Assembly (NCBI GenBank): GCA_030431455.1
Contig: JAUIJE010000009.1
Location: forward strand, 1-64,000
DNA length: 64,000 nucleotides
Reading direction: 5' to 3'
DNA from: a bacterium
Lineage (GTDB): Bacteria; Myxococcota; UBA727; JAUIJE01
Position numbers and translations under genes: made by a program. Within the stretch, counting starts at the first letter, position 1; each line of letters starts with the position of its first letter. Below the pieces are notes generated by a model. That model saw only the letters and a list, made by a program, of their open reading frames with translations. It was not told where the DNA came from and did no database searches. This document shows, in pieces, positions 1 to 64,000 of this stretch.

Positions 1-1
1 G

Positions 2-1063
2 ATCGCGCCGCCGCCGCCCCCGCCTCCCGGCGGGGGGGCCGCGCCCGCGGCCGCGGCGGCCGCCAACATCCCCCTCGAGCGCATCGACCACGAATGGACG
101 ACGACGCCGGGGGCGCCGCCGTCGAAGGCGGCCCTCGACCGCGCGGGCAAACCCTTGCCCGACGACCACTTCGCCTACCGCGAGGACAAACGCCCCATGG
201 CGTACCGCGGTGCCTGGACCATCGGCGATCCCGAGATTTCGCCCGGCGACTTGCCCGCCAATGAGCGGGGACGGCGGGTGGCCCAGAAGTTTTTGCCCGC
301 GGGGATGCGCAAGTGGGCGGTGGTGTTGTTCGTCGCCACCCTCGTCGGGGGAACGTTCCTCGGCGAGCTGTTGGTGCCGTTCGCGATGGACCTGCTCGGC
401 GGTGATGCCCAGACCGCGACGGTGTTGTTCCGATCCGTGCCCGCGGGGGCGACGGTCGAGGTCGACGGGAAGAAGCTCGACGGGGTGACGCCGTTGGCGG
501 TGGAGCTGCCGCTCGCCACGGGCAAACAAAAGGTCGTGTTCGAGAAGGACGGCGACTCGGTGGCCACCAAGTTCTCGCTCAAGGGCGGGCAGACATTCGC
601 CACCGTCGAGGCCACGCTCCTCGAGACCGGGGTGGTGAAGGTGACGACGGTGCCGAAGGGGGCCACCGTATTCCTCGACGGGGACGAGGTGGGCAAGGGC
701 CCGGTGACCTTGGACAAGGTGTCCTACGACGGCGTGCACGATCTCGAAGTGAAGGCCGACGGCTACGAGATGGAGAGCCGGGAAATCAAAGTCGATCGCC
801 CCCCCGAGTACGAGATGCGCGTGGTGCTCCAGAAGAAGGGCAAACGGGGCAAGGTGGTGATCCTGGCCAATCCCGCCGCGGAGGTGACCCTCGACGGAAA
901 AGTCATCGGTCAGACCCGGGACGCGCCCTACGAGGTCCCGCTCGGCGAGCACGATCTCGCGTTGGCGGTGCCCGGGTTGGGCGTCGAGGCGGACTACCGC
1001 ATTCGGGTCGTGGACGGCGAACCGGCGAAGTACTACTTTGACCTCACCGTAGGGGCGCAATGA
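2..1063 (+). CDS. PEGA-domain membrane protein, C-terminal fragment (probable Ser/Thr kinase tail)
   Basis: The reading frame is open at the left edge, so only the C-terminal part is visible. It shows a Pro/Ala-rich linker, one hydrophobic segment (MRKWAVVLFVATLVGG, about nt 305-390), then three PEGA-type beta repeats, each with a 'P-A/K-G-A-x-V-x-x-D-G' core (about nt 430-545, 630-770 and 850-1000). In Myxococcota this linker-TM-PEGA arrangement is the usual tail of Hanks-type Ser/Thr kinases; the kinase domain, if present, lies outside the window. The FHA/sigma54 activator starts about 40 bases downstream, which fits a kinase/phosphopeptide-reader pair. An internal TTG at 155 is not a convincing start because coding runs through it. 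It could also be a PEGA protein without a kinase domain. Confidence 0.75.
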   Translation: MAPPPPPPPGGGAAPAAAAAANIPLERIDHEWTTTPGAPPSKAALDRAGKPLPDDHFAYREDKRPMAYRGAWTIGDPEISPGDLPANERGRRVAQKFLPAGMRKWAVVLFVATLVGGTFLGELLVPFAMDLLGGDAQTATVLFRSVPAGATVEVDGKKLDGVTPLAVELPLATGKQKVVFEKDGDSVATKFSLKGGQTFATVEATLLETGVVKVTTVPKGATVFLDGDEVGKGPVTLDKVSYDGVHDLEVKADGYEMESREIKVDRPPEYEMRVVLQKKGKRGKVVILANPAAEVTLDGKVIGQTRDAPYEVPLGEHDLALAVPGLGVEADYRIRVVDGEPAKYYFDLTVGAQ

Positions 1064-1103
1064 CCGATTGTGTCCGGCCCCCCAAATGGAGGATTCTTCT
1101 CGC

Positions 1104-2555
<1,452 letters not shown>

Positions 2556-2570
2556 GCCCGCCGGGACCGG

Positions 2571-3419
2571 TCAGTCCCCCCCCGACGCCAACAGCCGCAG
2601 CAACGCGTCCTCGGTCTCGTGGTCCAGCCCGGCCACCGGCAACAACCGTGTGGACAGCGCCCGATACAATGCATGTGCATCGGGGCGGTGGGCCACCGCC
2701 CGCAGGTGCGCGTGCACGGTGTCGATGTCGCCGCGGGCCACCGCGCCAGTGAGGGCCTCGGCGGGGGGGCGCTGCTCGAGGTTGTCGGCCACGCTGCGCA
2801 GCAGGCGGGCCAGACCCCGGCGGGCGTCCCCTGCGCGCACGCCCACGTCGTCGAGCAGCTGCAGGGCCACGTCGAACAGCGCCACCGGATGATTGGCCGC
2901 TATGGTCGCCGCGGCGTGGTACCGCACGGCTTGGCCGGGGCGGAGGGTCCAGGGCAACAGACCCGCGGCCTGGGCCAAGGCCTCGAGCCGCGAGGCCAGG
3001 GCGAGGTCCACGGTCTCGATGCCCACCACCGTGCCCGACGGAATCGGACCGTGCCCGTCGAGGGAGGCCAAGGGATGAAACATCGCCAGGGCGCTCAGCC
3101 CCTCGAGGGGCTCGAGGGCGGCGAGGCCGCGTGAGCCGGCCAGGTGCACCACCGCGCGGGGGATCTCGGTGGTGGCGAGGGCCCGGGCGACGTCGGACAC
3201 GCTTCGGTCCGTCACCGCCAAGAACAGCACGTCGACGTCGCGCCAGGCTTGCGACCCAATGTCTGTGAAGATGTGCGCGCCGGGGTGGTCGGCAGCGGCC
3301 CGGCTGCGCGCAGGTTCGCCCCGGGCCCCCACCGCCACCACCTGGACCCCGGCCCGGGGCAGGGTGCGGGCGAGACTCGCGCCGGCCCGGCCGTAGCCGT
3401 AGACCGCGGCCCGCATCAT
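2571..3419 (-). CDS. Rossmann-fold / DUF2520 domain protein
   Basis: A 282-residue protein beginning with a nucleotide-binding Rossmann motif (GYGRAG, residues 8-13) of the NADP-reductase type, followed by the all-helical C-terminal half seen in DUF2520 proteins ('[19 protein letters not shown]'-like helix, '[13 protein letters not shown]'). The family resembles ketopantoate- or pyrroline-carboxylate-reductase folds, but its substrate is not established. Its ATG overlaps the stop of the upstream Clp ATPase gene in an ATGA, so the two are co-transcribed and probably translationally coupled. Two copies of the recurring CAATG motif (2667-2684 and 3256-3270) sit inside it. Confidence 0.8.
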
Positions 3420-5971
3420 CCGATCACGGCTTTGATTTTTCCGTCGTTCACCGAGAGCCGGACCCGCTGTCCGTCTTTGACCTGCCCACGCAGAATCGCT
3501 TCCGACAGCGGGGTCTCGATCAGCCGCTGCACCGCCCGGCGCATCGGGCGCGCCCCGGTGGCGGCGTCGAACCCACCTTGTTCGACGACGTGGTCGAGCA
3601 GGGATTGGTCGTAGCGGGCCTCGATGCTGCGGTTGTCGGCCAGCACCTTCAACGACGCGTCCACCATGATGCGCGCGATCTTCACCAGCTCATCGTGCAC
3701 CAACGGGCGGAACACCGCCTTTTGTTCGATGCGCCCCCACAGCTCCGGCGCGAACGCGGCCCGGGCGCTCTCCCGGAATGCCTCTGCATCAAAACCGTCC
3801 CCTTTGCCGCCGCTGCCAAACCCCACCCGGGCCTTTTTCCGGGTGCTGTCGGTGCCGGCGTTGGAGGTGAGCACCACCACCGCGTGCTCGAAGGTGACGG
3901 TCCGGCCTTTGGCGTCGGTGAGCCGGCCCTCGTCGAGGATCTGCAACAGCAAGGGGAGCACGTCGGGGTGGGCCTTTTCGATCTCGTCGAGAAGCACCAC
4001 CGCGTGCGGGCGACGCCGGATCGCTTCGGTGAGCTGGCCCCCGTCATGGTGGCCGACGTACCCGGGGGGCGCCCCCACCAGCCGCGACACGGTGTGCCCC
4101 TCGCTGTACTCGCTCATGTCGAGGCGGAGGAGGGCGTCGGGGCTGCCGTAGAGGAAATCGGCCAAGGCCTTGGCCAGCTCGGTCTTGCCCACCCCGGAAG
4201 GCCCGAGGAACATGAAGCTGCCCATCGGCCTTCGATGCGAAAACCCCGCGTAGTTGCGGCGGATGGTGTCGGCCACGTCGGCGATGACCTCGGTGTGGCC
4301 GATGACGCGCTCGCCCAAGAACCGCTCCATGCTCAGGAACCGTTCGCGGTCCTCGAGGAGCAGGCGGTCGATGGGCACCTTGGCCACGTCGGCGCAGACC
4401 CGGGCCACGTCTTCGCGGCCGATGCGATCCAGGCCGTGGCGCTTGGCCCGGGACATGGTCAGATCGAGCAAGTCGATGGCCTTGCCGGGGAGCTTCTTGT
4501 CAAAAATGAAACGGGAGGCGAGCTCCACCGACGCAAACAATGCATCTTCATGGACGGCCACGCCGTGGTGCTCTTCGTAGAGCGGGGCTGCACCCTGGAG
4601 AATGGCCACGGTCTCTTTGTGGTCGGGCTCTTCGATGAGGATGCGCACAAACCGACGGTCGAGGGCCGGGTCCTGCTCGATGAACTTGCGGTACTCGTCG
4701 AGGGTGGTGGACCCGATGCACGGAAAGGCCCCCCGGGCGAGGGCGGCCTTGAGCTCGTTGGCGGCGTCTTGGGGGCTGTCTTGCGAGCCCCCGGCGCCCA
4801 TCAGGGTGTGAATCTCGTCGATGAAGATGATGACCCGGCCCTGCGCTCGCTCGACGTCTTTCTTGAGCCCCTGCATGCGTTCGGAGAAGGAGCCGCGCAA
4901 CGCGGTGCCGGCGGTGATGCGCCCCATGTCGAGCTCGATGATCACCTTGCCGTGGAGCGAGGCGACGTCGCGGTCGCCGCGCACGAGCTTGACCGCGAGG
5001 CCTTCGGCGATGGCCGACTTGCCCACCCCGGGGTCGCCCACCAGGCAGGGGTTGTTCGCCCGGCGTTTGCCGAGCACGTCGATGATCTGTTCGATTTCGC
5101 TGGCCCGGCCGATGGTGGGATCGAGCTGTCCATGGTCGGCGAGGGAAGACAGGTTGCGGCCCAGCGAGGTCAACCACGGGAACTTGGTGGGGTCGAGGTC
5201 GTAGGCGGTGGGCAGCAACGTCGGTGCCCGGGTCACGGGCTTGAACCGACGGGGCGAGACCGAGGCCCCGGTGGGCGGCTGCAGCAGCGACGGCAGCGCG
5301 CTCTCCAGCACCGACGGGTGGTGGTACGGGGTGTCGCTCTCGCCCTTTGGCGGGTGGTGGTCGTCGGCGGGGGCGAGCACCGAGACGTGCTCCTCGCGTT
5401 CGTCCAAGAGGTCGTCGCCCTCGAGCATGGTCTCTTTGGGCACCACCCAGTCGTCGGTGGGGTCGTGCAGCAAGGGCCGGCGGACCAGCGGGCGCACGCG
5501 TTCGAACGGGGCGTTTTTGGCCGCGCGGATGGGGTCGCGCAGCCGGCGGGGCAACACCCCGGTGAGGTAGCTGAGCACTTGGTTGCGGAACGCGGGCACG
5601 GGGCCCACACACGCGGCGAGCAGGTGGTGGGCGATGCACGACTTTTCACGCAAGAGCGCGACGAGCAGGTGCAGGGTGTTGATCTTGGTCGAGTCACACC
5701 GGAGCGCGGTCTCCTCGGCGGTGCGGAGCACGCTGCGCAGGGCGTTCTTGGGTTCTTCGGCGCCGGGGGCGAGGGCCGCGAGCAGGGCGTTCTCGTCGAT
5801 GTCGCGCTCCTTGAGCAAGACCTCGGCGGGATTCGGAACTGTGAACAGCGCGAGGACCACGTGGGTGGTGCTCACCGGTTGGGCCACCCCGTCGGCGATG
5901 GCCCCGGCCTCTTCGAGGGTACGAACGAGATCGGCGGCGGGTCCGAGGCGTTGGGCGCTCTTGAGCTCCAT
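3416..5971 (-). CDS. ClpA/ClpC-type AAA+ unfoldase (Clp ATP-binding subunit)
   Basis: An 851-residue two-ring Hsp100 protein that unfolds substrates, normally for ClpP. It has an N-terminal Clp_N helical region (1-150), a Pro-rich linker (about 190-260), NBD1 with Walker [10 protein letters not shown] (about 313), and NBD2 with Walker [10 protein letters not shown] (about 589) and Walker B '[16 protein letters not shown]'. A VGFG sequence near residue 714 lies where ClpC carries its ClpP-binding VGF loop, so ClpP partnership is plausible. There is no long middle coiled coil, which argues against ClpB. I chose the ATG at 5971 because AAGGAA lies 8 bases upstream; a TTG two codons earlier is less likely. 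It sits between a Cys-rich lipoprotein gene (13-bp gap) and the DUF2520 gene (4-base overlap). Confidence 0.9.
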
Positions 5972-5983
5972 GCGCAATGTTCC

Positions 5984-6532
5984 TTAATTGACGCACGCCC
6001 CGCGAAGGGGGCCCGCGTCGATGATGCGGGTGCAATCGCCCTCACCGGGAGGGCACTCGTCGGGGCTGCCGCCGTCGGAGGGCAGGGTGCAGGTGAAGCG
6101 ACAACGGCCGTCGCTCAGGCCGGCGTCGGGGGTGCGCTCATAGATGCAGGCGAGGTCGTCGTCGCAGCGGCAGCCTTCGCAGTCGCAGCGCTCCCCCACG
6201 AGGTTGGCGGGGAGACACACCGACACCCCGGTGGCGGCGATGGTCGAACACCGGCTGCGTTCGCCGCAGACATCGTCGGGGTCGAAGGCGTCGCACTCCA
6301 GCCGGCAGAACAGCGCGGCGTTGGCCCCGGACCCTTGCTGGATGCACGAGAGGGTGTCGTCGTCGCAGCGACCGCCGTTGCAGGGCTCGTCGCGGCCCCC
6401 CACCGGCCCGGCGTCGGGGGCCCCCCTTGGGCCGCCGTCGAGGAAGGGGATCGGGGTCTCCGCTTCGGAACACGTGATCAGCGCCAGCGCACCGCACGCA
6501 CACAACGAGAGGAAAAGCAGCTGACGGCCCAT
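5984..6532 (-). CDS. Cys-rich secreted lipoprotein, unknown function
   Basis: A 182-residue protein with a hydrophobic leader (residues 4-20) ending in LITC, a weak lipobox in which Thr replaces the usual small residue before Cys. The mature part has about 18 cysteines in short CxC and CxxC spacings with acidic stretches, suggesting a disulfide-bonded extracytoplasmic module; I see no catalytic motif. Such Cys/Asp-rich lipoproteins are common in Myxococcota. The stop codon lies 12 bases before the Clp ATPase start and overlaps its ribosome-binding region, so the genes form one transcript although their products act in different compartments. Confidence 0.7.
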   Translation of the reverse strand: MGRQLLFLSLCACGALALITCSEAETPIPFLDGGPRGAPDAGPVGGRDEPCNGGRCDDDTLSCIQQGSGANAALFCRLECDAFDPDDVCGERSRCSTIAATGVSVCLPANLVGERCDCEGCRCDDDLACIYERTPDAGLSDGRCRFTCTLPSDGGSPDECPPGEGDCTRIIDAGPLRGACVN

Positions 6533-6572
6533 GCGCGGCGACTGTAACTGCTTTTGATCGCAAAGAAAACCA

Positions 6573-7181
6573 TCAGCCGGGGGCGTACAATCCCCGCGCC
6601 GTGATCAGGCGCTCGACCGCCCGGGCCAGCACCCGGGGCGGCGGGCGCCCTGCCGCGCACGCCGCGCGCACCGCGGTGCTCGAGACCTCCGGACAGGTGA
6701 CGTCGACGTCGACACGTTCGGGGTGGGGGTAGCCGGGCCGGGGCACGACGAACAGCCTGGCCAGGCGTTGCAGCTCGTCTGGCTCGCGCCAGCGGTCGAG
6801 CTCGTCGAGAATGTCGCTGCCCACGATCCACACCGGCTGGGCGGACGGGGCCTGGGCGAGCAGCGCACGCACGGTCTGCACGGTGTAGGAGGGCGCGGGC
6901 AAATGGCGCTCCACGTCGAGGACGTGCACGCGGTCGCCCACCGGGGAGAAGGTCAGCCGGCACATCTCGAGCCGGTCCTCGAAGGGGGCGAGGTCCTTGC
7001 CAAACGCGTGGTCAAAGGTTGGCACCACCCAAAGCTGGTCGAGCTCGAGCCGGCCCCACGCGATGTCCACGAGCATGAGGTGCCCGAGATGCGGCGGGTT
7101 GAAGCTGCCCCCGAGCAGGCCCACCCGCGCCCCCTCGGGCAGCGGGGGGAACCGCGCCCCCGTCGTCGACGGAACGGTCAT
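6573..7181 (-). CDS. nadD: nicotinate-nucleotide adenylyltransferase
   Basis: NadD adenylates nicotinate mononucleotide to deamido-NAD in cytoplasmic NAD synthesis. The 202-residue protein has the nucleotidylyltransferase signature GGSFNPPHLGH (residues 24-34), a family-typical 'WVVPTFDHAFGK' substrate loop, 'WIVGSDILDELDRWREPDEL' in the core, and the C-terminal SSTAVR motif. Length is normal. The ATG at 7181 overlaps the stop of the upstream unknown gene in an ATGA, so the two are translationally coupled. The usual partners rsfS and proA are not adjacent on the visible side. Confidence 0.95.
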   Translation of the reverse strand: MTVPSTTGARFPPLPEGARVGLLGGSFNPPHLGHLMLVDIAWGRLELDQLWVVPTFDHAFGKDLAPFEDRLEMCRLTFSPVGDRVHVLDVERHLPAPSYTVQTVRALLAQAPSAQPVWIVGSDILDELDRWREPDELQRLARLFVVPRPGYPHPERVDVDVTCPEVSSTAVRAACAAGRPPPRVLARAVERLITARGLYAPG

Positions 7182-7765
7182 CGCACCACCATGCGCGAGG
7201 TGGATTTCCGGCGACCGATGGTGCGCTCGTCGAGGACCTTGCCCGCGGGGTCCACCACCAGCGCGCGCGCCCCTTGGCGGGCCAGGGTCAGCCGCAGCAG
7301 GCTGCCGTCGGTGTCGACCTCACCCGGACAGAGCACCGGGCGGTCCCGCACGTCGTCGAGCCGCGGGGTCTGGCCGCCGACCACCCACAGGTCGGCGTTG
7401 TGCAGGTCCGCTTCCTCGTCGGGGAGCGCGGCGGTCGACGCGGCGAACATCACCAACCGCGACCCCCAGAATTCCACCGCTTGGTCCGGGCCGCCGGGTT
7501 GGGCCAGCCCCGGTCCCACCGCCACCGTCTGTTCGAGGTACGCAGGCACACTGGGCAATGGGGGTGGCGCTCCCTCGACGTTGTCGCGCAGATGGGCTTC
7601 GACCCGATCGAGGTACGCTTGCTGTTGTTCCTTGGTCGGCCCTTGGGCGATGCGGTTCGCGGCGTCGATGGCCGCGCCGAACAGGTAGAGCTTGTCGAAC
7701 GTGAACGCCGCGCACACCGCGTGCAGGTCGAGGGGAGCCCGGGCGCCGAGGACGAGCAGTTCCAC
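7178..7765 (-). CDS. hypothetical protein coupled to nadD
   Basis: A 195-residue soluble protein that I do not recognise. It has a helical middle ('GPTKEQQQAYLDRVEAHLRD') and a C-terminal part ending in a basic 'GRRKSTSRMVVR'. There is no signal peptide, transmembrane segment or known motif. The start is a GTG at 7765 without a strong ribosome-binding site, so the true start could differ. The 4-base overlap with nadD suggests a shared transcript, but that does not prove a role in NAD synthesis. The NamZ gene ends 48 bp upstream on the same strand, so this may be the middle gene of a three-gene unit. Confidence 0.65.
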   Translation of the reverse strand: MELLVLGARAPLDLHAVCAAFTFDKLYLFGAAIDAANRIAQGPTKEQQQAYLDRVEAHLRDNVEGAPPPLPSVPAYLEQTVAVGPGLAQPGGPDQAVEFWGSRLVMFAASTAALPDEEADLHNADLWVVGGQTPRLDDVRDRPVLCPGEVDTDGSLLRLTLARQGARALVVDPAGKVLDERTIGRRKSTSRMVVR

Positions 7766-7813
7766 GACGGCAGTCTGGCCTGTTCGTTCCTGGCGGACAA
7801 CCGGGCAGGGGGC

Positions 7814-9010
7814 TCAGTCGGGATACCCGGTGTGCAGGAACTTGGCCCGGCGGGGTTGGTCTTGTTGGAAGTCCGCGTCGAACAGCGCCATCACGTCGTC
7901 GACCGAGCCGCCTTGATCGAGGACCTTGCGCGGTTCGGCGTCGCCAAACAGCAAGTCCACGGCGAGGCGGTCGCTGACATACTCGTAGGGTTTTCGCCGC
8001 CAATCGAACCCCTCGAAGGTGCGGGCCGCGTGCAACACCGCCACCCCGGCGCGGAGCGAGTGGAACGCGTGGGGGTCGGTGACGTGCATCTGCAGGCCGC
8101 CACACCTGGTCATCGCGTGTTTTTGGAAGGTGGGGCGGAACGCGCAGGGCCGGAAGGCGACGCCGGGGCCGGCGTGGGCCGCGACCTTGTCCACAAAGGC
8201 GTGGGCGTCGTCGATGTAGGGGGCGCCGACGAGCTCGAAGGGTTTGGTGGTGCCCCGGCCCTCGGAGAGGTTGGTGCCCTCGTACAGGCAACCCCCGGGG
8301 TAGACGAGGGCGGTGTCGTAGGTGGGCATGTTCGGCGAGGGGAGCACAAAGGGCAGCCCTGTTTCGGGGAACAGCATCGAGCGACGGTAGCCATCCATCC
8401 ACACGACCTCGAGGTCGACCGCCCCCGACCCAATGTCTTTGTCCAACTCGACGAAGAGGTGGGCGAGCTCCCCCATGGTCAGGCCGGTGCGGTTGAGGAT
8501 CGGGTATTCCCCGACGAAAGACCGCCACTTCTCGCCCACCCAGTTGCCCTCACAGAGATGGGCCCCAATGGGGTTGGGCCGGTCGAGGACCAGGACCTTG
8601 GTGGACGTGCCCTTGGCCGCGCGCAGCGCGAAGGCGATGGTGTACGCGTAGGTGTAGTACCGCGCCCCGATGTCCTGCAGGTCGCACACCAGCACGTCGA
8701 CGTCGCGCAGCTGGTCCGGCTTCATGAACAGGCTGTCGCGGGTGGTGCCGTACAGGCTGACCACATCGATCCCCGTGCGCGGGTCCCGATGTCCCTGCAC
8801 GTGGTCCATGTCCTGGAGGTCGCCGATGATGCCGTGCTCGGGGCCGAACAGCCGGACGAGGTTGACCTTGTGTTCGAGACACCGGTCGAGGAGGTGCACC
8901 ACGTCCTTGTCCACCGACGCGGGGTTGCCGAGCAGGGCCACGCGTTTGCCCTGCAGCGGCGCCATCCCGCTGTCCACCAATCGGTCCAGACCCGTCTTCA
9001 CCGCGGCCAT
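7814..9010 (-). CDS. NamZ-like exo-beta-N-acetylmuramidase (DUF1343 family)
   Basis: A 398-residue member of the DUF1343 family, whose characterised member NamZ removes terminal N-acetylmuramic acid from peptidoglycan fragments. Family stretches visible are 'VALLGNPASVD', 'LFGPEHGIIG', 'VSLYG', 'VLVCDLQDIGARYYTYAYT', 'VLDRPNPIG' and 'PSPNMPT'. The ATG at 9010 follows a near-perfect ribosome-binding site (AAAGGAGGTG), which settles the start although the frame is open much further upstream. I see no signal peptide, so it probably acts in the cytoplasm on recycled muropeptides unless export is non-classical. An LD-carboxypeptidase and a beta-lactamase-fold hydrolase lie at 33.9-35.8 kb. Confidence 0.85.
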   Translation of the reverse strand: MAAVKTGLDRLVDSGMAPLQGKRVALLGNPASVDKDVVHLLDRCLEHKVNLVRLFGPEHGIIGDLQDMDHVQGHRDPRTGIDVVSLYGTTRDSLFMKPDQLRDVDVLVCDLQDIGARYYTYAYTIAFALRAAKGTSTKVLVLDRPNPIGAHLCEGNWVGEKWRSFVGEYPILNRTGLTMGELAHLFVELDKDIGSGAVDLEVVWMDGYRRSMLFPETGLPFVLPSPNMPTYDTALVYPGGCLYEGTNLSEGRGTTKPFELVGAPYIDDAHAFVDKVAAHAGPGVAFRPCAFRPTFQKHAMTRCGGLQMHVTDPHAFHSLRAGVAVLHAARTFEGFDWRRKPYEYVSDRLAVDLLFGDAEPRKVLDQGGSVDDVMALFDADFQQDQPRRAKFLHTGYPD

Positions 9011-9058
9011 CACACCTCCTTTGGCCATCGCCCGCATCCGCGCTAACCGTGCGCGTGC

Positions 9059-9778
9059 ATGCATGAACCGGGAGCGTTCCACGTTTATGCCTGGCCGGGC
9101 AAAACCACGCTGCGGCCTGACGCGGCGTTGCGCCCCGTCCTCGTGGGCGAGCCGGCCCCGTCCCCGGCGTCCGCGTCCCCTGCACAAGGGGTGCCCCTGT
9201 TCGACCACCCGGGGGCGCGCGGAGCGGACACCGCCGACGAGCGCCCGGTGGGGCCCACCGCGTTCGACACCGGCGTGCACGGGCGCGTGACCCGCGCCGC
9301 GACCGCGGCGGAGTGGGACGCGTGGCGCGACGAGGTCGTGACCCGGCGCCCGCCGGCGGGGCCGGTGGGCATCAACCTCGCGCACCGGTCTCTGTTTGCC
9401 GCGGCGGTGTCCCCGCGCACGGGGACGCCCGCGACCCGCGCGCGGGTTTTGGCCCTGGTGGCGAAGGTGTGCGAGGTTGCGCCCCACCCTGTGTTTGTCC
9501 TGCTCGATGCCCACCAGCTGTCCCCCTTTGGTCTCGACCCCACGGCCGGGCTCGTGCTCGTCGAAGACCTTTTCGCTCGTGGCGTTCAGGCGGTGTACGC
9601 GGGGGTCGAGCCGTTTGGGTTCGCCCCCCTCGGACCCGACGCGGCGCTCGCCGCCGCAATGAGATTGCAGGACCGCGCGGGCCGGGCCCTGGGGGTGCAG
9701 GTGCCCGGCGCCGGTCCGGCCCACGTCGACGCGGCCCGGGCCGCGGGGTTTGTCGGCCTCGTGGGGGGCCAACCGTGA
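9059..9778 (+). CDS. hypothetical protein
   Basis: A 239-residue Ala/Pro-rich protein that I cannot assign. The first 70 residues look disordered; the rest alternates predicted strands and helices ('GPVGINLAH', 'HPVFVLLDAHQLSP', 'AVYAGVEPFGF', 'GRALGVQVPGAGPAHVDAARAAGFVGLVGG'), reminiscent of a (beta/alpha)8-type repeat, but this is only an impression. It is divergent from the NamZ gene with a 48-bp gap. The start at 9059 is the first in-frame ATG but lacks a clear ribosome-binding site. Its stop overlaps the GTG of the next gene (GTGA), indicating coupling. Confidence 0.55.
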   Translation: MHEPGAFHVYAWPGKTTLRPDAALRPVLVGEPAPSPASASPAQGVPLFDHPGARGADTADERPVGPTAFDTGVHGRVTRAATAAEWDAWRDEVVTRRPPAGPVGINLAHRSLFAAAVSPRTGTPATRARVLALVAKVCEVAPHPVFVLLDAHQLSPFGLDPTAGLVLVEDLFARGVQAVYAGVEPFGFAPLGPDAALAAAMRLQDRAGRALGVQVPGAGPAHVDAARAAGFVGLVGGQP

Positions 9779-11088
9779 CCCGGCGCGCCGGCGCGTGGCT
9801 GGTGCTCTTTGGGGCGATGGCCGGGTGCCAAAGCGCGCCCGCCCCGGTGCCCCCGCCGGCGGCCCCGGCCCCGGGCCCATCCGTGCCCGCGGCCCCGGTT
9901 CTGCCCGCGCCCGCTCCCAGCGCCCAGTTCGACCCGGCGCCGCTGCTGCGGGTCCGGTCCGAGCGGGAGCGCAATGCATATGCATGCTGGATGCGCCTGG
10001 GGTGCGAACGCCCCCCACGCCTGCTCGGTCCCGAGGACCAAGCCGCGGCCATGGCCCCGGACCAGGTCGGGGCCGGGCTGAACAGCCCCTACGGGCCCGC
10101 CCTCGCTGAGATTCTGCTCGACGAGGCCATGCTCGATGTGGGGCCGGCCCCGCCGGCTTCGTTCACCATCGACGACGCGCCCTTCGCCCGGGCCGACCTG
10201 CCCCGGCTTTTGGCCCGCGCCGACGATCCGCGGCGGTGGCTGCGGGCGGCGGCGCAGGCCGGGGCGGGGGATGCCCACCGCCAGGCGCTGGCCGCGCGGC
10301 TCCAGAATCGTGCAAAGGCATTGGGGGTGGCGCTGCCTCGGCTGTGGGCCGCGCGGGGGGGCAGCGACGCGGCCACCGTCGACGGTTGGGCGGCGGCGGT
10401 GTTGTCCGGCCCGTTGCCGCCGTCGTCGTGGACGGGGCTTTTGGCCGCGCCCGGTTTTGTCTCGCCGGCGGCCCCCGCGTTCGTCGACGTGCGGGGCGAC
10501 GGCAGCAGTCGCCTGGCCCAAGGCGCGCCCCCGGGCTGTTTTGTCATCGACCCCGCGAGCCAGGTCATTGTGCTCGGCGGCAGCGGGGCCGACCCCCGCG
10601 TGGTGTGGCAGCGCCACCGGGCCGCGGGGTGTGGCAGCGCGGCCAGCCGCAGCCGGGCCGAGGAGAGCTGGGTGGTGCGCGCGGTGGCGGAGTTGTCGTC
10701 GGTGGGCGCGCCCCGCGTCACCGCCGCCGAGGGGTTCGATGAGTTGATGTGGCGGTTGCGGCGCGCCGCGGTCGGGGTGCGGTTGTTGTTCGCCGGCACC
10801 GCCTCCCCCAGCCGCGACGCGGACGTTGTGGTGGCCGACGCGCTGGGGGTGCACGACGACGCCATCGGTCTGTCCCAGCTCGTGCCGGTGGACGCCCGGG
10901 GGGCGGTGGTGGACGAGTTCGTGGCGTTGTTGTTGGCCACGTCACTGCACGCCGCGTGGCTCGATGCCACCGTGCAAAGCCCCGCGTTTCTCGACGAGCA
11001 CGTGCGGGCGCTCAGCCAGGCGGGCCTGGCCGCGTCCGCGGACCGGGCCGCCCGAGGTTTGGCATCGTGGTGGGCGCGGCGCGGCTGA
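9775..11088 (+). CDS. hypothetical lipoprotein
   Basis: A 437-residue protein starting at a GTG that overlaps the preceding stop. The leader MTRRAGAWLVLFGAMAGC ends in a good lipobox (MAGC), followed by a Pro/Ala linker of about 35 residues, which is why I prefer this start to earlier ones in the open frame. The mature part is Ala-rich and mostly helical, with a middle segment rich in strands ('APAFVDVRGDG', 'CFVIDPASQVIVLGG'). No known domain or catalytic motif is apparent. It is probably anchored in the outer membrane. Two copies of the recurring AT-rich motif (9972-9987 and 10311-10323) lie in it. Confidence 0.6.
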   Translation: MTRRAGAWLVLFGAMAGCQSAPAPVPPPAAPAPGPSVPAAPVLPAPAPSAQFDPAPLLRVRSERERNAYACWMRLGCERPPRLLGPEDQAAAMAPDQVGAGLNSPYGPALAEILLDEAMLDVGPAPPASFTIDDAPFARADLPRLLARADDPRRWLRAAAQAGAGDAHRQALAARLQNRAKALGVALPRLWAARGGSDAATVDGWAAAVLSGPLPPSSWTGLLAAPGFVSPAAPAFVDVRGDGSSRLAQGAPPGCFVIDPASQVIVLGGSGADPRVVWQRHRAAGCGSAASRSRAEESWVVRAVAELSSVGAPRVTAAEGFDELMWRLRRAAVGVRLLFAGTASPSRDADVVVADALGVHDDAIGLSQLVPVDARGAVVDEFVALLLATSLHAAWLDATVQSPAFLDEHVRALSQAGLAASADRAARGLASWWARRG

Positions 11089-11091
11089 GCG

Positions 11092-11457
11092 TCAGTCGTC
11101 GTCGTCGTCCGGCTCATCGTCGTCGTCGCCGCGTTTTTTTCGCTTGGCGCGCGCGCTGTCGCCCGGGTCCTCGTCCTTGGCCTTGGCCGCTTCGGCTTTG
11201 GCCGCCTCGGCGGCTTCTTCCTCTTCGTCCTCGGCGGCCTGCAGCTGTTCCTGCAAAATCGCTTCGCCGATCATCCAGCCGCCGATGACCATGGCCCAAA
11301 AGCCCAACGCCTGGCCGAACCACAGCCACATTTTGCGGCGCTCGGTCAGGGGCCGGTTCTTGGCCACGATCTTGAGCATCACCGGGCGCACGATGACGCC
11401 CACCAGACCGAGCACGACCAGCGCCAAAGGCACGTATTTCCAGACGTAAAAGAGCAC
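11092..11457 (-). CDS. small membrane protein with acidic tail
   Basis: A 121-residue protein with two predicted membrane helices (about residues 8-28 and 46-66) separated by a basic loop. It has an Ala/Glu-rich coiled stretch, a short basic patch (KRKKRG) and an Asp-rich C terminus (DDDDEPDDDDD). I do not recognise a family. The GTG start at 11457 has only a G-rich upstream sequence at short spacing. It is convergent with the lipoprotein gene (3-bp gap) and lies 36 bp downstream of plsX on the same strand, so it may be co-transcribed with plsX. Confidence 0.6.
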   Translation of the reverse strand: MLFYVWKYVPLALVVLGLVGVIVRPVMLKIVAKNRPLTERRKMWLWFGQALGFWAMVIGGWMIGEAILQEQLQAAEDEEEEAAEAAKAEAAKAKDEDPGDSARAKRKKRGDDDDEPDDDDD

Positions 11458-11493
11458 AGGCCCCCACTGTAGCGAAAAAGCGCCCGCCGCGGG

Positions 11494-12555
11494 TTACCCC
11501 GGGGGGGACGCGGTCTTTTGGGCCTCGTGGAGCGCGGCGAGATTGGTCTTTATGCCGTCGGCCAGGCCCGTGGCCACGGTCTTTTGCGCGACCTTGAGCG
11601 CGTTTTTGAACGCCCGCTCCTCCGACCGCCCGTGCGCCTTGATGCACACCCGGTCGAAGCCAAGAATCGGCGCGCCCCCGTACTGCCGCCAATCGGTGAC
11701 GCGCTTGAGTTGTTTGACCCCGGGGGCGAGCAACGCGAGCCCGGCTTTGTACATGACATTCTGTCGCATCGCGTAGCGGCCGAGGTTCTTCACCGTCTCG
11801 GCCACGCCCTCGAGCATCTTGAGCACGATGTTGCCAATGAACCCGTCCGCCACGATCACGTCGGCGGTGCCGCGCGGAATGTCCATGCCCTCGATGTTGC
11901 CGATGAAGTTGAGCACGCCCTGGGCGTGCAGGGTGTCGAGCGCGGCGTGGGCCTCGACCACCTCGCGGGTGCCCTTTTTCTTCTCGCTGCCGTTGGACAG
12001 CAACGCCACTTTGGGGTGCGGGTTGGACGAGACCCGCTCGGCGTAGGCGCTGCCCATGAGGGCGAAGCCGACCAGGTCCTGGGCCCGGGCGTCGATGGTC
12101 AGCCCCGCGTCGAGAATGAGACTGAACGGGTCGTCCTTTTCCCCGCGGCGCGCCTCGGTGGGAAAGACCGCCCCCAGCGCGCACCGCTCGACGTGGGGCA
12201 GCCGCGCGAAGGTCTGCGCACAGGTCAGAATCACCGCCCCGGTGTTGCCGCCCGACACGAGCGCGTCGGCGTCACCGGCCTGCACGATGTCGGCCGCGAC
12301 CTTCATCGAGGCGCGGGGGGTATCGCGGCAGGCGTCGCGCGGTTCACAGTCCATCGGGATCGCTTGGTCGGTGTGCACCACGTGCAGCACGGCGTTTTTG
12401 TGATCGACCTCGTCGAGACACCGCCGGATCGCTTGCTCGTCTCCCACCAACACGATCTCGGGGCAGCGGTCTTCCAGGGACAGCCGCGCGGCCCCGCCCA
12501 CCGGCATCCGCACCCCGTCATCGGCTCCCATGGCGTCCAAGGCGATCGTCGTCAT
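11494..12555 (-). CDS. plsX: phosphate acyltransferase PlsX
   Basis: PlsX makes acyl-phosphate from acyl-ACP at the membrane surface for phosphatidic acid synthesis. The 353-residue protein begins MTTIALDAMGADDG, the typical PlsX start, and shows 'SGGNTGAVI', 'NVGSEKKKG'-type ('LLSNGSEKKKGTREV'), 'FIGNIEGMDIPRGTADVIVADGFIGNIVLK' and 'GGAPILGFDRVCIKAHGRS', all family hallmarks. I place the start at the ATG at 12555 although the frame is open upstream, because family alignment begins there. The usual neighbours rpmF and fabH are not present. The small membrane protein gene follows on the same strand. Confidence 0.95.
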   Translation of the reverse strand: MTTIALDAMGADDGVRMPVGGAARLSLEDRCPEIVLVGDEQAIRRCLDEVDHKNAVLHVVHTDQAIPMDCEPRDACRDTPRASMKVAADIVQAGDADALVSGGNTGAVILTCAQTFARLPHVERCALGAVFPTEARRGEKDDPFSLILDAGLTIDARAQDLVGFALMGSAYAERVSSNPHPKVALLSNGSEKKKGTREVVEAHAALDTLHAQGVLNFIGNIEGMDIPRGTADVIVADGFIGNIVLKMLEGVAETVKNLGRYAMRQNVMYKAGLALLAPGVKQLKRVTDWRQYGGAPILGFDRVCIKAHGRSEERAFKNALKVAQKTVATGLADGIKTNLAALHEAQKTASPPG

Positions 12556-12622
12556 CGTCGCAGCATACCCCGGCGCACATCGAACAGGACGCCCCGGCGC
12601 GGGTTTGTTAATGCTCTGGCCC

Positions 12623-13360
12623 ATGAGCTCCATCGACTACGGCAGTCAGGTGCTGCGCGGCCGCCTGGTCCGGCGCTACAAGCGGTTTTTTGCGGACGTG
12701 ATTCTCGACGGGGCCACCGCCCCCATCACCGCCCACACCCCGAACACCGGGCGCATGACCGGCATGCTCGAGGTCGACAACCCCGTGTTGCTCACCTACG
12801 ACGCCAAACCGTCGCGAAAGCTCGACCACACCCTGCAGGCGATCTGCGTCGACGGCTGCTGGGTGGGGGCCAACCCCTTGCTGCCCAACCGCCTGGTCAA
12901 ACGCGCGGTGGAGCGCGGCGCGATCGCGGACTTCGCCGGGTACCGCACCGTGCACACCGAGGTGAAGTGGCGGGACCTGGCCCGGTTTGACCTGTGGCTG
13001 ACCGACCACGACGGCGGGGGCCCGGACTGCGTGGTCGAGGTCAAGAGCGTGACCCTGCGCAGCGGGGACCGCGCGTTGTTCCCCGACGCGCCCTCGGCCC
13101 GGGGTCGCCGCCACATCGAGACGTTGATGGACGTGATGCGCGCGGGACACGCCGCGGCGATGGTGTACTTGGTCCAGCGCGACGACGTGGCCGCGTTCGC
13201 CCCCGCCGCGGAGGTCGACCCCGCGTACGCCGACTTGCTCGCGGAGGCCTACGGCCAGGGGTTGGGCATCATTCCCCTGCGCTGTCGGGTCGACGAGCGC
13301 GGGGTGCACATCGAAGAGCGCTTGCCCCTCGAGTTTGTGCCCGTGGGGGCCGGCGGGTGA
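12623..13360 (+). CDS. sfsA: SfsA family DNA/RNA nuclease-like protein
   Basis: A 245-residue SfsA protein. Motifs visible are 'GRLVRRYKRFFADV' (OB-like N-terminal part), 'TPNTGRM', 'SRKLDHTLQA', 'AGYRTVHTEVKW' and a nuclease-like core 'DCVVEVKSVTL' (D/E-x-K type), then 'FPDAPSARGRRHIE'. E. coli SfsA was named from sugar-fermentation stimulation; nucleic-acid binding or nuclease activity has been proposed for the family. I prefer the ATG at 12623 (MSSIDYG); 12611 is an in-frame alternative. Its stop overlaps the GTG of the transglutaminase-like lipoprotein gene, so it heads a three-gene unit. Confidence 0.92.
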   Translation: MSSIDYGSQVLRGRLVRRYKRFFADVILDGATAPITAHTPNTGRMTGMLEVDNPVLLTYDAKPSRKLDHTLQAICVDGCWVGANPLLPNRLVKRAVERGAIADFAGYRTVHTEVKWRDLARFDLWLTDHDGGGPDCVVEVKSVTLRSGDRALFPDAPSARGRRHIETLMDVMRAGHAAAMVYLVQRDDVAAFAPAAEVDPAYADLLAEAYGQGLGIIPLRCRVDERGVHIEERLPLEFVPVGAGG

Positions 13361-14589
13361 GCGAGCGGGCGGGGGCCGGGCTCGCGCTGTTGCTGGGGCT
13401 TTGCGCGTGCCCCCCCGACCCGGCCCCGGCCGCCGCGGGACAACGCACTCTCTACCTCGGGACACAACCGGTCGGCACCATCCGCGAGGAGAATGCGGGA
13501 CCGCAGCTGCAACGCACCAGCCGCCTCACCGGACACGCCGCGGACGAACCCGCGGTCACCCGCCTGTCCCTCGACCCGCGGGGATTTGTGCAAAGCGCAC
13601 GCTACATGCGCTCGAGCGCGCGGGGCCACCGCAGCGTCCTGCTCGAACACCGGACGTTGACCGATCGCCTCTCCGGCGTTCAGGTCTCCCTCGCCGCCCC
13701 CGACCGCCCGGTGGTGTTGCTCGACGTGCTGCACCACGTCGCCCGCCCGGCCGCGCCCATCGACGTGCTGGTCGTGGATCTGGCCAGCGGGGAGCAGCTG
13801 CTGGGCCGTTTGTTGCCGCGGGCCGGCGGCGGGGTCGCCCTCGTCTCGGACACGGGGGTGCCCATCGCGCATGTCACTGCACCGACAGAACACGCCGCGG
13901 GCGTGCGACAGGGGCCGGGCGCCTTTGTCGAGGGGGCGGCGGGGGCCACCCCCGCGGTGCTGCACCCCGACGCCCCCGCGGTGCGCGACCACCACCGGCT
14001 CTGCCTCACCGGCATCGACCCCCGCGGGCTCGCCCTCGACGGGGCGGGACAGCGCGACCTCGGCGGCGGTTGCGTCGAGCTCGACCGCGACCACCACCCC
14101 CCCGCGGAGGCCTGGGGCCCGGTCACCGAGCTGTTCATCGAGCACGGCGACCCCACGGTGCAGCGCTTCGCCGCGACCCTGACCCGGGACCGCCCCGCGG
14201 CCACCGCGGTGGCGATGGCGGAGGCCATTCACCGATTGCTCGACACCAGCCAGGGCGGCGGCCCCCCGTCGGCGCGCGAGGCCATCGCCCGGCGGACGGG
14301 GGACTGTGACGACGCGACCGCTTGGTTGGTCGCGGGGTTGCGCGCGGCAGGGCTGACCGCCCGGCCGGTGGTCGGCTACCGCGCCCACGAGGGCCACTAT
14401 GTGCCCCACGCCTGGGCCGAGGTCGCGCTCGACGGCGCCTGGTACGCGGTGGACGCGATGGTGCCCGGGCTGGGGGCGTTTTCGACCCATCTCAGACTGT
14501 TCGAGGGGCTCGGCGGCCCGCTCACCATGGGGCGGGTGCTGGGGCGGCTGCGCGTCACCCCCGCGGGGCCAGAAGGGGACAGGCGATGA
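13357..14589 (+). CDS. transglutaminase-like lipoprotein
   Basis: A 410-residue exported protein. The leader (residues 6-17) ends in LCAC, a usable lipobox, followed by PPDPAPAAAG. The C-terminal half is a transglutaminase-core cysteine-protease fold with a full triad: Cys317 in 'TGDCDDAT', His351 in 'YVPHAWAEV' and Asp366 in 'WYAVDAM'. The N-terminal half is strand-rich ('LGTQPVGTIREEN') and resembles the accessory domain seen before such cores in Myxococcota. Substrate unknown; peptide cleavage or transfer at the cell surface is likely. The GTG start overlaps the sfsA stop and its own stop overlaps the ABC ATPase ATG, so translation is coupled on both sides. Confidence 0.82.
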   Translation: MSERAGAGLALLLGLCACPPDPAPAAAGQRTLYLGTQPVGTIREENAGPQLQRTSRLTGHAADEPAVTRLSLDPRGFVQSARYMRSSARGHRSVLLEHRTLTDRLSGVQVSLAAPDRPVVLLDVLHHVARPAAPIDVLVVDLASGEQLLGRLLPRAGGGVALVSDTGVPIAHVTAPTEHAAGVRQGPGAFVEGAAGATPAVLHPDAPAVRDHHRLCLTGIDPRGLALDGAGQRDLGGGCVELDRDHHPPAEAWGPVTELFIEHGDPTVQRFAATLTRDRPAATAVAMAEAIHRLLDTSQGGGPPSAREAIARRTGDCDDATAWLVAGLRAAGLTARPVVGYRAHEGHYVPHAWAEVALDGAWYAVDAMVPGLGAFSTHLRLFEGLGGPLTMGRVLGRLRVTPAGPEGDRR

Positions 14590-15338
14590 GCGGTTCATTG
14601 GTTCTCGACGACGTCGGCCGGCGCTACGCCGACCGCTGGGCGGTGCGCCACGTGAGCGCGGCGTTGCAGCCCGGGCAGGTCACGGGCTTTTTGGGGCCCA
14701 ACGGCGCGGGCAAGACCACCACAATGAAACTGGTGGCCGGCTTGCTCGTGCCCACCGAGGGCACCGTGCACATCAGCGGCGTGGACGTGGCCCAAGACCC
14801 CGAGGCGGCCAAGGCGCGCCTCGCCTACGTGCCCGACCGCCCCTACGTCCCCGAGCGGCTCACCGCGCGGGAGCTTCTGCATTACGTCGCGGGCCTGTTC
14901 GGTCTGTCCGGCGAGGTGGTGCGCACCCGCGGCCTCGACGAGCTGGCCCGGTTTGGCCTCGCCGGCCGCGAGGACGACCTGTTGCGCACCTATTCACACG
15001 GGATGCGGCAGCGGGCGCTGTTGGCCGCGTCGTTCATGCGACAGCCGGAGCTGTTGCTCATCGACGAGCCCATGGTCGGTCTCGACCCCGAGGGGCGCCG
15101 GCTGATCAAACGCATGCTCCGGCGCGCGGCCGAAGAGCAGGGCGCCTGTGTGCTCATGTCGACCCACACCCTCGACGTGGTGGACGAGCTCTGCGACCGC
15201 GTCCTGGTGATGAACCACGGCCGTCTGCTCGCCGACGGCACCGCCGCCGACCTGCGCGCCTTGGTCAACACCGAGCGCCCCGCGGACGTGACCCTGGAAG
15301 ACGTGTTCTTTGCGTTGACGGAAGCTGCGGCTGACTAG
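14586..15338 (+). CDS. ABC transporter ATP-binding protein (ABC-2 exporter type)
   Basis: A 250-residue ABC ATPase. It has Walker A GPNGAGKT (about residues 38-45), a degenerate signature YSHGMRQR in place of LSGGQ (typical of ABC-2 export ATPases), Walker B 'LLLIDEPMVGLDP' and the H-loop 'STHTLDVVDEL'. It ends 'TLEDVFFALTE', the usual C terminus of this class. A permease would normally follow, but a non-coding repeat element begins in its stop codon and no membrane gene is nearby. Translationally coupled to the transglutaminase-like gene (ATGA). Confidence 0.9.
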   Translation: MSGSLVLDDVGRRYADRWAVRHVSAALQPGQVTGFLGPNGAGKTTTMKLVAGLLVPTEGTVHISGVDVAQDPEAAKARLAYVPDRPYVPERLTARELLHYVAGLFGLSGEVVRTRGLDELARFGLAGREDDLLRTYSHGMRQRALLAASFMRQPELLLIDEPMVGLDPEGRRLIKRMLRRAAEEQGACVLMSTHTLDVVDELCDRVLVMNHGRLLADGTAADLRALVNTERPADVTLEDVFFALTEAAAD

Positions 15339-15617
15339 AACACGTCTCAAAATCGCCATCGGCGCTTTCGAGCCGGGCCTGCTTCGCAGCGCATGGCGTC
15401 GATGGGGGTCTGCTCGTTCGGCGTACGTGCCGCCATTCCAGAGGAATGGCTTGAGCAACGCAAAGCGTTGCCACGCCTCACCCACGTCGGAAACCTGTGT
15501 CGTTTTGTTTGGGGGATCCGCCCGGTCGCTCCTGGCGCCCTCGCTCGGACTCCCCCCGCTTCTTCACTCCCTCGAACCCGCGACAGGCAATGTCCCGGCG
15601 ATTTCGAGATGTGTTCT
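15337..15617. repeat. 281-bp MITE-like element with 21-bp terminal inverted repeats
   Basis: The left end 15337-15357 (AGAACACGTCTCAAAATCGC...) and the reverse complement of 15597-15617 (AGAACACATCTCGAAATCGC...) match at 19 of 21 positions. Between them lie two perfect 7-bp-stem, 3-base-loop hairpins: CCATTCC/GGAATGG at 15433-15449 and GCAACGC/GCGTTGC at 15455-15471. There is no credible gene; short frames on either strand look like by-products. I see no clear target duplication. The first two bases of the element form the last two bases of the ABC ATPase stop codon (TAG 15336-15338). Confidence 0.6.
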
Positions 15618-15738
15618 CGTGTCGAGCGACGAGACGCCCTTTGGGCGCTCGTCGTGGCCCTTTGAGCGCACGCGTCTAGGTTTTTGAGAACCGCTCTCAT
15701 GTGCCCAAAGGACCCAGCGTCGGGGGGCCGCCCCTGGG
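15618..15738. other. non-coding flank with hairpins
   Basis: Continues the non-coding stretch right of the inverted-repeat element. It holds a long imperfect hairpin at 15627-15654 (CGACGAG-a-CGCCC paired with GGGCGCTCGTCG around TTT) and a GAGA/TCTC mini-stem within TTTTTGAGAACCGCTCTCATG near 15680-15701. Together with 15337-15617 this makes about 400 bp without a gene between the ABC ATPase and the DUF4375 gene. It may be part of a larger composite repeat. Confidence 0.45.
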
Positions 15739-16218
15739 TCAAGAAAAGTCTGCGCGGTTGTCGAGCATGAAGGTCAAGAGACATTGGCCGAGCTCTTGGT
15801 CGTGCATCTCTTGATAGTCCTGGTCGAGCTCTTCCCACATCTCGTCTTCGCCATCGACTTGCTCGAGGAGGCGCTCGACCTCGTCCTCGTCGCGGGGCAC
15901 GTCCCCCTGGGGAAAGACCGACATCGCCTTTTTGAGCATGGACAGCACATTGTGGGCGGCGATTTCGCTCAACGCGGTGGCCAGCTCTTTGGCGTTGTAG
16001 CCCTGGTGATGGAAGAACTGGCTGAACCCGCCGTCTTGCAGTTCCATCTCGAAGTCCACCACCAACTTGACCAACGCTTCGCTGTCGGTGAGGTCATCCT
16101 CGTCGCGCCCGGACATGCGCTCCCACATGGCGTGGACGGCGTCGCGGGCATTTTTCGGGTCCACCGCGAGGATCTCATCCACGCTGGGCTTTTTTGTGCG
16201 CGCTTTCCCCGAAACCAT
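15739..16218 (-). CDS. DUF4375 (DMP19-type) domain protein
   Basis: A 159-residue acidic cytoplasmic protein. The segment 'MELQDGGFSQFFHHQGYNA' followed by 'ATALSEIAAHNVLSMLKKAMSVFP' matches the core pattern of DUF4375/DMP19 proteins ('GGF-Q-F--N--G-----AL--I'). Those are found in many bacteria and include a DNA-mimic protein of Neisseria, but no activity can be claimed here. The C-terminal third is strongly acidic ('RDEDEVERLLEQVDGEDEMWEELDQD'). The ATG at 16218 is chosen because upstream sequence loses coding character. Confidence 0.7.
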   Translation of the reverse strand: MVSGKARTKKPSVDEILAVDPKNARDAVHAMWERMSGRDEDDLTDSEALVKLVVDFEMELQDGGFSQFFHHQGYNAKELATALSEIAAHNVLSMLKKAMSVFPQGDVPRDEDEVERLLEQVDGEDEMWEELDQDYQEMHDQELGQCLLTFMLDNRADFS

Positions 16219-16358
16219 CCATACCCCAAAGACGGTCGTCGCCGTCGGCACGTCGGGACCTCCCGGACCCCCTTGGATCCACCATACACAGGATCCCCTG
16301 GGGGGGGGCGGGTGAGGCAGTTCTTGGGGGATTTTTCGGTCGGCGCTATCGTTGGGCG

Positions 16359-16880
16359 ATGCGTCAAACGCTGCGAAACGGCTTGGGCTTCGTGCTGCTC
16401 GTGGGTGGGTTGGTGTCGGTCGGGTGCGGCGGGCACCGCCAAGGTGACACGTTTGACAACGGCAAGGTCCGCTACCGCGCGCCCGATCCCGGGCCGGGGT
16501 GGAGCGAGGTGGTGGTGGACAACGCCGACGTCGCTTGGTTCGACGACGCCCACGCCGCCGCCCTCCTGCTGAACTCCCACTGCGAGGGCGTCGACGACGC
16601 GCCGTTGCAGGCGCTGACAAATCATCTGGTCATGGGCATGACCGATCGGGCGGTGGTGCGCCAAGAGACGATCATGCTGAGCGGTCGCGAAGCGATGGAG
16701 ACCGAGATGACGGCCAAGCTCGACGGGGTGCCCCGGCACATGGCGATGCTGGTGCTCAAAAAAGACGGCTGCGTGTACGACTTGGTGCTGGCGGCCCCGC
16801 CGCAACACTTTGACACCGTGCGCGCGGGGTACCGCAATGTGAAGGCACGGTTCGACGTCGAGGCCCGGCCCGGTCGTTGA
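16359..16880 (+). CDS. hypothetical lipoprotein
   Basis: A 173-residue protein with a clear lipoprotein leader (MRQTLRNGLGFVLLVGGLVSVGC, lipobox VSVGC). The mature part reads as an alternating fold ('KVRYRAPDPGPGWSEV', 'VAWFDDAHAAALLLNSHCEGVDDAPL', 'CVYDLVLAAPPQHFDTVRAGYRNV') similar to small periplasmic or outer-membrane lipoproteins of Myxococcota that accompany MlaE/MCE systems. The adjacent convergent gene is an MlaE permease (11-bp gap), so a link to lipid transport is possible but only by context. Confidence 0.65.
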   Translation: MRQTLRNGLGFVLLVGGLVSVGCGGHRQGDTFDNGKVRYRAPDPGPGWSEVVVDNADVAWFDDAHAAALLLNSHCEGVDDAPLQALTNHLVMGMTDRAVVRQETIMLSGREAMETEMTAKLDGVPRHMAMLVLKKDGCVYDLVLAAPPQHFDTVRAGYRNVKARFDVEARPGR

Positions 16881-16891
16881 CCTGACGCCGC

Positions 16892-17710
16892 TCAGATGCG
16901 GGGAACCAGGGTGACCACCTGGGTGAGGATGAAGTCGACCACCACGGTCATGATCGCGATGTTCACCACCGCGCGGGTGGTGGCCTTGCCGACGCCGGCG
17001 GTGCCAAAACCGCAGTTCATGCCCTCGTGGCAGCCGATCAGGGCGATGCCGAACCCGAAGAAGAAGGGCTTAAAAAAGCCCGCGGCGAAGTCGGTCATGC
17101 GAATCGTTTGCAGGGTGGTCTTGAAGAAGTACGTCATCGACAAATCAAACTGGAAATAGCTGAGCAGCATCCCGCCGATGATGCCCACGATGTCCGCGAA
17201 CAACGCCACCAGGGGAATCATCAACGTCGCGGCGATGACCCGCGGCACGATCAGCTTTTTGATCGGGTCCGCCCCCAGCGCGCGGATGGCGTCGACCTGC
17301 TCGGTCACCAGCATCGAACCGATCTCCGCGGCCATGCCCGCGCCCACCCGGCCCCCGACGACCAACGCGGTGAACACCGGGCCCAGCTCGCGGACAATCG
17401 ACAGGCTCGTCACCTTGCCCACGTACGGCACCGCGCCCATGGTCTGCAGGGTCACGCCGAACTGCAGCGCAAACACCAACCCGACAAACAACAGAATCAA
17501 CACCGCGATCGGCATCGACTTGAGCCCGATCTGTTCACATTGGGCGACGACCTCGGTCCACTCCAACGGGCGACGCCGGACCGCCTTGACGAAGTCCATC
17601 GCCATGTCGGTCAGGCCCCCGACGTAGGCGATGCTGTCGATGGTCAGCTCGCCCACGAGCCGAAAGGGCTCGGTCACCGGATTGCGCGGGACCGCGGGCA
17701 CGTCGCTCAT
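16892..17710 (-). CDS. MlaE-family ABC transporter permease
   Basis: A 272-residue inner-membrane permease of the MlaE type, which works with an MCE protein and an ATPase to move phospholipids between membranes. Family motifs are 'SMPIAVLILLFVGLVFALQF', 'ELGPVFTALVVGGRVGAGMAAEIGSMLVTEQVDAI', 'LIVPRVIAATLMIPLVALFADIVGIIGGM' and 'GFGTAGVGKATTRAVV'. Five to six hydrophobic segments are visible. The ATG at 17710 gives the normal length. No MlaF ATPase or MCE gene is in the window, so its partners are elsewhere. Confidence 0.92.
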   Translation of the reverse strand: MSDVPAVPRNPVTEPFRLVGELTIDSIAYVGGLTDMAMDFVKAVRRRPLEWTEVVAQCEQIGLKSMPIAVLILLFVGLVFALQFGVTLQTMGAVPYVGKVTSLSIVRELGPVFTALVVGGRVGAGMAAEIGSMLVTEQVDAIRALGADPIKKLIVPRVIAATLMIPLVALFADIVGIIGGMLLSYFQFDLSMTYFFKTTLQTIRMTDFAAGFFKPFFFGFGIALIGCHEGMNCGFGTAGVGKATTRAVVNIAIMTVVVDFILTQVVTLVPRI

Positions 17711-17758
17711 GCGGTGATTGTCCCTTCGTCGGGCCTGGTCTGCCAAGCCCGGGGGCCA

Positions 17759-17795
17759 AAAAAAAAGCGCCACCCGTCGGGGTGGCGCGCTTTTC
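17759..17795 (-). terminator. rho-independent terminator of the di-haem lipoprotein gene
   Basis: A stem formed by GCGCCACCC and GGGTGGCGC with a short loop, flanked by an A-run on the left and TTTT on the right, so it could work in either direction. It lies 26 bp past the stop of the minus-strand gene ending at 17821 and about 50 bp before the mlaE-type start, separating the two. Confidence 0.85.
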
Positions 17796-17820
17796 GGTCA
17801 GCGGACTGCGCCGCCGAGAC

Positions 17821-19794
17821 TCACAGCGACTTGAGGAACGCGGCCAGGTCGGCCTTGTCCTGCGTGGTCAGGTGCGAGCCGTGGCCCATGAGGTCCTCGG
17901 CGACGTAGGTCTCGATCAAGTCCTCGAGGGTCTTGGCCCGGCCGTCGTGGAGGTACGGCCCGGTGTGGGCCAGACCGTGCAGCAGCGGGGTCGAGAAGCG
18001 GCTTTGGCTCTCCCGGCCGTCGTCGCTGTAGATCCCGGTGCCGACGTCGTGCGCGTTGCCGTCGGTGAAGTGCGCGCCGCTGTGGCAGGTCGCGCATTGG
18101 GTTTGCTCGTCGAAGAAGATCTCCCGGCCGCGGGTGATGCTCGCCTCGTCGGCGTTCATCGGGGCCGCGGGGGCGGGGATGGTGTCGATGAACGCGCTGA
18201 GGGCGTCGAGGTCAGGCGTGGACAGGCCGTTGCCGCCCATGCGCGACTGGATGGTGACGCTGTTCAGGTCGTTCATGTCGCGGAAGCTGTTGTCCCAGTG
18301 CAGGGGCATGGTGTCCATCAGGCCACCCCACAGGGCGGGGGTCTGGCGACGCCCCTCGACGAACTCCCAGCTGGTGCCGTCGGCCATGCCGCCGGGGTGG
18401 CAGCTCGCGCAGCTGATCGCCCCGCCCACGGTGAGGTCTTCGTTGACCGCGTGGAACAGGTGCCGGCCCCGGCGCACTTCTTCGGACAGCGGCTGACCCA
18501 TGCGCTCGACGAGATGGAAGCGGGCGATCTCTTCGATCTCGAGACCCGCCCGGCTGCCGAGGGGGTTCCACTCGCCAACGCTTTGGTGTTGGCCGAGCGA
18601 GCTGTCCGCGGTGGTTTGCTCGACGTGGGGCACGGCGAACGCGACCACGTCATAGGTGAACTCGTTGTAGACGAAGGCGGTGGCGCCGTCGGGCGAGAGC
18701 ACGATGGCGGAGGCGCCGACCCCGGCTTTGACTTCGCCCACCAGGGAGCGCTCGCCGTCGGCGAGGTTGGCTTTGCGGATGTACACGTTGCCCGAGCCAC
18801 GGTTGACGATCAGCTCCAGCTTGCCGCCGTCGGCCAGGGCCACCGCGACGGGGGAGTTGATGCCCACGCCGTCGGTGATGTTGGTCTCGAGCGGGTTGAT
18901 GGTGCCGGGGGCGCGGCCGGCTTCTTCGTTCTTGCCGAGCGGGTAGTTCGCGTCCCAGGCGCCGGGGCCATCGTTGAGGTGGGTGTCGGCTTCGACGTCC
19001 ACACGCGTCACCGCGGGGATGACCGCGGGGTGATTGGTCGGGCCTTGGGAGTAGTAGGCCACGGTCTGGCCCGAGAAGTTGCCCCCGTTGAACTGCTCGG
19101 GGTCGTTGTTGCACTGCTGGTGCGGCACGACCACTTCGCTGTCTTGCGGGTCGACGGTGAGCGCCTCGGCTTGGTTGGCCGCGAAGTGCTCGTTCTTGGC
19201 CATCTTGAGCTGGACGTCACCGGTGTCGAGACCTTGGCGGACGTCGACGGTGCTCAGCTTGCTGTCCAAAAAGTGGCTGACGTAGACCTTGCCCGACGCG
19301 GTGCGCGCGAGACCGCGCGGGTGGGGAGCGTCCATGAGCACGCGCTCGCTGACCACCCCGGTGTCGTCGACGGGAATCTTCGCGAGCTCTTGTTGCCCGC
19401 TCACCGCCACCAAAAGGTGACCGTCCGCTTCGATGATGCCGAACGGGTCGCTGCCGACCTCGACGGTGGTCTGCACCGCGCTGGCGTTGGCGTCGAGCAC
19501 CGACACGGTGCCGGCGTAGCGCGAGGTGACCGCGACGCGCCCGTCGTTCATCACGGTGAGGCGGTGCGGGTGCTCGTCGACCTCGACCTCGGAGATGACC
19601 GATCCGGTGTTGGCATCGACGGCGACCACACGGTTGTGGTCGGCCATCGCGATGTACAGCAGGTTGCCGTCAGCGCTGATGCCCATCGGGCCGGTCTGCG
19701 GGAAGGAGCCGGGGGCCACGCCATTGGTCGGCTCACAGGCGACCAGTGCGATGGCGGCCACCAGGCCGAGGACGGTGAAAACGCGTTTCAGCAT
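17821..19794 (-). CDS. lipoprotein with beta-propeller and di-haem cytochrome c peroxidase-like domain
   Basis: A 657-residue lipoprotein (leader to LVAC, residues 1-20). Residues about 30-400 contain repeats of a YVTN-type beta-propeller ('GNLLYIAMADHNRVVAVDANTGSVISEVEV', 'GRVAVTSRYAGTVSVLDANASA'). The C-terminal part carries two haem c sites: CASCH (about 462-466) and CATCH (about 566-570), with the order and 'HSGAHFTDG', 'STPLLHGLAHTGPYLHDGRAKTL' stretches of MauG/bacterial cytochrome c peroxidases. It is likely a periplasmic redox enzyme, with the propeller as docking or sensing part. AAGGGG lies 8 bases before the ATG. Its own terminator follows. Confidence 0.85.
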   Translation of the reverse strand: MLKRVFTVLGLVAAIALVACEPTNGVAPGSFPQTGPMGISADGNLLYIAMADHNRVVAVDANTGSVISEVEVDEHPHRLTVMNDGRVAVTSRYAGTVSVLDANASAVQTTVEVGSDPFGIIEADGHLLVAVSGQQELAKIPVDDTGVVSERVLMDAPHPRGLARTASGKVYVSHFLDSKLSTVDVRQGLDTGDVQLKMAKNEHFAANQAEALTVDPQDSEVVVPHQQCNNDPEQFNGGNFSGQTVAYYSQGPTNHPAVIPAVTRVDVEADTHLNDGPGAWDANYPLGKNEEAGRAPGTINPLETNITDGVGINSPVAVALADGGKLELIVNRGSGNVYIRKANLADGERSLVGEVKAGVGASAIVLSPDGATAFVYNEFTYDVVAFAVPHVEQTTADSSLGQHQSVGEWNPLGSRAGLEIEEIARFHLVERMGQPLSEEVRRGRHLFHAVNEDLTVGGAISCASCHPGGMADGTSWEFVEGRRQTPALWGGLMDTMPLHWDNSFRDMNDLNSVTIQSRMGGNGLSTPDLDALSAFIDTIPAPAAPMNADEASITRGREIFFDEQTQCATCHSGAHFTDGNAHDVGTGIYSDDGRESQSRFSTPLLHGLAHTGPYLHDGRAKTLEDLIETYVAEDLMGHGSHLTTQDKADLAAFLKSL

Positions 19795-20114
19795 TGAGTA
19801 AACCCCTTTGGAAACCCACCAAAAACGCTCGGACAGAGAAAACCCCGGCCCGAGGTGGACGCCCCCAGATTAGCACCGACTGTGCCATCTCGCCCGTCGA
19901 TCCCCAGGCGGGCATCCGATGGAGAAAATCGCGGTTTGACGTCGTTCATGGCCATTCCATGCACCAGGCCGGTCAGGTTTCTTGGCGAGGGGTGTGACAA
20001 GTGTGTCGCGAGGCACAGGTTGCACACGACGCGGATGGCGCAGTTGGTCCATGCCGCCGCCCCCGGCGGCGCATCTGGGCCGGGTCGGGGGGGCTGACGG
20101 GCGCGTCACCCTGC
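19795..20114. other. 320-bp intergenic region
   Basis: Lies between the DUF3501 stop and the start of the di-haem lipoprotein gene, both on the minus strand, so it must hold the end of one unit and the promoter of the next. I see a GC-only hairpin (GCCGCC-CCC-GGCGGC near 20052-20066) without a T-run, and no convincing -35/-10 pair. No open frame here has credible coding character. Confidence 0.4.
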
Positions 20115-20672
20115 TCAGCGGTCGTCGAGATCCGCCTGCAACGCGGCGCGTTGCGCTTCGGTCAACGCGGCCCGGTGCGCGTACGCGGCGAGGTCGGCGC
20201 CCAGCGCGACCGGGGCCTCGGGCCCGACGGGAAACGTCAGGTACTGCACGCTCGACAGGCGGTCTTCGCCCACCTGGCGCGGATCATACGTCGGCCGGAC
20301 CTTGTCCCCCGCCGGCGTCTCGGCGAACAGGTGCTGCAACAACGGGAGATAGGCCCGGAGCAGGGCGTTGCGCTCCTGTTCGTCATCGATCTCGATGAGC
20401 AAGGTGCACCCGAGCTCGCCGTCGTCCCCGAGCAGTTCGTTGTAGGTGTCGAGCTCGTGCTGAATGTCTTTTTCCCGCACAATCTGCTCGGTCCGCATCA
20501 TCTCCTGGACCTGGTACCGCACGGTGTCGCGGTTCTCGAACAGGAACGTCAGGTGCGGGCCCACGTGGATGCGGCGCACGCCCTTCACCGCCATCACCTG
20601 GGCGCGGGTCTGGTCCCGGGTCTCGCCGTAGGTTTGGTAGTCCACAATCTCACTGCGTTGCACCTTCTTCAT
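20115..20672 (-). CDS. DUF3501 family protein
   Basis: A 185-residue cytoplasmic protein beginning [21 protein letters not shown], the conserved DUF3501 opening, followed by 'RIHVGPHLTFLFENRDTVRYQVQEMMRTE' and 'ELLGDDGELGCTLLIEIDDEQER'. The biochemical role is unknown. The family is regularly found beside a rubrerythrin and a (Fe-S)-binding oxidoreductase, exactly as here. The ATG at 20672 shares bases with the stop of the Fe-S oxidoreductase gene (TGATG), so the two are translationally coupled and probably stoichiometric. Confidence 0.85.
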   Translation of the reverse strand: MKKVQRSEIVDYQTYGETRDQTRAQVMAVKGVRRIHVGPHLTFLFENRDTVRYQVQEMMRTEQIVREKDIQHELDTYNELLGDDGELGCTLLIEIDDEQERNALLRAYLPLLQHLFAETPAGDKVRPTYDPRQVGEDRLSSVQYLTFPVGPEAPVALGADLAAYAHRAALTEAQRAALQADLDDR

Positions 20673-22024
20673 CACTCGTCTCCGTCCTCTTCGATGGCGT
20701 GCGGGAAGCCGTCCTCGCGGTAAGCCCGGGCGAGGATGCTCATGGGGTGCATCGGGCGCCGCCCCGCATGTTGGCCGAACTGGGTCGCGGCCAACGGGCA
20801 ATCGGTGGCCCAGACCTCGGCCTCGGCTTCTTTCATCTCGTCGAAGGACTTCTTGCCGATGCGTTGGCTCGCCTCAAACCCGTCGACCTTCATCGCGTAG
20901 GTCCCGTCGTGCCCACAACACTCCATCACCGTCACCGGCTTGACCCCGGGGATCTTGCGGATCAGGTCGCGCCCCTTGAACCCCACCGCCTGGGCCCGGA
21001 GGTGGCACGGCGCGTGGTAGGCGACCTTGTCGCCGGGCCGGCTCTTGAAGTCGGTGTTGAAGCGGTCTTCCTTGCGCAACGACCACAAAAACTCGCTGGG
21101 GTCCATGACCGCGTCGGCCACCTTTTGGGCCCGGGGCCGGTCTTCCTCGTCGAGGAGCTCGGGATATTCGCGGCGCAGCATCATCGCGCAGGTGGGGTTG
21201 ATGGCGAGCACCTTTTGGCCCGCGTCGACGTAGGGCTCGAGCACGTCGAGGTTCTTTTTGGCCTGACGCTTCAGGCTCTCAATGTCGCCGTGTTCCCACG
21301 CGGGCATGCCGCAGCAGACCAGCCCTTCGGTGCAGTTGCATGTGACCTGGTTGCGCTCGAGCACCTCGAGGGTGTCTTTGCCGATCTCGGGCTCGTTGTG
21401 CTCGACGTAACAGGTCTGAAACAGCACCGCCTCTCCCCCGTCGGGGGCCGAGACCTTGCCCTGGCCTTGGGCCCAGGCGGTGAAGCTCTTGCTCGCGAAC
21501 ACCGGAAGCTCTTTGTCGCGGTGCACGCCGACGACCTTCTCGAAAAAGAACCGGTGCAGCCCCACACGATTCATGACGTTGACCAAGCCGAGGGAGGCGC
21601 GCGCGGACTTGCCGGCGAAGTCGGGGTCTCCGAGCACGCGGTCCTGCAGGGTGAACCCTTCGCGTTTCTTTTTCTGGGCCACATACCGGTGGACGAGCTT
21701 GGGGAAGTCGAGTTGGAACTCGTGGTTGTCCCGCGGCGTGTAGGGACATTGGACCTCACACAGCTTGCACTGGAAGCAATGGTCCATCACCGCCCGGGTC
21801 TCGTCGGGCTTGATTTGGCGGACGTCGCCCTCGTATTTGTCGTCGACCAGCGAGAACAGCGTGGGGAAGCTGTCGCAGTACTTGAAGCACATGCGGCAGC
21901 CGTGGCAGACCTCGAACACCCGCTCGATTTCTTTTTGCAGGGCCTCGGCGTCCCAGTACTTGGGCTCGCTGGGGTCGTAGCAGAGCCCGTCGGTGGGCTG
22001 GTAGGAGATGTTGCCTTCGCTCAT
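20672..22024 (-). CDS. (Fe-S)-binding oxidoreductase (heterodisulfide-reductase/GlpC-like)
   Basis: A 450-residue protein with two N-terminal [4Fe-4S] ferredoxin-type sites, '[15 protein letters not shown]' and '[15 protein letters not shown]', followed by two cysteine-rich CCG-type domains ('[18 protein letters not shown]' and '[10 protein letters not shown]...MECCGHDG'). This is the layout of GlpC/HdrD-like electron-transfer subunits. The substrate is unknown; with rubrerythrin and DUF3501 it may serve a peroxide- or oxygen-protective electron path. I choose the ATG at 22024 (GGAGG 4 bases before); a GTG at 22027 is too close to that site. The rubrerythrin gene lies 80 bp upstream on the same strand, separated by a terminator hairpin. 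Confidence 0.9.
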
Positions 22025-22051
22025 CACGCCTCCGCCGCACCCGGGCGGCAG

Positions 22052-22081
22052 AAAAAAGCAGCGACCAGGTCGCTGCTTTTC
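22052..22081 (-). terminator. terminator between rubrerythrin and Fe-S oxidoreductase genes
   Basis: Perfect stem AAAAGCAGCGACC / GGTCGCTGCTTTT with almost no loop, A-rich on one side and T-rich on the other. It lies 23 bp past the rubrerythrin stop and just before the oxidoreductase ribosome-binding site. It may act as an attenuator, lowering rather than ending expression of the downstream genes relative to rubrerythrin. Confidence 0.8.
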
Positions 22082-22103
22082 GGATTCCTGTGACCCGTGG
22101 GGG

Positions 22104-22520
22104 TTACATGTCGTCGAGGAGCTGCTGGAAGCGGCCCGCGTGCGACTTCTCGGCTTTGGCCAAGGTCTCGAACCAGTCGGCGATTTCGGAGAAGCCCTCG
22201 TCGCGCGCGGTCTTGGCCATGCCCGGGTACATGTCGGTGTACTCGTGGGTCTCGCCGGCCACCGCGGCCTTGAGGTTCTCGCCGGTGTCGCCGATGGGCA
22301 GCCCGGTGGCGGGGTCGCCGACCTTCTTGATGTAGTCGAGGTGGCCGTGCGCGTGCCCGGTCTCGCCCTCGGCGGTCTCCCGGAAGTTGCTGGCGATTTG
22401 GGGGTAGCCCTCGACGTCCGCGACCTTCGCGAAGTAGAGGTAGCGGCGGTTGGCTTGGGACTCGCCCGCGAAGGCGGCCTTCAGGTTGTCGAGCGTTTTG
22501 GAGCCTTTGAGTTCGGCCAT
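22104..22520 (-). CDS. rubrerythrin (erythrin-type, no rubredoxin domain)
   Basis: A 138-residue di-iron ferritin-like protein. Iron-ligand helices are recognisable: '[14 protein letters not shown]', '[19 protein letters not shown]', '[16 protein letters not shown]' and '[15 protein letters not shown]', giving the E...ExxH pairs of rubrerythrins. The C-terminal rubredoxin domain with its four cysteines is absent, so electrons must come from another protein, plausibly the adjacent Fe-S oxidoreductase. Expected role is peroxide reduction or oxygen defence in the cytoplasm. Confidence 0.92.
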
Positions 22521-22639
22521 GGTGTCCTCCTAGACGTCAGATGCCAAAAAGGGATCGTTGGCCACATACCGTCTGTTGGCCGAGGTGAAAACCTGATCTG
22601 GAGGGCCGGCATATGGCCGGCCGGGCTCGCACCCCCCAA

Positions 22640-22668
22640 GAAAAAGCGCACGCCCCCAGGGCGTGCGC
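22640..22668 (-). terminator. terminator of the lysine-tailed HTH gene
   Basis: Ten-base perfect stem GCGCACGCCC / GGGCGTGCGC with a three-base loop. On the minus strand it is followed by TTTTTC. It lies about 30 bp past the stop at 22697. Confidence 0.85.
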
Positions 22669-22696
22669 GCAGACCTCGTCGAGAGGGCCGCCGGCG

Positions 22697-23179
22697 TCAG
22701 CGCCGCCGGGCCTTCTTTTTGGTCTTCTTCTTGGCGGTCTTTTTCTTGGCCAACTTCTTGGCCGTCTTCTTCTTGGTGGTCTTTTTCTTGGCCGTCTTCT
22801 TCTTGGCGGTCTTTTTCTTGGTCGCCTTCTTGGCCGCCTTCTTCTTGGTGGTCTTCTTGCCACCCTTCTTCTTGGTCTGGGTCTCCGAGAAGCTCGGGAT
22901 GCCGCGCAGCACCCGGGCCTGGCGCACCGTCTGGTGGCGCACGCCCAACTTCTCCGCCAGCTCGGTGTCGGTGTACTTGCCGAGCGGCTGCTTATCCCAG
23001 TTGATGCCACGGAGGGCGCTCTTGCGCAGCAAGCCACGCTCGCGACGCCGGCGCGCGGCCCGAACCGCCTCAGCGCTGCACTTCAGCTGCTTGGCCAATT
23101 CCGCGTCGCTCTTTTTGGTCTTGAGCACCTTGTCCCAGTTGATGCCCTTGGGCTTGCGCGACTTATCGATATCACTCAC
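22697..23179 (-). CDS. lysine-tailed nucleoid-like protein with two HTH modules
   Basis: A 160-residue protein made of two tandem modules and a histone H1-like tail. Module 1 (about residues 12-48) and module 2 (about 58-95) both start G-I-N-W-D-K and continue 'D-x-E-L-A-x-x-L-x-x-x-x-x-x-V-R-x-A-R', a helix-turn-helix-like pattern. Residues 101-160 are almost only Lys, Thr, Ala and Arg in KKKTAKKK-type repeats ending RRR, as in H1-like nucleoid proteins. The GTG at 23179 is chosen because GAGG lies 7 bases upstream; the frame is open further but with no such signal. It probably coats or bridges DNA with some sequence or structure preference from the HTH pair. A palindrome lies about 40 bp upstream. 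Not matched to any named family. Confidence 0.8.
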
Positions 23180-23218
23180 GAACACACCTCTTTCCGGCAC
23201 CCGGCCGATCGGGTTCAT

Positions 23219-23233
23219 CGCAATGATATTGCG
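23219..23233. promoter_or_regulatory. candidate operator CGCAAT-GAT-ATTGCG
   Basis: An inverted repeat with 6-bp arms and a 3-bp centre, 40 bp upstream of the lysine-tailed HTH gene start. On the minus strand a TATCAT hexamer overlaps it and TTGCAT lies 19 bp further upstream, a rough -10/-35 pair with long spacing. A regulator bound here would block that promoter; autoregulation by the HTH protein is one possibility. The CAATG-N4-TG pattern also fits this site. Confidence 0.4.
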
Positions 23234-23356
23234 ATTTTTCCAGCCCAATGCAAGTGCTAAGGCACATTGATCCAGGATCATTCCCAGGCGGCTCCTCGGG
23301 CCTGTCTGCGGCCGGAATACCTGGAAAAATCGCCCTCAACGCCACTGCATTGGGTC

Positions 23357-25528
23357 CTACTGCGCCGGGGTGGTGTGGCGGGACAGCCACCCGAGCACTT
23401 CGCGATGCCATTGCACGGAGTTTTGGGGCTGGAGCACCCAGTGATTTTCATCCGGGTAGTACAAAAGCCGGCTCTCGATGCCCCGGCGTTGGAGGGCGTT
23501 GAAGGTCATCAGGCCCTGCTCCAGGGGCACCCGGTGATCGTTGAGCCCGTGGATCACCAACATTGGGGTCTTCCATTTCTTGACCAAATTCGCGGGGTTA
23601 TGCTTTTCGTGGGCCTTGGGGGCGTCAAAGTAGGGACCGCCGTGTTCCCACTCCGGGAACCACAGCTCTTCGGTGGCGTAATACATCGCGCGTTGGTCAA
23701 AGATGCCGTCGTGGTTGACCAGACACTTGAACTGGTCGGGCCACGCCCCCGCCACCCAATTCACCATGTAGCCGCCGTACGAAGCGCCCAATGCGCACGC
23801 ATTGCCGCCGTCCACCCAGGGGTACTTTTTTGTCACCGCCGAAAGTCCCTTTTTGAGGTCTTCGAGGGGGGCGCCGCCCCAGTCCCCGGTGATGGCGTCG
23901 GTGAACTTCTGCCCGTACCCCACCGACCCGTGGAAATCGATCATCACCGTGGCGTAGCCGGCCCCGGCGAACACCTGGGGGTTCCAGCGGGTGTGGAACC
24001 GGTTGGCGAACGAGCCCTGCGGGCCCCCGTGGATCAAAAACGCCAGGGGGCGCTTGGCCGCGCCATCGTGACCAGGGGGCGAGAACACCCAGCCGTACAC
24101 CGTGTCGCCTTTGGCCCCCTTGAAGCTGAACTGTTCGTACGCGCCAAACTGGAGCGCGCCCAGCCGCTGGTCGTTGACATGGGTGGCGGCCGCGGCCCCG
24201 GTGCCGTCGAGCGCGGCCGACCAGACCTCGTCGGGGTGGGCGAGGTCGTTGCGCAGGAACCACAAACGGTCCGCGGTGGGGGCCAATGCCGTGTGATGGC
24301 CGCCGGACAGGACTTTTTGGACCTGACCGGAGGCGACATCGACCGCGAACACCGGCTTTTCGCCCGTGTCGTAGGCATTGACGAACAGGGTCTTCCCGTC
24401 TGCGGAAAACACCATCTCGGACACCGAGCGGTCCCACTTGGCGGTCAGCGGCCGCACGGTCTTGTCCGCCCAGTTCATCAGGTGGATGACCATGCGGTCG
24501 GCCTCAAACCCAGGGCGCGCCATGGCCACGTAGGCCAACGTGTTGCCGTCGGGGGAGAACACCGGGGCGTCGTCCCACGCGGGGTTGGCGGTGAGCTTTT
24601 CCGGCGGGGCCGGGCTTTGCAGCGACGCGTGGTACAGGTCGTAGTTGGTCGACCAGGGCTCCTTTTTGTCCGCGGCGCCGTCTTTGGCCACAAACACAAT
24701 GCCGTTGCCGTCCGGTGTGAACACGAACGCCTCCGGGCCGTGCCACGGCTTGGGGGGCACGTCCGCGTCCAGGCCCACCGTGACCCGCACCGGCGCGGCT
24801 TCGCCGGTGAGGTTCACCCGGAACAGCTGTTGCCGGCGACCGTCCTTCCAGGTGTCCCAGTGCCGCACAAACACGCGGTCGTACACCATCCCGGTGGCGC
24901 CCTGGGCGCGCTCCTCGAGGCGTTTCTGGGTGCAGGCGAGGTCGGCGCAATCGACGAACACATCGACGATCACCACCGCGCTCTTGCCGTCGGGGGCCAG
25001 GCGGTAGCCCTGGATGCCGACCGGCAGGTCCGTGACCTGCACCGGCTCACCCCCGGCGAGGGGAACCGACCAAATCTGACTGGATCCGCTGCGGCCGGAT
25101 TGGAAAAAGACCGTCGCCCCATCGGGGCTGAACGCGGGCGTTCCCGCCCCCTTGGGGTGAAAGGTGAGCTGTCGAACATCCCCGCGGTCGACGTCCAGCA
25201 CCCACAGCGTGCTCGCGTAGCCCGAGCGGTCTTCTTTGAGGGTCCGCCGCCCGTACACCACGGACTTTCCATCCGGGCTCGGCACCGGAGCGCCGACCCG
25301 GTCGAGGGCGATCAGGTCGTCCGCGCCGAAGGGGTGGGGGGCGCCGAGGTCCGGCTCGGCGGGTACGAAGCGGGGCGGCGCCTCGGCCGCGGCGGGGGCC
25401 GCCCCCGCCGGCGCGTCAGCGGCGGGGGTGTCCGTCGCTGGCGCGGGGTCGTCCTTGGGGGCCGCGGTCTGACACGCGGCGCCGGTGAGGAGGGCAAAGA
25501 ACAGGGCAAAGCGGTGGAGGTTGCGCAT
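23357..25528 (-). CDS. S9 family prolyl oligopeptidase-like lipoprotein peptidase
   Basis: A 723-residue exported serine peptidase. The leader ends in GAAC (residues 16-19), a lipobox, then a Pro/Ala/Asp linker. Residues about 80-420 form a WD40-like/PD40 propeller ('PAFSPDGATVFFQSGRSG', 'PVFSPDGNTLAYVAM'). The C-terminal alpha/beta hydrolase domain has the triad Ser582 in GASYGGY, Asp664 in 'HGLNDHRVPLEQG' and His696 in 'DENHWVL'. Such dipeptidyl- or oligopeptidases degrade peptides in the periplasm or at the surface. The ATG at 25528 is set by the signal peptide. No ribosome-binding site is obvious. Confidence 0.92.
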   Translation of the reverse strand: MRNLHRFALFFALLTGAACQTAAPKDDPAPATDTPAADAPAGAAPAAAEAPPRFVPAEPDLGAPHPFGADDLIALDRVGAPVPSPDGKSVVYGRRTLKEDRSGYASTLWVLDVDRGDVRQLTFHPKGAGTPAFSPDGATVFFQSGRSGSSQIWSVPLAGGEPVQVTDLPVGIQGYRLAPDGKSAVVIVDVFVDCADLACTQKRLEERAQGATGMVYDRVFVRHWDTWKDGRRQQLFRVNLTGEAAPVRVTVGLDADVPPKPWHGPEAFVFTPDGNGIVFVAKDGAADKKEPWSTNYDLYHASLQSPAPPEKLTANPAWDDAPVFSPDGNTLAYVAMARPGFEADRMVIHLMNWADKTVRPLTAKWDRSVSEMVFSADGKTLFVNAYDTGEKPVFAVDVASGQVQKVLSGGHHTALAPTADRLWFLRNDLAHPDEVWSAALDGTGAAAATHVNDQRLGALQFGAYEQFSFKGAKGDTVYGWVFSPPGHDGAAKRPLAFLIHGGPQGSFANRFHTRWNPQVFAGAGYATVMIDFHGSVGYGQKFTDAITGDWGGAPLEDLKKGLSAVTKKYPWVDGGNACALGASYGGYMVNWVAGAWPDQFKCLVNHDGIFDQRAMYYATEELWFPEWEHGGPYFDAPKAHEKHNPANLVKKWKTPMLVIHGLNDHRVPLEQGLMTFNALQRRGIESRLLYYPDENHWVLQPQNSVQWHREVLGWLSRHTTPAQ

Positions 25529-25566
25529 GCGCGCGACACTACCAACCGCCTTGCCCTTGTCGAGGG

Positions 25567-25977
25567 TCAGTCGTCGTCGGTGCGCCGGCGCTTGGGCGGC
25601 GGGGGCGCGTCCTTCGGGACCAGGGGACGGCCGCTGACCACGATGCACCGCTCGTACAGCATCACGCCGAATCCATTGACCTTGTGTTGGACCTCGACGG
25701 TGACGTTGGCGAGACCCACCGCGTGTTCGTCGTAGCCCAAGGCCGCTTCCATGGCCGCGTCGGTGGTGCCGACCCCCGTCTGGATGTTGATGAAAGGGAT
25801 GTACTCGTCGCACGAGCTTCCCCACACGCGTTCTTCCCGGAGCTTGAGCGACTCACGGGGGGTGTCCCCGAGGTAAGTCGAGCCCGACATCGACACCGGG
25901 ACCCGCTGGGTCGCGGCGCAGCCGACGAACGATGTGGCCACGAACGCGAGCAGCGCGCCGCTTTTGAACCGTGTCAT
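25567..25977 (-). CDS. hypothetical lipoprotein
   Basis: A 136-residue lipoprotein: leader MTRFKSGALLAFVATSFVGC (lipobox FVGC). It is followed by a compact domain containing 'YIPFINIQTGVGTTDAAMEAALGYDEHAVGLANVTVEV', a pattern seen in small periplasmic lipoproteins (TRL-like) of Gram-negative bacteria, and a basic/acidic end 'PPPPKRRRTDDD'. GGAGG lies 6 bases before the ATG. It follows the 1288-residue lipoprotein gene by 11 bp on the same strand, so the two are likely co-transcribed. Confidence 0.7.
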   Translation of the reverse strand: MTRFKSGALLAFVATSFVGCAATQRVPVSMSGSTYLGDTPRESLKLREERVWGSSCDEYIPFINIQTGVGTTDAAMEAALGYDEHAVGLANVTVEVQHKVNGFGVMLYERCIVVSGRPLVPKDAPPPPKRRRTDDD

Positions 25978-25988
25978 CTGCGCCCTCC

Positions 25989-28900
25989 TCACGGCAACAT
26001 GTTGGGGGCGCCTGGGGTCACCGCACACACCGCCCAGTCGTCGTCGGCCACGTCGGTGTCGTTGCCGTCGGGAAGGCGACAGATCGAGCCCGGCGTCGCG
26101 TTGTTGTCCTCGGCGGTGGCGGGGGTGCCCTCGTGCAGGTCACCGTACACCGACGAGGTCAGCGACCCTTCGTAGGCCAGGGCGTCGAGCACGGTGCCGC
26201 TGCCGTTGTCGTAGAGGACCACGCCGTCCGGGGCGCCGTTTTGCACGTTGTCCTGGGCGCCGGCGAAGGCGATGGTGAGCGCGGTGCCGGGCACGGTGGC
26301 GAGCAGCGTGTTGCTTCCGACGACGAGGAATTGGCCGCTGGCGAGCGAGCCCGCGGGGGCCAACGAAATGTTGTTGTATTCGCTCTGGTTGCTGCCGTTG
26401 ACGAGCACCAGCTGCACATCGGTGAGGTCCACCGGCGCGCCGGTGCCGTTGTAAATCTCGATGAACTCATTGGTGTCCCCGCCCACTTGGTCGTAATCGA
26501 CCTCGTTGATCACCAGGTGTTGGGCCCCTTGCACCAGGAGGACGTCGACGTCGATGGGCGTGCCCGCGGGACCGGCGACCTCAATCGTGCCCACGGTCCC
26601 CGAGAGGGAGCCCGCGGCGAGGCTGAAGGTCGCCGACAGCGCGTCCCCGGCCACCGCGACGGTGGCATCGAGGGTGCCGAGGTCGGGGGTGGACGGGGTG
26701 AGGGTCAACATCATGCCCGCGGCCGGCGCCGGGTGGGTGAAGGTGACGGTGAAGTCTTGGGTGGTGTCGACCAACACGTTCGCCGGGTTGGGGTCGACGG
26801 CGGTGAGCTCGGGGATCGCGGCGGGGTCGAGATTGACCACCTGCGCGGTGACGTCGAGGCCGTCGAGGCTGGCGGTGATGGTGGCGGTCCCGGTCAGCGC
26901 GGTGGTCACGATGTCGATCACCGCTTCTTGGTTGCCGGCGGGGATGACCACCGTGGTCTGCGCGGGGCTGGCCACGGTGTCGTCGTCGGTGGACAGGGTC
27001 ACGGTGGTGTCGTTGCCCGGCTCCCGGGTGAGGCGCAGGGTCAGCGGCGCGCCCAGGGGGGCACCGGTGGTGTCCGGCCGTTGGTAGACCACGCCAGGCA
27101 CGAACGCGTCGAGTTGGGCGTCGCCAAAGGTCACGTAGTCCGCGCCCAACGCTTCGACCTTGAGGTTGCTGTTGCGCCAGGGGAGCGGGCCCGCGATGGC
27201 GTTGAAGTTCTCGCCCACCTGGGGGGCGGGGGTGATGGTGTACAGCAGGTTGTCGACGTGAAAGCCGTTGTCGATGGCGAACTCGCCCGCCCCGGCGTCG
27301 TTGTCCCCGGGGCCCGGATCCGGGGCCGCGTCGGTCACGGCCACGTCCTGAACCTCGACGAACAGCGACTCAAACGGGCTGTCCCCTTGGTCGACCAGGG
27401 CCTGGGTGGCCTCGGCGGGGGTGATCACCCGGGGGTCGAGCGCCGGCCCGGTGCCTTTCACCGCGTAGGTGGCGAAGCCGAGCTGGACCTGGCCGAAGAA
27501 CAGCGACGCGCTGGCCGACACAATGTCAATGCGGTCCCACAAGGCCACGTCGGTGGGCATGTCGTTGGTGTACACGAACACGCCACTGCTCTCGGGCCCG
27601 ATGTAGTCATCCGAGTCCGGGTCCATCTGGGCAAAGAACCCGTTGTAGATGATGCCGGTGACCACGAGGTCGTTCACGCTCACCACCGCCCCGCTGGCGG
27701 CGAAGCTTGGGTCGGTTTTGACGTCGTACACCGTGACCGGGCAGCCCTGGGCGCCGGGGTTGGGGGCGTCGGGACACGCGTCGCAGGCGTTGCCCCGGCC
27801 ATCGCCGTCGTCGTCGGCCTGGTCGACGTTCATGTCGTCGGGGCAGTTGTCGTTGTAGTCGCGCAAGCCATCGCCGTCGGCGTCATAACCGTCGACCGGG
27901 CTGCAGGCGAGGCTGTCCTGGAGGGTGGGGCAGGGGTCGCAGGCATCGCCCACGCCGTCGAGGTCCACGTCGGACTGGCCCATCAAGTTGTCCAGGGGGC
28001 GCCGCGGGTTGAACACCGTCGGGCAGTTGTCGGCCGCGTCTTCGATGCCGTCCCCGTCCATGTCGTTGGCCATGCTCATCCCGTTGTAGTTGTTGGAGCC
28101 GAGCACTTGGTCGCCGGACTCGGTCCGCGCCGGCAAGCAGGTGGGCTCGTCGGTGGGCGTGCCACACGCGAACAGCTCGTAGCCGAACCCTTCACCCGCG
28201 ATGAGCAGGTCGTTCAGGCTCATGCCCGTCTCCCGCTGGGCGCACACCCGTTTGGTGGTGCCGCACACGTCGAGCTCGTCGCAGCCGGCCTCGAGGGCGT
28301 TCACCACCGTGGTGTTGCCGCTCAGGACCTCGCCCCCGCGCAACACGAGCGCCACCTCGGCCTCGGTCGCGTTCAGCACCGCGCGGAAGGGTCCCGCGGC
28401 GTTGGGGGCAAAGATCGCGATGTCGGCCACGTGCCCGGTCTGGAGCAGGCCGATGGCGTCCGCGAGCTCGAGGGTCGCGGCCGAGCCAAACGTGGCCATG
28501 CGCCACAGTTCCTCGTCGGTGAGCACGCCGCCGAAGTTGTTGGTGTTGAGCGCGTCGGCGCAGGCGAGTTCGCGCAGCATGTTCATCGAGCCCGACGGGA
28601 GCCAGTCGGTGCCGAGCCCGATGACCACGCCCGCCGCCTTGTACAGGGGCACGGACGCGGTGTCGCCGTAGAGGGCGACGTTGGAGCGCGGGGACCAGAT
28701 GAGCTTCATGCCCTCGTTGGCCATGGTCTCGACGTCGGGGGGCAAAAGACCGACCCCGTGGATGAGCGCGGTGTTGCCGCCCAGAACGTCCCCGCCGCCG
28801 GGGGCGCCGTTGAGGCACAAGAACTCGTTGCGCGCCTGCAGGTTGATGCCCTCGGCCACGTGGGGGGTATAGGCGTCGACGGTGGGCGCGTTGGGGATGT

Positions 28901-29855
28901 TCGGGTAGCCACAGCCTTGGTCGGGGGTGAACACCTCGCCGCCGTTGTCGCCCAACGGGAACGTATCGTACAGCACGTTGGGCTGGCCCACGTCGGTGGC
29001 GTCGCCCCGGTCGATGTTGCGCATGAAGCCAGGGGCCGAGCCCGAGCCGTTCACCGAGGTCGCGCCGGACAGCACGAAGCGCAGCTCGCCCACCTGCTTT
29101 TCCGGGTTGTCCGCGCCCCCGCCCGGCTCAAAGATCTCCGGGTGGTTGCCGTTGCCCTCGCGCCAGTCGTGGCGGTGCTCCCACCGCAGGGCCGGGCTGA
29201 TGCCCGCGCTGCTCGCGACCCAGGGTTCGCCGTTCATCCAGCCCATGTGGTCGTGGGCGTTGATCAGGCCGGGCGACACCGAGGCCCCCGGGCACAGGAT
29301 CTGGGTCGCGTCCGCGACCCGCGCGTCGTCGTTGCAGGCGCACCCCACACACGCGATCGCCCCGGTGTCGTCGACGAGCACGCCGCCGTCTTCGATGACC
29401 TCTTGCGGCCGGAGCAGATTGCCGGTGATGAAGGTGTAGCCGTTCGTCCCGGTCGACACCGCACACACATCCGCGCCCGGGTCGGTGGCGGGCGCAATCG
29501 CATTGTCACACACGGTGGTGACCACGGTGTCGCCGTCGCCGTCCCCGTCCCCGTCCCCGTCTCCGTCGCCGTCTCCGTCGCCGTCCCCATCTCCGTCGCC
29601 GTCGCCGTCGCCATCTCCGTCTCCGTCGCCGTCCCCATCTCCGTCGCCATCACCGTCGCCGTTGCATCCTGCGGGGTTGTCGCCGCAGTCGACCACCCCG
29701 CCGGTGGTGCACTCGCAGATCTCGCAGCCGTCGTCGCTGGTCGCGGTCTCTCCCACGGCGAGCTCCTCGCCGTACACAAAACAGGGCTGATCGCCGGGGC
29801 AACCCGCCACAAAAAGAACCGCCAAGATGGCCACAAATCCGGTCAGTACACGCAT
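25989..29855 (-). CDS. giant lipoprotein: amidohydrolase with TSP3 repeats and lamin-tail domain
   Basis: A 1288-residue secreted lipoprotein (leader to VAGC, residues 1-19; GGAGG 4 bases before the ATG). Order of parts: a short Cys-rich module; a pure Gly-Asp repeat of about 45 residues; an amidohydrolase/cytosine-deaminase-like domain with metal-site motifs 'NAHDHMG', 'ALIHGVGL' and 'GLGTDWLPSG'; thrombospondin type 3 calcium repeats ('DMDGDGIEDAADNCP', 'DADGDGLRDYNDNCPDD'); strand-rich Ig-like regions; and a C-terminal lamin-tail-like domain ('HLVINEVDYDQVGGDTNEFIEIYNG'). The enzyme probably hydrolyses an imidazolone, amide or similar ring compound outside the cell. The end looks complete. 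Confidence 0.85.
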   Translation of the reverse strand: MRVLTGFVAILAVLFVAGCPGDQPCFVYGEELAVGETATSDDGCEICECTTGGVVDCGDNPAGCNGDGDGDGDGDGDGDGDGDGDGDGDGDGDGDGDGDGDGDGDGDGDTVVTTVCDNAIAPATDPGADVCAVSTGTNGYTFITGNLLRPQEVIEDGGVLVDDTGAIACVGCACNDDARVADATQILCPGASVSPGLINAHDHMGWMNGEPWVASSAGISPALRWEHRHDWREGNGNHPEIFEPGGGADNPEKQVGELRFVLSGATSVNGSGSAPGFMRNIDRGDATDVGQPNVLYDTFPLGDNGGEVFTPDQGCGYPNIPNAPTVDAYTPHVAEGINLQARNEFLCLNGAPGGGDVLGGNTALIHGVGLLPPDVETMANEGMKLIWSPRSNVALYGDTASVPLYKAAGVVIGLGTDWLPSGSMNMLRELACADALNTNNFGGVLTDEELWRMATFGSAATLELADAIGLLQTGHVADIAIFAPNAAGPFRAVLNATEAEVALVLRGGEVLSGNTTVVNALEAGCDELDVCGTTKRVCAQRETGMSLNDLLIAGEGFGYELFACGTPTDEPTCLPARTESGDQVLGSNNYNGMSMANDMDGDGIEDAADNCPTVFNPRRPLDNLMGQSDVDLDGVGDACDPCPTLQDSLACSPVDGYDADGDGLRDYNDNCPDDMNVDQADDDGDGRGNACDACPDAPNPGAQGCPVTVYDVKTDPSFAASGAVVSVNDLVVTGIIYNGFFAQMDPDSDDYIGPESSGVFVYTNDMPTDVALWDRIDIVSASASLFFGQVQLGFATYAVKGTGPALDPRVITPAEATQALVDQGDSPFESLFVEVQDVAVTDAAPDPGPGDNDAGAGEFAIDNGFHVDNLLYTITPAPQVGENFNAIAGPLPWRNSNLKVEALGADYVTFGDAQLDAFVPGVVYQRPDTTGAPLGAPLTLRLTREPGNDTTVTLSTDDDTVASPAQTTVVIPAGNQEAVIDIVTTALTGTATITASLDGLDVTAQVVNLDPAAIPELTAVDPNPANVLVDTTQDFTVTFTHPAPAAGMMLTLTPSTPDLGTLDATVAVAGDALSATFSLAAGSLSGTVGTIEVAGPAGTPIDVDVLLVQGAQHLVINEVDYDQVGGDTNEFIEIYNGTGAPVDLTDVQLVLVNGSNQSEYNNISLAPAGSLASGQFLVVGSNTLLATVPGTALTIAFAGAQDNVQNGAPDGVVLYDNGSGTVLDALAYEGSLTSSVYGDLHEGTPATAEDNNATPGSICRLPDGNDTDVADDDWAVCAVTPGAPNMLP
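29529..29667. repeat. microsatellite encoding poly(Gly-Asp)
   Basis: About 23 copies of a 6-bp unit (GTCGCC/GTCCCC/ATCTCC variants on the plus strand), coding on the minus strand for alternating Gly and Asp. Several copies differ at the third base, so it is old enough to have drifted but is still prone to slippage in whole codon pairs. It joins the Cys-rich module to the amidohydrolase domain. Confidence 0.9.
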
Positions 29856-29967
29856 GAATCCTCCACGCGCGAAGCCTAGACCGTGAATGCCGACTCCGCA
29901 TCACCCGACGGGGATGCGGCCCTGAAATCATCTGACGCGGTGCGCTTACGTGTTCACACCGCGCCGA

Positions 29968-32271
29968 TCAGAACTGGACGCCCACGAACCCCTGGACCGT
30001 GTACGCGAACTGGGCGTTCAAGAAGCGGGTATTCACCCGTTGGCCGTTGCCCAGGTCGCGCCCCCGGCCGGGGAGGTTCGGATCCTGCGCGTGGTTGAAC
30101 GCCCCAAAGGGCAGCAGGAAGCCACCCTGGATCATCGTGTAGAGGCCGTCATCGGAGCCGTAGAACGCCTTGCCATCAAACTCGAGCCCCATCGGCAGGT
30201 ACTGGCCGGGGGTCGAGTTCGCGAAGATCGCCTGGCTGTAGATCATGTCGCCGCGCACCCCGATGTTGGGGGTGAGGTAGTAGCTGATGTTGGGCTTGAC
30301 GTACCAAGCGTCGGTCACGGTCCCCATCACCTCGCGGAACAGCAACAAGTCGACGTTGTAGCCGGGATCGAAGCGGAAGTTGGTGATGTTGTTGTCGACG
30401 TTTTCGCACTCGCCCTCTTCGTTGTAGCTGATGCACTGGCCGTACTGTTTGCCGTCGAAGTCGCCTTGCTGCGGATTCTGGTTGATGGTCGAGCGCAGGC
30501 CGAACCCGGGGGCGTCGTCGCCGGTGGCCACGCCGCCGTCAAAGCCGACCACCAAGCTGTCGTTGAGGAAGGTGTAGCTCGACTCGAACGCCGCCCCGCC
30601 CTGGATGATCCACAGCGGGAGGTCGTTGCCCTGGGCGTCGACCAACGCTTCGTCGACGGCGTTGATGCCGCCGCTGGTCACCGAGGTGTTGGCCACATGA
30701 CCGACGATGCCGACCATCTCGGCCTCAAACTTGAACTTGTACCACTGGAACAACAACCAACCGGACGCCACGCCCACATTGGCATTGCGTCGCACATAGC
30801 TGCCGATCGTGGCCGGCGACAGCGGGTCACGCGCCGCGTACCAGTCCGGGATGTCGTAGTCCTGCCGACGGTAGGCGCCGAACACCCCGCCGTTGATCAC
30901 CGGCCAACCCGTCTTCAGCTGGGCCGCGATGTCCTCGGGGCTGTCGCGCTTGACCACGGTAAAGATGAAGGTGTGCACGTCGTCGCGGGGATCGAGGTTG
31001 TAGCGCTGCCCTTGCTCGGCTTGGAAAAACCCGATGTTGCCGTCGCCGCCCGCGCCCGCGCCGCCGCCGCGGCCCACCGGCCCCGCCGACGAAATCGAGT
31101 AGCCGGGGACGAGGTAGATGCCTTTGATGCGGGTGGCGAACAGGATTTGGTCGGCGTTGTCGCCGAAGTCGTTGTCAATGCCATTGCCGTCGTTGACCAG
31201 CAGCCCGAGGCCGAAGTTCTGGGGTTGGCGGCCGACCCGGAGTTGACCGAAGGGGGTCATGATCTCGGCCCACAACCGACGCAAACGAATCGGGTCCCAG
31301 AAGGTGTTCAGCCCTTCTTGGGGCACGTTCTGGGAGGCGGCGAACAACGGCAGCGGCAGGGTGGGGTTGTTGGCGAAGCCGGGCTTGGACTCGGGGGTGG
31401 ACCCGAGCACCAAGTTGTCGAACACATCGAGGGTCGAGCGGATGCGGATGTCTTCGGACACGTTGAGGGTGGGCTCGAGGCGCAGCCGCATGTTCATGGT
31501 GAGGTGGGTGTTGGTGTCCTCGGGGTCGACCTCGCACAATGTGCCTTCAAAGTCGTTGTCGTCGCATCCGTTCTCGCCGTCGAAGGGCCGGTACAGGGTC
31601 GGCGTGGGCGCGCCGGAGGTGCCGCGGCCGAGGATCGGATCGTAGGTCCCGAGGCTGAGCCGGTTGAACAGGTCGATGCGCGTGCGGAAGTAGCCGTTGA
31701 TCTCGAGGAAGTTGAGCTTGGGTTTGACCTCTTCGACCCAGCGCTCTTCTTCCCATTCGATCTTCGCGGCGCGCTGACTCGCCGCGTCGCGCGCGGCGGC
31801 GTCGAGGTCGGCCTCGAGCTGTTCTTTGAGCTCGGCCTTGAGCTCTTCTTTCAGCTGGGCCTTCAGTTGCTCGAGGTCGGCGGGGGTGTCCTCGGGCGGC
31901 GGGGTGTCCTTCTGGGCGCCGGGGCCCGGCTTGGCCGGCGTGGGCGTGCCGGTGGCGTCGAGCGGGGGGGTATCGGTGGGCAACGGCGGCGTGTCGTCAC
32001 CGGCGGGGGGCGCGTTGTCGACGGCGTTGTCGGGCTTTTGCTCGTCGGTGGTCGGCGCCGCGGCGGAGGCGTCCGCGGGTGCGTCGGGCTTTTTCTCGTC
32101 GGAAGCGGGCGCCGGCTTGTCCCCATTGGCTTTGTCTTGGGGGGGCTTGGCGGGGGCGGTGCCCTCTTGGGGCGCCGGCTTTTTGCCTGCGTCGGGGGTC
32201 TGCGCGGTGGCGGCGCTGGCCAGGACCAGCGGGAGGGCCAGGCAGGCCAGCGAACGGACGGTGGGTTGCAC
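29968..32271 (-). CDS. outer-membrane beta-barrel protein (TIGR04551-like)
   Basis: A 767-residue protein with a signal peptide cleaved after ATA-Q (residue about 24), a low-complexity Pro/Ala/Asp/Lys linker (about 25-135), a Glu/Lys-rich coiled coil (about 136-175) and a long barrel-like part with alternating hydrophobic residues. The latter includes 'FLEINGYFRTRIDLFNRLSLG', 'LWAEIMTPFGQLRVGRQPQNFGLG' and the C-terminal '...GFVGVQF', ending in aromatic Phe as OM barrels do. It resembles the TIGR04551 family of Myxococcota. Transport substrate unknown. The GTG start at 32271 has GGGAGG 9 bases upstream. Confidence 0.75.
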   Translation of the reverse strand: MQPTVRSLACLALPLVLASAATAQTPDAGKKPAPQEGTAPAKPPQDKANGDKPAPASDEKKPDAPADASAAAPTTDEQKPDNAVDNAPPAGDDTPPLPTDTPPLDATGTPTPAKPGPGAQKDTPPPEDTPADLEQLKAQLKEELKAELKEQLEADLDAAARDAASQRAAKIEWEEERWVEEVKPKLNFLEINGYFRTRIDLFNRLSLGTYDPILGRGTSGAPTPTLYRPFDGENGCDDNDFEGTLCEVDPEDTNTHLTMNMRLRLEPTLNVSEDIRIRSTLDVFDNLVLGSTPESKPGFANNPTLPLPLFAASQNVPQEGLNTFWDPIRLRRLWAEIMTPFGQLRVGRQPQNFGLGLLVNDGNGIDNDFGDNADQILFATRIKGIYLVPGYSISSAGPVGRGGGAGAGGDGNIGFFQAEQGQRYNLDPRDDVHTFIFTVVKRDSPEDIAAQLKTGWPVINGGVFGAYRRQDYDIPDWYAARDPLSPATIGSYVRRNANVGVASGWLLFQWYKFKFEAEMVGIVGHVANTSVTSGGINAVDEALVDAQGNDLPLWIIQGGAAFESSYTFLNDSLVVGFDGGVATGDDAPGFGLRSTINQNPQQGDFDGKQYGQCISYNEEGECENVDNNITNFRFDPGYNVDLLLFREVMGTVTDAWYVKPNISYYLTPNIGVRGDMIYSQAIFANSTPGQYLPMGLEFDGKAFYGSDDGLYTMIQGGFLLPFGAFNHAQDPNLPGRGRDLGNGQRVNTRFLNAQFAYTVQGFVGVQF

Positions 32272-32368
32272 GGTGGATAGCCTCCCGGTGCGACAAAAAG
32301 TGTCGAACGGTCGGCGGGTTACACCGTCATCGGGCGGACGTAAAGCCCACCGTTTCCAATCTGTGGGG

Positions 32369-33007
32369 CTAGCCCGCGGTCTGTTTGATCCGGCGCCGCT
32401 CCAGGGCGGCGAGCAGGGCGATGCCGTCCTCTTCGTGAACGAGACAGACGCGCACCAGGCGTTCCTCGTCGCGCAGGATCACCCCGCGGGTCTCGACCAA
32501 CACCGGCGGCAGGCTGAGCAAGCCGATCGAGCCGAGGCTCAGACGCAACCGATCCTTCACGTGAACCGGGACATCGACGGGCACGGTGGCTTCGCCGCCA
32601 TGGGTCAGAAACGAAATCTCGCGCAACAGGTCGTCGCGGTCATGGAACCTCGACGACACCGGGATGAACGCGTGCTCTTGCAGGCGCGCTTCAAAATCCA
32701 CCACCCGGCCCTCGGCGAGCTCGCGCAGAAGGATCGCCACCGGGTGCTGCGCGTCCTTGAGCCGCACCTGCACCCCCGCGGACAAGCGCGCCAGGTCTCC
32801 CCGGGCGGGGCGCCGTCCGAGCACGACCACGGGCAAATCGAGGGTGCGGCCGCGCGGGCCCAGCCGCAACGAGAGGGTCACGCACTCGCCGAGGCGGAAC
32901 GACAACCGGGTCGGCACAAACGCGGAGCCTTCGCCGAGGTCTTGCAAGAGCGTCGTCGGGTCATCGACCCGCATGAACACCCGGCGCATGATTTCGTCTT
33001 GTCCCAT
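32369..33007 (-). CDS. PilZ-like domain protein
   Basis: A 212-residue cytoplasmic protein. The first 90 residues ('LGEGSAFVPTRLSFRLGECVTLSLRL...PVVVLGRRP...LSAGVQVRL') have the six-strand order of a degenerate PilZ domain of the kind found in Myxococcota, but the cyclic-di-GMP-binding RxxxR and DxSxxG motifs are not intact. The second half is strand-rich and may be a second copy of the same fold ('ATVPVDVPVHVKDRLRLSLGSIGLLSLPPVLVETRGVIL'). AAGGGGGTG precedes the ATG by 4 bases. Function unknown; type IV pilus or motility regulation is only a guess from the fold. Confidence 0.5.
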   Translation of the reverse strand: MGQDEIMRRVFMRVDDPTTLLQDLGEGSAFVPTRLSFRLGECVTLSLRLGPRGRTLDLPVVVLGRRPARGDLARLSAGVQVRLKDAQHPVAILLRELAEGRVVDFEARLQEHAFIPVSSRFHDRDDLLREISFLTHGGEATVPVDVPVHVKDRLRLSLGSIGLLSLPPVLVETRGVILRDEERLVRVCLVHEEDGIALLAALERRRIKQTAG

Positions 33008-33174
33008 CGATCACCCCCTTACCGGGTTCCCCACGCGATCAAAACAAGGGAGAAGATATAGCACATCCCGCATGTAGGTAAGTGTAGTCGAATTCCCGAG
33101 ATCGGCGCAACCTCGTGCGTTCGCACCCGATCCTGGTATTGTCTCCCCCCTCCACCGGATCACACGGAGCGCGC

Positions 33175-33852
33175 ATGCACAAAGACCCAGCACTCTTGGC
33201 CGCCTACCGCCGCGGAGAGACCGAGGCCTACGAGGCGCTCTACCGTGAATACGCGATCCAAGTGCAACGGTTCTTGGCCGGGGGCTTCACCTTCGTGAGC
33301 CGCGGCCGCACCTGCCGCTACCGGGGCAACGCCGCTGGCATCGACGCCGACTCCATCGTGCAAGAGACCTTCGCCCGGGCGTTCGCGGCCAGCACCCGGC
33401 GCAACTACGACGGCGAGCGGCCGTTCCGCAACTACCTCTTCTCCATCGCGAAGAATCTCGTGCTCCGGGAGTTCCAGCGCCGGGAGCGCGTGCTGTCCGT
33501 CGAGCAGAACGAAGAGGCCACCGACGCGCTGGCCCAACGCGCCAACGAAACGTGGATGACCTCGCAGGAGCGCCGCAACCCCGAGTCCAATGTCGCTGAA
33601 GACCAGCTCATGGCCCTCACCCGCGGCTTCATCGCCGAGCTCGGCGACGAGGAAAAGGACTTCTTCGCCAAACGGTTCGCCCAAGGGCTGACCCAAGAGG
33701 CCACCGCCTCGGCGATGGACGTCACCCGCGCGCGGGTGAAGCTCCTCGAAAAGAACCTCCGCCGCCGCTTCTTGGTACGGCTCCGGGAGAACGGTTACTT
33801 CGTCGGGTACGAGCCCCAACCCCGCTGGTCGCGCGAGAAGAACGCCGCCTGA
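33175..33852 (+). CDS. ECF-type RNA polymerase sigma factor
   Basis: A 225-residue sigma70-family factor. Region 2 is visible in 'ETEAYEALYREYAIQVQRFL' and 'DSIVQETFARAFAAS...RPFRNYLFSIAKNLVLREFQRRER'. Region 4 appears as 'GLTQEATASAMDVTRARVKLLEKNLRRRF'. An insertion between regions 2.1 and 2.2 ('AGGFTFVSRGRTCRYRGNAAGI') is unusual in length. The ATG at 33175 with GGAG 5 bases upstream is preferred over an earlier in-frame GTG. An extended -10-like TGGTATTGT at 33134-33142 could serve as its promoter. No anti-sigma gene is adjacent. Confidence 0.88.
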   Translation: MHKDPALLAAYRRGETEAYEALYREYAIQVQRFLAGGFTFVSRGRTCRYRGNAAGIDADSIVQETFARAFAASTRRNYDGERPFRNYLFSIAKNLVLREFQRRERVLSVEQNEEATDALAQRANETWMTSQERRNPESNVAEDQLMALTRGFIAELGDEEKDFFAKRFAQGLTQEATASAMDVTRARVKLLEKNLRRRFLVRLRENGYFVGYEPQPRWSREKNAA

Positions 33853-33883
33853 TCCGCCCCGCGCCGTCGCGTCCGGCGGCGCC

Positions 33884-34954
33884 TCACGCCACCTCTTTGA
33901 GCACCGCCATCGCCCCATGGTGGAACACGCGCCGAAAGGCGCGGATTTTGTCGTTGTCGCGCGTGGGGTGAACGCGGTTGGTGAGCAGCACAAAATACGC
34001 GGGCCCCACCTCGCTCTGCCCGTCCAGCCACAGCGAGGTCCCGGTGAAGCCCAAGTGGCCCACCCCGGCGGCGGACAACACATCGCCGGTCGAGCCCCCG
34101 GGGGTGGGCCGATCGAAGCCGAGGCCCCGCTCGCCGGGGGCGGCAGCGAACTCGCGCAGCACGTCCGTCCACGCCGCGTCCGTCCGGCGTCCGCAGACCA
34201 CGTCCAGCAGCGCGCAGGTCGCGCGCTGCACGTCGCCCAAGGTGCCGAACAATCCCGCGTGCCCGGCGATGCCCCCCATGGCGAAGCAGTTGTCGTCGTG
34301 GACCTGGCCGCGCATCACCCGGCCGCGCCACCCGCAGCGTTCGGTGGGCGCGCAGGCCGAGATGCGGGGCACGTAGCCCTGCTCAAAAATCGGCACGTAG
34401 CGCAGGGTGGTCTCCCCGTAGGCGGCCCGGGCCGCGTCGTCGAACACCCGGTCGAGCCGCTCGCCGAAGCGGTCTTCGAGCAGCGCGCCGAGCGCGATGA
34501 AGCCGATGTCGGAGTACAATGTATGTGCATCGGGCCGCGCGTCGGGGACCACCGCCTGGGCTGCGTCGACGACGGTGCGCCGCCCGGGGAGCAAGCCGAC
34601 TTGGCGGCGGCTCATGGCCTCCTCGAACAGCGGGCGCCAGCCGGGCAGTCCCGCCCGGTGGGCGAGCACGTGGCGCACCGTGACCCCCGGCCAGCCGGGC
34701 CAGGGTTGTTCGTCGAGGGCGAGGCGGCCGTCGGCCACGGCCATGGCGCTGAGCAAGGTGGTGCTCAGGACTTTGGTCAGGCTCGCGAGGTCGAACACCG
34801 ACTCGGCCCCGGTGTACACCCCCTGTTGGCCATCCTGGCCGAGGTGGCCGGCGAACCCGAAGCGGTGCACCCCGGGGGTGCCGCAGGCGCCGGCAAGCGC
34901 GGGGGCGACCCCGTCGGCGTGGCCTTCGTCGAGCAGGTCGGTGAGGGTGGTCAT
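33884..34954 (-). CDS. beta-lactamase-fold serine hydrolase (class C type)
   Basis: A 356-residue protein of the serine beta-lactamase/penicillin-binding fold. It has Ser58-x-x-Lys61 in 'LASLTKVLS', a YSD in place of Tyr-x-Asn in 'HTLYSDIGF', and 'GHLGFTGTS' in the KTG position. There is no signal peptide, so it is probably cytoplasmic and not a resistance enzyme; esterase or D-amino-acid peptidase activity is more likely. The ATG overlaps the stop of the LD-carboxypeptidase gene (ATGA), suggesting a joint role on murein peptides. It carries a 20-bp stretch nearly identical to one in the DUF2520 gene. Confidence 0.85.
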   Translation of the reverse strand: MTTLTDLLDEGHADGVAPALAGACGTPGVHRFGFAGHLGQDGQQGVYTGAESVFDLASLTKVLSTTLLSAMAVADGRLALDEQPWPGWPGVTVRHVLAHRAGLPGWRPLFEEAMSRRQVGLLPGRRTVVDAAQAVVPDARPDAHTLYSDIGFIALGALLEDRFGERLDRVFDDAARAAYGETTLRYVPIFEQGYVPRISACAPTERCGWRGRVMRGQVHDDNCFAMGGIAGHAGLFGTLGDVQRATCALLDVVCGRRTDAAWTDVLREFAAAPGERGLGFDRPTPGGSTGDVLSAAGVGHLGFTGTSLWLDGQSEVGPAYFVLLTNRVHPTRDNDKIRAFRRVFHHGAMAVLKEVA

Positions 34955-35847
34955 GGCGCGAGGGCCAGCCCGCGCAATGTGCCTGTGTGCAACGTGACAG
35001 GATTCCCGACGGGGATGGCATAGTTGGGGTGCTCGTGGCCGAAGGGCAACCCCGCGATCACCGGGATCCCGAGAGGGGCGAGCCGTTCGCGGCAGATGTC
35101 GAGGGCGGCGATGGCGGGGGCGCGGGGGGTGGCCGCGTCGTCACACCCGGTGAGGTGCCCGAGGGCGACGCCGGCGACCCCGTCGAGCACCCCGGCGGTG
35201 AGCAGCTGGGTCCACATGCGGTCGAGCCGGTAGGGGCGTTCGCCCACTTCTTCGACGCAGAGGATCGCGCCGTCGAGGGCGGGGAACCACGGGGTGCCGA
35301 CCAGGTGGGTGAGCACGCAGAGATTGGCGATCATCGCGGGGCCGGTGACCGACGCCCCTTCGCACAGCGTCGCCGTGGCGGGCAGCGAACGGTCGGCGAG
35401 GTCATCGTCGAGAACGGCGCAGAGGTGGGCGAAGGCGGCCTCGGTCTCGGTGCCGACGGACGTGGCGAGGGGCCCGTGGATGGCGCGGCCGGGGGCGTTT
35501 TTGAAAAAGCGGGCGAACAACGCGGTGTTGTCGGAAAAGCCAACGTAGGTCTTGTCGGTGACAAACAGCTCGTCGTCGAGCAGGGGCAGAAGACGGGTCA
35601 GACCGTAGCCGCCCCGGGCGGCCCAGATGATGTCTGCGTCGGACGCGAACGCCTCGCGCAACTCCTGGGCCCGGGCGGCGTCGTCCCCATTGAGGAAAGG
35701 CTGGGGGCCGGGCCGCGGGGGGGAGGGGGCGTCGACGACGAAGCCAGCGGCTTCGAGCCGGGTGACGCCCCGCGCCAATGTGTCTTCATCGAACGGGCTG
35801 GAGGGGGCGACGATGCGCACCCGGCCACGCGCGGGTGCGACGCTCAT
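34951..35847 (-). CDS. ldcA: LD-carboxypeptidase (LdcA/MccF family, S66)
   Basis: A 298-residue S66 peptidase, which trims the terminal D-Ala from murein tetrapeptides during recycling. Signature parts: 'RIVAPSSPFD' at the N terminus, 'DIIWAARGGYGLTRLLPLL', the nucleophile Ser105 in 'YVGFSDNTAL', the glutamate region 'ILCVEEVGERPYRLDRMW' and the histidine region 'GLPFGHEHPNYAIPVG'. No signal peptide, consistent with cytoplasmic recycling. It lies between a 52-residue gene (24-bp gap) and the beta-lactamase-fold gene (4-base overlap). Confidence 0.92.
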   Translation of the reverse strand: MSVAPARGRVRIVAPSSPFDEDTLARGVTRLEAAGFVVDAPSPPRPGPQPFLNGDDAARAQELREAFASDADIIWAARGGYGLTRLLPLLDDELFVTDKTYVGFSDNTALFARFFKNAPGRAIHGPLATSVGTETEAAFAHLCAVLDDDLADRSLPATATLCEGASVTGPAMIANLCVLTHLVGTPWFPALDGAILCVEEVGERPYRLDRMWTQLLTAGVLDGVAGVALGHLTGCDDAATPRAPAIAALDICRERLAPLGIPVIAGLPFGHEHPNYAIPVGNPVTLHTGTLRGLALAP

Positions 35848-35871
35848 GTCGTGGCCTCAGCCGGTCGACGG

Positions 35872-36030
35872 TCAGCGACGTTTGCGGGCGAGCACGTCTT
35901 CGAGGACTTCGGACGCGACGCGCCGGGCCATGTCCTCGTCGCCGAACACGCTGAACGCCTCTTCGTAAAGGGCGCTGGCGAGCTCGCCGATGGTGGTGTG
36001 CACAGTGGTGGGGTCGGTTTGCGGCAGCAT
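35872..36030 (-). CDS. small hypothetical protein (52 aa)
   Basis: MLPQTDPTTVHTTIGELA... to ...DVLARKRR. An amphipathic helical mini-protein rich in Glu, Ala and Val with a basic end. GGAGG lies 5 bases before the ATG at 36030, and codon third positions are mostly G or C, which supports a real gene. It is the first gene of a minus-strand run leading into the LD-carboxypeptidase and hydrolase. No function can be assigned. Confidence 0.55.
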   Translation of the reverse strand: MLPQTDPTTVHTTIGELASALYEEAFSVFGDEDMARRVASEVLEDVLARKRR

Positions 36031-36268
36031 GATGGCCTCCGTCGGTTGATGCTCTTTGTTAGAGCAACAACGGTGCCATCGGTTGCACGGGCGCAGTGGC
36101 ATGCGGTGCCGTCGCGGATCTGCCCGGTGGGGCGCCACAGAATTGTGTCACCACGGCCACGGTGTGTGGCCAGACCGCCGCGTTTTTGGCGGTGAGATGG
36201 CCACGTGCCGCGACGAAATCGACCGGCCACTGGATGAACTGCGCCACCAGATGTCATGCGGCCTCACC

Positions 36269-36925
36269 TCATCTGCGGCGGAAAAAGGAAAACTCCTGGC
36301 AGATGTCCTGCGCGAGCCGTTCGAACGCGCTGGGGCCAAAGATGTGGCGGTATTCCTCACCGTGCGCCCGCGCCCACGCCTGCAGGTAGGCGGTCAGCTC
36401 CTGGGCGTCCTTGGGCTCGTCCCCGACCACGGGCGCGCCTTCTTCGCTCACCGGGGGCGGCTCGTCCGCGTCGGGGGCTTCGGGCAGCTCCACCGCCCAA
36501 TCGGGCATCTGGGTCAGGACCACCGATTGGCCCTTGAGCCAGTCCAGGATGTGTCGGTGCAACAAGACGTCTCGAAACGCGAACCATCTTTTGCGCTCGT
36601 CTGGCACACGGCCGACGGTGTCCTTGAACCGCCGGAACGCCCCCTTGCCCACGATCGCGTCCTGGAGCTGCTGTTGCAGGCTGGGCATCTTCACCGACTC
36701 GATGAACTGCTCCATCATCCGGTATTGCTCGCGGCTGGCCACCGGCTCGATGGGCAGATAGCGCAGGCCATCCTGCGACACGCTGTGCACGCGCGCCTTC
36801 TCCGGCCCGGAGGTCGACAGCACCAAGACCTCGCCGCTTTCGCGGTCCAGAAACGACCGCACGTCGGGGGCGTGGTTTTCGAAGGCCGCTTCCAGCGCGG
36901 CGTAGTCGATCTGGATCCCGCTCAT
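36269..36925 (-). CDS. UPF0158 family protein
   Basis: A 218-residue protein with the UPF0158 pattern: 'IDYAALEAAFENHAPDVRSFLDRESGEVLVLS' at the start, then 'YLPIEPVASREQYRMMEQFIESV', 'LQDAIVGKGAFRRFKDTVGRVPDERKRWFAFRD' and 'HILDWL'. The family is widespread and uncharacterised. The C-terminal 80 residues, Pro/Glu-rich and then helical, are an extension beyond the core. The ATG at 36925 has GGAGG 7 bases upstream; the frame is open earlier but without coding character. Confidence 0.85.
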   Translation of the reverse strand: MSGIQIDYAALEAAFENHAPDVRSFLDRESGEVLVLSTSGPEKARVHSVSQDGLRYLPIEPVASREQYRMMEQFIESVKMPSLQQQLQDAIVGKGAFRRFKDTVGRVPDERKRWFAFRDVLLHRHILDWLKGQSVVLTQMPDWAVELPEAPDADEPPPVSEEGAPVVGDEPKDAQELTAYLQAWARAHGEEYRHIFGPSAFERLAQDICQEFSFFRRR

Positions 36926-37110
36926 CGCCCGTCCTCCGCCGGCGTGCCCCCGCTTGTAACCATCCGAAAAGACGTATATTCCGTCTCGGGCCAGGGGCTG
37001 CCACATCCACCCCGAAAAGCGCGCCAAAATCGCATGGACTCGAGTATCACAGACAGCGCAGGCGGGTACAGAAGCCGCCCGGACGCTCCTGGCGGAGCGA
37101 GGTGAAGACA

Positions 37111-39111
37111 ATGACCGTATCCATCAAAGACGCCGGCTTGCGGCGCGCCTTCGAGGGCATGCTCAACGACAATCGGCTGACCAAAGCCGAGGTCCAGACC
37201 CTCATCGATTCCACCGCCGACGGGGCCGGTCTGGCCAAGACCGAAAAGGCCGACCTGAAGCGCATCCTCGACAAGGTCGGGGACACCTTCGACGCCGACG
37301 CCAAGGCGCTCATCTCGGATTTCCTCGGGCTCGACGGCAGCACCGTCGGCGAGGTCACCATCCGGGTCAGCGACCGGGTGACCACCGTGGCCAAGCTCGA
37401 CGATCTCGCGTCCACCTTCGCGGCGGAAATCGGCGCCCGGGCGAGCGAGTTCACGTCGCCCGAAGACGCGTTCAAGCTGTTCGCCGAGTACGGCGGGCGC
37501 CTCAAGGCGTTGGCCAAAGACGCCAGCGATCCGCGCGACGTCGACACCGCGGCGGAGGCCCTGCTCGCGGCGGGGCGCAACAGCGCTGCGGCCGGGTTTG
37601 ATCAAAAGGACCTCGACCACGACACCATCAGCGACCTCGCCGAGGCGGCGCGCGGCCGGGACCCGGCGGCGTTCGACAAGCGCGATGAAGAAGTGGGCAA
37701 AGTCTGGACCACGACCTACTGGCCGATGGCCGGCAGCGGCGACAACGATCAAGAGGGCAGCGCGGGCAGCAACCTGTGGGCCAAAAAAGGCCCGCTGGCC
37801 AAGCTCGACCAACTCCTCGGGGCGCGGGGCATGGATGCCCAAGCCAAAGCATTGGAGTTCGAGCGGAAGGCCGCGCTCGGGTGGCTCGTGGGCGACCGCG
37901 ACACCGGCCACATGATCAACAACAGCTCGCTCAAAGAGAGCGACGCGGAGATGAGCACCGGGGTCGACTTCGACGGGGACGGCAAAATCACGTCGGGGGT
38001 GAAGGTCGATTTCTTGGCCAACGACCAGTTCGCGTCGGTGCGGTCCCGCAGCGCGTTGGTGCCGAAGGCGACCATCGACGGCGACGTGGTCGAGGTGCGC
38101 CGCGAGCGCGTCACCGACGACGCGGGTGCGATCTCGTTCAAGTTCTTCCGCCAGGACTCGGGGGCCGAGCTCACCGCCGCCGAGTTGAACACGATGTTCT
38201 ACGCCAACCCGGTCAGCGGTGACGGCGACACCTCGGACACCATGAGCGTGGGCTGGTGGGGCAGCTGCGACAAGGTCGCCCTGGCCGGGATTCTGTTCAA
38301 AGAGCCGATCAAGGATTCGGTGACCATCGACGGCGTGACCTTCACCAAGCAGGACATGCTCGGGCTGCTCACCGTCATCGCCGACAGCCAAGCCAGCGGC
38401 ACCGACTTCATCGGCAACCGCTACGACAAGAACCCCGACATCCTGGTCAAGAAGGACGGCACCCAGCTCAACGGCAAGTTCGTGGGCCTCGACGACGAGA
38501 CCTTCCGCGGGGGCGAGGGCATGTGGCGCACCCAAGGGGACGTCATGGTGCTCACCGACCCGTTCAAGGGGGACCCGGACAAAGAAGTGGTGTTCAAAGC
38601 GCTCGACGGCACCGAGCACAAGCTCAAGGCCAAAGACATCAAACACGTCGCGCGCGAGGACAAAAAGGACATGGACGCGGCCGCGTTCCACACCACGATG
38701 TTGTCGTGGCTGTCCGATGGCCGGGCCGCGGCCATGGACCGCGACTCCGGCGATCACGTGTGGAACTACAACTTCCACGGCGCCACCCTGAAGAGCGCCA
38801 ACGAGCTCACCGGGGACGCGCGGCCGGACAACGCCGGGCACAACGGCCCGGTGGCCGACGACACCACCGTGGTCGCGTACGAGATGGACGTGCGCTTCGG
38901 CGAGTCGGACTGGCCCCGCGAGTACAGCTACTGGCTGGAGATGGACAAGACCGGCAAGGTCATCAACTCGGGTTGGACGTCGGACAACCCCGATTTCCTC
39001 TGGCGCCCCAGCGACTTCAAGAACTTCACCGGCGCCAACCCGCGCAACCCGTTCGTGAAGCCGGAGCTGGTCAAAGAAATCTACGACGCGTTCATGGCCC
39101 AAGACGGCTGA
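37111..39111 (+). CDS. transglutaminase-elicitor-type protein with Pep-13-like motif
   Basis: A 666-residue protein resembling the transglutaminase-elicitor (GP42) family of Phytophthora, which has relatives in some bacteria. A probable catalytic Cys386 lies in 'GWWGSCDKVAL'. Residues 549-562 read H-V-W-N-Y-N-F-H-G-A-T-L-K-S, lining up with the Pep-13 elicitor V-W-N-Q-P-V-R-G-F-K-V-Y-E at V, W, N and G. An EF-hand-like loop D-F-D-G-D-G-K-I-T (from 286) may bind calcium. The first 180 residues are helical and repeat-like. There is no signal peptide, so export, if any, is not by Sec. The ATG at 37111 is preferred over GTG 37102. A terminator follows 22 bp after the stop. Confidence 0.7.
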   Translation: MTVSIKDAGLRRAFEGMLNDNRLTKAEVQTLIDSTADGAGLAKTEKADLKRILDKVGDTFDADAKALISDFLGLDGSTVGEVTIRVSDRVTTVAKLDDLASTFAAEIGARASEFTSPEDAFKLFAEYGGRLKALAKDASDPRDVDTAAEALLAAGRNSAAAGFDQKDLDHDTISDLAEAARGRDPAAFDKRDEEVGKVWTTTYWPMAGSGDNDQEGSAGSNLWAKKGPLAKLDQLLGARGMDAQAKALEFERKAALGWLVGDRDTGHMINNSSLKESDAEMSTGVDFDGDGKITSGVKVDFLANDQFASVRSRSALVPKATIDGDVVEVRRERVTDDAGAISFKFFRQDSGAELTAAELNTMFYANPVSGDGDTSDTMSVGWWGSCDKVALAGILFKEPIKDSVTIDGVTFTKQDMLGLLTVIADSQASGTDFIGNRYDKNPDILVKKDGTQLNGKFVGLDDETFRGGEGMWRTQGDVMVLTDPFKGDPDKEVVFKALDGTEHKLKAKDIKHVAREDKKDMDAAAFHTTMLSWLSDGRAAAMDRDSGDHVWNYNFHGATLKSANELTGDARPDNAGHNGPVADDTTVVAYEMDVRFGESDWPREYSYWLEMDKTGKVINSGWTSDNPDFLWRPSDFKNFTGANPRNPFVKPELVKEIYDAFMAQDG

Positions 39112-39132
39112 CCGCGCGGATCGCTCGACGAC

Positions 39133-39164
39133 AAGAGCCCCCGCCCCGCGGGGGCTTTTGTTTG
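39133..39164. terminator. bidirectional terminator
   Basis: Stem AAGAGCCCCCGC / GCGGGGGCTTTT with loop CCC, then TTTGTTTG. It lies between the convergent ends of the transglutaminase gene (39111) and the phosphatase gene (39178). Confidence 0.9.
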
Positions 39165-39177
39165 CCCGGGGGCGCGC

Positions 39178-40761
39178 TCAGCGCAGCGAGGGCGGCGGGG
39201 TCAACGCGCCCACCGGCCGGCCCTGGGCCAAGGCCGGGGGCGGCACACCGAGCGCGTAGGACATCGACGTGGCCACGTCGCGCACGTCGATGCGGTCGGG
39301 GTAGCGGCCGCGGCGCACCCCGGGCCCGTACAGCACAAAGGGCACGCGCCGGTCGTAGAGGAACACCGAGCCGTGGTCGATGCCGTCCTGGCTCTCCCAG
39401 GTGAACACGTGGTGGGCGCGTTGGCGAAACACGATCTGGCCGGAGCGGCCGGGGTACTGCACCGCGCGCATCAGGGGCACGAAGGGGCCGGTGGCGGTGC
39501 CGAGCGCATCGCGCCGGTAGACCCGTTCGAATTGGTCGTGGGCGGTGAGCTTGTCCAGCACGCAAGCAACGGCATTGTCCTCGGCCGGGCCCTCGACCCC
39601 GTCGACGAACACGTGCGGGGGGCGGATGATGACCTTGCCGCCGCAGGCCTTGCTGAGGTCGGACTCGAGGGTCATGCCCATGATGCGGCCGGCGTCGATG
39701 CCGTCCTTTTGCAGTTGTTCGGGGAGCGAAGGCGCGCCGTGGTCGGCGCTGATGCCGACCACCACCGAGCGGCCCAGCGACTTCTCGAGGAAGCGCACCA
39801 GGTCCCGCACCTGTTGGTCGGCGTGGCGCAACAGGTCGGCGTACTCCAGGCTGTCCGGGCCGAACCAGTGCCCGGCGTAGTCGGTGGGCGAGACCCCGAT
39901 GACCAGCAGGTCGGTCGCGCGGTCTTGGCCGAGTTTTTCTTCGGTGACCGCCACCTTCGCGAGAGCGAACAGGTCGGCGATCGCCTGGGGGGTGCCGCGG
40001 TAGGCGCGCTTTTTGGTCGCGTCATCCTTCAAGGCTTTGAGGTGGTGGGGGAACACCCGGCCCATCTCGTAGGGGTTGCCTTCCCCTTCGCGGTCGTCGA
40101 CGGGCAGCAAGTCACGCAGCTTGGGCGGGGTGGCCATGACCTCCCAGGTGCCGTTTTGCCGGGCCGCGGCGGGCCGCTTTTCGCCCAGCGAGGCGGCCCA
40201 CTCGGGGAGCTTGTCGGTGTACGCGGTGCTCGACACGAACCGGCCGGCGTCGGGGTCGTACCACAACGCGAGGTCGGCGCTGCGCCCCCCGGTGAGGACC
40301 GCGGCCCGGTCCTTGATGGCGATGGTGATGACCTTGGCTTTGCCCTGGCCCTGTTCTTTCACCGCGTCGGCGAGGGTGGGGGCGCCGAGGTTCTTGGCGG
40401 AGTAGCCCGCGCCGTCGTGCCCGACGAGTTTGGCGTCTTTGTCCGCGATGGCGTACTCGAGCGCGCCGTCTTTGGGCCAGCGGTTGGTCACAATGCCGTG
40501 CACATCCGGGTTGGCCCCGGTCGAGATGGTGGCGTGGCCAGGCCCGGTCTCGGTGGCGGCGTACTCGTAGGTCGCGTCGTAGCGTGCGCCCTTGTCGGCG
40601 ATGCCGCCAAATCCGCCCGGGCCAAACAGGGGGGCATAGCGATCGAGCTCGTCGGGCCGGAGCTGGTCGAACACGATGAGCACCCCCAGGCGGGGCTGTG
40701 CGGCGGCGGGCAGGGCGGCACACACGAACAACAGGCTCAGACTCAGGACGGCGCGCGGCAT
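39178..40761 (-). CDS. PafA-type alkaline phosphatase, secreted
   Basis: A 527-residue periplasmic phosphatase of the PafA class in the alkaline phosphatase superfamily. A signal peptide ends near AAA-Q (residue about 22). Metal and nucleophile motifs are 'VLIVFDQLRPDELDR' (Asp ligand), a nucleophilic Thr in 'ATETGPGHATISTG', 'GVSPTDYAGHWFGPDS' (Asp/His ligands) and 'VGISADHGA' (Asp-His). 'GIDHGSVFLYDRRVPFVLYGPGV' supplies the last His ligand. The ATG at 40761 with GGGGAG 4 bases upstream is preferred to one five codons earlier. The HAD gene stop lies 18 bp upstream, so they form an operon. Confidence 0.92.
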   Translation of the reverse strand: MPRAVLSLSLLFVCAALPAAAQPRLGVLIVFDQLRPDELDRYAPLFGPGGFGGIADKGARYDATYEYAATETGPGHATISTGANPDVHGIVTNRWPKDGALEYAIADKDAKLVGHDGAGYSAKNLGAPTLADAVKEQGQGKAKVITIAIKDRAAVLTGGRSADLALWYDPDAGRFVSSTAYTDKLPEWAASLGEKRPAAARQNGTWEVMATPPKLRDLLPVDDREGEGNPYEMGRVFPHHLKALKDDATKKRAYRGTPQAIADLFALAKVAVTEEKLGQDRATDLLVIGVSPTDYAGHWFGPDSLEYADLLRHADQQVRDLVRFLEKSLGRSVVVGISADHGAPSLPEQLQKDGIDAGRIMGMTLESDLSKACGGKVIIRPPHVFVDGVEGPAEDNAVACVLDKLTAHDQFERVYRRDALGTATGPFVPLMRAVQYPGRSGQIVFRQRAHHVFTWESQDGIDHGSVFLYDRRVPFVLYGPGVRRGRYPDRIDVRDVATSMSYALGVPPPALAQGRPVGALTPPPSLR

Positions 40762-40779
40762 GGCTCTCCCCGGCATCGG

Positions 40780-41334
40780 TCAAACGAGCGCAAGCTGTCG
40801 CAACCAATCGCTGGCATCAAGGTTGATTTGGGCCTGGACCCCCAACTTTTGCGCCGCGGTCACATTCGCGGCCCGGTCGTCGATGAAGCGCACCGCGTGC
40901 GCGGGGACGCCGAGGAGCGCGAGGGCGCGCGCGGTGAAGCGCACGTCGGGTTTGTTTGCGCCGACGTCGTACGAGAGCGCGTGGCCGGACCCGGGGGCGA
41001 CGCCGAGCACGCTGGCGTGCACGGGGTCGGTGTTGCTCCAGAACACCACCTGGCACCCCGACGCGCGGGCCCCGTCGAGGGTGGGCCGGGCGTCGTCACG
41101 CCAGCGCACCATGCGCCGCCAGGCCGCCTCGAGGGTGGGCGCGGGCACGCCGGTGGCGTTCGCGCCGCGGGCGAAGAACGTCGCCGGCCCGATCGCCCCC
41201 GCCTGGAACCCGTCGTGGCAGCCAAGCCAGCGGTCGAGCGCGGCGGGGGGCGCGAGGGATGTGATCGGCGCCTTGTCCACGTCGACAAGCACGCCGCCCA
41301 GGTCAAACGCGATGACCGCGACCGGGTGGGTCAC
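40780..41334 (-). CDS. HAD-family hydrolase (YihX-like sugar phosphatase)
   Basis: A 184-residue HAD-IA phosphatase. Motif I is 'AFDLGGVLVDVD' (nucleophile Asp11; the usual second Asp is Gly13, as in the YihX subgroup), motif II 'VVFWSNTD', motif III Lys in 'GANKPDVRF' and motif IV 'VRFIDDRAANVTAAQKLG'. E. coli YihX removes phosphate from glucose-1-phosphate; the substrate here is unknown. The ATG overlaps the stop of the upstream anchored protein (ATGA). Confidence 0.88.
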   Translation of the reverse strand: MTHPVAVIAFDLGGVLVDVDKAPITSLAPPAALDRWLGCHDGFQAGAIGPATFFARGANATGVPAPTLEAAWRRMVRWRDDARPTLDGARASGCQVVFWSNTDPVHASVLGVAPGSGHALSYDVGANKPDVRFTARALALLGVPAHAVRFIDDRAANVTAAQKLGVQAQINLDASDWLRQLALV

Positions 41335-41915
41335 TGAATGGTGATGGAGCCCAACCGGACCCGGTTGTCGCCCGAATGGTGTTTGTTGTCGCCGGAGGTA
41401 AACGGCATTCGTTCGTCCCCGATGTAAAACCCGACGAACACGTCGTACGTGCCCGCGGGCGCGCCCCGGTCGACGGTCTTTTCGAAACGGTCCTCGACGA
41501 ACTCACCTTTTTGCCAGGCCGAGGTCGGGTACTGGCCGCTGAGGGGATAGTGATCGCCGTGCACCCGGTGCCGGCCCCCGCGCAGGTCGATGTGACAGAA
41601 CATCTTCCAGTTGCGATCCAGCTCGTGCAGCACCTCGATGAAGGTGGAAATCACGATGGTGTCCCCGGGCGAGACCGGCTCGGCGGGCAGGCTCGCGCCG
41701 ATGATCTTGATGTCGTCGCCGAGGATGAGTTCAAACGGGTCGCGCGGGGTGGGCTTGGCGGTGCGCACGACCTCGCGCAGGGCGCTGCGGTCGACCGACT
41801 TGCGGCTCTCCTGCACGTTCACCGGGCGGGGGAGAAAAATCACGCCCACCACCGTCGCGAGCAGGGGCACAGCCAAAAGGACACCAACCCGCAGGTTGAG
41901 AGGGGCCTCGGTCAT
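41331..41915 (-). CDS. membrane-anchored hypothetical protein
   Basis: A 194-residue protein with one N-terminal membrane helix (residues 9-28) and a periplasmic beta-sandwich-like domain ('PAEPVSPGDTIVISTFIEVLHEL', 'WKMFCHIDLRGGRHRVHGDHYPLSGQYPTSAWQKGEFVEDRFE', 'GTYDVFVGFYIGDERMPF'). This pattern is seen in domains that accompany arabinofuranosyltransferase-like or carbohydrate-linked membrane proteins, but I cannot name a family with certainty. Coupled to the HAD gene by a 4-base overlap and 43 bp downstream of holB on the same strand. Confidence 0.65.
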   Translation of the reverse strand: MTEAPLNLRVGVLLAVPLLATVVGVIFLPRPVNVQESRKSVDRSALREVVRTAKPTPRDPFELILGDDIKIIGASLPAEPVSPGDTIVISTFIEVLHELDRNWKMFCHIDLRGGRHRVHGDHYPLSGQYPTSAWQKGEFVEDRFEKTVDRGAPAGTYDVFVGFYIGDERMPFTSGDNKHHSGDNRVRLGSITIQ

Positions 41916-41958
41916 GCCGCTTCATAAGCAAAAAGGGCCAAGATCAAAACCGCGTTGC

Positions 41959-42915
41959 TCACAGGGCGCGCAGCAGGGCGAGCTCCTCGAGGGTCAGCTG
42001 CACATGGGCGTTGTTCTCCCGGATGACCTCGCGGGCGGCGTCGATGGCGTCCACCAGGGCGAGGTCGCGCGCGGGGACCGCTTCGCCGGCGGCGGTCTTG
42101 GTGCGTATCTGGGCCGCGAGGGTGCGCTGAACATCGTCGAGCAGCCGCTGGGCTTCGTCACGGTCTTTGCCTTGGGCCTCGACCGCGTCGAGGAGGGCCG
42201 CGCCGCGTTCGTGCCGCACCGCGTCCAAAAACCCACCCGCGCGCTCCTGGCGCGCCGACCGGTCCGACAGATCGGCCTCGAGCGCGCGCGACACCGACCC
42301 GTCTGCGGCCGCGGCCCGCGCCTCGGCGTCCTCGACGCCGAGGTGGTCGAGCACCCGCCGCACGTCGCCGGTGGCCAAGGGGGCAAACCGCATGATGCTG
42401 CATCGCGAGCGAATCGTGGGCAGCACCGCGCGCTCGTGGGGGGCGGTGAGAATGATCAGGGTGTCGTCGCCCGGCTCCTCCAGGGTCTTGAGCAGCGCGT
42501 TGGCCGCGTTGTCGTTCATGAGGTGGGCGTCCTTGATGATCGCCACCCGGGTCGCCCCTTCGAAGCCACGCAGACGCAGCGCGCGGGCAAGCTCGCGAAT
42601 CTGGTCGACGCGGATGACCAGCCCGGCGCGTTTGCTGCCCTCGGGTTGCATCCAGCCGTGTTCGATCGCGTACGCCTCGCGCGCCACCCGGAGCACGTCG
42701 GGGTGGTTGCCGGCGAACACCCGCCGGCAGGTCGCGCACGCCTCGCAGGGCAGGGGGAACCGCCCCCCGGTGCAAAAAAACGCCGCCGCGGTGCGGATGG
42801 CCAAGCTGTAGCGCCCGCACCCCTGCGGCCCGACGAAGAGCAGGGCATGGGGCAGACGGGAGGTGGCGTGGGCATGGGCGAGGGCCTTCACCACCCGTTG
42901 CTGTCCGACGTACAT
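41959..42915 (-). CDS. holB: DNA polymerase III delta-prime subunit
   Basis: A 318-residue clamp-loader subunit. It has a degenerate P-loop 'GPQGCGRYS' (Arg where the motor subunits have Lys, as expected for non-hydrolysing delta-prime), a zinc site built from 'CEACATCRRVFAGNHPDV', the 'VIRVDQIRELARALRLRGFEG' stretch, 'VAIIKDAHLMNDNAANALLKTLEEP' and 'ILTAPHERAVLPTIRSRC'. GGGAGGAC lies 5 bases before the ATG at 42915, which fixes the start. The C-terminal helical domain ends 'TLEELALLRAL'. Confidence 0.93.
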   Translation of the reverse strand: MYVGQQRVVKALAHAHATSRLPHALLFVGPQGCGRYSLAIRTAAAFFCTGGRFPLPCEACATCRRVFAGNHPDVLRVAREAYAIEHGWMQPEGSKRAGLVIRVDQIRELARALRLRGFEGATRVAIIKDAHLMNDNAANALLKTLEEPGDDTLIILTAPHERAVLPTIRSRCSIMRFAPLATGDVRRVLDHLGVEDAEARAAAADGSVSRALEADLSDRSARQERAGGFLDAVRHERGAALLDAVEAQGKDRDEAQRLLDDVQRTLAAQIRTKTAAGEAVPARDLALVDAIDAAREVIRENNAHVQLTLEELALLRAL

Positions 42916-43530
42916 GTGTCGTCCTCCCGCCCGCGTCCGTGGGGCACTCCTCGACCTGACCCCGTCGCTATAGAGCGTGCCGGGGGAAGCGCCAATGGCG
43001 ATCGTGTCGACGGACCCGCCTGGTTCTGACTCGCCGGTCCCCGCCGCCTCCCGGGGTCGGTCACCGGCGGCCCAGAGATCACTTTCGTGGTCGGCTCCTC
43101 GAGAGATCGAGGAGAAAACCCTGGTTTGGGGACATAGTTGCGTAAAAACAAAAAAATGCCCCTGCGTAGTAAACGCAATTACGCAACTCTGACACCAAGA
43201 GCATTCCATGGTTTCTGGCGGAAGGCTCTCGTCGAGCGGGTTTTTGGTGTGCGCGAGGCATCTGCCTTAAATATCCAAAAAATATATGATTTTCGGGTCG
43301 ACCGGCGGCGCGCGCACCGGTTGGTGGGGGGTGTACCCCCATTCTCTCGACGAGGCACAAGTTGGGGCGCGAGACACAATCAGAAAAACGTCGACGAGGA
43401 CGACTTGATCGTCGACGCTATGACTCGTTGTTCGGGGGCTTGTTCCTCGGGTGACAGGGAGGGGCGCTCGCCCCGAACGTCAAACGCCCCGCAAGGAGGG
43501 GCCGGGCCCCCGGGCCCACAGGAGACCAAG
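42916..43530. other. 615-bp non-coding region with AT-rich core
   Basis: It separates holB (minus) from the lysine-tailed protein gene (plus). It holds an unusual cluster of TTGCGTA repeats (43136-43188), an AT-rich stretch TTAAATATCCAAAAAATATA at 43267-43286 followed by a TATGAT-like hexamer (43285-43290), and a long leader from about 43380 with G/C hairpins such as GGGGCG-CTCG-CCCC (43462-43475). Frames that run through it have poor codon character. It probably contains both divergent promoters and a structured 5' leader. Confidence 0.55.
43136..43188. promoter_or_regulatory. inverted and tandem TTGCGTAA sites
   Basis: AGTTGCGTAA (43136-43145) is mirrored by TTACGCAACT (43179-43188), a perfect 10-bp inverted repeat. 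Between them lie TGCGT (43163-43167) and ACGCA (43173-43177). On the minus strand the right half reads as tandem TTGCGTAATTGCGTTT. Four related half-sites in 53 bp look like a multi-site operator for one or both divergent genes. Confidence 0.5.
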
Positions 43531-44025
43531 ATGGCAGCATCCGAAAAGGTTTTTAAGGCCGGCGTCAAGCGTGAGTCCGGCTGGCTCTACTACCTCGACA
43601 AGAACTGCAACGTCGCCCGTTCCCGCATGGTGCGTGGTGGCCAACGCAAAAAGAAAACCGATCGTCCCGAGGTGGTGGTCAAGACCAACATCGATCGTCG
43701 TGAAGACGGGTACCTGTACTTCATCGACAAGCAGGGCGACGTGTCCCGCACCAAGATGAGCCGTGGTGGCCAGTCGCGCCGCAAGAAGAAGCGGAAGAAG
43801 GCGACCAAGAAGAAGGCCAAGAAAAAGACCACGAAGAAGAAGGCCAAGAAGAAGGCGACCAAAAAGAAGGCCAAAAAGAAGACCACGAAGAAGAAGGCCG
43901 CCAAGAAAAAGACCGCGAAGCGCAAGACCACCAAGAAAAAGACCGCGAAGAAAAAGACCGCGAAGAAGGCCAAGAAAAAGGCCACCAAGAAGAAGGCCAA
44001 GAAGAAGGCCGCCCGGCGTCGCTGA
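43531..44025 (+). CDS. lysine-tailed histone H1-like protein with duplicated module
   Basis: A 164-residue protein. Residues 14-38 and 57-81 are two copies of a 25-residue module with the pattern R-R/x-E-x-G-x-L-Y-x-x-D-K-x-x-x-V-x-R-x-x-M-x-R-G-G-Q. Each is followed by a basic linker. From residue 82 to the end the protein is almost only Lys, Thr and Ala in KKKAKKKT-type repeats ending ARRR, like H1 and the bacterial H1-like nucleoid proteins. GGAG lies 6 bases before the ATG at 43531. It probably binds DNA or RNA by charge; the LYxxDK...RGGQ module is not one I can name. A strong terminator follows. Confidence 0.8.
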   Translation: MAASEKVFKAGVKRESGWLYYLDKNCNVARSRMVRGGQRKKKTDRPEVVVKTNIDRREDGYLYFIDKQGDVSRTKMSRGGQSRRKKKRKKATKKKAKKKTTKKKAKKKATKKKAKKKTTKKKAAKKKTAKRKTTKKKTAKKKTAKKAKKKATKKKAKKKAARRR

Positions 44026-44044
44026 GCGACACCCGGTCGATTCG

Positions 44045-44074
44045 AACCCCCGGCTTGGCCGGGGGTTTTTTTTC
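44045..44074 (+). terminator. strong rho-independent terminator
   Basis: Stem AACCCCCGGC / GCCGGGGGTT with loop TTG and eight T's, 20 bp past the stop of the lysine-tailed protein gene. Confidence 0.93.
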
Positions 44075-44115
44075 GCCTAACGTCCGGCGAACCTTTCTTC
44101 CTCTGGGGGCCCGAG

Positions 44116-45018
44116 GTGGCCAAACGCCTGTCCAAAGCCGCGCGTGCGGCACTGCTCGCGAGCGGCAAAGACGTCCCGAAAAAGGGCGCGCCCCTCGATG
44201 TCGAGGCCAGGCTCTCCGCCATCGACCCCGGGTTTGTGCAAGGCCCGCGCAACCGGTTCGCCGAGACCACCGCCGACGACGCGGGCGCGTTGCTGCCCCA
44301 CATCGACGACGCTGACCCCGCGGTGCGCGCGGATGCCGTCGAGATGCTCGGGCACCTGCGGCATCGCCCGGCGCTGTCTCCCATTCGCGACAAGCTCGGC
44401 GATCCCGATCGCGAGGTGCGCACGCACGCCGCCGTCGCGCTCATTCGCATTGGCGACGACGTGCTGTTCCCCGAGATCGTCAAGGCCCTGCGCCACCAGG
44501 ACCCCCGGGTGGTGATCGGGGCCGCCGTCGCCCTCGGCCGCCTCGCCGACAAGCGGGTGGTGCCCAACCTCGTCGAAGCGTTCAAGACCGAAAACCCCGA
44601 GGTGGGCGCGGCGGTCGCGTGGGCCCTCGGCCAATGCCAAGACCCGGCGGCCCTGCCGTGGCTCACCACCGCGTTGGCCCAAGGGTTCGCCACCGCCAAT
44701 GTCTGTGAAGCGCTGGGCCGCATCGGGTCGCCGAAGGCCGAGCCCGCCCTGCGCGAAGCGTTGACCTTCGCCGGCGACGACACCCGGGCCTACGCCGCCC
44801 GCGCCCTCGGCCTGGTGTACAAAGCCGCGGTCGCGCGCGATGCCCGCGCCGCCAACGCCCTCGTCGAGCGCAGCCAAGACAAGCTCCGCGCGTTGTTGTC
44901 CGACCCGTCGCGCAAGGTGCGCCTGTGCGCGGCGATCGCGCTGTACGAGATGGGCGCGCCGATGTCGGCCCAGGCCATGACCGACGCCCTCGCCGAGGAG
45001 CCCGCGCCGCCCGCATGA
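44116..45018 (+). CDS. HEAT-repeat protein
   Basis: A 300-residue all-helical protein of PBS-lyase-type HEAT repeats, with repeating 'D--P-VR--A---L--L' units. Examples are 'DDADPAVRADAVEMLGHLRHRPALSPI', 'DPDREVRTHAAVALIRIGD', 'HQDPRVVIGAAVALGRLADKRVVPNLV' and 'TENPEVGAAVAWALGQCQDPAALPWL', about seven repeats in all. Such scaffolds bind other proteins, and some assist phycobilin-like or kinase pathways, but no specific partner is indicated. The GTG start at 44116 has only weak upstream G-rich sequence. Its stop overlaps the ATG of the alpha/beta hydrolase gene (ATGA). Confidence 0.85.
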   Translation: MAKRLSKAARAALLASGKDVPKKGAPLDVEARLSAIDPGFVQGPRNRFAETTADDAGALLPHIDDADPAVRADAVEMLGHLRHRPALSPIRDKLGDPDREVRTHAAVALIRIGDDVLFPEIVKALRHQDPRVVIGAAVALGRLADKRVVPNLVEAFKTENPEVGAAVAWALGQCQDPAALPWLTTALAQGFATANVCEALGRIGSPKAEPALREALTFAGDDTRAYAARALGLVYKAAVARDARAANALVERSQDKLRALLSDPSRKVRLCAAIALYEMGAPMSAQAMTDALAEEPAPPA

Positions 45019-45692
45019 AGGCGTATTTCGAACGCCAAACCGTGATCGCCGCCGGCGAACACCACCTCGACGCGCTCTACCGGAAGGGAAACCTCCCCCG
45101 GGCGGTTCTGCTCGTGCCCGGCGTGTCCCAACGCGGGCAAGGACGGGATTCGGCGGTGCTGAGCGAACTGACGTTTCACCTCGCCCAGGCGGGATTTTCC
45201 ACCCTGCGCTTCTCCTGGCGCGGCACGGGCGCGTCGACGGGGGCGCCCGCCCTCGACCCCCTCGCGCCCCCCGCGTCGATCCGGGACGTGCTCCCGCCGT
45301 TCCTGGAGGACCTCGCGGCCGCGCTCGACGAGCTGCGCGCCACCGAACCGGACAGCGACGTCACGCTGCTGGCCCATTCGGTGGGCTGCGTGCCCGGCTG
45401 GACGTTCGCCGCGGACAACCCCGCGCTGTCCCGCACCATTTGGGTCGCGCCCCCCAGCAGCGACGGGGCGATGGGCGAACGCACCGGCGACGTCCCCCGA
45501 CCCATGGTCTTCGTCGGGGGCGAAGACCCGTACGCGCGCCCCGCCGACGTCGAGGCGTGGTTGCCCCCGGGCGTGCCGGTCTCGGTGGTGCCCGGCGCGG
45601 GGCATGACTTCGCCCGGGGGCTGTCTGCGTTGTGCCTCCAAGTGGTGCAGCGCCTTCGCATCGGCACGCCCGACCCCGCTGGGCTATCGTGA
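45015..45692 (+). CDS. alpha/beta hydrolase
   Basis: A 225-residue serine hydrolase: strand 'RAVLLVPGVSQRGQGRDS', 'GFSTLRFSWRGTGASTG', nucleophile elbow 'LLAHSVGCVPGW' (Ala-His-Ser-Val-Gly), Asp in 'MVFVGGEDPYARP' and His in 'VVPGAGHDF'. Short members of this type include dienelactone-hydrolase and KANL3/Tex30-like proteins. No signal peptide. Coupled to the HEAT-repeat gene upstream; the prepilin peptidase gene starts 7 bp after its stop. Confidence 0.85.
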   Translation: MKAYFERQTVIAAGEHHLDALYRKGNLPRAVLLVPGVSQRGQGRDSAVLSELTFHLAQAGFSTLRFSWRGTGASTGAPALDPLAPPASIRDVLPPFLEDLAAALDELRATEPDSDVTLLAHSVGCVPGWTFAADNPALSRTIWVAPPSSDGAMGERTGDVPRPMVFVGGEDPYARPADVEAWLPPGVPVSVVPGAGHDFARGLSALCLQVVQRLRIGTPDPAGLS

Positions 45693-45699
45693 CCCCACC

Positions 45700-46650
45700 A
45701 TGGAACTGCTCACCGAGCTCGCTGCCCTCGAGTCCCCGCTGACCACGCTCCCCCCGGCGGTGGCGCTGGTGTTGGCGATGTGGCTGATGATGGTCGGCTC
45801 GTCGGTGGGGAGTTTTCTCAACGTGGTGATCGCGCGCGTGCCGAAGGGCGAGAGCGTGGTGCACCCGCGGTCGCGCTGTCCCCAATGCCACACCATGATC
45901 GCGTGGTACGACAACATCCCGTTGTTGTCCTGGCTGTTGCTTCGGGCCAAGTGCCGCCAGTGCGGCACGTCGATTTCCGCCCGCTATCCATTTGTGGAAT
46001 TGGTGGTCGGTCTCATCGCGGTGGCCGCGGTGGCGAAGTTCGGGGTGTCGTTCCGCGCGCTCGAGGTGTTCGCCGCCTCGACGGTGTTGGTGGCGGCCGC
46101 GTTCATCGACCTCGACACCTGGACGATTCCGTACTTCGTGGTGGTGTCGCTGGTGGTGATCGCGGGGCTGGGGACCGCCCTCGAGGGCTGGATGGATCCG
46201 GCGGTGTGGCGGTTCGAGATGTTCGTCGAGGGCGAGGTGCCCAACCTCGCGTCCCGCGTGCTCGGGGGGGCGGTGGGCTTTTTGGGGCTGTGGGCCTTTG
46301 CGGTGCTGTCGACGACCTATTTCCGCAAGACCGGCCGGTTGCAGCCCGACGAAGAAGCGATGGGCCTCGGCGACGCGTTGCTCCTCGGGGGCATGGGGGC
46401 GGTGGTGGGGCTCGCGGCGCTGCCGTTGGTGTTGTTCGCGGGATCTCTGCAGGGGGCGGTGGTGGGCATCATCATGCGCGCGACCGGGGCCGAACACCCC
46501 GAGGGCACGCCGGTGGAGGACGATCCCGAGGACTGGATCCCCCCGAAGGGGTCCGTGCAATTCGGCCCGTTTTTGGCGTTGGCGGGGATCGAGGTGGCAT
46601 TCTTCGGGCGCTTATGGCTCGAGTGGCTTGCTCCCTACTTTCGCGTGTAG
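45700..46650 (+). CDS. pilD: prepilin peptidase / N-methyltransferase
   Basis: A 316-residue inner-membrane aspartic peptidase that cleaves and methylates type IV prepilins. It has the N-terminal 'SVGSFLNVVIARVPKGESVVHPRSRCPQC', paired CxxC sites (CPQC and CRQC) of the methyltransferase zinc loop, and the two catalytic Asp motifs 'AAFIDLDTWTIP' and 'MGLGDALLLGGMGA'. About seven membrane segments. The acidic C-terminal loop 'EGTPVEDDPEDWIPPKG' is an insertion relative to the E. coli-type enzyme. It sits just before the pilus alignment/secretin genes. Confidence 0.92.
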   Translation: MELLTELAALESPLTTLPPAVALVLAMWLMMVGSSVGSFLNVVIARVPKGESVVHPRSRCPQCHTMIAWYDNIPLLSWLLLRAKCRQCGTSISARYPFVELVVGLIAVAAVAKFGVSFRALEVFAASTVLVAAAFIDLDTWTIPYFVVVSLVVIAGLGTALEGWMDPAVWRFEMFVEGEVPNLASRVLGGAVGFLGLWAFAVLSTTYFRKTGRLQPDEEAMGLGDALLLGGMGAVVGLAALPLVLFAGSLQGAVVGIIMRATGAEHPEGTPVEDDPEDWIPPKGSVQFGPFLALAGIEVAFFGRLWLEWLAPYFRV

Positions 46651-46838
46651 CGCGTCCCGTCCCCGGCGGGCCGCGGGGCCCCGCGGCGTCCCGGCCCGGC
46701 CAAACCCTGTGTCTCACTCGATCTAAGCAAAATCAAATAGTTACATCTTTAGTTATAGGTCAATTTGCATCGTTTGATAGGCGATTGATAGCGTGCAGAT
46801 CATCCGGAAACGACCGTTTTTGGACCCTGGACGATGCC
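46651..46838. promoter_or_regulatory. AT-rich promoter-bearing region before the XRE gene
   Basis: 188 bp without a gene. It begins with a perfect 18-bp GC palindrome (46670-46687, GCCGCGGGG/CCCCGCGGC, no T-run), then changes sharply to about 65% A+T at 46730-46800, with GATAG direct repeats (46776-46780 and 46787-46791) and TTGCAT at 46765-46770. The composition break marks the likely promoter of the XRE-pil unit. I cannot fix the -10. Confidence 0.5.
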
Positions 46839-47126
46839 ATGACGAGCTCTGCTGACACCGACAAGACGAACCTGCGCGCCCGCGCCGAGAAGCGCCGCCG
46901 CAACAACGTGAAACGCCTGCGTGAAGACCGCCTCCTGTCCAAGGCGGAGCTCGCCCGAAAAGCGGGGGTCAGCGCCCTGACCATCGACCGGGTGGAAAAC
47001 GGCAAACCGTGCCGCATGGACACCAAACGCAAGATCATTCTCGCCCTGGGCATGACCATCGAAGACAAAGATGAAGTGTTCGTCCCCGACGGGGAAGGCG
47101 AGGACGAGGACGCCACCGCCCAATAG
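46839..47126 (+). CDS. XRE-family transcriptional regulator
   Basis: A 95-residue DNA-binding protein with a Cro/C1-type helix-turn-helix: 'NNVKRLREDRLLSKAELARKAGVSALTIDRVENGKPCRMDTKRKIILALGM'. The N terminus is polar and the C terminus strongly acidic ('DGEGEDEDATAQ'). The ATG at 46839 gives the whole domain; an upstream GTG is possible. It lies 20 bp before pilM, so it probably belongs to the pilus transcript or controls it from the AT-rich region in front. Confidence 0.85.
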   Translation: MTSSADTDKTNLRARAEKRRRNNVKRLREDRLLSKAELARKAGVSALTIDRVENGKPCRMDTKRKIILALGMTIEDKDEVFVPDGEGEDEDATAQ

Positions 47127-47146
47127 GCGGGGCAAGGAGGACCAAC

Positions 47147-48205
47147 GTGGCCAAAGGCAATCTGTGCGGTCTCGACATCGGCTCCAGCAGCGTGAAGGTC
47201 TGCTGGCTCAAAGAGAAGAAGCACGGCTACCAACTCAACGGGTACGGCATGATCAACCTGCCCCCCGAAGCGATCGTCGACGGCTCGATCATGAACGCCT
47301 CGGCGGTGATCGACGCGGTCCGGGAGCTCATCGCGAGCCAGAAGATGCAGAAGAAGGTGAAGGAGGCGGCGGTGAGCGTCTCCGGTCACTCCGTCATTCT
47401 GCGCAAAATCAACCTCCCGGTGATGACCCGCGAAGAACTCGATGAGTCGATCCAGTGGGAGGCCGAGCAGTACATCCCCTTCGACATCAACGATGTGTTC
47501 ATCGACACCCACATTCTCAACGAGCACAACGACCAGGGCCAAATGGACGTGCTTCTGGTCGCGGCCAAAAAGGACATGATCAACGACTACACGTCGGTGA
47601 TCCGCGAGGCCGGGCTGGAGTGTTCGGTGGTGGATGTGGATGCATTCGCATTGCAGAACGCCTTCGACATCAACTACGACCTGCCCATGGGCGAGACCGT
47701 GGCCTTGATCAACGTCGGGGCCAGCGTGGTGAACATCAATGTGTTGCAGAGCGGCATCTCGGCGTTCACCCGGGACATTGCCCAGGGTGGCAACCAGTAC
47801 ACCGACGAGATCCAAAAGCAGCTCAACGTCAGCTACGACGAAGCCGAGGCCCTCAAGATCGGGGGCGGGGCGGAGTCGGACAGCGTGGTGCCGCAAGAGG
47901 TGGAGCGGGTGATGCAGCAGGTCTCGGAGACCATCGCCAACGACGTACAGCGCTCGCTCGACTTCTACGGCGCGACCACCGCCGACGCCACCATCAACCG
48001 CATCTACCTCTCAGGGGGGTGCGCCAAAGTCCCTGCGCTGTCCAAGGCCATCGAGGCCAAGACCGGCGTCCCCGTCGAGGAAATCGACCCCTTCCGGCAG
48101 GTGGATGTGTCCGCCCGCGGGCTGGACCCGACCTTCCTGCGGCGCCAAGGCCCCCTCGCCACCGTGAGCCTGGGATTGGCCTTGCGTTGTTCGGACCCCA
48201 GCTGA
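47147..48205 (+). CDS. pilM: type IV pilus assembly protein PilM
   Basis: A 352-residue actin-like (FtsA-fold) cytoplasmic ATP-binding protein that binds the PilN tail and aligns the pilus machine. Motifs: 'GLDIGSSSVKVCWLKEKKHG' (phosphate-1), 'LPVMTREELDESIQWEAEQYIPFDINDV', 'EAGLECSVVDVDAFALQNAF' and 'YLSGGCAKVPALSKAIEAKTGVPVEEIDPF'. AAGGAGG lies 6-7 bases upstream of the GTG start. First of the pilM-N-O-P-Q set. Confidence 0.95.
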   Translation: MAKGNLCGLDIGSSSVKVCWLKEKKHGYQLNGYGMINLPPEAIVDGSIMNASAVIDAVRELIASQKMQKKVKEAAVSVSGHSVILRKINLPVMTREELDESIQWEAEQYIPFDINDVFIDTHILNEHNDQGQMDVLLVAAKKDMINDYTSVIREAGLECSVVDVDAFALQNAFDINYDLPMGETVALINVGASVVNINVLQSGISAFTRDIAQGGNQYTDEIQKQLNVSYDEAEALKIGGGAESDSVVPQEVERVMQQVSETIANDVQRSLDFYGATTADATINRIYLSGGCAKVPALSKAIEAKTGVPVEEIDPFRQVDVSARGLDPTFLRRQGPLATVSLGLALRCSDPS

Positions 48206-48239
48206 TGTTCCGTGAATCAAGCGGCAGAGGAGCCCCGCG

Positions 48240-48785
48240 ATGATCAGAATCAACCTACTTCCCGTTCGCGAAGCGAAGAAGCGCAACACCGCCATCGTGC
48301 AAATGTCACTGATGGTGGGCGCGGTGTTCGTCGCGTTGGTGGCCTGCTACGCCTGGGCCTGGTTCTACGATGTTCGCATCGAGGAGCAGCAGGCGAAGAT
48401 TCAAGAGAACAAAGACAACATCGCGCGTCTCAACAAGATCATCGGTGAAGTCAAAGACCTCGGGGATCAGAAGAAGCGCCTCAACGACCAGCTCGGGGTG
48501 ATCTCCAAGCTTGAGCGCGGCAAGCGCGGTCCGGTGCACGTTCTCGATGAGCTGTCCAAACACATTCCGAAGCGGGTGTGGATCACGGAGTTCGACGAGA
48601 ACCGCCAAAAGCTCAAGCTCACCGGCGTGGGCCTGGAGAACAGCGACATCTCCGAGTTCCTCCGCGCCCTTCAGAAGAGCAAGTACTTCAAAGACGTGAG
48701 GCTCGGCTTCACCCAATCCGAAACCCGCAACTCGGTGACGATCTTCAAGTTCAGCATTGAAGCCACCGTCGACTACGCGGCCTAG
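48240..48785 (+). CDS. pilN: type IV pilus inner-membrane protein PilN
   Basis: A 181-residue bitopic protein with the conserved tail MIRINLLPVREAKK that docks in PilM, one membrane helix (about residues 22-42), a coiled coil ('EEQQAKIQENKDNIARLNKIIGEV') and a periplasmic ferredoxin-like domain. Lies 34 bp after pilM. Confidence 0.95.
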   Translation: MIRINLLPVREAKKRNTAIVQMSLMVGAVFVALVACYAWAWFYDVRIEEQQAKIQENKDNIARLNKIIGEVKDLGDQKKRLNDQLGVISKLERGKRGPVHVLDELSKHIPKRVWITEFDENRQKLKLTGVGLENSDISEFLRALQKSKYFKDVRLGFTQSETRNSVTIFKFSIEATVDYAA

Positions 48786-48794
48786 GAGGGCGAC

Positions 48795-49397
48795 ATGAAT
48801 CAGTTTCTCGATCAGTTTGCCCGCATCCCCTCGCAGCAAAAGGCGTTGGGGTTGGTGGGCGCGGTGTTGCTCATCGTGGTGGGGACCTATTTCTTCTCGG
48901 TGAGTGATGCCACCACCACCATCGAAGAGAACGAAGCCACCATCGACAAGCAGGAAGCGGACCTGCTCAAGCTCGAGACCCAGGCGCAGTACCGCTCGCA
49001 GTACATGCGCGAGGTGGAGCGTCTGAAGCAGAAGCTTCGCGAGGCCGAGGAGCAGCTTCCGAAAAAGGCCGAGGTGCCGAAGTTGCTGCGCGACATTTCC
49101 TACGAAGCCAACCAGTCGGGGTTGCTCGTCGACCGATTCGAGTTGAAGCCGGAGAAGAAAGAGGGCGAGTTCGCCCGGGTGCCGGTGAACATGCGCGTGA
49201 CCGGGAGCTACCACGAGATCGCAGTGTTCCTGGATCGTCTCGCGAAGATGCCGCGTATCGTCAACGTCACGGACCTGTCCATGAAGCAGCCGAAGTTGAA
49301 GAACAAGAAGATCGTGCTGGTCAGTCAGTTTGACGCCACCACCTACCGCTTCCTCGAGGCGGCGAAGAAGCCGGCCAAGAAGAAAGCGAAGAAGTGA
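48795..49397 (+). CDS. pilO: type IV pilus inner-membrane protein PilO
   Basis: A 200-residue partner of PilN: short cytoplasmic tail, membrane helix (about 17-36), long coiled coil ('ENEATIDKQEADLLKLETQAQYRSQYMREVERLKQKLREAEEQL' region) and a C-terminal ferredoxin-like domain ending in a Lys-rich tail (KKPAKKKAKK). AGGAGG precedes the ATG by 4-5 bases. It ends 14 bases before the pilP start. Confidence 0.95.
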   Translation: MNQFLDQFARIPSQQKALGLVGAVLLIVVGTYFFSVSDATTTIEENEATIDKQEADLLKLETQAQYRSQYMREVERLKQKLREAEEQLPKKAEVPKLLRDISYEANQSGLLVDRFELKPEKKEGEFARVPVNMRVTGSYHEIAVFLDRLAKMPRIVNVTDLSMKQPKLKNKKIVLVSQFDATTYRFLEAAKKPAKKKAKK

Positions 49398-49411
49398 TGA
49401 AGGAGACGACC

Positions 49412-49930
49412 ATGCGCATTCTGTTGTTGATGTCCTTGCTCGTGTCCTTGTTGCTGCCGGCCGTCGGCTGCGGCGATGGAGACGACTCGGCCCCCACCGT
49501 GGTCAAGAAGACCAAAAAGGAGAAGGTCGAGGAGAAAGAGGATCCCGAAGCGGCCAAGCGTCGCGCGGAAGAGCTCGCCTACACCTACGATGCGGTGGGC
49601 CGACGGGACCCGTTCAAGACCTATTTCGACGAGTTGGTGCTCGTCGACAACGACGCCAAGAACCTCACCGAGCTCCAGCGGGTCGAGCTCGACAAGCTCA
49701 AGCTCGTGGGGATGGTGACGGGCACGGCCACACCGATGGCGATGGTCGAGGACCAGTCGGGTCGCGGCTTCACCGTGAAGATCGGGACATTGGTGGGCAA
49801 GCGCTTTGGCCAGGTGAAATCGATTCGCCGCGGCGAGGTGGTGGTGCAGGAGGAGTTCCGTGACTTCACCGGCAAACGCATCCCGGTCTACAAGTCGCTG
49901 AAGCTCGACCTCGACGAGAAACAGGACTGA
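49412..49930 (+). CDS. pilP: type IV pilus lipoprotein PilP
   Basis: A 172-residue lipoprotein (lipobox AVGC, residues about 17-20) with a disordered basic/acidic linker and the PilP beta-sandwich: 'GRRDPFKTYFDEL', 'LDKLKLVGMVTGTATPMAMVEDQSGRGFTVKIGTLVGKRFGQVKSIRRGEVVVQEEF'. It links the PilN/O complex to the PilQ secretin. AAGGAG with 6-base spacing sets the ATG at 49412. Confidence 0.93.
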   Translation: MRILLLMSLLVSLLLPAVGCGDGDDSAPTVVKKTKKEKVEEKEDPEAAKRRAEELAYTYDAVGRRDPFKTYFDELVLVDNDAKNLTELQRVELDKLKLVGMVTGTATPMAMVEDQSGRGFTVKIGTLVGKRFGQVKSIRRGEVVVQEEFRDFTGKRIPVYKSLKLDLDEKQD

Positions 49931-49961
49931 TCCCGTCCGCACCGGGACGAAGGAGGACGCG

Positions 49962-50408
49962 ATGGTGGGGCCACGCGCGGGCATGATTGTGCTCTTTGTC
50001 GTCGGAGGGCTGGGCTGTTCGGCCCCCCCGTCCGCCCCGCCGCCCCCTGAGGGAGCGACCGAGACCCCCGCGCCGGTGGCCGAGGCCCCCCCCGCGGTCC
50101 TGGCCGAGGACGAGGCCCTCGCGTTTGACGGGCGCGATCCGTTCGAAGACCTCTACACCGCCCACGCGGACAAAGACCCCATCGACCTGTCCGCGTACCG
50201 GGTCAGCGCCATCGTCACCGGCACATCCGTGCCGCGGGCCTTGGTGGTGGACCGCACGGGCGCGGGGCGATCTGTGCGCATCGGGGACGTCCTGGGCGCG
50301 GGCGTGGTCGTCCGCATCGAGCCCCGCCGGGTCGTGGTCGAGACCCGCTTTCGCACCGCCGAAGGCCGCGTCGTGAAGCAGCGCGACGAACTGCCGTTGC
50401 GGGGCTGA
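49962..50408 (+). CDS. second PilP-like lipoprotein
   Basis: A 148-residue protein: leader ending in GLGC (residues 16-19), Pro/Ala linker, then a shorter PilP-type domain ('GRDPFEDLYTAH', 'LSAYRVSAIVTGTSVPRALVVDRTGAGRSVRIGDVLGAGVVVRIEPRRVVVETRF'). The layout 'DPF...L..V..IVTG...P.A.V.D..G.G..V.IG...G' repeats that of the preceding PilP, so it is probably a diverged tandem duplicate. GGAGG with 6-base spacing. It could be an alternative or additional secretin-contacting subunit. Confidence 0.75.
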   Translation: MVGPRAGMIVLFVVGGLGCSAPPSAPPPPEGATETPAPVAEAPPAVLAEDEALAFDGRDPFEDLYTAHADKDPIDLSAYRVSAIVTGTSVPRALVVDRTGAGRSVRIGDVLGAGVVVRIEPRRVVVETRFRTAEGRVVKQRDELPLRG

Positions 50409-50689
50409 CCCTTTTCGTTGTCGGTCGTCGTCGGAGACGAGCCCACCCTGGCGTACATCGTCGCCGGCGGGGGCCGGTCTGCGACCTGTGTCGTCGTCGG
50501 GCGCTTTTGCGTTCTCGCGCTTTTTGCTCAGATCAAACCGCCTCGGTCCTGGCCAAAAACTTGCGTTGCCGCCTGGGACGGCAGACTGTTGGGGGGCCAG
50601 CCAGCGGAGTGGGCATGACTGAACGGACAATCCTCACCAACACGCGCTTTCCGTCGACGGGGCCGCGTGCAGCAACAGGAGCCACGAAC
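50409..50689. other. 281-bp gap before pilQ
   Basis: No convincing gene. The plus-strand frame of pilQ is open through the right part (from 50507), but that sequence (Arg/Gly/Cys-rich) looks non-coding and has no ribosome-binding site. It may hold a separate pilQ promoter or an untranslated leader. Confidence 0.4.
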
Positions 50690-53218
50690 ATGATTCGAGG
50701 CCAATGGAGTGCCTTCGCGGTTGCGGTCGCGCTCTTCGCGACCAGCGCACAGGCGGAAGACGACCGCCGCATTCACGCGGTGACCGTCGAAAAGACCAGT
50801 GGCATTGCGCTGCAAGACGCGGCCAAGGTCACCATCGCCACCACCGGCGCCCCCGACTTCACCTTGTTCCGGTTGTCGAACCCCACGCGCATCGTGGTGG
50901 ATCTGCCCGGCACCAAGGTCGACGGCGCGCGTCTGCCGGAACGGACCGACAAGTCCGACCTCGTGGCCGCGGTGACCGCGGCGCAATACGAGGGCCAAGC
51001 CGGCGGGGTGGGGCGCGTGGTGCTCGTGCTGCGGGGCAACGTGGAGTTCGACGCCAACGCCTTCGGCAACAGCGTGGTGGTCAGCGTCAAGCGACGCGGC
51101 GCGGCCGCGGCCGACGCGGCGACGCCGGCCCCGGCGGAGAAGCCCGCGCCCGCCGCCGCCGAGGCGAAGGACGACAAGACGGACATCATCGTGCTCGAGG
51201 GCGCGGCCGACGAGCCGGTGAAAAAGGCCAGCCACTTCACCGCCATCGAGGCGAAATCTTCGGGTGGCGGCACGCTGGTGCAGATCAAGACCGACGGCGA
51301 GGTGGAGCGCTACGAGATCCAAGAAGTCGACGATCCGCCGCGCTTGGTGATCGACTTGCTCGGGGTCAAAGCCAAACACCACGTGCGCAAGAACTTCGAC
51401 GCCGCGGCGGTGGCCCGCGCCCGGGTGGGCAAACACCACCGGAAGACCCGCGTGGTCCTCGACGGCCGGGCGGCGGAGCTGCCGCACTACGACGTGGCGT
51501 CCACCGACGAAGGCCTGACCATCTTGTTCGACGGCGTGGCCCGGAAAAGCGCCGGCCCCGCGGTGCCGATCCGAGATCTCTCGATGGAGCAGAAGGACGG
51601 CTTTGTCCGGCTCAAGCTCGACGTCGATCGCGCGGTGGCGGTCCGCACGGTGAAAAACGGCCCGCGCAAAAAGACCATCGCTCTCGACGGGGTCACCCTG
51701 GCCGGGGCCCAGACCCAACTCGCCGACAGCGTCGGCCCGGTGGAGGGCGCGCGCCTGGCCGCGGGCGAACGGGACGGCACCCTTCATCTCGAACTCGACG
51801 TGAACACCGACGTCGAGCACAGCGTGTGGCAGAAGGACGGCGCCCTGTACTGGGACGTGCGTGAAAAGGGCGGCAGCGTCCAGCCCCGGGCCGCGAGCTA
51901 CGCGACCACCATGGCGAGCGCGGCTCACCAAGGCACCGCCGCGCGCCGGTTCAAGGGCAAGAAGATCAACATCGATCTCCAGGACGCGGACATCGTGAAC
52001 GTCATCCGTCTGATCGGCGACGTCAGCGGCAAGAACGTGGTCGTCGGCGAAGACGTGAAGGGCCGCGTGACCATCAAGCTGCGCAACGTGCCTTGGGATC
52101 AAGCCCTGAGCGTCATCTTGCGCACCAAGAGCTTGGGCCAAGAACGCCGCGGCGGGATCATCCGCATCGCCCCGCAACAAAAACTCGACGAGGAACAGAC
52201 CGCGCGCCTCAAGGCGGCCGAGGACCGGGAGAAAAAGCAGCCCACCACGGTGCGGCTCATCCCCGTCAACTACGCGGTGGCCAACGAACTCACCCCCCAG
52301 ATCAAAGAGCTCCTGTCCGACCGCGGCCGGGTCACCTTTGATGAGCGCACCAACGTCATCATCGTCGAGGACGTGCGCGCCAACCTCGACCAAGCCGAAC
52401 AGCTCGTGCGCACCCTCGACACCCAGACCCCCTTGGTCCACATCGAGGCGCGTATGGTCGAAGCCACCACGAGCTTCTCGCGCGCCCTCGGGATCCAATG
52501 GGGCGGGGGCTTGTTCTTCAGCCAACGGGGCGGCAACCCCACCGGCCTGATCTTCCCCAATAACATTGGCCTGGTGGGCGGCGCCGACGATCCCTTGCTG
52601 CAACAGCAGCCCATCGCGGGCGGGTTCGCCCCCACCAACTACGCGGTCAATCTCCCGTCGGAGTCCGTGACCTCATCGGTGGGTCTCAACCTCGGCTCCA
52701 TCGGCAACTACGGCTTCCTCAACGCGCGGCTCTCCGCGGCCGAGACCAACGGCGAAGCCCACACCATCTCGGCCCCGAAGGTGACCACCCTCAACAACAA
52801 GCCCGCCACCATCCGGCAGGGCTTCCAGATCCCGGTCACCACCACCACCCAGAACCAGATCCAGACCACGGTGATCAACGCGGCCCTGCAGATGGAGGTC
52901 ACCCCGCACGTGACCGCCGACGGATCCATCCTGATGGCGGTCAACATCACCAACGATACCCCCCAGTTCAACCAGGACTCGAACGGCATTCCCGTCATCA
53001 ACGGCAAGGCCGTGCAAACGGAGCTGCTCGTGCCCGACGGGGACACCGCGGTCATCGGCGGCATCTTCACCCGCACCTACGGCGAGGTGTACAACCAGAC
53101 GCCGTTTTTGGGTGACATCCCGCTCCTGGGCTGGCTGTTCAAGAACTACCGGGCCCAGGACGAGCGCGGCGAGATGCTGATCTTCATCACCCCCCGGATC
53201 ATCAACCGAACCCAGTGA
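50690..53218 (+). CDS. pilQ: type IV pilus secretin PilQ
   Basis: An 842-residue outer-membrane secretin. The signal peptide ends near AQA-E (residue 23). Two to three AMIN peptidoglycan-binding domains are visible ('FTLFRLSNPTRIVVDLPGTKV', 'YEIQEVDDPPRLVIDLLGVKAK'). An STN/N0 domain follows ('INIDLQDADIVNVIRLIGDVSGKNVVVGEDVKGRVTIKL'), then an N1 domain ('LIPVNYAVANELTPQIKELLSDRGRVTFDERTNVIIVEDV') and the secretin pore with 'GNYGFLNARLSAAETNGEAHTISAPKVTTLNNKPATIRQG' and 'VPDGDTAVIGGIFTRTYGEVYNQTPFLGDIPLLGWLFK'. AGGAG with 8-base spacing supports the ATG at 50690. Confidence 0.95.
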   Translation: MIRGQWSAFAVAVALFATSAQAEDDRRIHAVTVEKTSGIALQDAAKVTIATTGAPDFTLFRLSNPTRIVVDLPGTKVDGARLPERTDKSDLVAAVTAAQYEGQAGGVGRVVLVLRGNVEFDANAFGNSVVVSVKRRGAAAADAATPAPAEKPAPAAAEAKDDKTDIIVLEGAADEPVKKASHFTAIEAKSSGGGTLVQIKTDGEVERYEIQEVDDPPRLVIDLLGVKAKHHVRKNFDAAAVARARVGKHHRKTRVVLDGRAAELPHYDVASTDEGLTILFDGVARKSAGPAVPIRDLSMEQKDGFVRLKLDVDRAVAVRTVKNGPRKKTIALDGVTLAGAQTQLADSVGPVEGARLAAGERDGTLHLELDVNTDVEHSVWQKDGALYWDVREKGGSVQPRAASYATTMASAAHQGTAARRFKGKKINIDLQDADIVNVIRLIGDVSGKNVVVGEDVKGRVTIKLRNVPWDQALSVILRTKSLGQERRGGIIRIAPQQKLDEEQTARLKAAEDREKKQPTTVRLIPVNYAVANELTPQIKELLSDRGRVTFDERTNVIIVEDVRANLDQAEQLVRTLDTQTPLVHIEARMVEATTSFSRALGIQWGGGLFFSQRGGNPTGLIFPNNIGLVGGADDPLLQQQPIAGGFAPTNYAVNLPSESVTSSVGLNLGSIGNYGFLNARLSAAETNGEAHTISAPKVTTLNNKPATIRQGFQIPVTTTTQNQIQTTVINAALQMEVTPHVTADGSILMAVNITNDTPQFNQDSNGIPVINGKAVQTELLVPDGDTAVIGGIFTRTYGEVYNQTPFLGDIPLLGWLFKNYRAQDERGEMLIFITPRIINRTQ

Positions 53219-53278
53219 GCGGCCGGCTTTTGCCCCGCGGTTTGAGCTGTTAAACTTCAATCAGCCAGGAGAGCACGC

Positions 53279-54073
53279 ATGCGTCACCTGAAAGCATCCC
53301 TTCTCGCTGCCATGGCAGCCACCGTCCCCCTCGCCAGCGCCGGCTGTGCGGATTGGGTCGGCATGGACCAAGGCATGATCGTCATCGAGGGCGCCATCCT
53401 CGCCAAGAACGGCACCCAGGGGTGCACCAACACCACCACCGACCCCTTCGTGTCCGGTGGGGTGCTCGATGTCGCCATCGCCCAGACCTACACCATGGGC
53501 ATGGTGGTGCGGACCAACCTGCCCGCCACGGTCAACACGCAGATCCTCCAGCAGGAGCGGCTGCGCAGCTTCAACTACCCCAACTACGGCAACGCCGACT
53601 CCAACACCGTGCTGATCAACCAAGCCCGGGTGTTCTACACCGACGGCGACAACGGCGACTACGTCGCCCCCCTGCCCACCGACGAGCCCAACTGGCTCAA
53701 CATCGAGTCGCCAACCCGCGAGCGGCGGACCCAAGCCTCGACCACGGTGTTCAACGAGCAGACCTCCCTCGGCAACAACAACGTGATGTTCATCCCCGCG
53801 ATCACCCGGGAGGAATCGATCACCATCGGCGAGCTGTACGAAGACGACTTCAACAACAACCCGAACTTCGCCAAGTCTCTCGTGGTCAACGTGACCCTCG
53901 ACGGGACCACCAGCGGCGGCGGCTTTGTGCAGTCCCCGACCTTCAGCTACCCCATCACCATCTGCCGCAACTGCATCATTCCCCAGGTGGTCAACTGCGC
54001 CGCGGACGAAGAACTGCTCCCCGCGGACAACTGCGCCCTGGTGGGGCAAGACGCGCCGCTGACTTGCCAGTGA
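53279..54073 (+). CDS. hypothetical lipoprotein downstream of pilQ
   Basis: A 264-residue protein with leader MRHLKASLLAAMAATVPLASAGC (lipobox SAGC). The mature part is rich in Asn, Thr and Gln, with strand-like stretches ('LDVAIAQTYTMGMVVRTNLPA', 'SITIGELYEDDFNNNPNFAKSLVVNVTLDGT') and a Cys cluster near the end ('ITICRNCIIPQVVNCAADEELLPADNC'). AGGAGA 6 bases before the ATG. I do not recognise a family; proximity to pilQ is suggestive but not proof of a pilus role. Confidence 0.65.
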   Translation: MRHLKASLLAAMAATVPLASAGCADWVGMDQGMIVIEGAILAKNGTQGCTNTTTDPFVSGGVLDVAIAQTYTMGMVVRTNLPATVNTQILQQERLRSFNYPNYGNADSNTVLINQARVFYTDGDNGDYVAPLPTDEPNWLNIESPTRERRTQASTTVFNEQTSLGNNNVMFIPAITREESITIGELYEDDFNNNPNFAKSLVVNVTLDGTTSGGGFVQSPTFSYPITICRNCIIPQVVNCAADEELLPADNCALVGQDAPLTCQ

Positions 54074-54100
54074 TGGCCCCCCTGGCGGAGACTGCTTTCC

Positions 54101-54460
54101 ATGTTTGGTGAACTTCTCGACCGCGTGCTGCAAAACACGCCCGGCGCCGTGGCCGTGACCCTGATGGGCTTCGACGGCATCGCCATCGACTCGCGCGAAG
54201 TGCCCGCCCCCGGCGGGGACTGGCAGGGCACAGCGATCGAACTCGGCAACATCGCCACCCAGCTCAAGCGCATCTCCGAAGGTCTCGGCACCGGCGACAT
54301 CGAGGAGTTCACCGTGCAAACGGGCGCGCTCACCACCGTGTTGCGGCCGCTCACCGACGAGTATTTCGTGGCGCTCTCGATGAGCAAAAACGCCAACGCG
54401 GGCAAGGGCCGGTACCTGTTGCGCGTCGTCGGCCCCAAGCTCAAGCAAGAGCTCGTGTGA
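54101..54460 (+). CDS. roadblock/LC7-domain protein (MglB-like)
   Basis: A 119-residue protein of the roadblock fold: 'MFGELLDRVLQNTPGAVAVTLMGFDGIAIDSREV', 'AIELGNIATQLKRISEGLGTGDIEEFTVQTGALTTVLRPLTDEYFVALSMSK'. In Myxococcota such proteins act as GTPase-activating or scaffold partners of MglA-type GTPases in polarity and motility. No MglA gene is adjacent. The aroQ start follows 1 base after the stop, and efp after that. Confidence 0.85.
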   Translation: MFGELLDRVLQNTPGAVAVTLMGFDGIAIDSREVPAPGGDWQGTAIELGNIATQLKRISEGLGTGDIEEFTVQTGALTTVLRPLTDEYFVALSMSKNANAGKGRYLLRVVGPKLKQELV

Positions 54461-54461
54461 C

Positions 54462-54917
54462 GTGAGCGACCAACGCCCGGTCGTCGACGTCATCAACGGA
54501 CCCAACCTCAACTTGCTCGGTCGTCGTGAAGTCGACGTCTACGGCAAGGCGACCCTCGCCGACGTCGAGGCCCGCCTGCTCTCCCTGGCCGACGGGTGCG
54601 GGGTGGCGTGCACCTTTTTTCAGTCCAATTCCGAAGGCGCGCTCATCGACCGTTTGCACGCCGCCCTCGACGGGGCGCAGGGTGTGCTCCTCAACGCCGG
54701 GGCCTACGCGCACACCTCGTTGGCGCTGGCCGATGCGATCCGCAGCATCGCCCCGCTCCCCGTGGTCGAGGTCCACCTGACCAACACCGCCGCGCGGGGC
54801 GGGCTTCGCGATCCGGCGCCCGTCGGGGCCGCGTGCTGGGGCCGGGTCGAGGGGTTCGGCACCACCAGCTACGAACTCGCGCTGCGCGCGCTCGCCGGGC
54901 GCCTCGCCGGGGGGTGA
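54462..54917 (+). CDS. aroQ: type II 3-dehydroquinate dehydratase
   Basis: A 151-residue shikimate-pathway enzyme. Motifs: 'INGPNLNLLGRREVDVYG' (flexible lid with the catalytic Arg and Tyr), 'FFQSNSEGALIDRLHAAL' (family Asn; the usual N-H-E-G or N-x-E-G is N-S-E-G), 'LNAGAYAHTSLALADAI' (where NPGA is common) and the catalytic His in 'VVEVHLTNTAAR'. The 'ARGGLRDPAPVG' segment departs from the usual 'REPFRHHS', so substrate-loop details differ. GTG start immediately after the roadblock stop. Confidence 0.9.
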   Translation: MSDQRPVVDVINGPNLNLLGRREVDVYGKATLADVEARLLSLADGCGVACTFFQSNSEGALIDRLHAALDGAQGVLLNAGAYAHTSLALADAIRSIAPLPVVEVHLTNTAARGGLRDPAPVGAACWGRVEGFGTTSYELALRALAGRLAGG

Positions 54918-54971
54918 CCCCTTTTGCGCGGGGGAAAAGTCTGACATGCCCCAGTCCGTCAAGGAGTGGCC

Positions 54972-55529
54972 ATGTTTACGACGAGCGATTTTCGGCGCGG
55001 CCTGCGCGTTCAGTACGAGGGGCAGCCCTACGTCATCACCGAGTTCCAGCACCACAAGCCCGGCAAGGGCGCCGCGGTGACGCGCACCAAAATGAAGAAC
55101 CTCATCACCGGGCAGGTCATCGACCCGACCTTCCGCTCCGGGGACAAGGTCGAAAAGCCGGACCTCGAAGAAAAGACGACCCAGTACCTCTACAACGACG
55201 GTGAGACGTACCACTTCATGGACCCGGTCTCCTACGAGCAGTACGAGATCAACAAGTCCACCCTCGGCGACTGCACCAACTTCATGACCGACAACATGGA
55301 GTGTGAGGTGCTGTTCTACGAGGGCAAAGCCATCAGCATCGAACTGCCGAACCACGTCGTCCTCGAGGTCACCGAGTGCGACCCCGCGGTGAAAGGCGAC
55401 ACCGTCCAGGGCGCGTCCAAGCCCGCGATCGTGCAGACCGGCTACAAGGTCATGGTGCCGCTGTTCATCAATGAGGGCGACAAGCTGCGGATCGACACCA
55501 GGACCGGTGACTACATCGAACGCGCCTGA
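54972..55529 (+). CDS. efp: translation elongation factor P
   Basis: A 185-residue three-domain EF-P that relieves ribosome stalling at polyproline. The domain I loop is 'EFQHHKPGKGAAVTRTK', with Lys32 at the position modified in other bacteria (E. coli Lys34). 'NLITGQVIDPTFRSGDKVE', 'YNDGETYHFMDPVSYEQYEI' and the C-terminal 'GYKVMVPLFINEGDKLRIDTRTGDYIERA' are hallmarks. AAGGAG with 5-base spacing sets the ATG at 54972. No epmA/epmB modification gene is adjacent. Confidence 0.96.
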   Translation: MFTTSDFRRGLRVQYEGQPYVITEFQHHKPGKGAAVTRTKMKNLITGQVIDPTFRSGDKVEKPDLEEKTTQYLYNDGETYHFMDPVSYEQYEINKSTLGDCTNFMTDNMECEVLFYEGKAISIELPNHVVLEVTECDPAVKGDTVQGASKPAIVQTGYKVMVPLFINEGDKLRIDTRTGDYIERA

Positions 55530-55590
55530 GGCGTTTCCCGCGCTTTCCCCGGAGGGTCGTGGCGCTGGCCGGGCGACGAGACTGCGTCGC

Positions 55591-55776
55591 TTACAGCTCG
55601 ATGATGATGACGCGGGGGGGCTCGGCTTCGTCCGCGGGGGGCTCCGCCGGGAGGGGCTCGGGAGCGTGCAGGGGCAGACGCAACGCCGGGCGCTCGTCGG
55701 GCACGATGCGCTCGAGCTCGTCGATGATGAACGCGTCGGGGACGCGGTCGAACCAAGTGGGGTGCGTGGTGAGCAT
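55591..55776 (-). CDS. small acidic hypothetical protein (61 aa)
   Basis: A 61-residue frame on the minus strand between efp and the Rsm22 gene: 'MLTTHPTWFDRVPDAFIIDE' opening, a Pro/Glu-rich middle and a hydrophobic end 'PPRVIIIEL'. The pattern R-P-A-L-R-L-P-L followed by Pro/Glu and a terminal V-I-I-I-x-L resembles small uncharacterised proteins of Myxococcota that I recall only loosely. Composition is coherent for a real protein, but there is no strong ribosome-binding site. Confidence 0.5.
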   Translation of the reverse strand: MLTTHPTWFDRVPDAFIIDELERIVPDERPALRLPLHAPEPLPAEPPADEAEPPRVIIIEL

Positions 55777-55797
55777 GTGGTCAGATCGTAGCCACTC

Positions 55798-56787
55798 GTG
55801 GCCCGCGGACAACGCGCGGTGAGCGCGGTCGAGGGACGGCTGCAGACCGTCGCCCAGGTGGCGCACGACGTGGCCCAGGGCCTTGGTCGGGGCGCCCTGC
55901 CGCGCGATGTCGGGCGTTTGGTCGGCCTGCTCACCGGGCGCAGGCGCGACCGGGCGGCCGATTACATGAATGATCCCGGGCTGTTGCGCGCCTACGTGGC
56001 GCTCTACCTGCCCAAAAACGCGGCCCGGGTGGCATTGCTTCTGGAAAAGGTCCGCGCCGAACATCACCTTCGCTCCTTGCCGGAGGCCCCGCGCGTGCTG
56101 GACATCGGAGCGGGGCCCCTCAGTGGACTTATCGGGGCTTGGGCCGCGTTCGGTGCGCTCGCGGACTGCTCCGCCCTGGATCGCAGCCGGCGGGCCCTGA
56201 GCGCCGGACAGGACGTGTGGGCGGCTTTGCCGACGGGGGCCCGGGTCCGGACCAAGGCGTGCGACCTCCGCGACAAACAATGGCCGCTGCCCGCGAGCGC
56301 CCAGTACGACCTGGTGCTCGCGGCCAATGTGCTCAACGAGCTGCCCCCCACCGGCCGGGCCCGGCGCGTGCTCGGCTGGCTGTCGCACAGCGGGGCCGAG
56401 GCCATGGTCCTGATCGAGCCGGGCACGCGGTTGATGAGCCGCGCGGTGATGGCTTTGCGCGACGAGCTGGTGGCCGGGGGCGCGCACGTCGCCGCCCCGT
56501 GTCCGGTGCAGAATCATTGTCCCTTGCTGGACACCCGCGATTGGTGCCACACCGCTCTGCACCATGAGCGGCCCGAGACCGTGCGCAAACTCGAGCGGTC
56601 CGCGCGCATCAAGCCCGGGCCGCTCCTGCTCAGCTACATTGTGGTGACCCGCGCCCCGGCGCACCCGGTGGGGCGACGGGTGGTGAGCGGGGTGCTCGAC
56701 GGGGGGCAGCAACAGGTGTGCGGTCCGGACGGCTTGGTGACAATGAAGCTGCGCGGCGCCCGCCGCGGCGACGCCCTTCGGGCCTAG
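55798..56787 (+). CDS. Rsm22-family small ribosomal subunit methyltransferase
   Basis: A 329-residue SAM-dependent protein of the Rsm22/METTL17 family. SAM motif I is 'RVLDIGAGPLSGLIGAWAAFG', followed by 'ALDRSRRALSAG', 'YDLVLAANVLNELPPTGRARRV' and 'EAMVLIEPGT'. The cysteine set 'CPVQNHCPLLDTRDWCH' is the iron-sulfur/metal motif typical of the family ('CPH--CPL----WCH'). It is likely to bind the ribosomal small subunit; catalytic activity is uncertain for some family members. The GTG start at 55798 is the first after an in-frame stop and may not be exact. Confidence 0.85.
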   Translation: MARGQRAVSAVEGRLQTVAQVAHDVAQGLGRGALPRDVGRLVGLLTGRRRDRAADYMNDPGLLRAYVALYLPKNAARVALLLEKVRAEHHLRSLPEAPRVLDIGAGPLSGLIGAWAAFGALADCSALDRSRRALSAGQDVWAALPTGARVRTKACDLRDKQWPLPASAQYDLVLAANVLNELPPTGRARRVLGWLSHSGAEAMVLIEPGTRLMSRAVMALRDELVAGGAHVAAPCPVQNHCPLLDTRDWCHTALHHERPETVRKLERSARIKPGPLLLSYIVVTRAPAHPVGRRVVSGVLDGGQQQVCGPDGLVTMKLRGARRGDALRA

Positions 56788-56794
56788 AGCACGT

Positions 56795-57874
56795 TTAGTG
56801 CTTCGTCATGGTGGGGATGGTGAGCGCGACCTCGGTGTCGTCGTGCTCGGATTCTGCCGGGAGCGCGGGCAGGCCCAGGGTCTGGGTCTCTTCGACGTCG
56901 ACGGGTTTGGGCCGGAGTGAGCCCACCGCGGCCACCAGGGCGCGGCGCAGGCCCGCGCTGTCGAGCTCAAACAGGCGCAGCCGGCGCTCGGCGTCGGACG
57001 CGAGGCAGAACAACGAGCCCTCGCAGGGCACGAAGGTGGTCTCGCGCATCAACCATTCGCCGTCGCCGAAGTCGTAGCGCACGAACGTGGTGCGTTCGAG
57101 CCGTTCGTGCGCCCGGGCGAAATCCACGAGCAGAGGCCGGAGCTTGAGCGCCTTTGGCTCGTCAAAGAGCACGCCTTTGTCGACGAGGCCGCGCAGCGCC
57201 TGGTCCCACAACGGGTCGGCGGACAGCTTGGCCGACCCCGCGCGCACCGGTCGGGTTCGGGCCCCGGCGCGCCGCACGTTCAGCATGTGCATCAGGCCGC
57301 TCGGGGAGCGGTGGGCCTGGTCTTGGGGGGCGGGGCCGAGCAGGGAGTCGATCAGGCGCTTGGGCACCCGGAGGGCGGCCGCGTCGGGGTCGGTCTTGGC
57401 CTTGCGCAACAACAGCGCGAACGCCGCGTACTCCAGCGAGGTCAACGACACCTCGAACAACGGTCCTTTGGCCCGCCGCGGGACCATGCGCCGGGCCAGG
57501 AATTCGACCAGCTCGTCCTGGTCGAGGTCGGGACCGAGGGCGTGTCCGCCATCGCCGTGCACGTACTGCACCGCGATCTCGTCGAGCAGATAGAAATCGC
57601 TTTGGCGCGGTGACCCGTCCTCGGTGCTCACCACGACCACCCGGGCGTCGCACTCGGTCACCGGGGCCAGGCGGTTGAGCGCCTCGTCGGTGACGCGAAA
57701 ACCGCGGGGGTCGAGGGCCTGCTTTTTGATCAGCGACCGGTAACTCTCCTCGTAGTCGCGCGGGGCACGGCGCTCCTCCTCGAGGTAATGCAGGGGCGAC
57801 TCCTCGACGAAGTAGAGGTCACACGTGTAGCGGAGGAGCGCGATTTCGTCGTCGTCGAGAACGAGGAACGCCAT
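56795..57874 (-). CDS. hypothetical protein in the sctU neighbourhood
   Basis: A 359-residue cytoplasmic protein that I do not recognise. The start 'MAFLVLDDDEIALLRYTCDLYFVEESPLHYLEEE' and the later 'KGPLFEVSLTSLEYAAFALLLRKAKTDPDAAALRVPKRLIDSLLG' suggest a mixed fold, with a conserved-looking 'TFVRYDFGDGEWLMRETTFVPCEGSLFCLAS' near the C terminus. No signal peptide or membrane segment. It lies 9 bp downstream of the Pro-rich gene on the same strand; both are divergent from sctU, so a role in secretion is inferred from position only. Confidence 0.6.
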   Translation of the reverse strand: MAFLVLDDDEIALLRYTCDLYFVEESPLHYLEEERRAPRDYEESYRSLIKKQALDPRGFRVTDEALNRLAPVTECDARVVVVSTEDGSPRQSDFYLLDEIAVQYVHGDGGHALGPDLDQDELVEFLARRMVPRRAKGPLFEVSLTSLEYAAFALLLRKAKTDPDAAALRVPKRLIDSLLGPAPQDQAHRSPSGLMHMLNVRRAGARTRPVRAGSAKLSADPLWDQALRGLVDKGVLFDEPKALKLRPLLVDFARAHERLERTTFVRYDFGDGEWLMRETTFVPCEGSLFCLASDAERRLRLFELDSAGLRRALVAAVGSLRPKPVDVEETQTLGLPALPAESEHDDTEVALTIPTMTKH

Positions 57875-57883
57875 CGGTGCCGA

Positions 57884-58528
57884 TCAGCCCTCGTTGGTGC
57901 CCTGCAACAGGGCAGCGGTGGCTTGGGCGAGTTGGCCGGCGCGCCCCGCGAGGGTGCTGCCGAAGTCATTGGCCCCGGCCCCGGCGGGGATTTGAATCCG
58001 CTGCACAAAGCCCGCGCCGTGGGGGGTGAGGCCGAGGGCTTGGTCGACCTGGGCCAGCGGGGTGGACGCGGGCGGCTCGGGCGTCGTGGCCTTGGCCACG
58101 GGGGCGGCCAAGAAGGCCCGGCGGCGGCGCATCGTGCTTCGTTTTTGGCGCAGCTGCCGGTGTCGCCGGCGGAGCTTGGACAGGTCGCCGTCGACGCTGG
58201 CGCGCGCCTCGGGCCCGAAGTCACCCGCGAACAAGGTCTCTTTGTGGCCCGCGATGTCCGCGCCCAGGGTGTCGAGCTTCTGGTCGGTCTCGGCCAGAGA
58301 GCGCTGGTAGATCGCGTCCATTTTGTGGGCGTCGCTGGCCCGCGCGGGCGCCCCCGCGGGGGGACCGGCGGAAAACGGCGCGGTCGGCGTGGGGTCGTGC
58401 AGCACGAACTCGTCGTCGGTGCTGACCGGGGCAGGGGTCTCGGGGCCCGTGACCTCCGCCGCGGCCTGAGACGGGGCCGGTTGCTCGATGCGGGTCGGGG
58501 GGTTGCTGCCGGGCTTTTTGATCTTCAT
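57884..58528 (-). CDS. hypothetical Pro/Ala-rich protein in the sctU neighbourhood
   Basis: A 214-residue protein: a disordered Pro/Ser/Thr-rich N-terminal 80 residues, a coiled-coil middle ('HKMDAIYQRSLAETDQKLDTLGADI', 'LSKLRRRHRQLRQKRSTMRRRRAFL') and a helical C terminus ('DFGSTLAGRAGQLAQATAALLQG'). Small coiled-coil proteins with such disordered ends are common among type III secretion stalk, needle-length or chaperone proteins, but there is no specific signature. Its start is 93 bp from the divergent sctU start. Confidence 0.6.
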   Translation of the reverse strand: MKIKKPGSNPPTRIEQPAPSQAAAEVTGPETPAPVSTDDEFVLHDPTPTAPFSAGPPAGAPARASDAHKMDAIYQRSLAETDQKLDTLGADIAGHKETLFAGDFGPEARASVDGDLSKLRRRHRQLRQKRSTMRRRRAFLAAPVAKATTPEPPASTPLAQVDQALGLTPHGAGFVQRIQIPAGAGANDFGSTLAGRAGQLAQATAALLQGTNEG

Positions 58529-58621
58529 GACGTGGCCCTTCTAGCGCAGAATCGCCTGGTTTGGCGGGGGGCTGATGTCCCCGTTTCCAGCGTTCTTGTA
58601 TCGTACGGACCGAGGTGCGCA

Positions 58622-59686
58622 GTGGGCGACGGCGGGACAGGCGAAAAAACCGAAGAGCCCACCCCGCAGAAGCTGCGGCAGGCCCGTGAGAAGGGCAACG
58701 TCGCCAAGAGCCAGGACATCATCCAATCCGCGGGCTTCGCGGGCGTGTTCGCGGTGCTCGGATTGACCCTGGCCGGGCTCGGCCAGACGATGATGGACTT
58801 TTACATCTCGGCGTTCGAGGCCGCGACCCGCAAGGGCGACCTGCCGACGGTGGTGAAGATCACCGAGGACGCGGTGTGGTTCATCGTGCAGAACACGATG
58901 CCGGTGCTGGGGGCGGCGTTTTTGTTTGCCGCCGCGGGCAACTACGCCCAGGTCGGCTTCCTGTTCACCGTGCACCCGCTCAAGCCCGACGTGAAAAAGC
59001 TCAACCCCATCTCGGGGATCAAGCAGCTGTTCAGCAAAAAGAAGCTCGTGGAGCTGCTCAAGCAGTTCGTGAAGTTCGGGCTGGTCAGCTACGTGACGTA
59101 CGGGGCGATCGAGTCGTCGGTCCGGGACGTGATCCTGGCGGCGCGGCTGGACATGATGGCGGCCATCCAGGTCGGCAGCGAAATTTTATATAATATTTCC
59201 GTACGGGTCGCGTTCTTGTTCTTCGTGGTCGGGGTCGCCGATTTCTTCTGGCAAAGGCACGCCCACAAAAAAGATATGATGATGTCGAAGTACGACGTCA
59301 AACAGGAATACAAGCAGTCCGAAGGGGACCCGCAACAAAAAGCTGAGCGCAAGGCCCTGGCCGAAGAGCTCATCATGCACGGGAGTCAACAAAACGTGTC
59401 CAACGCCGACGCTGTGATCACCAACCCCGCGCACATTGCGGTGGCGATCAAATACGAAAAAGAGAAGGGCGGCGCCCCGCGCGTGGTGGCCAAAGGCCTC
59501 CGCAAGAACGCCGACAAGATCAAAGACATCGCCCGCGAGGCCGGTGTGCCCATCCTGCGCAACGTCCCGCTGGCCCAGGCGCTCAACAAGCTCGACCTCG
59601 ACGAAGAGATCCCCGAGGAGCTGTTCGAGGCCGTGGCCGAGGTGCTCAACTTCGTCTACGAACTCAAGGAACAAGGAAAAGTATAG
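58622..59686 (+). CDS. SctU/FlhB-type type III export switch protein
   Basis: A 354-residue member of the FlhB/YscU family, the autocleaving specificity switch of type III export. It has the N-terminal 'EKTEEPTPQKLRQAREKGNVAKSQD', four hydrophobic segments (about residues 36-60, 90-115, 140-165 and 190-215), the linker 'KKDMMMSKYDVKQEYKQSEGDP' and the cytoplasmic domain with N268-P-A-H271 in 'VITNPAHIAVAIKYEKEKGG'. The canonical sequence is NPTH; here Thr is Ala. The C-terminal 'GVPILRNVPLAQALNKLD' and 'EIPEELFEAVAEVLNFVYEL' match the family. GTG 58622 with GAGG 6 bases upstream. No other export-apparatus gene is within the window. Confidence 0.92.
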   Translation: MGDGGTGEKTEEPTPQKLRQAREKGNVAKSQDIIQSAGFAGVFAVLGLTLAGLGQTMMDFYISAFEAATRKGDLPTVVKITEDAVWFIVQNTMPVLGAAFLFAAAGNYAQVGFLFTVHPLKPDVKKLNPISGIKQLFSKKKLVELLKQFVKFGLVSYVTYGAIESSVRDVILAARLDMMAAIQVGSEILYNISVRVAFLFFVVGVADFFWQRHAHKKDMMMSKYDVKQEYKQSEGDPQQKAERKALAEELIMHGSQQNVSNADAVITNPAHIAVAIKYEKEKGGAPRVVAKGLRKNADKIKDIAREAGVPILRNVPLAQALNKLDLDEEIPEELFEAVAEVLNFVYELKEQGKV

Positions 59687-59755
59687 GAAAATCAATGCCT
59701 TGAAGGGCCGCAACGCCCCCCGAGGATCTCCGATACTCGTCCTGGAGGAATTCAC

Positions 59756-60235
59756 ATGGCGGACCAAGTACGCGGCGGAGGAGCAAATCGATTTCCCTGG
59801 GTGACCCCGTCGGGCGGGGCCATCGGGCCGGCGGGCATGTCCGCCGACGAGGTGAAGATTCACCAGGGAAAGACCGCGCTCACCCCCGAGTCACAGCCCA
59901 TCGCGACGCGCGGCCCGGTGGAGTTCATCGCGCCCACGACGTCGTCTGACCACCTCCGTTTGGCGGTGCCGGTGGCGGCCAATCCGTACGCGACCCCGAC
60001 GGGGCCGCGGCACGACCACATGATGGTGCGCCAAGCCCTGACCCGCTCCCACGCCGCGGTGTCCAAGGAGCTCATGGGCAAGCTCAAACAAGCGCCGCCG
60101 GGCCTCGACGACAACGCCGTCGGTCAGATGCGCGCGTCCCTGTCGCGCGAGCACGCGATGCTCGGCCTCCTGCAGAATCTGCAGGAGATGCAAGAGCAGA
60201 TCTACGGCCGCATCATCGGGTCGCAAGAAGCATAA
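59756..60235 (+). CDS. hypothetical protein downstream of sctU
   Basis: A 159-residue protein: flexible N-terminal half rich in Pro, Gly and Ala, helical C-terminal half ('HDHMMVRQALTRSHAAVSKELMGKLKQ', 'MRASLSREHAMLGLLQNLQEMQEQIYGRII'). GGAGG 6 bases before the ATG. It follows sctU by about 70 bp on the same strand and ends at a strong terminator. Size and helical C terminus would suit a small type III structural or inner-rod-like protein, but I see no family signature. Confidence 0.6.
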   Translation: MADQVRGGGANRFPWVTPSGGAIGPAGMSADEVKIHQGKTALTPESQPIATRGPVEFIAPTTSSDHLRLAVPVAANPYATPTGPRHDHMMVRQALTRSHAAVSKELMGKLKQAPPGLDDNAVGQMRASLSREHAMLGLLQNLQEMQEQIYGRIIGSQEA

Positions 60236-60250
60236 CCGCGTCCCCCCGAC

Positions 60251-60285
60251 GAAAAAAAAAGCCGCCCTTCGAGGCGGCTTTTGCC
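60251..60285. terminator. bidirectional terminator
   Basis: Stem AAGCCGCC / GGCGGCTT around CTTCGA, with nine A's on the left and TTTTG on the right. It separates the sctU unit from the 2-oxoglutarate dehydrogenase gene. Confidence 0.92.
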
Positions 60286-60334
60286 TTTGGCCCCTGTTTG
60301 TTTACGCTCGGCGCGTCGAATGTGTGGAGTGGGC

Positions 60335-63300
60335 GTGAACGAGACCGAACGATTTGGCCTGAATGCAACTTACGTCGAGGCGCTGCGCGACCAGTGGGAG
60401 CGCGACCCGCAGTCGGTGACCGAGGAGTGGCGCACGTACTTTTCGGAGAACGTCTCGCCAGTGGAACAGGCGGCGCCCAAAAAGAGTGACCCGGGCTTGA
60501 TCCCCTCACGCGACGAGGTGTTCGCCAAAGAAGCGCCCAAAAATGGAACTGCACCGCACCCCCCCGCGGTGGCGCCCCGGCCCGAGGATGAACTCGAGAC
60601 CCTGCGTGGCATCGCGGCGAAGATCGCGGAGAACATGGACGCCTCGGTGGCCATGCCCACCGCGACCTCCACGCGGCAGATGCCGGTCAAGGTGCTCGAC
60701 GAGAACCGCCGGGTGATCAACAGCTATCTCCAAGCCGATGCCCAGCCCAAAGCGTCCTTCACGCACATCGTGGCCTGGGCGTTGGTGCGCGCGGCCCAGC
60801 ACGTGCCCTCGATGAACAACGGCTACACCGTCGTCGACGGCAACCCCACCAAGCTGGTGCGCAAGGACATCCACCTCGGGCTGGCCATCGATCTGCCCGC
60901 CCGCGGTGGTGGGCGCACCCTGGTGGTGCCCAACATCAAGCGCGTGCAAGAACACACCTTCAAGACGTTCCTCGAGGCCTACAACGACACGGTCAAGCGG
61001 GCCCGGAACAACAAGCTGGGCCTCGACGATTTTTCGGGGACCACCATCAGCCTGACCAACCCGGGCGGCATCGGCACGGTGGCCTCCAACCCGCGCCTGA
61101 TGCCCGGCCAAGGCACCATCGTGGCCATGGGGTCCATCGCCTACCCCGCGGAGTACGAGGCGACCGCTCCAGAGACATTGACCGCGCTCGGCATCGGCAA
61201 GGTCATGACCATCACGTCGACCTACGACCACCGGGTGGTCCAGGGCGCGGAGTCGGGCGAGTTCCTCAAGCGGGTGCACGAGCTGCTCAATGGCGAGCAC
61301 GGCTTTTATGAAGAGCTGTTCGCGGCGTTGAGCATTCCGCACCACCCGTACCGGTTGCAGACCGACACCGCCCGGATGGGAAAGGTGTCGAACACCGACC
61401 GCGCGATGAAGGTCAGCCAACTCATCCACGCCTACCGCGTGCGCGGACACATGCTCGCCCACACCGACCCCCTCGACCTGCGCCCCCGTCGTCACCCCGA
61501 GCTCGACCTCGACAACTATGGGCTCACCATCTGGGACCTCGACCGCGAATACTCCACGATGGGGGTGTTGCCGTACCGCACCGCGACCTTCCGCAACATC
61601 CTCGCCCGGCTGCGCGACACCTACACCCGCACGATGGGGTGCGAGTACATGCACATCAACGAGCCCGAGGAGCGGACGTGGGTGATGCAACGGGTCGAGC
61701 ACCAAGAAGACGTCATCGATCGGGATGCCAAGCGGCGGATTCTGAAATACCTCTCGCGGGCGCAGGCGTTCGAGCGCTTCTTGCACAAGCGCTACATGGG
61801 CCACAAGCGGTTCTCCGTCGAGGGCGCGGAGAGCGTGATCCCCATGCTCGAGCAGGCCCTGGCCTCGGCCGCCAGCCACAATGTGACTGACGTGATCGTG
61901 GGCATGGCCCACCGCGGGCGGCTCAACGTGCTCGCCAACGTGGTGGGCAAGTCCTACGAAGCGATCTTCGCCGAGTTCGAGGACGTCGACACCAAGACCA
62001 TTCAAGGCTCCGGCGACGTCAAGTACCATTTGGGCGCGAAGGGCGTGTACCGGTGGCAAGGCAAGACCAACGACTTCGGCGCGTTCGAGGAGCGCGAGGT
62101 CCGGATCGAGCTGGCCTGCAACCCCTCGCACCTCGAGGCGGTCAACCCCGTGGTCCTCGGTCAATGCCGGGCGCGCCAAGACCTCGCCGGGGATCGGGAG
62201 CGCACCAAGGTGGTGCCGGTGTTGATCCACGGGGACGCCGCCTTCGCTGGGCAGGGGGTGGTGTTCGAGACCATGCAGCTGTCGACGCTGCAAGGCTTCC
62301 GGGTCGGGGGCACGGTCCACATCATCATCAACAACCAGATCGGATACACCACCGGGCCGGCCAAGGCGCGTTCGGCGCTGAACGCCTCCGACGTGGCCCG
62401 GGCGATCCAGGCGCCGGTGCTGCGGGTCAATGGCGACGACCCCGAGGCCTGCGTGCGGGCGATGATGGTCGCGTTCGACTACCGCATGCGGTACGGCAAG
62501 GATGTGGTCATCGACATGGTGTGCTACCGCAAGCACGGCCACAACGAGGGCGACGAGCCGAGTTTTACCCAGCCGATCCTCTACCGGGCGATTCGCGAGC
62601 ACACCCCGGTGCGGGACCGCTATGCACAATGGTTGATTCGGCGGAAAGACTTCTCGGACGCCGAGGTCGAAGAAATCGAGAACGAGACCTACGACGCCTT
62701 GGAGAGCGCCTTCGGGGCGATCAAGGAGCGTGGGTCCGAGGCGGTGCCCGAGCCGGGGCCGATGCGGCCGGGCAACTACGACGCGGACGCGGTGGACAAC
62801 CCCGAGACCGCGGTGGCGGAAGACATTCTCAAGCGCATCACCGAGCGCATCACCTACGACCCGGAGATCGTGGAGATTCACCCCCGGGTGATCAAAAACG
62901 TCCTCGAGCGTCGCCAGGAGATGGTGTTCAAGGGACGCCAGGAAGGCGCACCCGGCATCGACTTCGGCATGGCCGAGATCCTCGCTTACGGGTCGTTGCT
63001 CCTCGAGGGCATCCCGGTGCGGATGAGCGGCCAAGACTGCGGCCGGGGTACCTTCGCCCACCGCCACGCGGTGCATTACGATTGTACCGACGGCCGGCCC
63101 TACATCCCGTTGAACTACCTCGAACAATCGCGGGACGAGGGCGAGGAGGAGTGGCACCCGAGCCGGTTTCGCATCTATGACTCGCCGCTGTCCGAAGAGG
63201 CCGTGTTGGGGTTTGAGTATGGTTACTCCGTGACCCATCCAGATTCATTGGTGCTGTGGGAAGCGCAGTTCGGCGACTTCTTCAACGGAGCGCAGATTCA

Positions 63301-64000
63301 GGTCGACCAGTTCATCACCTCAGGCGAGGCCAAATGGGGCCAGAAGAGCCGGGTGGTGATGATGCTGCCCCACGGCTACGACGGGCAGGGCCCCGAGCAC
63401 AGCTCCGCGCGCATCGAGCGGTTCTTGCAACAGTGCGCCGAGGAGAACATCCGGGTCGCGATCTGTTCGACCGCGGCCCAGCAGTTTCATCTTCTGCGAC
63501 AGCAAGCGGTGCGGCCCAAAAAGCCGCTCATCCTGTTCACGCACAAGTCGTTGCTTCGGGCCGAGGACGCCGCGTCCGACCTCGACGAGCTCAGCGCGGG
63601 ACGTTTTGAGCGGTTGCTCGATGACCCCCGCCACCAGGGCGAGACCAAACGATTGGTGCTGTGCTCGGGCAAGTTTTACTGGGACCTGGACCGGGCCCGC
63701 CAAGAGGGCGACCTCGGCCAAGGCGTGCGGCTGGTGCGGTTGGAGCAACTGTATCCGTTCCCCAAAGACGCGGTGAACGCCCTCCTCGAGCAAAGCAACG
63801 GGGCAGAGCTGGTCTGGGCCCAAGAGGAGCCGCAGAACATGGGCGCGTTTGGGTTCATCCGCGGGCACCTGTTGGCCATGGGGCTGCGGGCCGGTTACCT
63901 CGGCCGACCGGCGTCGGCGTCGCCAGCCACGGGCAGTTCACGTCGACACAAAGAGCAGCACCAAGCGATCATCGACGCGGTGTTCAATCTCGACGACCGG
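60335..64000 (+). CDS. 2-oxoglutarate dehydrogenase, Kgd-type E2-E1 fusion (partial at right edge)
   Basis: The GTG start at 60335 has GGAG 7 bases upstream. 1222 codons are visible with no stop, and the end ('GSSRRHKEQHQAIIDAVFNLDD') is close to the family C terminus. Residues 1-45 are the SucA N-terminal helix ('YVEALRDQWERDPQSVTEEWRTYF'). After a linker comes an E2 succinyltransferase catalytic domain ('MPVKVLDENRRVINSYL', 'TISLTNPGGIGTVASNPRLMPGQ') whose active His299 lies in 'YDHRVVQGAESGEFL'. The E1 part then has 'GMAHRGRLNVLANVVGKS' and the ThDP-binding 'VNGDDPEACVRAMMVAFDYR'. No lipoyl domain is present. This is the Kgd layout known from actinobacteria: 2-oxoglutarate decarboxylation in the TCA cycle, working with a separate lipoyl-E2 and E3. 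Confidence 0.9.
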   Translation, partial: MNETERFGLNATYVEALRDQWERDPQSVTEEWRTYFSENVSPVEQAAPKKSDPGLIPSRDEVFAKEAPKNGTAPHPPAVAPRPEDELETLRGIAAKIAENMDASVAMPTATSTRQMPVKVLDENRRVINSYLQADAQPKASFTHIVAWALVRAAQHVPSMNNGYTVVDGNPTKLVRKDIHLGLAIDLPARGGGRTLVVPNIKRVQEHTFKTFLEAYNDTVKRARNNKLGLDDFSGTTISLTNPGGIGTVASNPRLMPGQGTIVAMGSIAYPAEYEATAPETLTALGIGKVMTITSTYDHRVVQGAESGEFLKRVHELLNGEHGFYEELFAALSIPHHPYRLQTDTARMGKVSNTDRAMKVSQLIHAYRVRGHMLAHTDPLDLRPRRHPELDLDNYGLTIWDLDREYSTMGVLPYRTATFRNILARLRDTYTRTMGCEYMHINEPEERTWVMQRVEHQEDVIDRDAKRRILKYLSRAQAFERFLHKRYMGHKRFSVEGAESVIPMLEQALASAASHNVTDVIVGMAHRGRLNVLANVVGKSYEAIFAEFEDVDTKTIQGSGDVKYHLGAKGVYRWQGKTNDFGAFEEREVRIELACNPSHLEAVNPVVLGQCRARQDLAGDRERTKVVPVLIHGDAAFAGQGVVFETMQLSTLQGFRVGGTVHIIINNQIGYTTGPAKARSALNASDVARAIQAPVLRVNGDDPEACVRAMMVAFDYRMRYGKDVVIDMVCYRKHGHNEGDEPSFTQPILYRAIREHTPVRDRYAQWLIRRKDFSDAEVEEIENETYDALESAFGAIKERGSEAVPEPGPMRPGNYDADAVDNPETAVAEDILKRITERITYDPEIVEIHPRVIKNVLERRQEMVFKGRQEGAPGIDFGMAEILAYGSLLLEGIPVRMSGQDCGRGTFAHRHAVHYDCTDGRPYIPLNYLEQSRDEGEEEWHPSRFRIYDSPLSEEAVLGFEYGYSVTHPDSLVLWEAQFGDFFNGAQIQVDQFITSGEAKWGQKSRVVMMLPHGYDGQGPEHSSARIERFLQQCAEENIRVAICSTAAQQFHLLRQQAVRPKKPLILFTHKSLLRAEDAASDLDELSAGRFERLLDDPRHQGETKRLVLCSGKFYWDLDRARQEGDLGQGVRLVRLEQLYPFPKDAVNALLEQSNGAELVWAQEEPQNMGAFGFIRGHLLAMGLRAGYLGRPASASPATGSSRRHKEQHQAIIDAVFNLDDR

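What the first reader, a model, noticed from the sequence alone, without database searches (positions are those of the whole stretch)
37111..39111. Bacterial transglutaminase with a Pep-13-like elicitor motif
H-V-W-N-Y-N-F-H-G-A-T-L-K-S (residues 549-562) aligns with the plant-immunity elicitor Pep-13 of Phytophthora GP42 transglutaminase at V, W, N and G, and a WWGSC motif (Cys386) fits a papain/transglutaminase nucleophile. Pep-13 activity in plants is known to depend on Trp and Pro; the Pro is absent here, so recognition is doubtful, but the enzyme fold seems shared. No signal peptide is present, and an SctU-type protein is encoded 20 kb away, so non-Sec export is conceivable.
Basis: partly seen in the sequence, partly recalled or inferred. 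Interest (0 to 1): 0.6.

Follow-up and report, generated by a model that had tools for sequence, protein, structure and literature searches.

The report
Tagged bacterial cousin of GP42 transglutaminase
This bacterial gene encodes a distant but real relative of the Phytophthora enzyme GP42, with an apparently rearranged active site and, in place of the usual secretion signal, a small unnamed front module that it shares with many other, mostly cysteine-based, enzymes in the same bacterial phylum.

Summary
The open reading frame is real (window 37111-39111, +, 666 aa). It passes the curated Pfam TGase_elicitor cut-off. Its AlphaFold model (mean pLDDT 87) has one significant solved match, Phytophthora GP42, PDB 3tw5 (E 6.5e-10).

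Three findings go further. (1) The GP42 'Cys-His' motif is Cys-Asp here. In this clade a His sits just before the Pep-13-equivalent V-W-N (HVWN in 29 of 34 Cys-Asp proteins; EVWN or QVWN in all 26 Cys-His proteins). I infer that the catalytic histidine moved to the usual papain strand; this is one event on the tree. (2) The first 70 residues form an unnamed module that recurs in 44 of 193 Myxococcota genomes, up to 13 matches each, in front of calpain-like, pyroglutamyl-peptidase-like, TGase and other enzymes. It never co-occurs with a signal peptide. (3) The same genome holds a lipoprotein-type GP42 homologue with Cys-His and an intact VWNQP core.

An address or export role for the module is likely but unproven. 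T6SS and eCIS are disfavoured as exporters; T3SS is undecided. Plant elicitor activity is unlikely.

The parts
37111..39111 (+). Gene for the 666-aa leaderless TGase_elicitor-family protein (P0001)
   Evidence: Open frame, RBS, codon score, Pfam PF16683, AlphaFold model and Foldseek hit to 3tw5
37111..37335 (+). Unnamed N-terminal module (residues 1-75; four helices 8-20, 25-35, 43-59, 62-71), shared with many other proteins
   Evidence: Profile A2/A7; 13 matches in own genome, present in 44 of 193 Myxococcota genomes; no PDB fold match
37609..37644 (+). DxDxDT..D..E acidic motif (residues 167-178), probable Ca2+-binding TSP3-like repeat
   Evidence: Near-invariant D167, D169, D171, D175, E178; relatives L009-L011 show duplicated D.D.DGL.D..E units
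37963..37983 (+). VDFDGDG acidic loop (residues 285-291 = DxDxDG), probable Ca2+ site
   Evidence: E280, T283, D286 in all 33 rows of A3, G291 nearly so; D290 and G289 invariant in A1
38254..38274 (+). W382-W-G-S-C386-D387-K388: nucleophile at helix N-terminus with the Cys-Asp variant of the GP42 Cys-His motif
   Evidence: C386 34/34, D387 33/34; C386 opens helix 386-395; aligned to GP42 Cys-His
38755..38772 (+). H549-V-W-N-Y-N554: strand homologous to Pep-13; H549 is the proposed relocated catalytic His, N552 the conserved strand Asn
   Evidence: H549 29/33, W551 and N552 33/33; strand 552-566 in the model; coupling table
38992..39009 (+). D-F-L-W-R-P motif (residues 628-633), conserved with GP42 HPDFLWLP
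   Evidence: D628 and W631 33/33; phmmer, profile and hhalign alignments to GP42
39136..39160 (+). Intrinsic-terminator-like GC hairpin plus T run between convergent genes
   Evidence: Sequence read directly

Best explanation
The gene encodes a leaderless, probably Ca2+-dependent papain-fold acyltransferase of the GP42 (TGase_elicitor) family. Cys386, at the start of the core helix, would attack a protein glutamine. The base would be His549, at the start of the strand that corresponds to Pep-13; it would replace the His that directly follows Cys in GP42, where this clade carries Asp387. The acyl-enzyme would then be resolved by a lysine (cross-link) or by water (deamidation). The 70-residue N-terminal module is a separate unit that takes the place of a Sec signal and most likely serves as an address label that brings diverse, mostly cysteine-based enzymes to a common place, probably out of the cell during predation or competition. 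Shown: family, fold, nucleophile position, the His/Asp exchange pattern, and sharing of the module. Inferred: His549 as base, Ca2+ use, transglutaminase chemistry, export, and target.
For: Pfam over cut-off; Foldseek 3tw5 E 6.5e-10, prob 1.00; helix-capping Cys; hhalign 99.5%, E 2.2e-22 to the Cys-His branch. PMC10318531 states that GP42 lacks His at the canonical position and uses the His after Cys, and that canonical His lies on strand 2. Here Cys-His goes with E/QVWNQP in 26/26 and Cys-Asp with HVWN in 29/34; H549 stays where H527 is lost. Module and signal peptide are mutually exclusive in this family: 36 module proteins with 0 signals, 26 signal proteins with 0 modules by a hydropathy rule, and none of 64 module proteins has a hydrophobic N-terminus. 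The module starts within residue 25 in 61 of 64 proteins and fronts C2, C15, TGase, PLD and GH..C proteins.
Against: No coordinates could be inspected, so the Cys386-His549 distance is unmeasured. The Cys-Asp/His change is a single event on the tree, so the coupling is not statistically independent. Four copies in one genome (G001) lack both candidate His and may be inactive, or show that neither is needed. No export machinery was tied to the module: T6SS and eCIS are nearly exclusive of it, and two module-rich genomes give no SctV match. A cytoplasmic role is not excluded.
Confidence: 0.55

Rival explanations
1. The protein stays in the cytoplasm: the module is a scaffold or inhibitory interaction domain (TerB/EF-hand-like pair) that regulates several housekeeping or developmental cysteine enzymes, for instance in spore or envelope cross-linking.
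For: No signal peptide and no exporter linkage; weak sub-threshold DUF533 and TerB matches in a few module proteins; module sometimes in two or three tandem copies.
Against: Cargo includes P-domain and Ca2+-motif proteins typical of secreted enzymes; in the Cys-His branch close relatives are lipoproteins or secreted, and the two that carry the module have no signal.
Confidence: 0.25
2. The protein is a plant-interacting elicitor-type transglutaminase recognised through its Pep-13-like strand.
For: Homologous strand with W551 retained.
Confidence: 0.03
3. The fold is kept but the enzyme is not a transglutaminase: with Cys-Asp plus strand His it is a canonical papain-like protease or deamidase.
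For: His on strand 2 is the ordinary papain arrangement; most other named cargo of the module are cysteine peptidases.
Against: Nearest solved relative is a transglutaminase; conserved aromatic positions around Cys and the VWN strand are shared with GP42.
Confidence: 0.3
4. The module is a type III export signal read by the SctU/SctV apparatus encoded in the genome.
For: sctU in the window and a T3SS-type sctV at C25; M. xanthus uses a needleless T3SS whose effectors are still only proposed (PMC12075869).
Against: Both genes are orphans here; module-rich G025 and G032 show no SctV-family match; several large-genome f13 genera keep SctV without the module.
Confidence: 0.12

Closest known systems
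GP42 transglutaminase of Phytophthora sojae (PDB 3tw5; Pfam PF16683)
   Same: Fold, helix-capping Cys, V-W-N strand, conserved DFLW region
   Different: Cys-Asp instead of Cys-His, His before V-W-N, Gln-Pro of Pep-13 lost, leaderless, extra N-terminal module and middle domain, 13% identity over the structural match
Secreted or lipoprotein TGase_elicitor proteins of Myxococcota (own genome C28:533490-534842, L034/L054)
   Same: Same family, same genome
   Different: Lipoprotein signal, Cys-His, intact VWNQPLRGY, PPC and lamin-tail domains, no module
Papain-like enzymes with canonical Cys-His (PMC10318531)
   Same: His on strand 2, Cys at helix start (inferred for this protein)
   Different: Belongs by sequence and fold to the GP42 branch; catalysis untested
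Streptomyces mobaraense microbial transglutaminase
   Same: Also a papain-like transglutaminase with rearranged His and Asp (PMC10318531)
   Different: No sequence or structure match was found; the swap there is between His and Asp of the triad, not the residue after Cys
Calpain-like (C2), pyroglutamyl-peptidase-like (C15) and GH..C proteins of Myxococcota carrying the same module
   Same: Same N-terminal module, no signal peptide
   Different: Unrelated catalytic domains

Membership tests
Pfam PF16683 TGase_elicitor | Score above curated gathering cut-off | tested here: met
   44.3 bits against 25
Pfam PF16683 TGase_elicitor | GP42 fold | tested here: met
   AlphaFold pLDDT 87.3; Foldseek 3tw5 E 6.5e-10, prob 1.00, TM 0.62 by target length
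GP42-type transglutaminase | Nucleophilic Cys at N-terminus of core helix | tested here: met
   C386 opens helix 386-395 and is 34/34 conserved
GP42-type transglutaminase | 'CH' motif: catalytic His directly after Cys | tested here: not met
   D387 here; Asp in 33 of 34 rows of A3, Asn in one
GP42-type transglutaminase | Ca2+-dependent glutamine-lysine cross-linking | not testable with these tools
   Only acidic DxDxDG/T motifs seen
Pep-13 elicitor | V-W-N core including the Trp | tested here: met
   V550-W551-N552 aligned by hhalign
Pep-13 elicitor | Gln-Pro after V-W-N | tested here: not met
   Y553-N554 here; no Cys-Asp protein has QP
Papain-like enzyme with canonical dyad | His on strand 2 facing Cys | tested here: inconclusive
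   H549 lies just before the modelled strand 552-566 and is 29/33 conserved; coordinates not available
T6SS or eCIS effector | Occurs together with the secretion machine | tested here: not met
   Own genome lacks both; overlap 2/44 and 3/44 module genomes, 0/21 module-rich
T3SS effector | Occurs together with and is exported by the T3SS | tested here: inconclusive
   SctV-family proteins widespread in the phylum, no match in G025 and G032; export not testable
TerB/DUF533-like domain | Score above Pfam cut-off for the N-terminal module | tested here: not met
   Best 27.3 bits against 29.6 (DUF533) and 16.9 against 24.4 (TerB), in other module proteins, none in P0001

The most novel reading that the evidence does not exclude
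The N-terminal module is a previously unnamed address label for a leaderless export route in Myxococcota, carrying a whole class of cysteine-nucleophile enzymes to prey or surface, and its transglutaminase cargo has the catalytic histidine of GP42 relocated to the canonical papain strand, at the head of the Pep-13 segment.
Probability: 0.3. Interest if true: 0.8.

Novelty: new variant of a known kind. Interest (0 to 1): 0.58.

Why it matters
A 2016 review, citing Reiss 2011, says GP42 homologues occur only in oomycetes and some marine Vibrio (PMC4915311). Here the Pfam family is found in 50 of 195 Myxococcota genomes, in a secreted Cys-His branch and a leaderless Cys-Asp branch. The second branch offers a natural experiment on how a papain-like active site can relocate its histidine, and suggests why the Pep-13 strand is kept by the enzyme. 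The shared module gives a testable handle on which leaderless proteins Myxococcota may export; the effectors of the myxobacterial contact-dependent killing machine are still described as potential (PMC12075869).

Tried and rejected
eCIS export: Pvc16_N (PF14065) is absent from this genome and shared with only 3 of 44 module genomes, none module-rich. T6SS: VipB (PF05943) absent here, 2 of 44. T3SS as explanation from the nearby sctU: sctU and sctV are orphans, and the only clustered set seen is flagellar. Adjacent immunity gene: neighbours are UPF0158 and a phosphodiesterase in other orientations; the one recurrent neighbour, in 11 loci, resembles an ADP-ribosylglycohydrolase by eye and is confined to loci from one set of close relatives. 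Viral or plasmid origin: no BFVD structural match and no plasmid tblastn hit. H527 as the relocated His: lost in L060-L062 while H549 stays, and it aligns with a His also present in GP42. Fold of the module: no PDB match, modest model of 71 pLDDT. GH..C cargo family: invariant His and Cys, but no PDB relative by sequence, so caspase-like is only a guess. The Reiss 2011 paper itself is not held; its active-site statement is taken from PMC10318531.

Full report
THE OBSERVATION. The frame at 37111-39111 (+) is a genuine gene: 666 codons, a ribosome-binding site (GAGGTGA) before ATG 37111, best codon score in its region, and a GC hairpin with a T run after the stop. Pfam TGase_elicitor matches with 44.3 bits against a curated cut-off of 25, and the only PDB sequence relative is GP42, 3tw5 (9.9e-13 with a profile). 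An AlphaFold model built on the window protein and 33 relatives from public genomes has mean pLDDT 87.3, and its only significant PDB match is 3tw5 (E 6.5e-10, probability 1.00, TM 0.62 by target length). C386 is the first residue of a helix, as in papain-like enzymes.

THE ACTIVE SITE DIFFERS FROM GP42. According to PMC10318531, GP42 lacks the histidine at the usual papain position (strand 2) and instead uses the His that directly follows Cys, the 'CH' motif. In the window protein that residue is Asp387; in the 34-row alignment it is Asp in 33 and Asn in one. A profile-profile alignment to 26 proteins of the secreted branch (99.5%, E 2.2e-22) places D387 on that His, V550-W551-N552 on the V-W-N of Pep-13, and H549 on the Glu or Gln just before it. 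Across the proteins collected, Cys-His goes with E/QVWNQP in 26 of 26, and Cys-Asp goes with HVWN in 29 of 34. Of the five exceptions, four are copies in one genome (G001) that also lack the second candidate His (H527); the fifth is L015. Where H527 is lost in L060-L062, H549 stays. I therefore infer that the catalytic His sits at 549, at the head of the strand that corresponds to Pep-13. The Cys-Asp proteins fall on one side of a branch, so this is one evolutionary event; the coupling is suggestive, not statistically independent. I could not open the model coordinates to measure the distance.

THE PEP-13 QUESTION. V, W and N of the strand are homologous and almost invariant in this clade; Gln-Pro is gone. 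G557 coincides but is not conserved. The genome has a second gene, C28:533490-534842, whose product is a lipoprotein with Cys-His and the segment VWNQPLRGY. If any protein of this organism could resemble Pep-13 to a plant, it is that one. Pfam finds the family in 50 of 195 Myxococcota genomes, whereas a 2016 review citing Reiss 2011 says homologues occur only in oomycetes and some marine Vibrio (PMC4915311).

A SHARED N-TERMINAL MODULE. Residues 1-75 form four predicted helices and match no Pfam family in this protein. A profile of this module finds 13 matches in the same genome and matches in 44 of 193 Myxococcota genomes, often 5-11 per genome. In 61 of 64 proteins fetched the module starts within the first 25 residues, and none has a hydrophobic N-terminus. 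Partners include calpain-like C2 peptidases (13 of 68), pyroglutamyl-peptidase-like C15 proteins (5), TGases, a family with invariant GH and Cys (19-20), a PLD-like enzyme, P-domain and BRCT proteins. Within the TGase set, the module and a signal peptide exclude each other: 36 proteins with module and no signal, 26 with signal and no module. Two Cys-His proteins (L107, L152) acquired the module separately and have no signal either. This makes an address or export role the best guess, but it is a guess. The signal-peptide call was a simple hydropathy rule, which misses some clear lipoproteins such as the one in this genome.

WHICH EXPORTER? The window does encode one (58622-59686), and a T3SS-type SctV is at C25, but both stand alone, and the clustered export genes at C18 look like a flagellar operon by eye. 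SctV-family proteins occur in most of the phylum, so co-occurrence says little; module-rich G025 (92% complete) and G032 (82%) give no match. T6SS and eCIS markers are absent here and nearly exclusive of the module. Much of that exclusion may reflect shared ancestry, as the genera concerned differ. The exporter, if there is one, is unidentified.

FUNCTION. The best-supported reading is a leaderless, probably Ca2+-dependent papain-fold acyltransferase. DxDxDG and DxDxDT acidic motifs are conserved, and GP42 is Ca2+-dependent (PMC9879208). Cross-linking, deamidation or proteolysis cannot be told apart from sequence. The gene stands alone between oppositely oriented neighbours, without an obvious immunity partner. 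Predation or competition is plausible for Myxococcota but untested here.

NOVELTY. The enzyme is a new variant of a known kind. The module may be the more important find, if its role is confirmed.

Noticed in passing
G000:C28:533490-534842 (L034, L054:6344-8809): Second TGase_elicitor gene of the same genome: lipoprotein with Cys-His, VWNQPLRGY, PPC and lamin-tail domains; the closest Pep-13-like segment in this organism.
   Followed up: partly
L067, L068 (G001 contigs C4 and C34): Four TGase copies in two neighbouring pairs in one genome all lack both candidate His residues (527 and 549) but keep Cys-Asp; possible pseudoenzymes.
   Followed up: partly
L117, L120, L121, L126, L127, L129 and others (alignment A6); own genome L050:4334-7045: Unnamed family behind the module with invariant GH and a downstream Cys (H546, C574 of the first row); caspase-like by appearance, no Pfam or PDB match.
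   Followed up: partly
window 58622-59686 and G000:C25:126659-128686: sctU and sctV each stand alone, away from the flagellar-looking operon at C18; a scattered type III set.
   Followed up: partly
L048:5814-6347, L049:5918-6322, L051:5597-6214: Small own-genome proteins made of the module, a conserved WS.T..VHLP..D segment and a Gly/Ser- or Pro-rich tail.
   Followed up: no
window 25989-29834; also L047, L050, L052, L055: Many surface-type proteins carry long (GD)n linkers.
   Followed up: no
L069, L070, L071, L073-L078, L082, L085: A divergent ADP-ribosylglycohydrolase-like gene sits directly upstream of the TGase gene in most of 11 related loci.
   Followed up: no
L083 (Planctomycetota MAG): A Cys-Asn/HVWN member with the module outside Myxococcota by record title; transfer or binning error not tested.
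   Followed up: no
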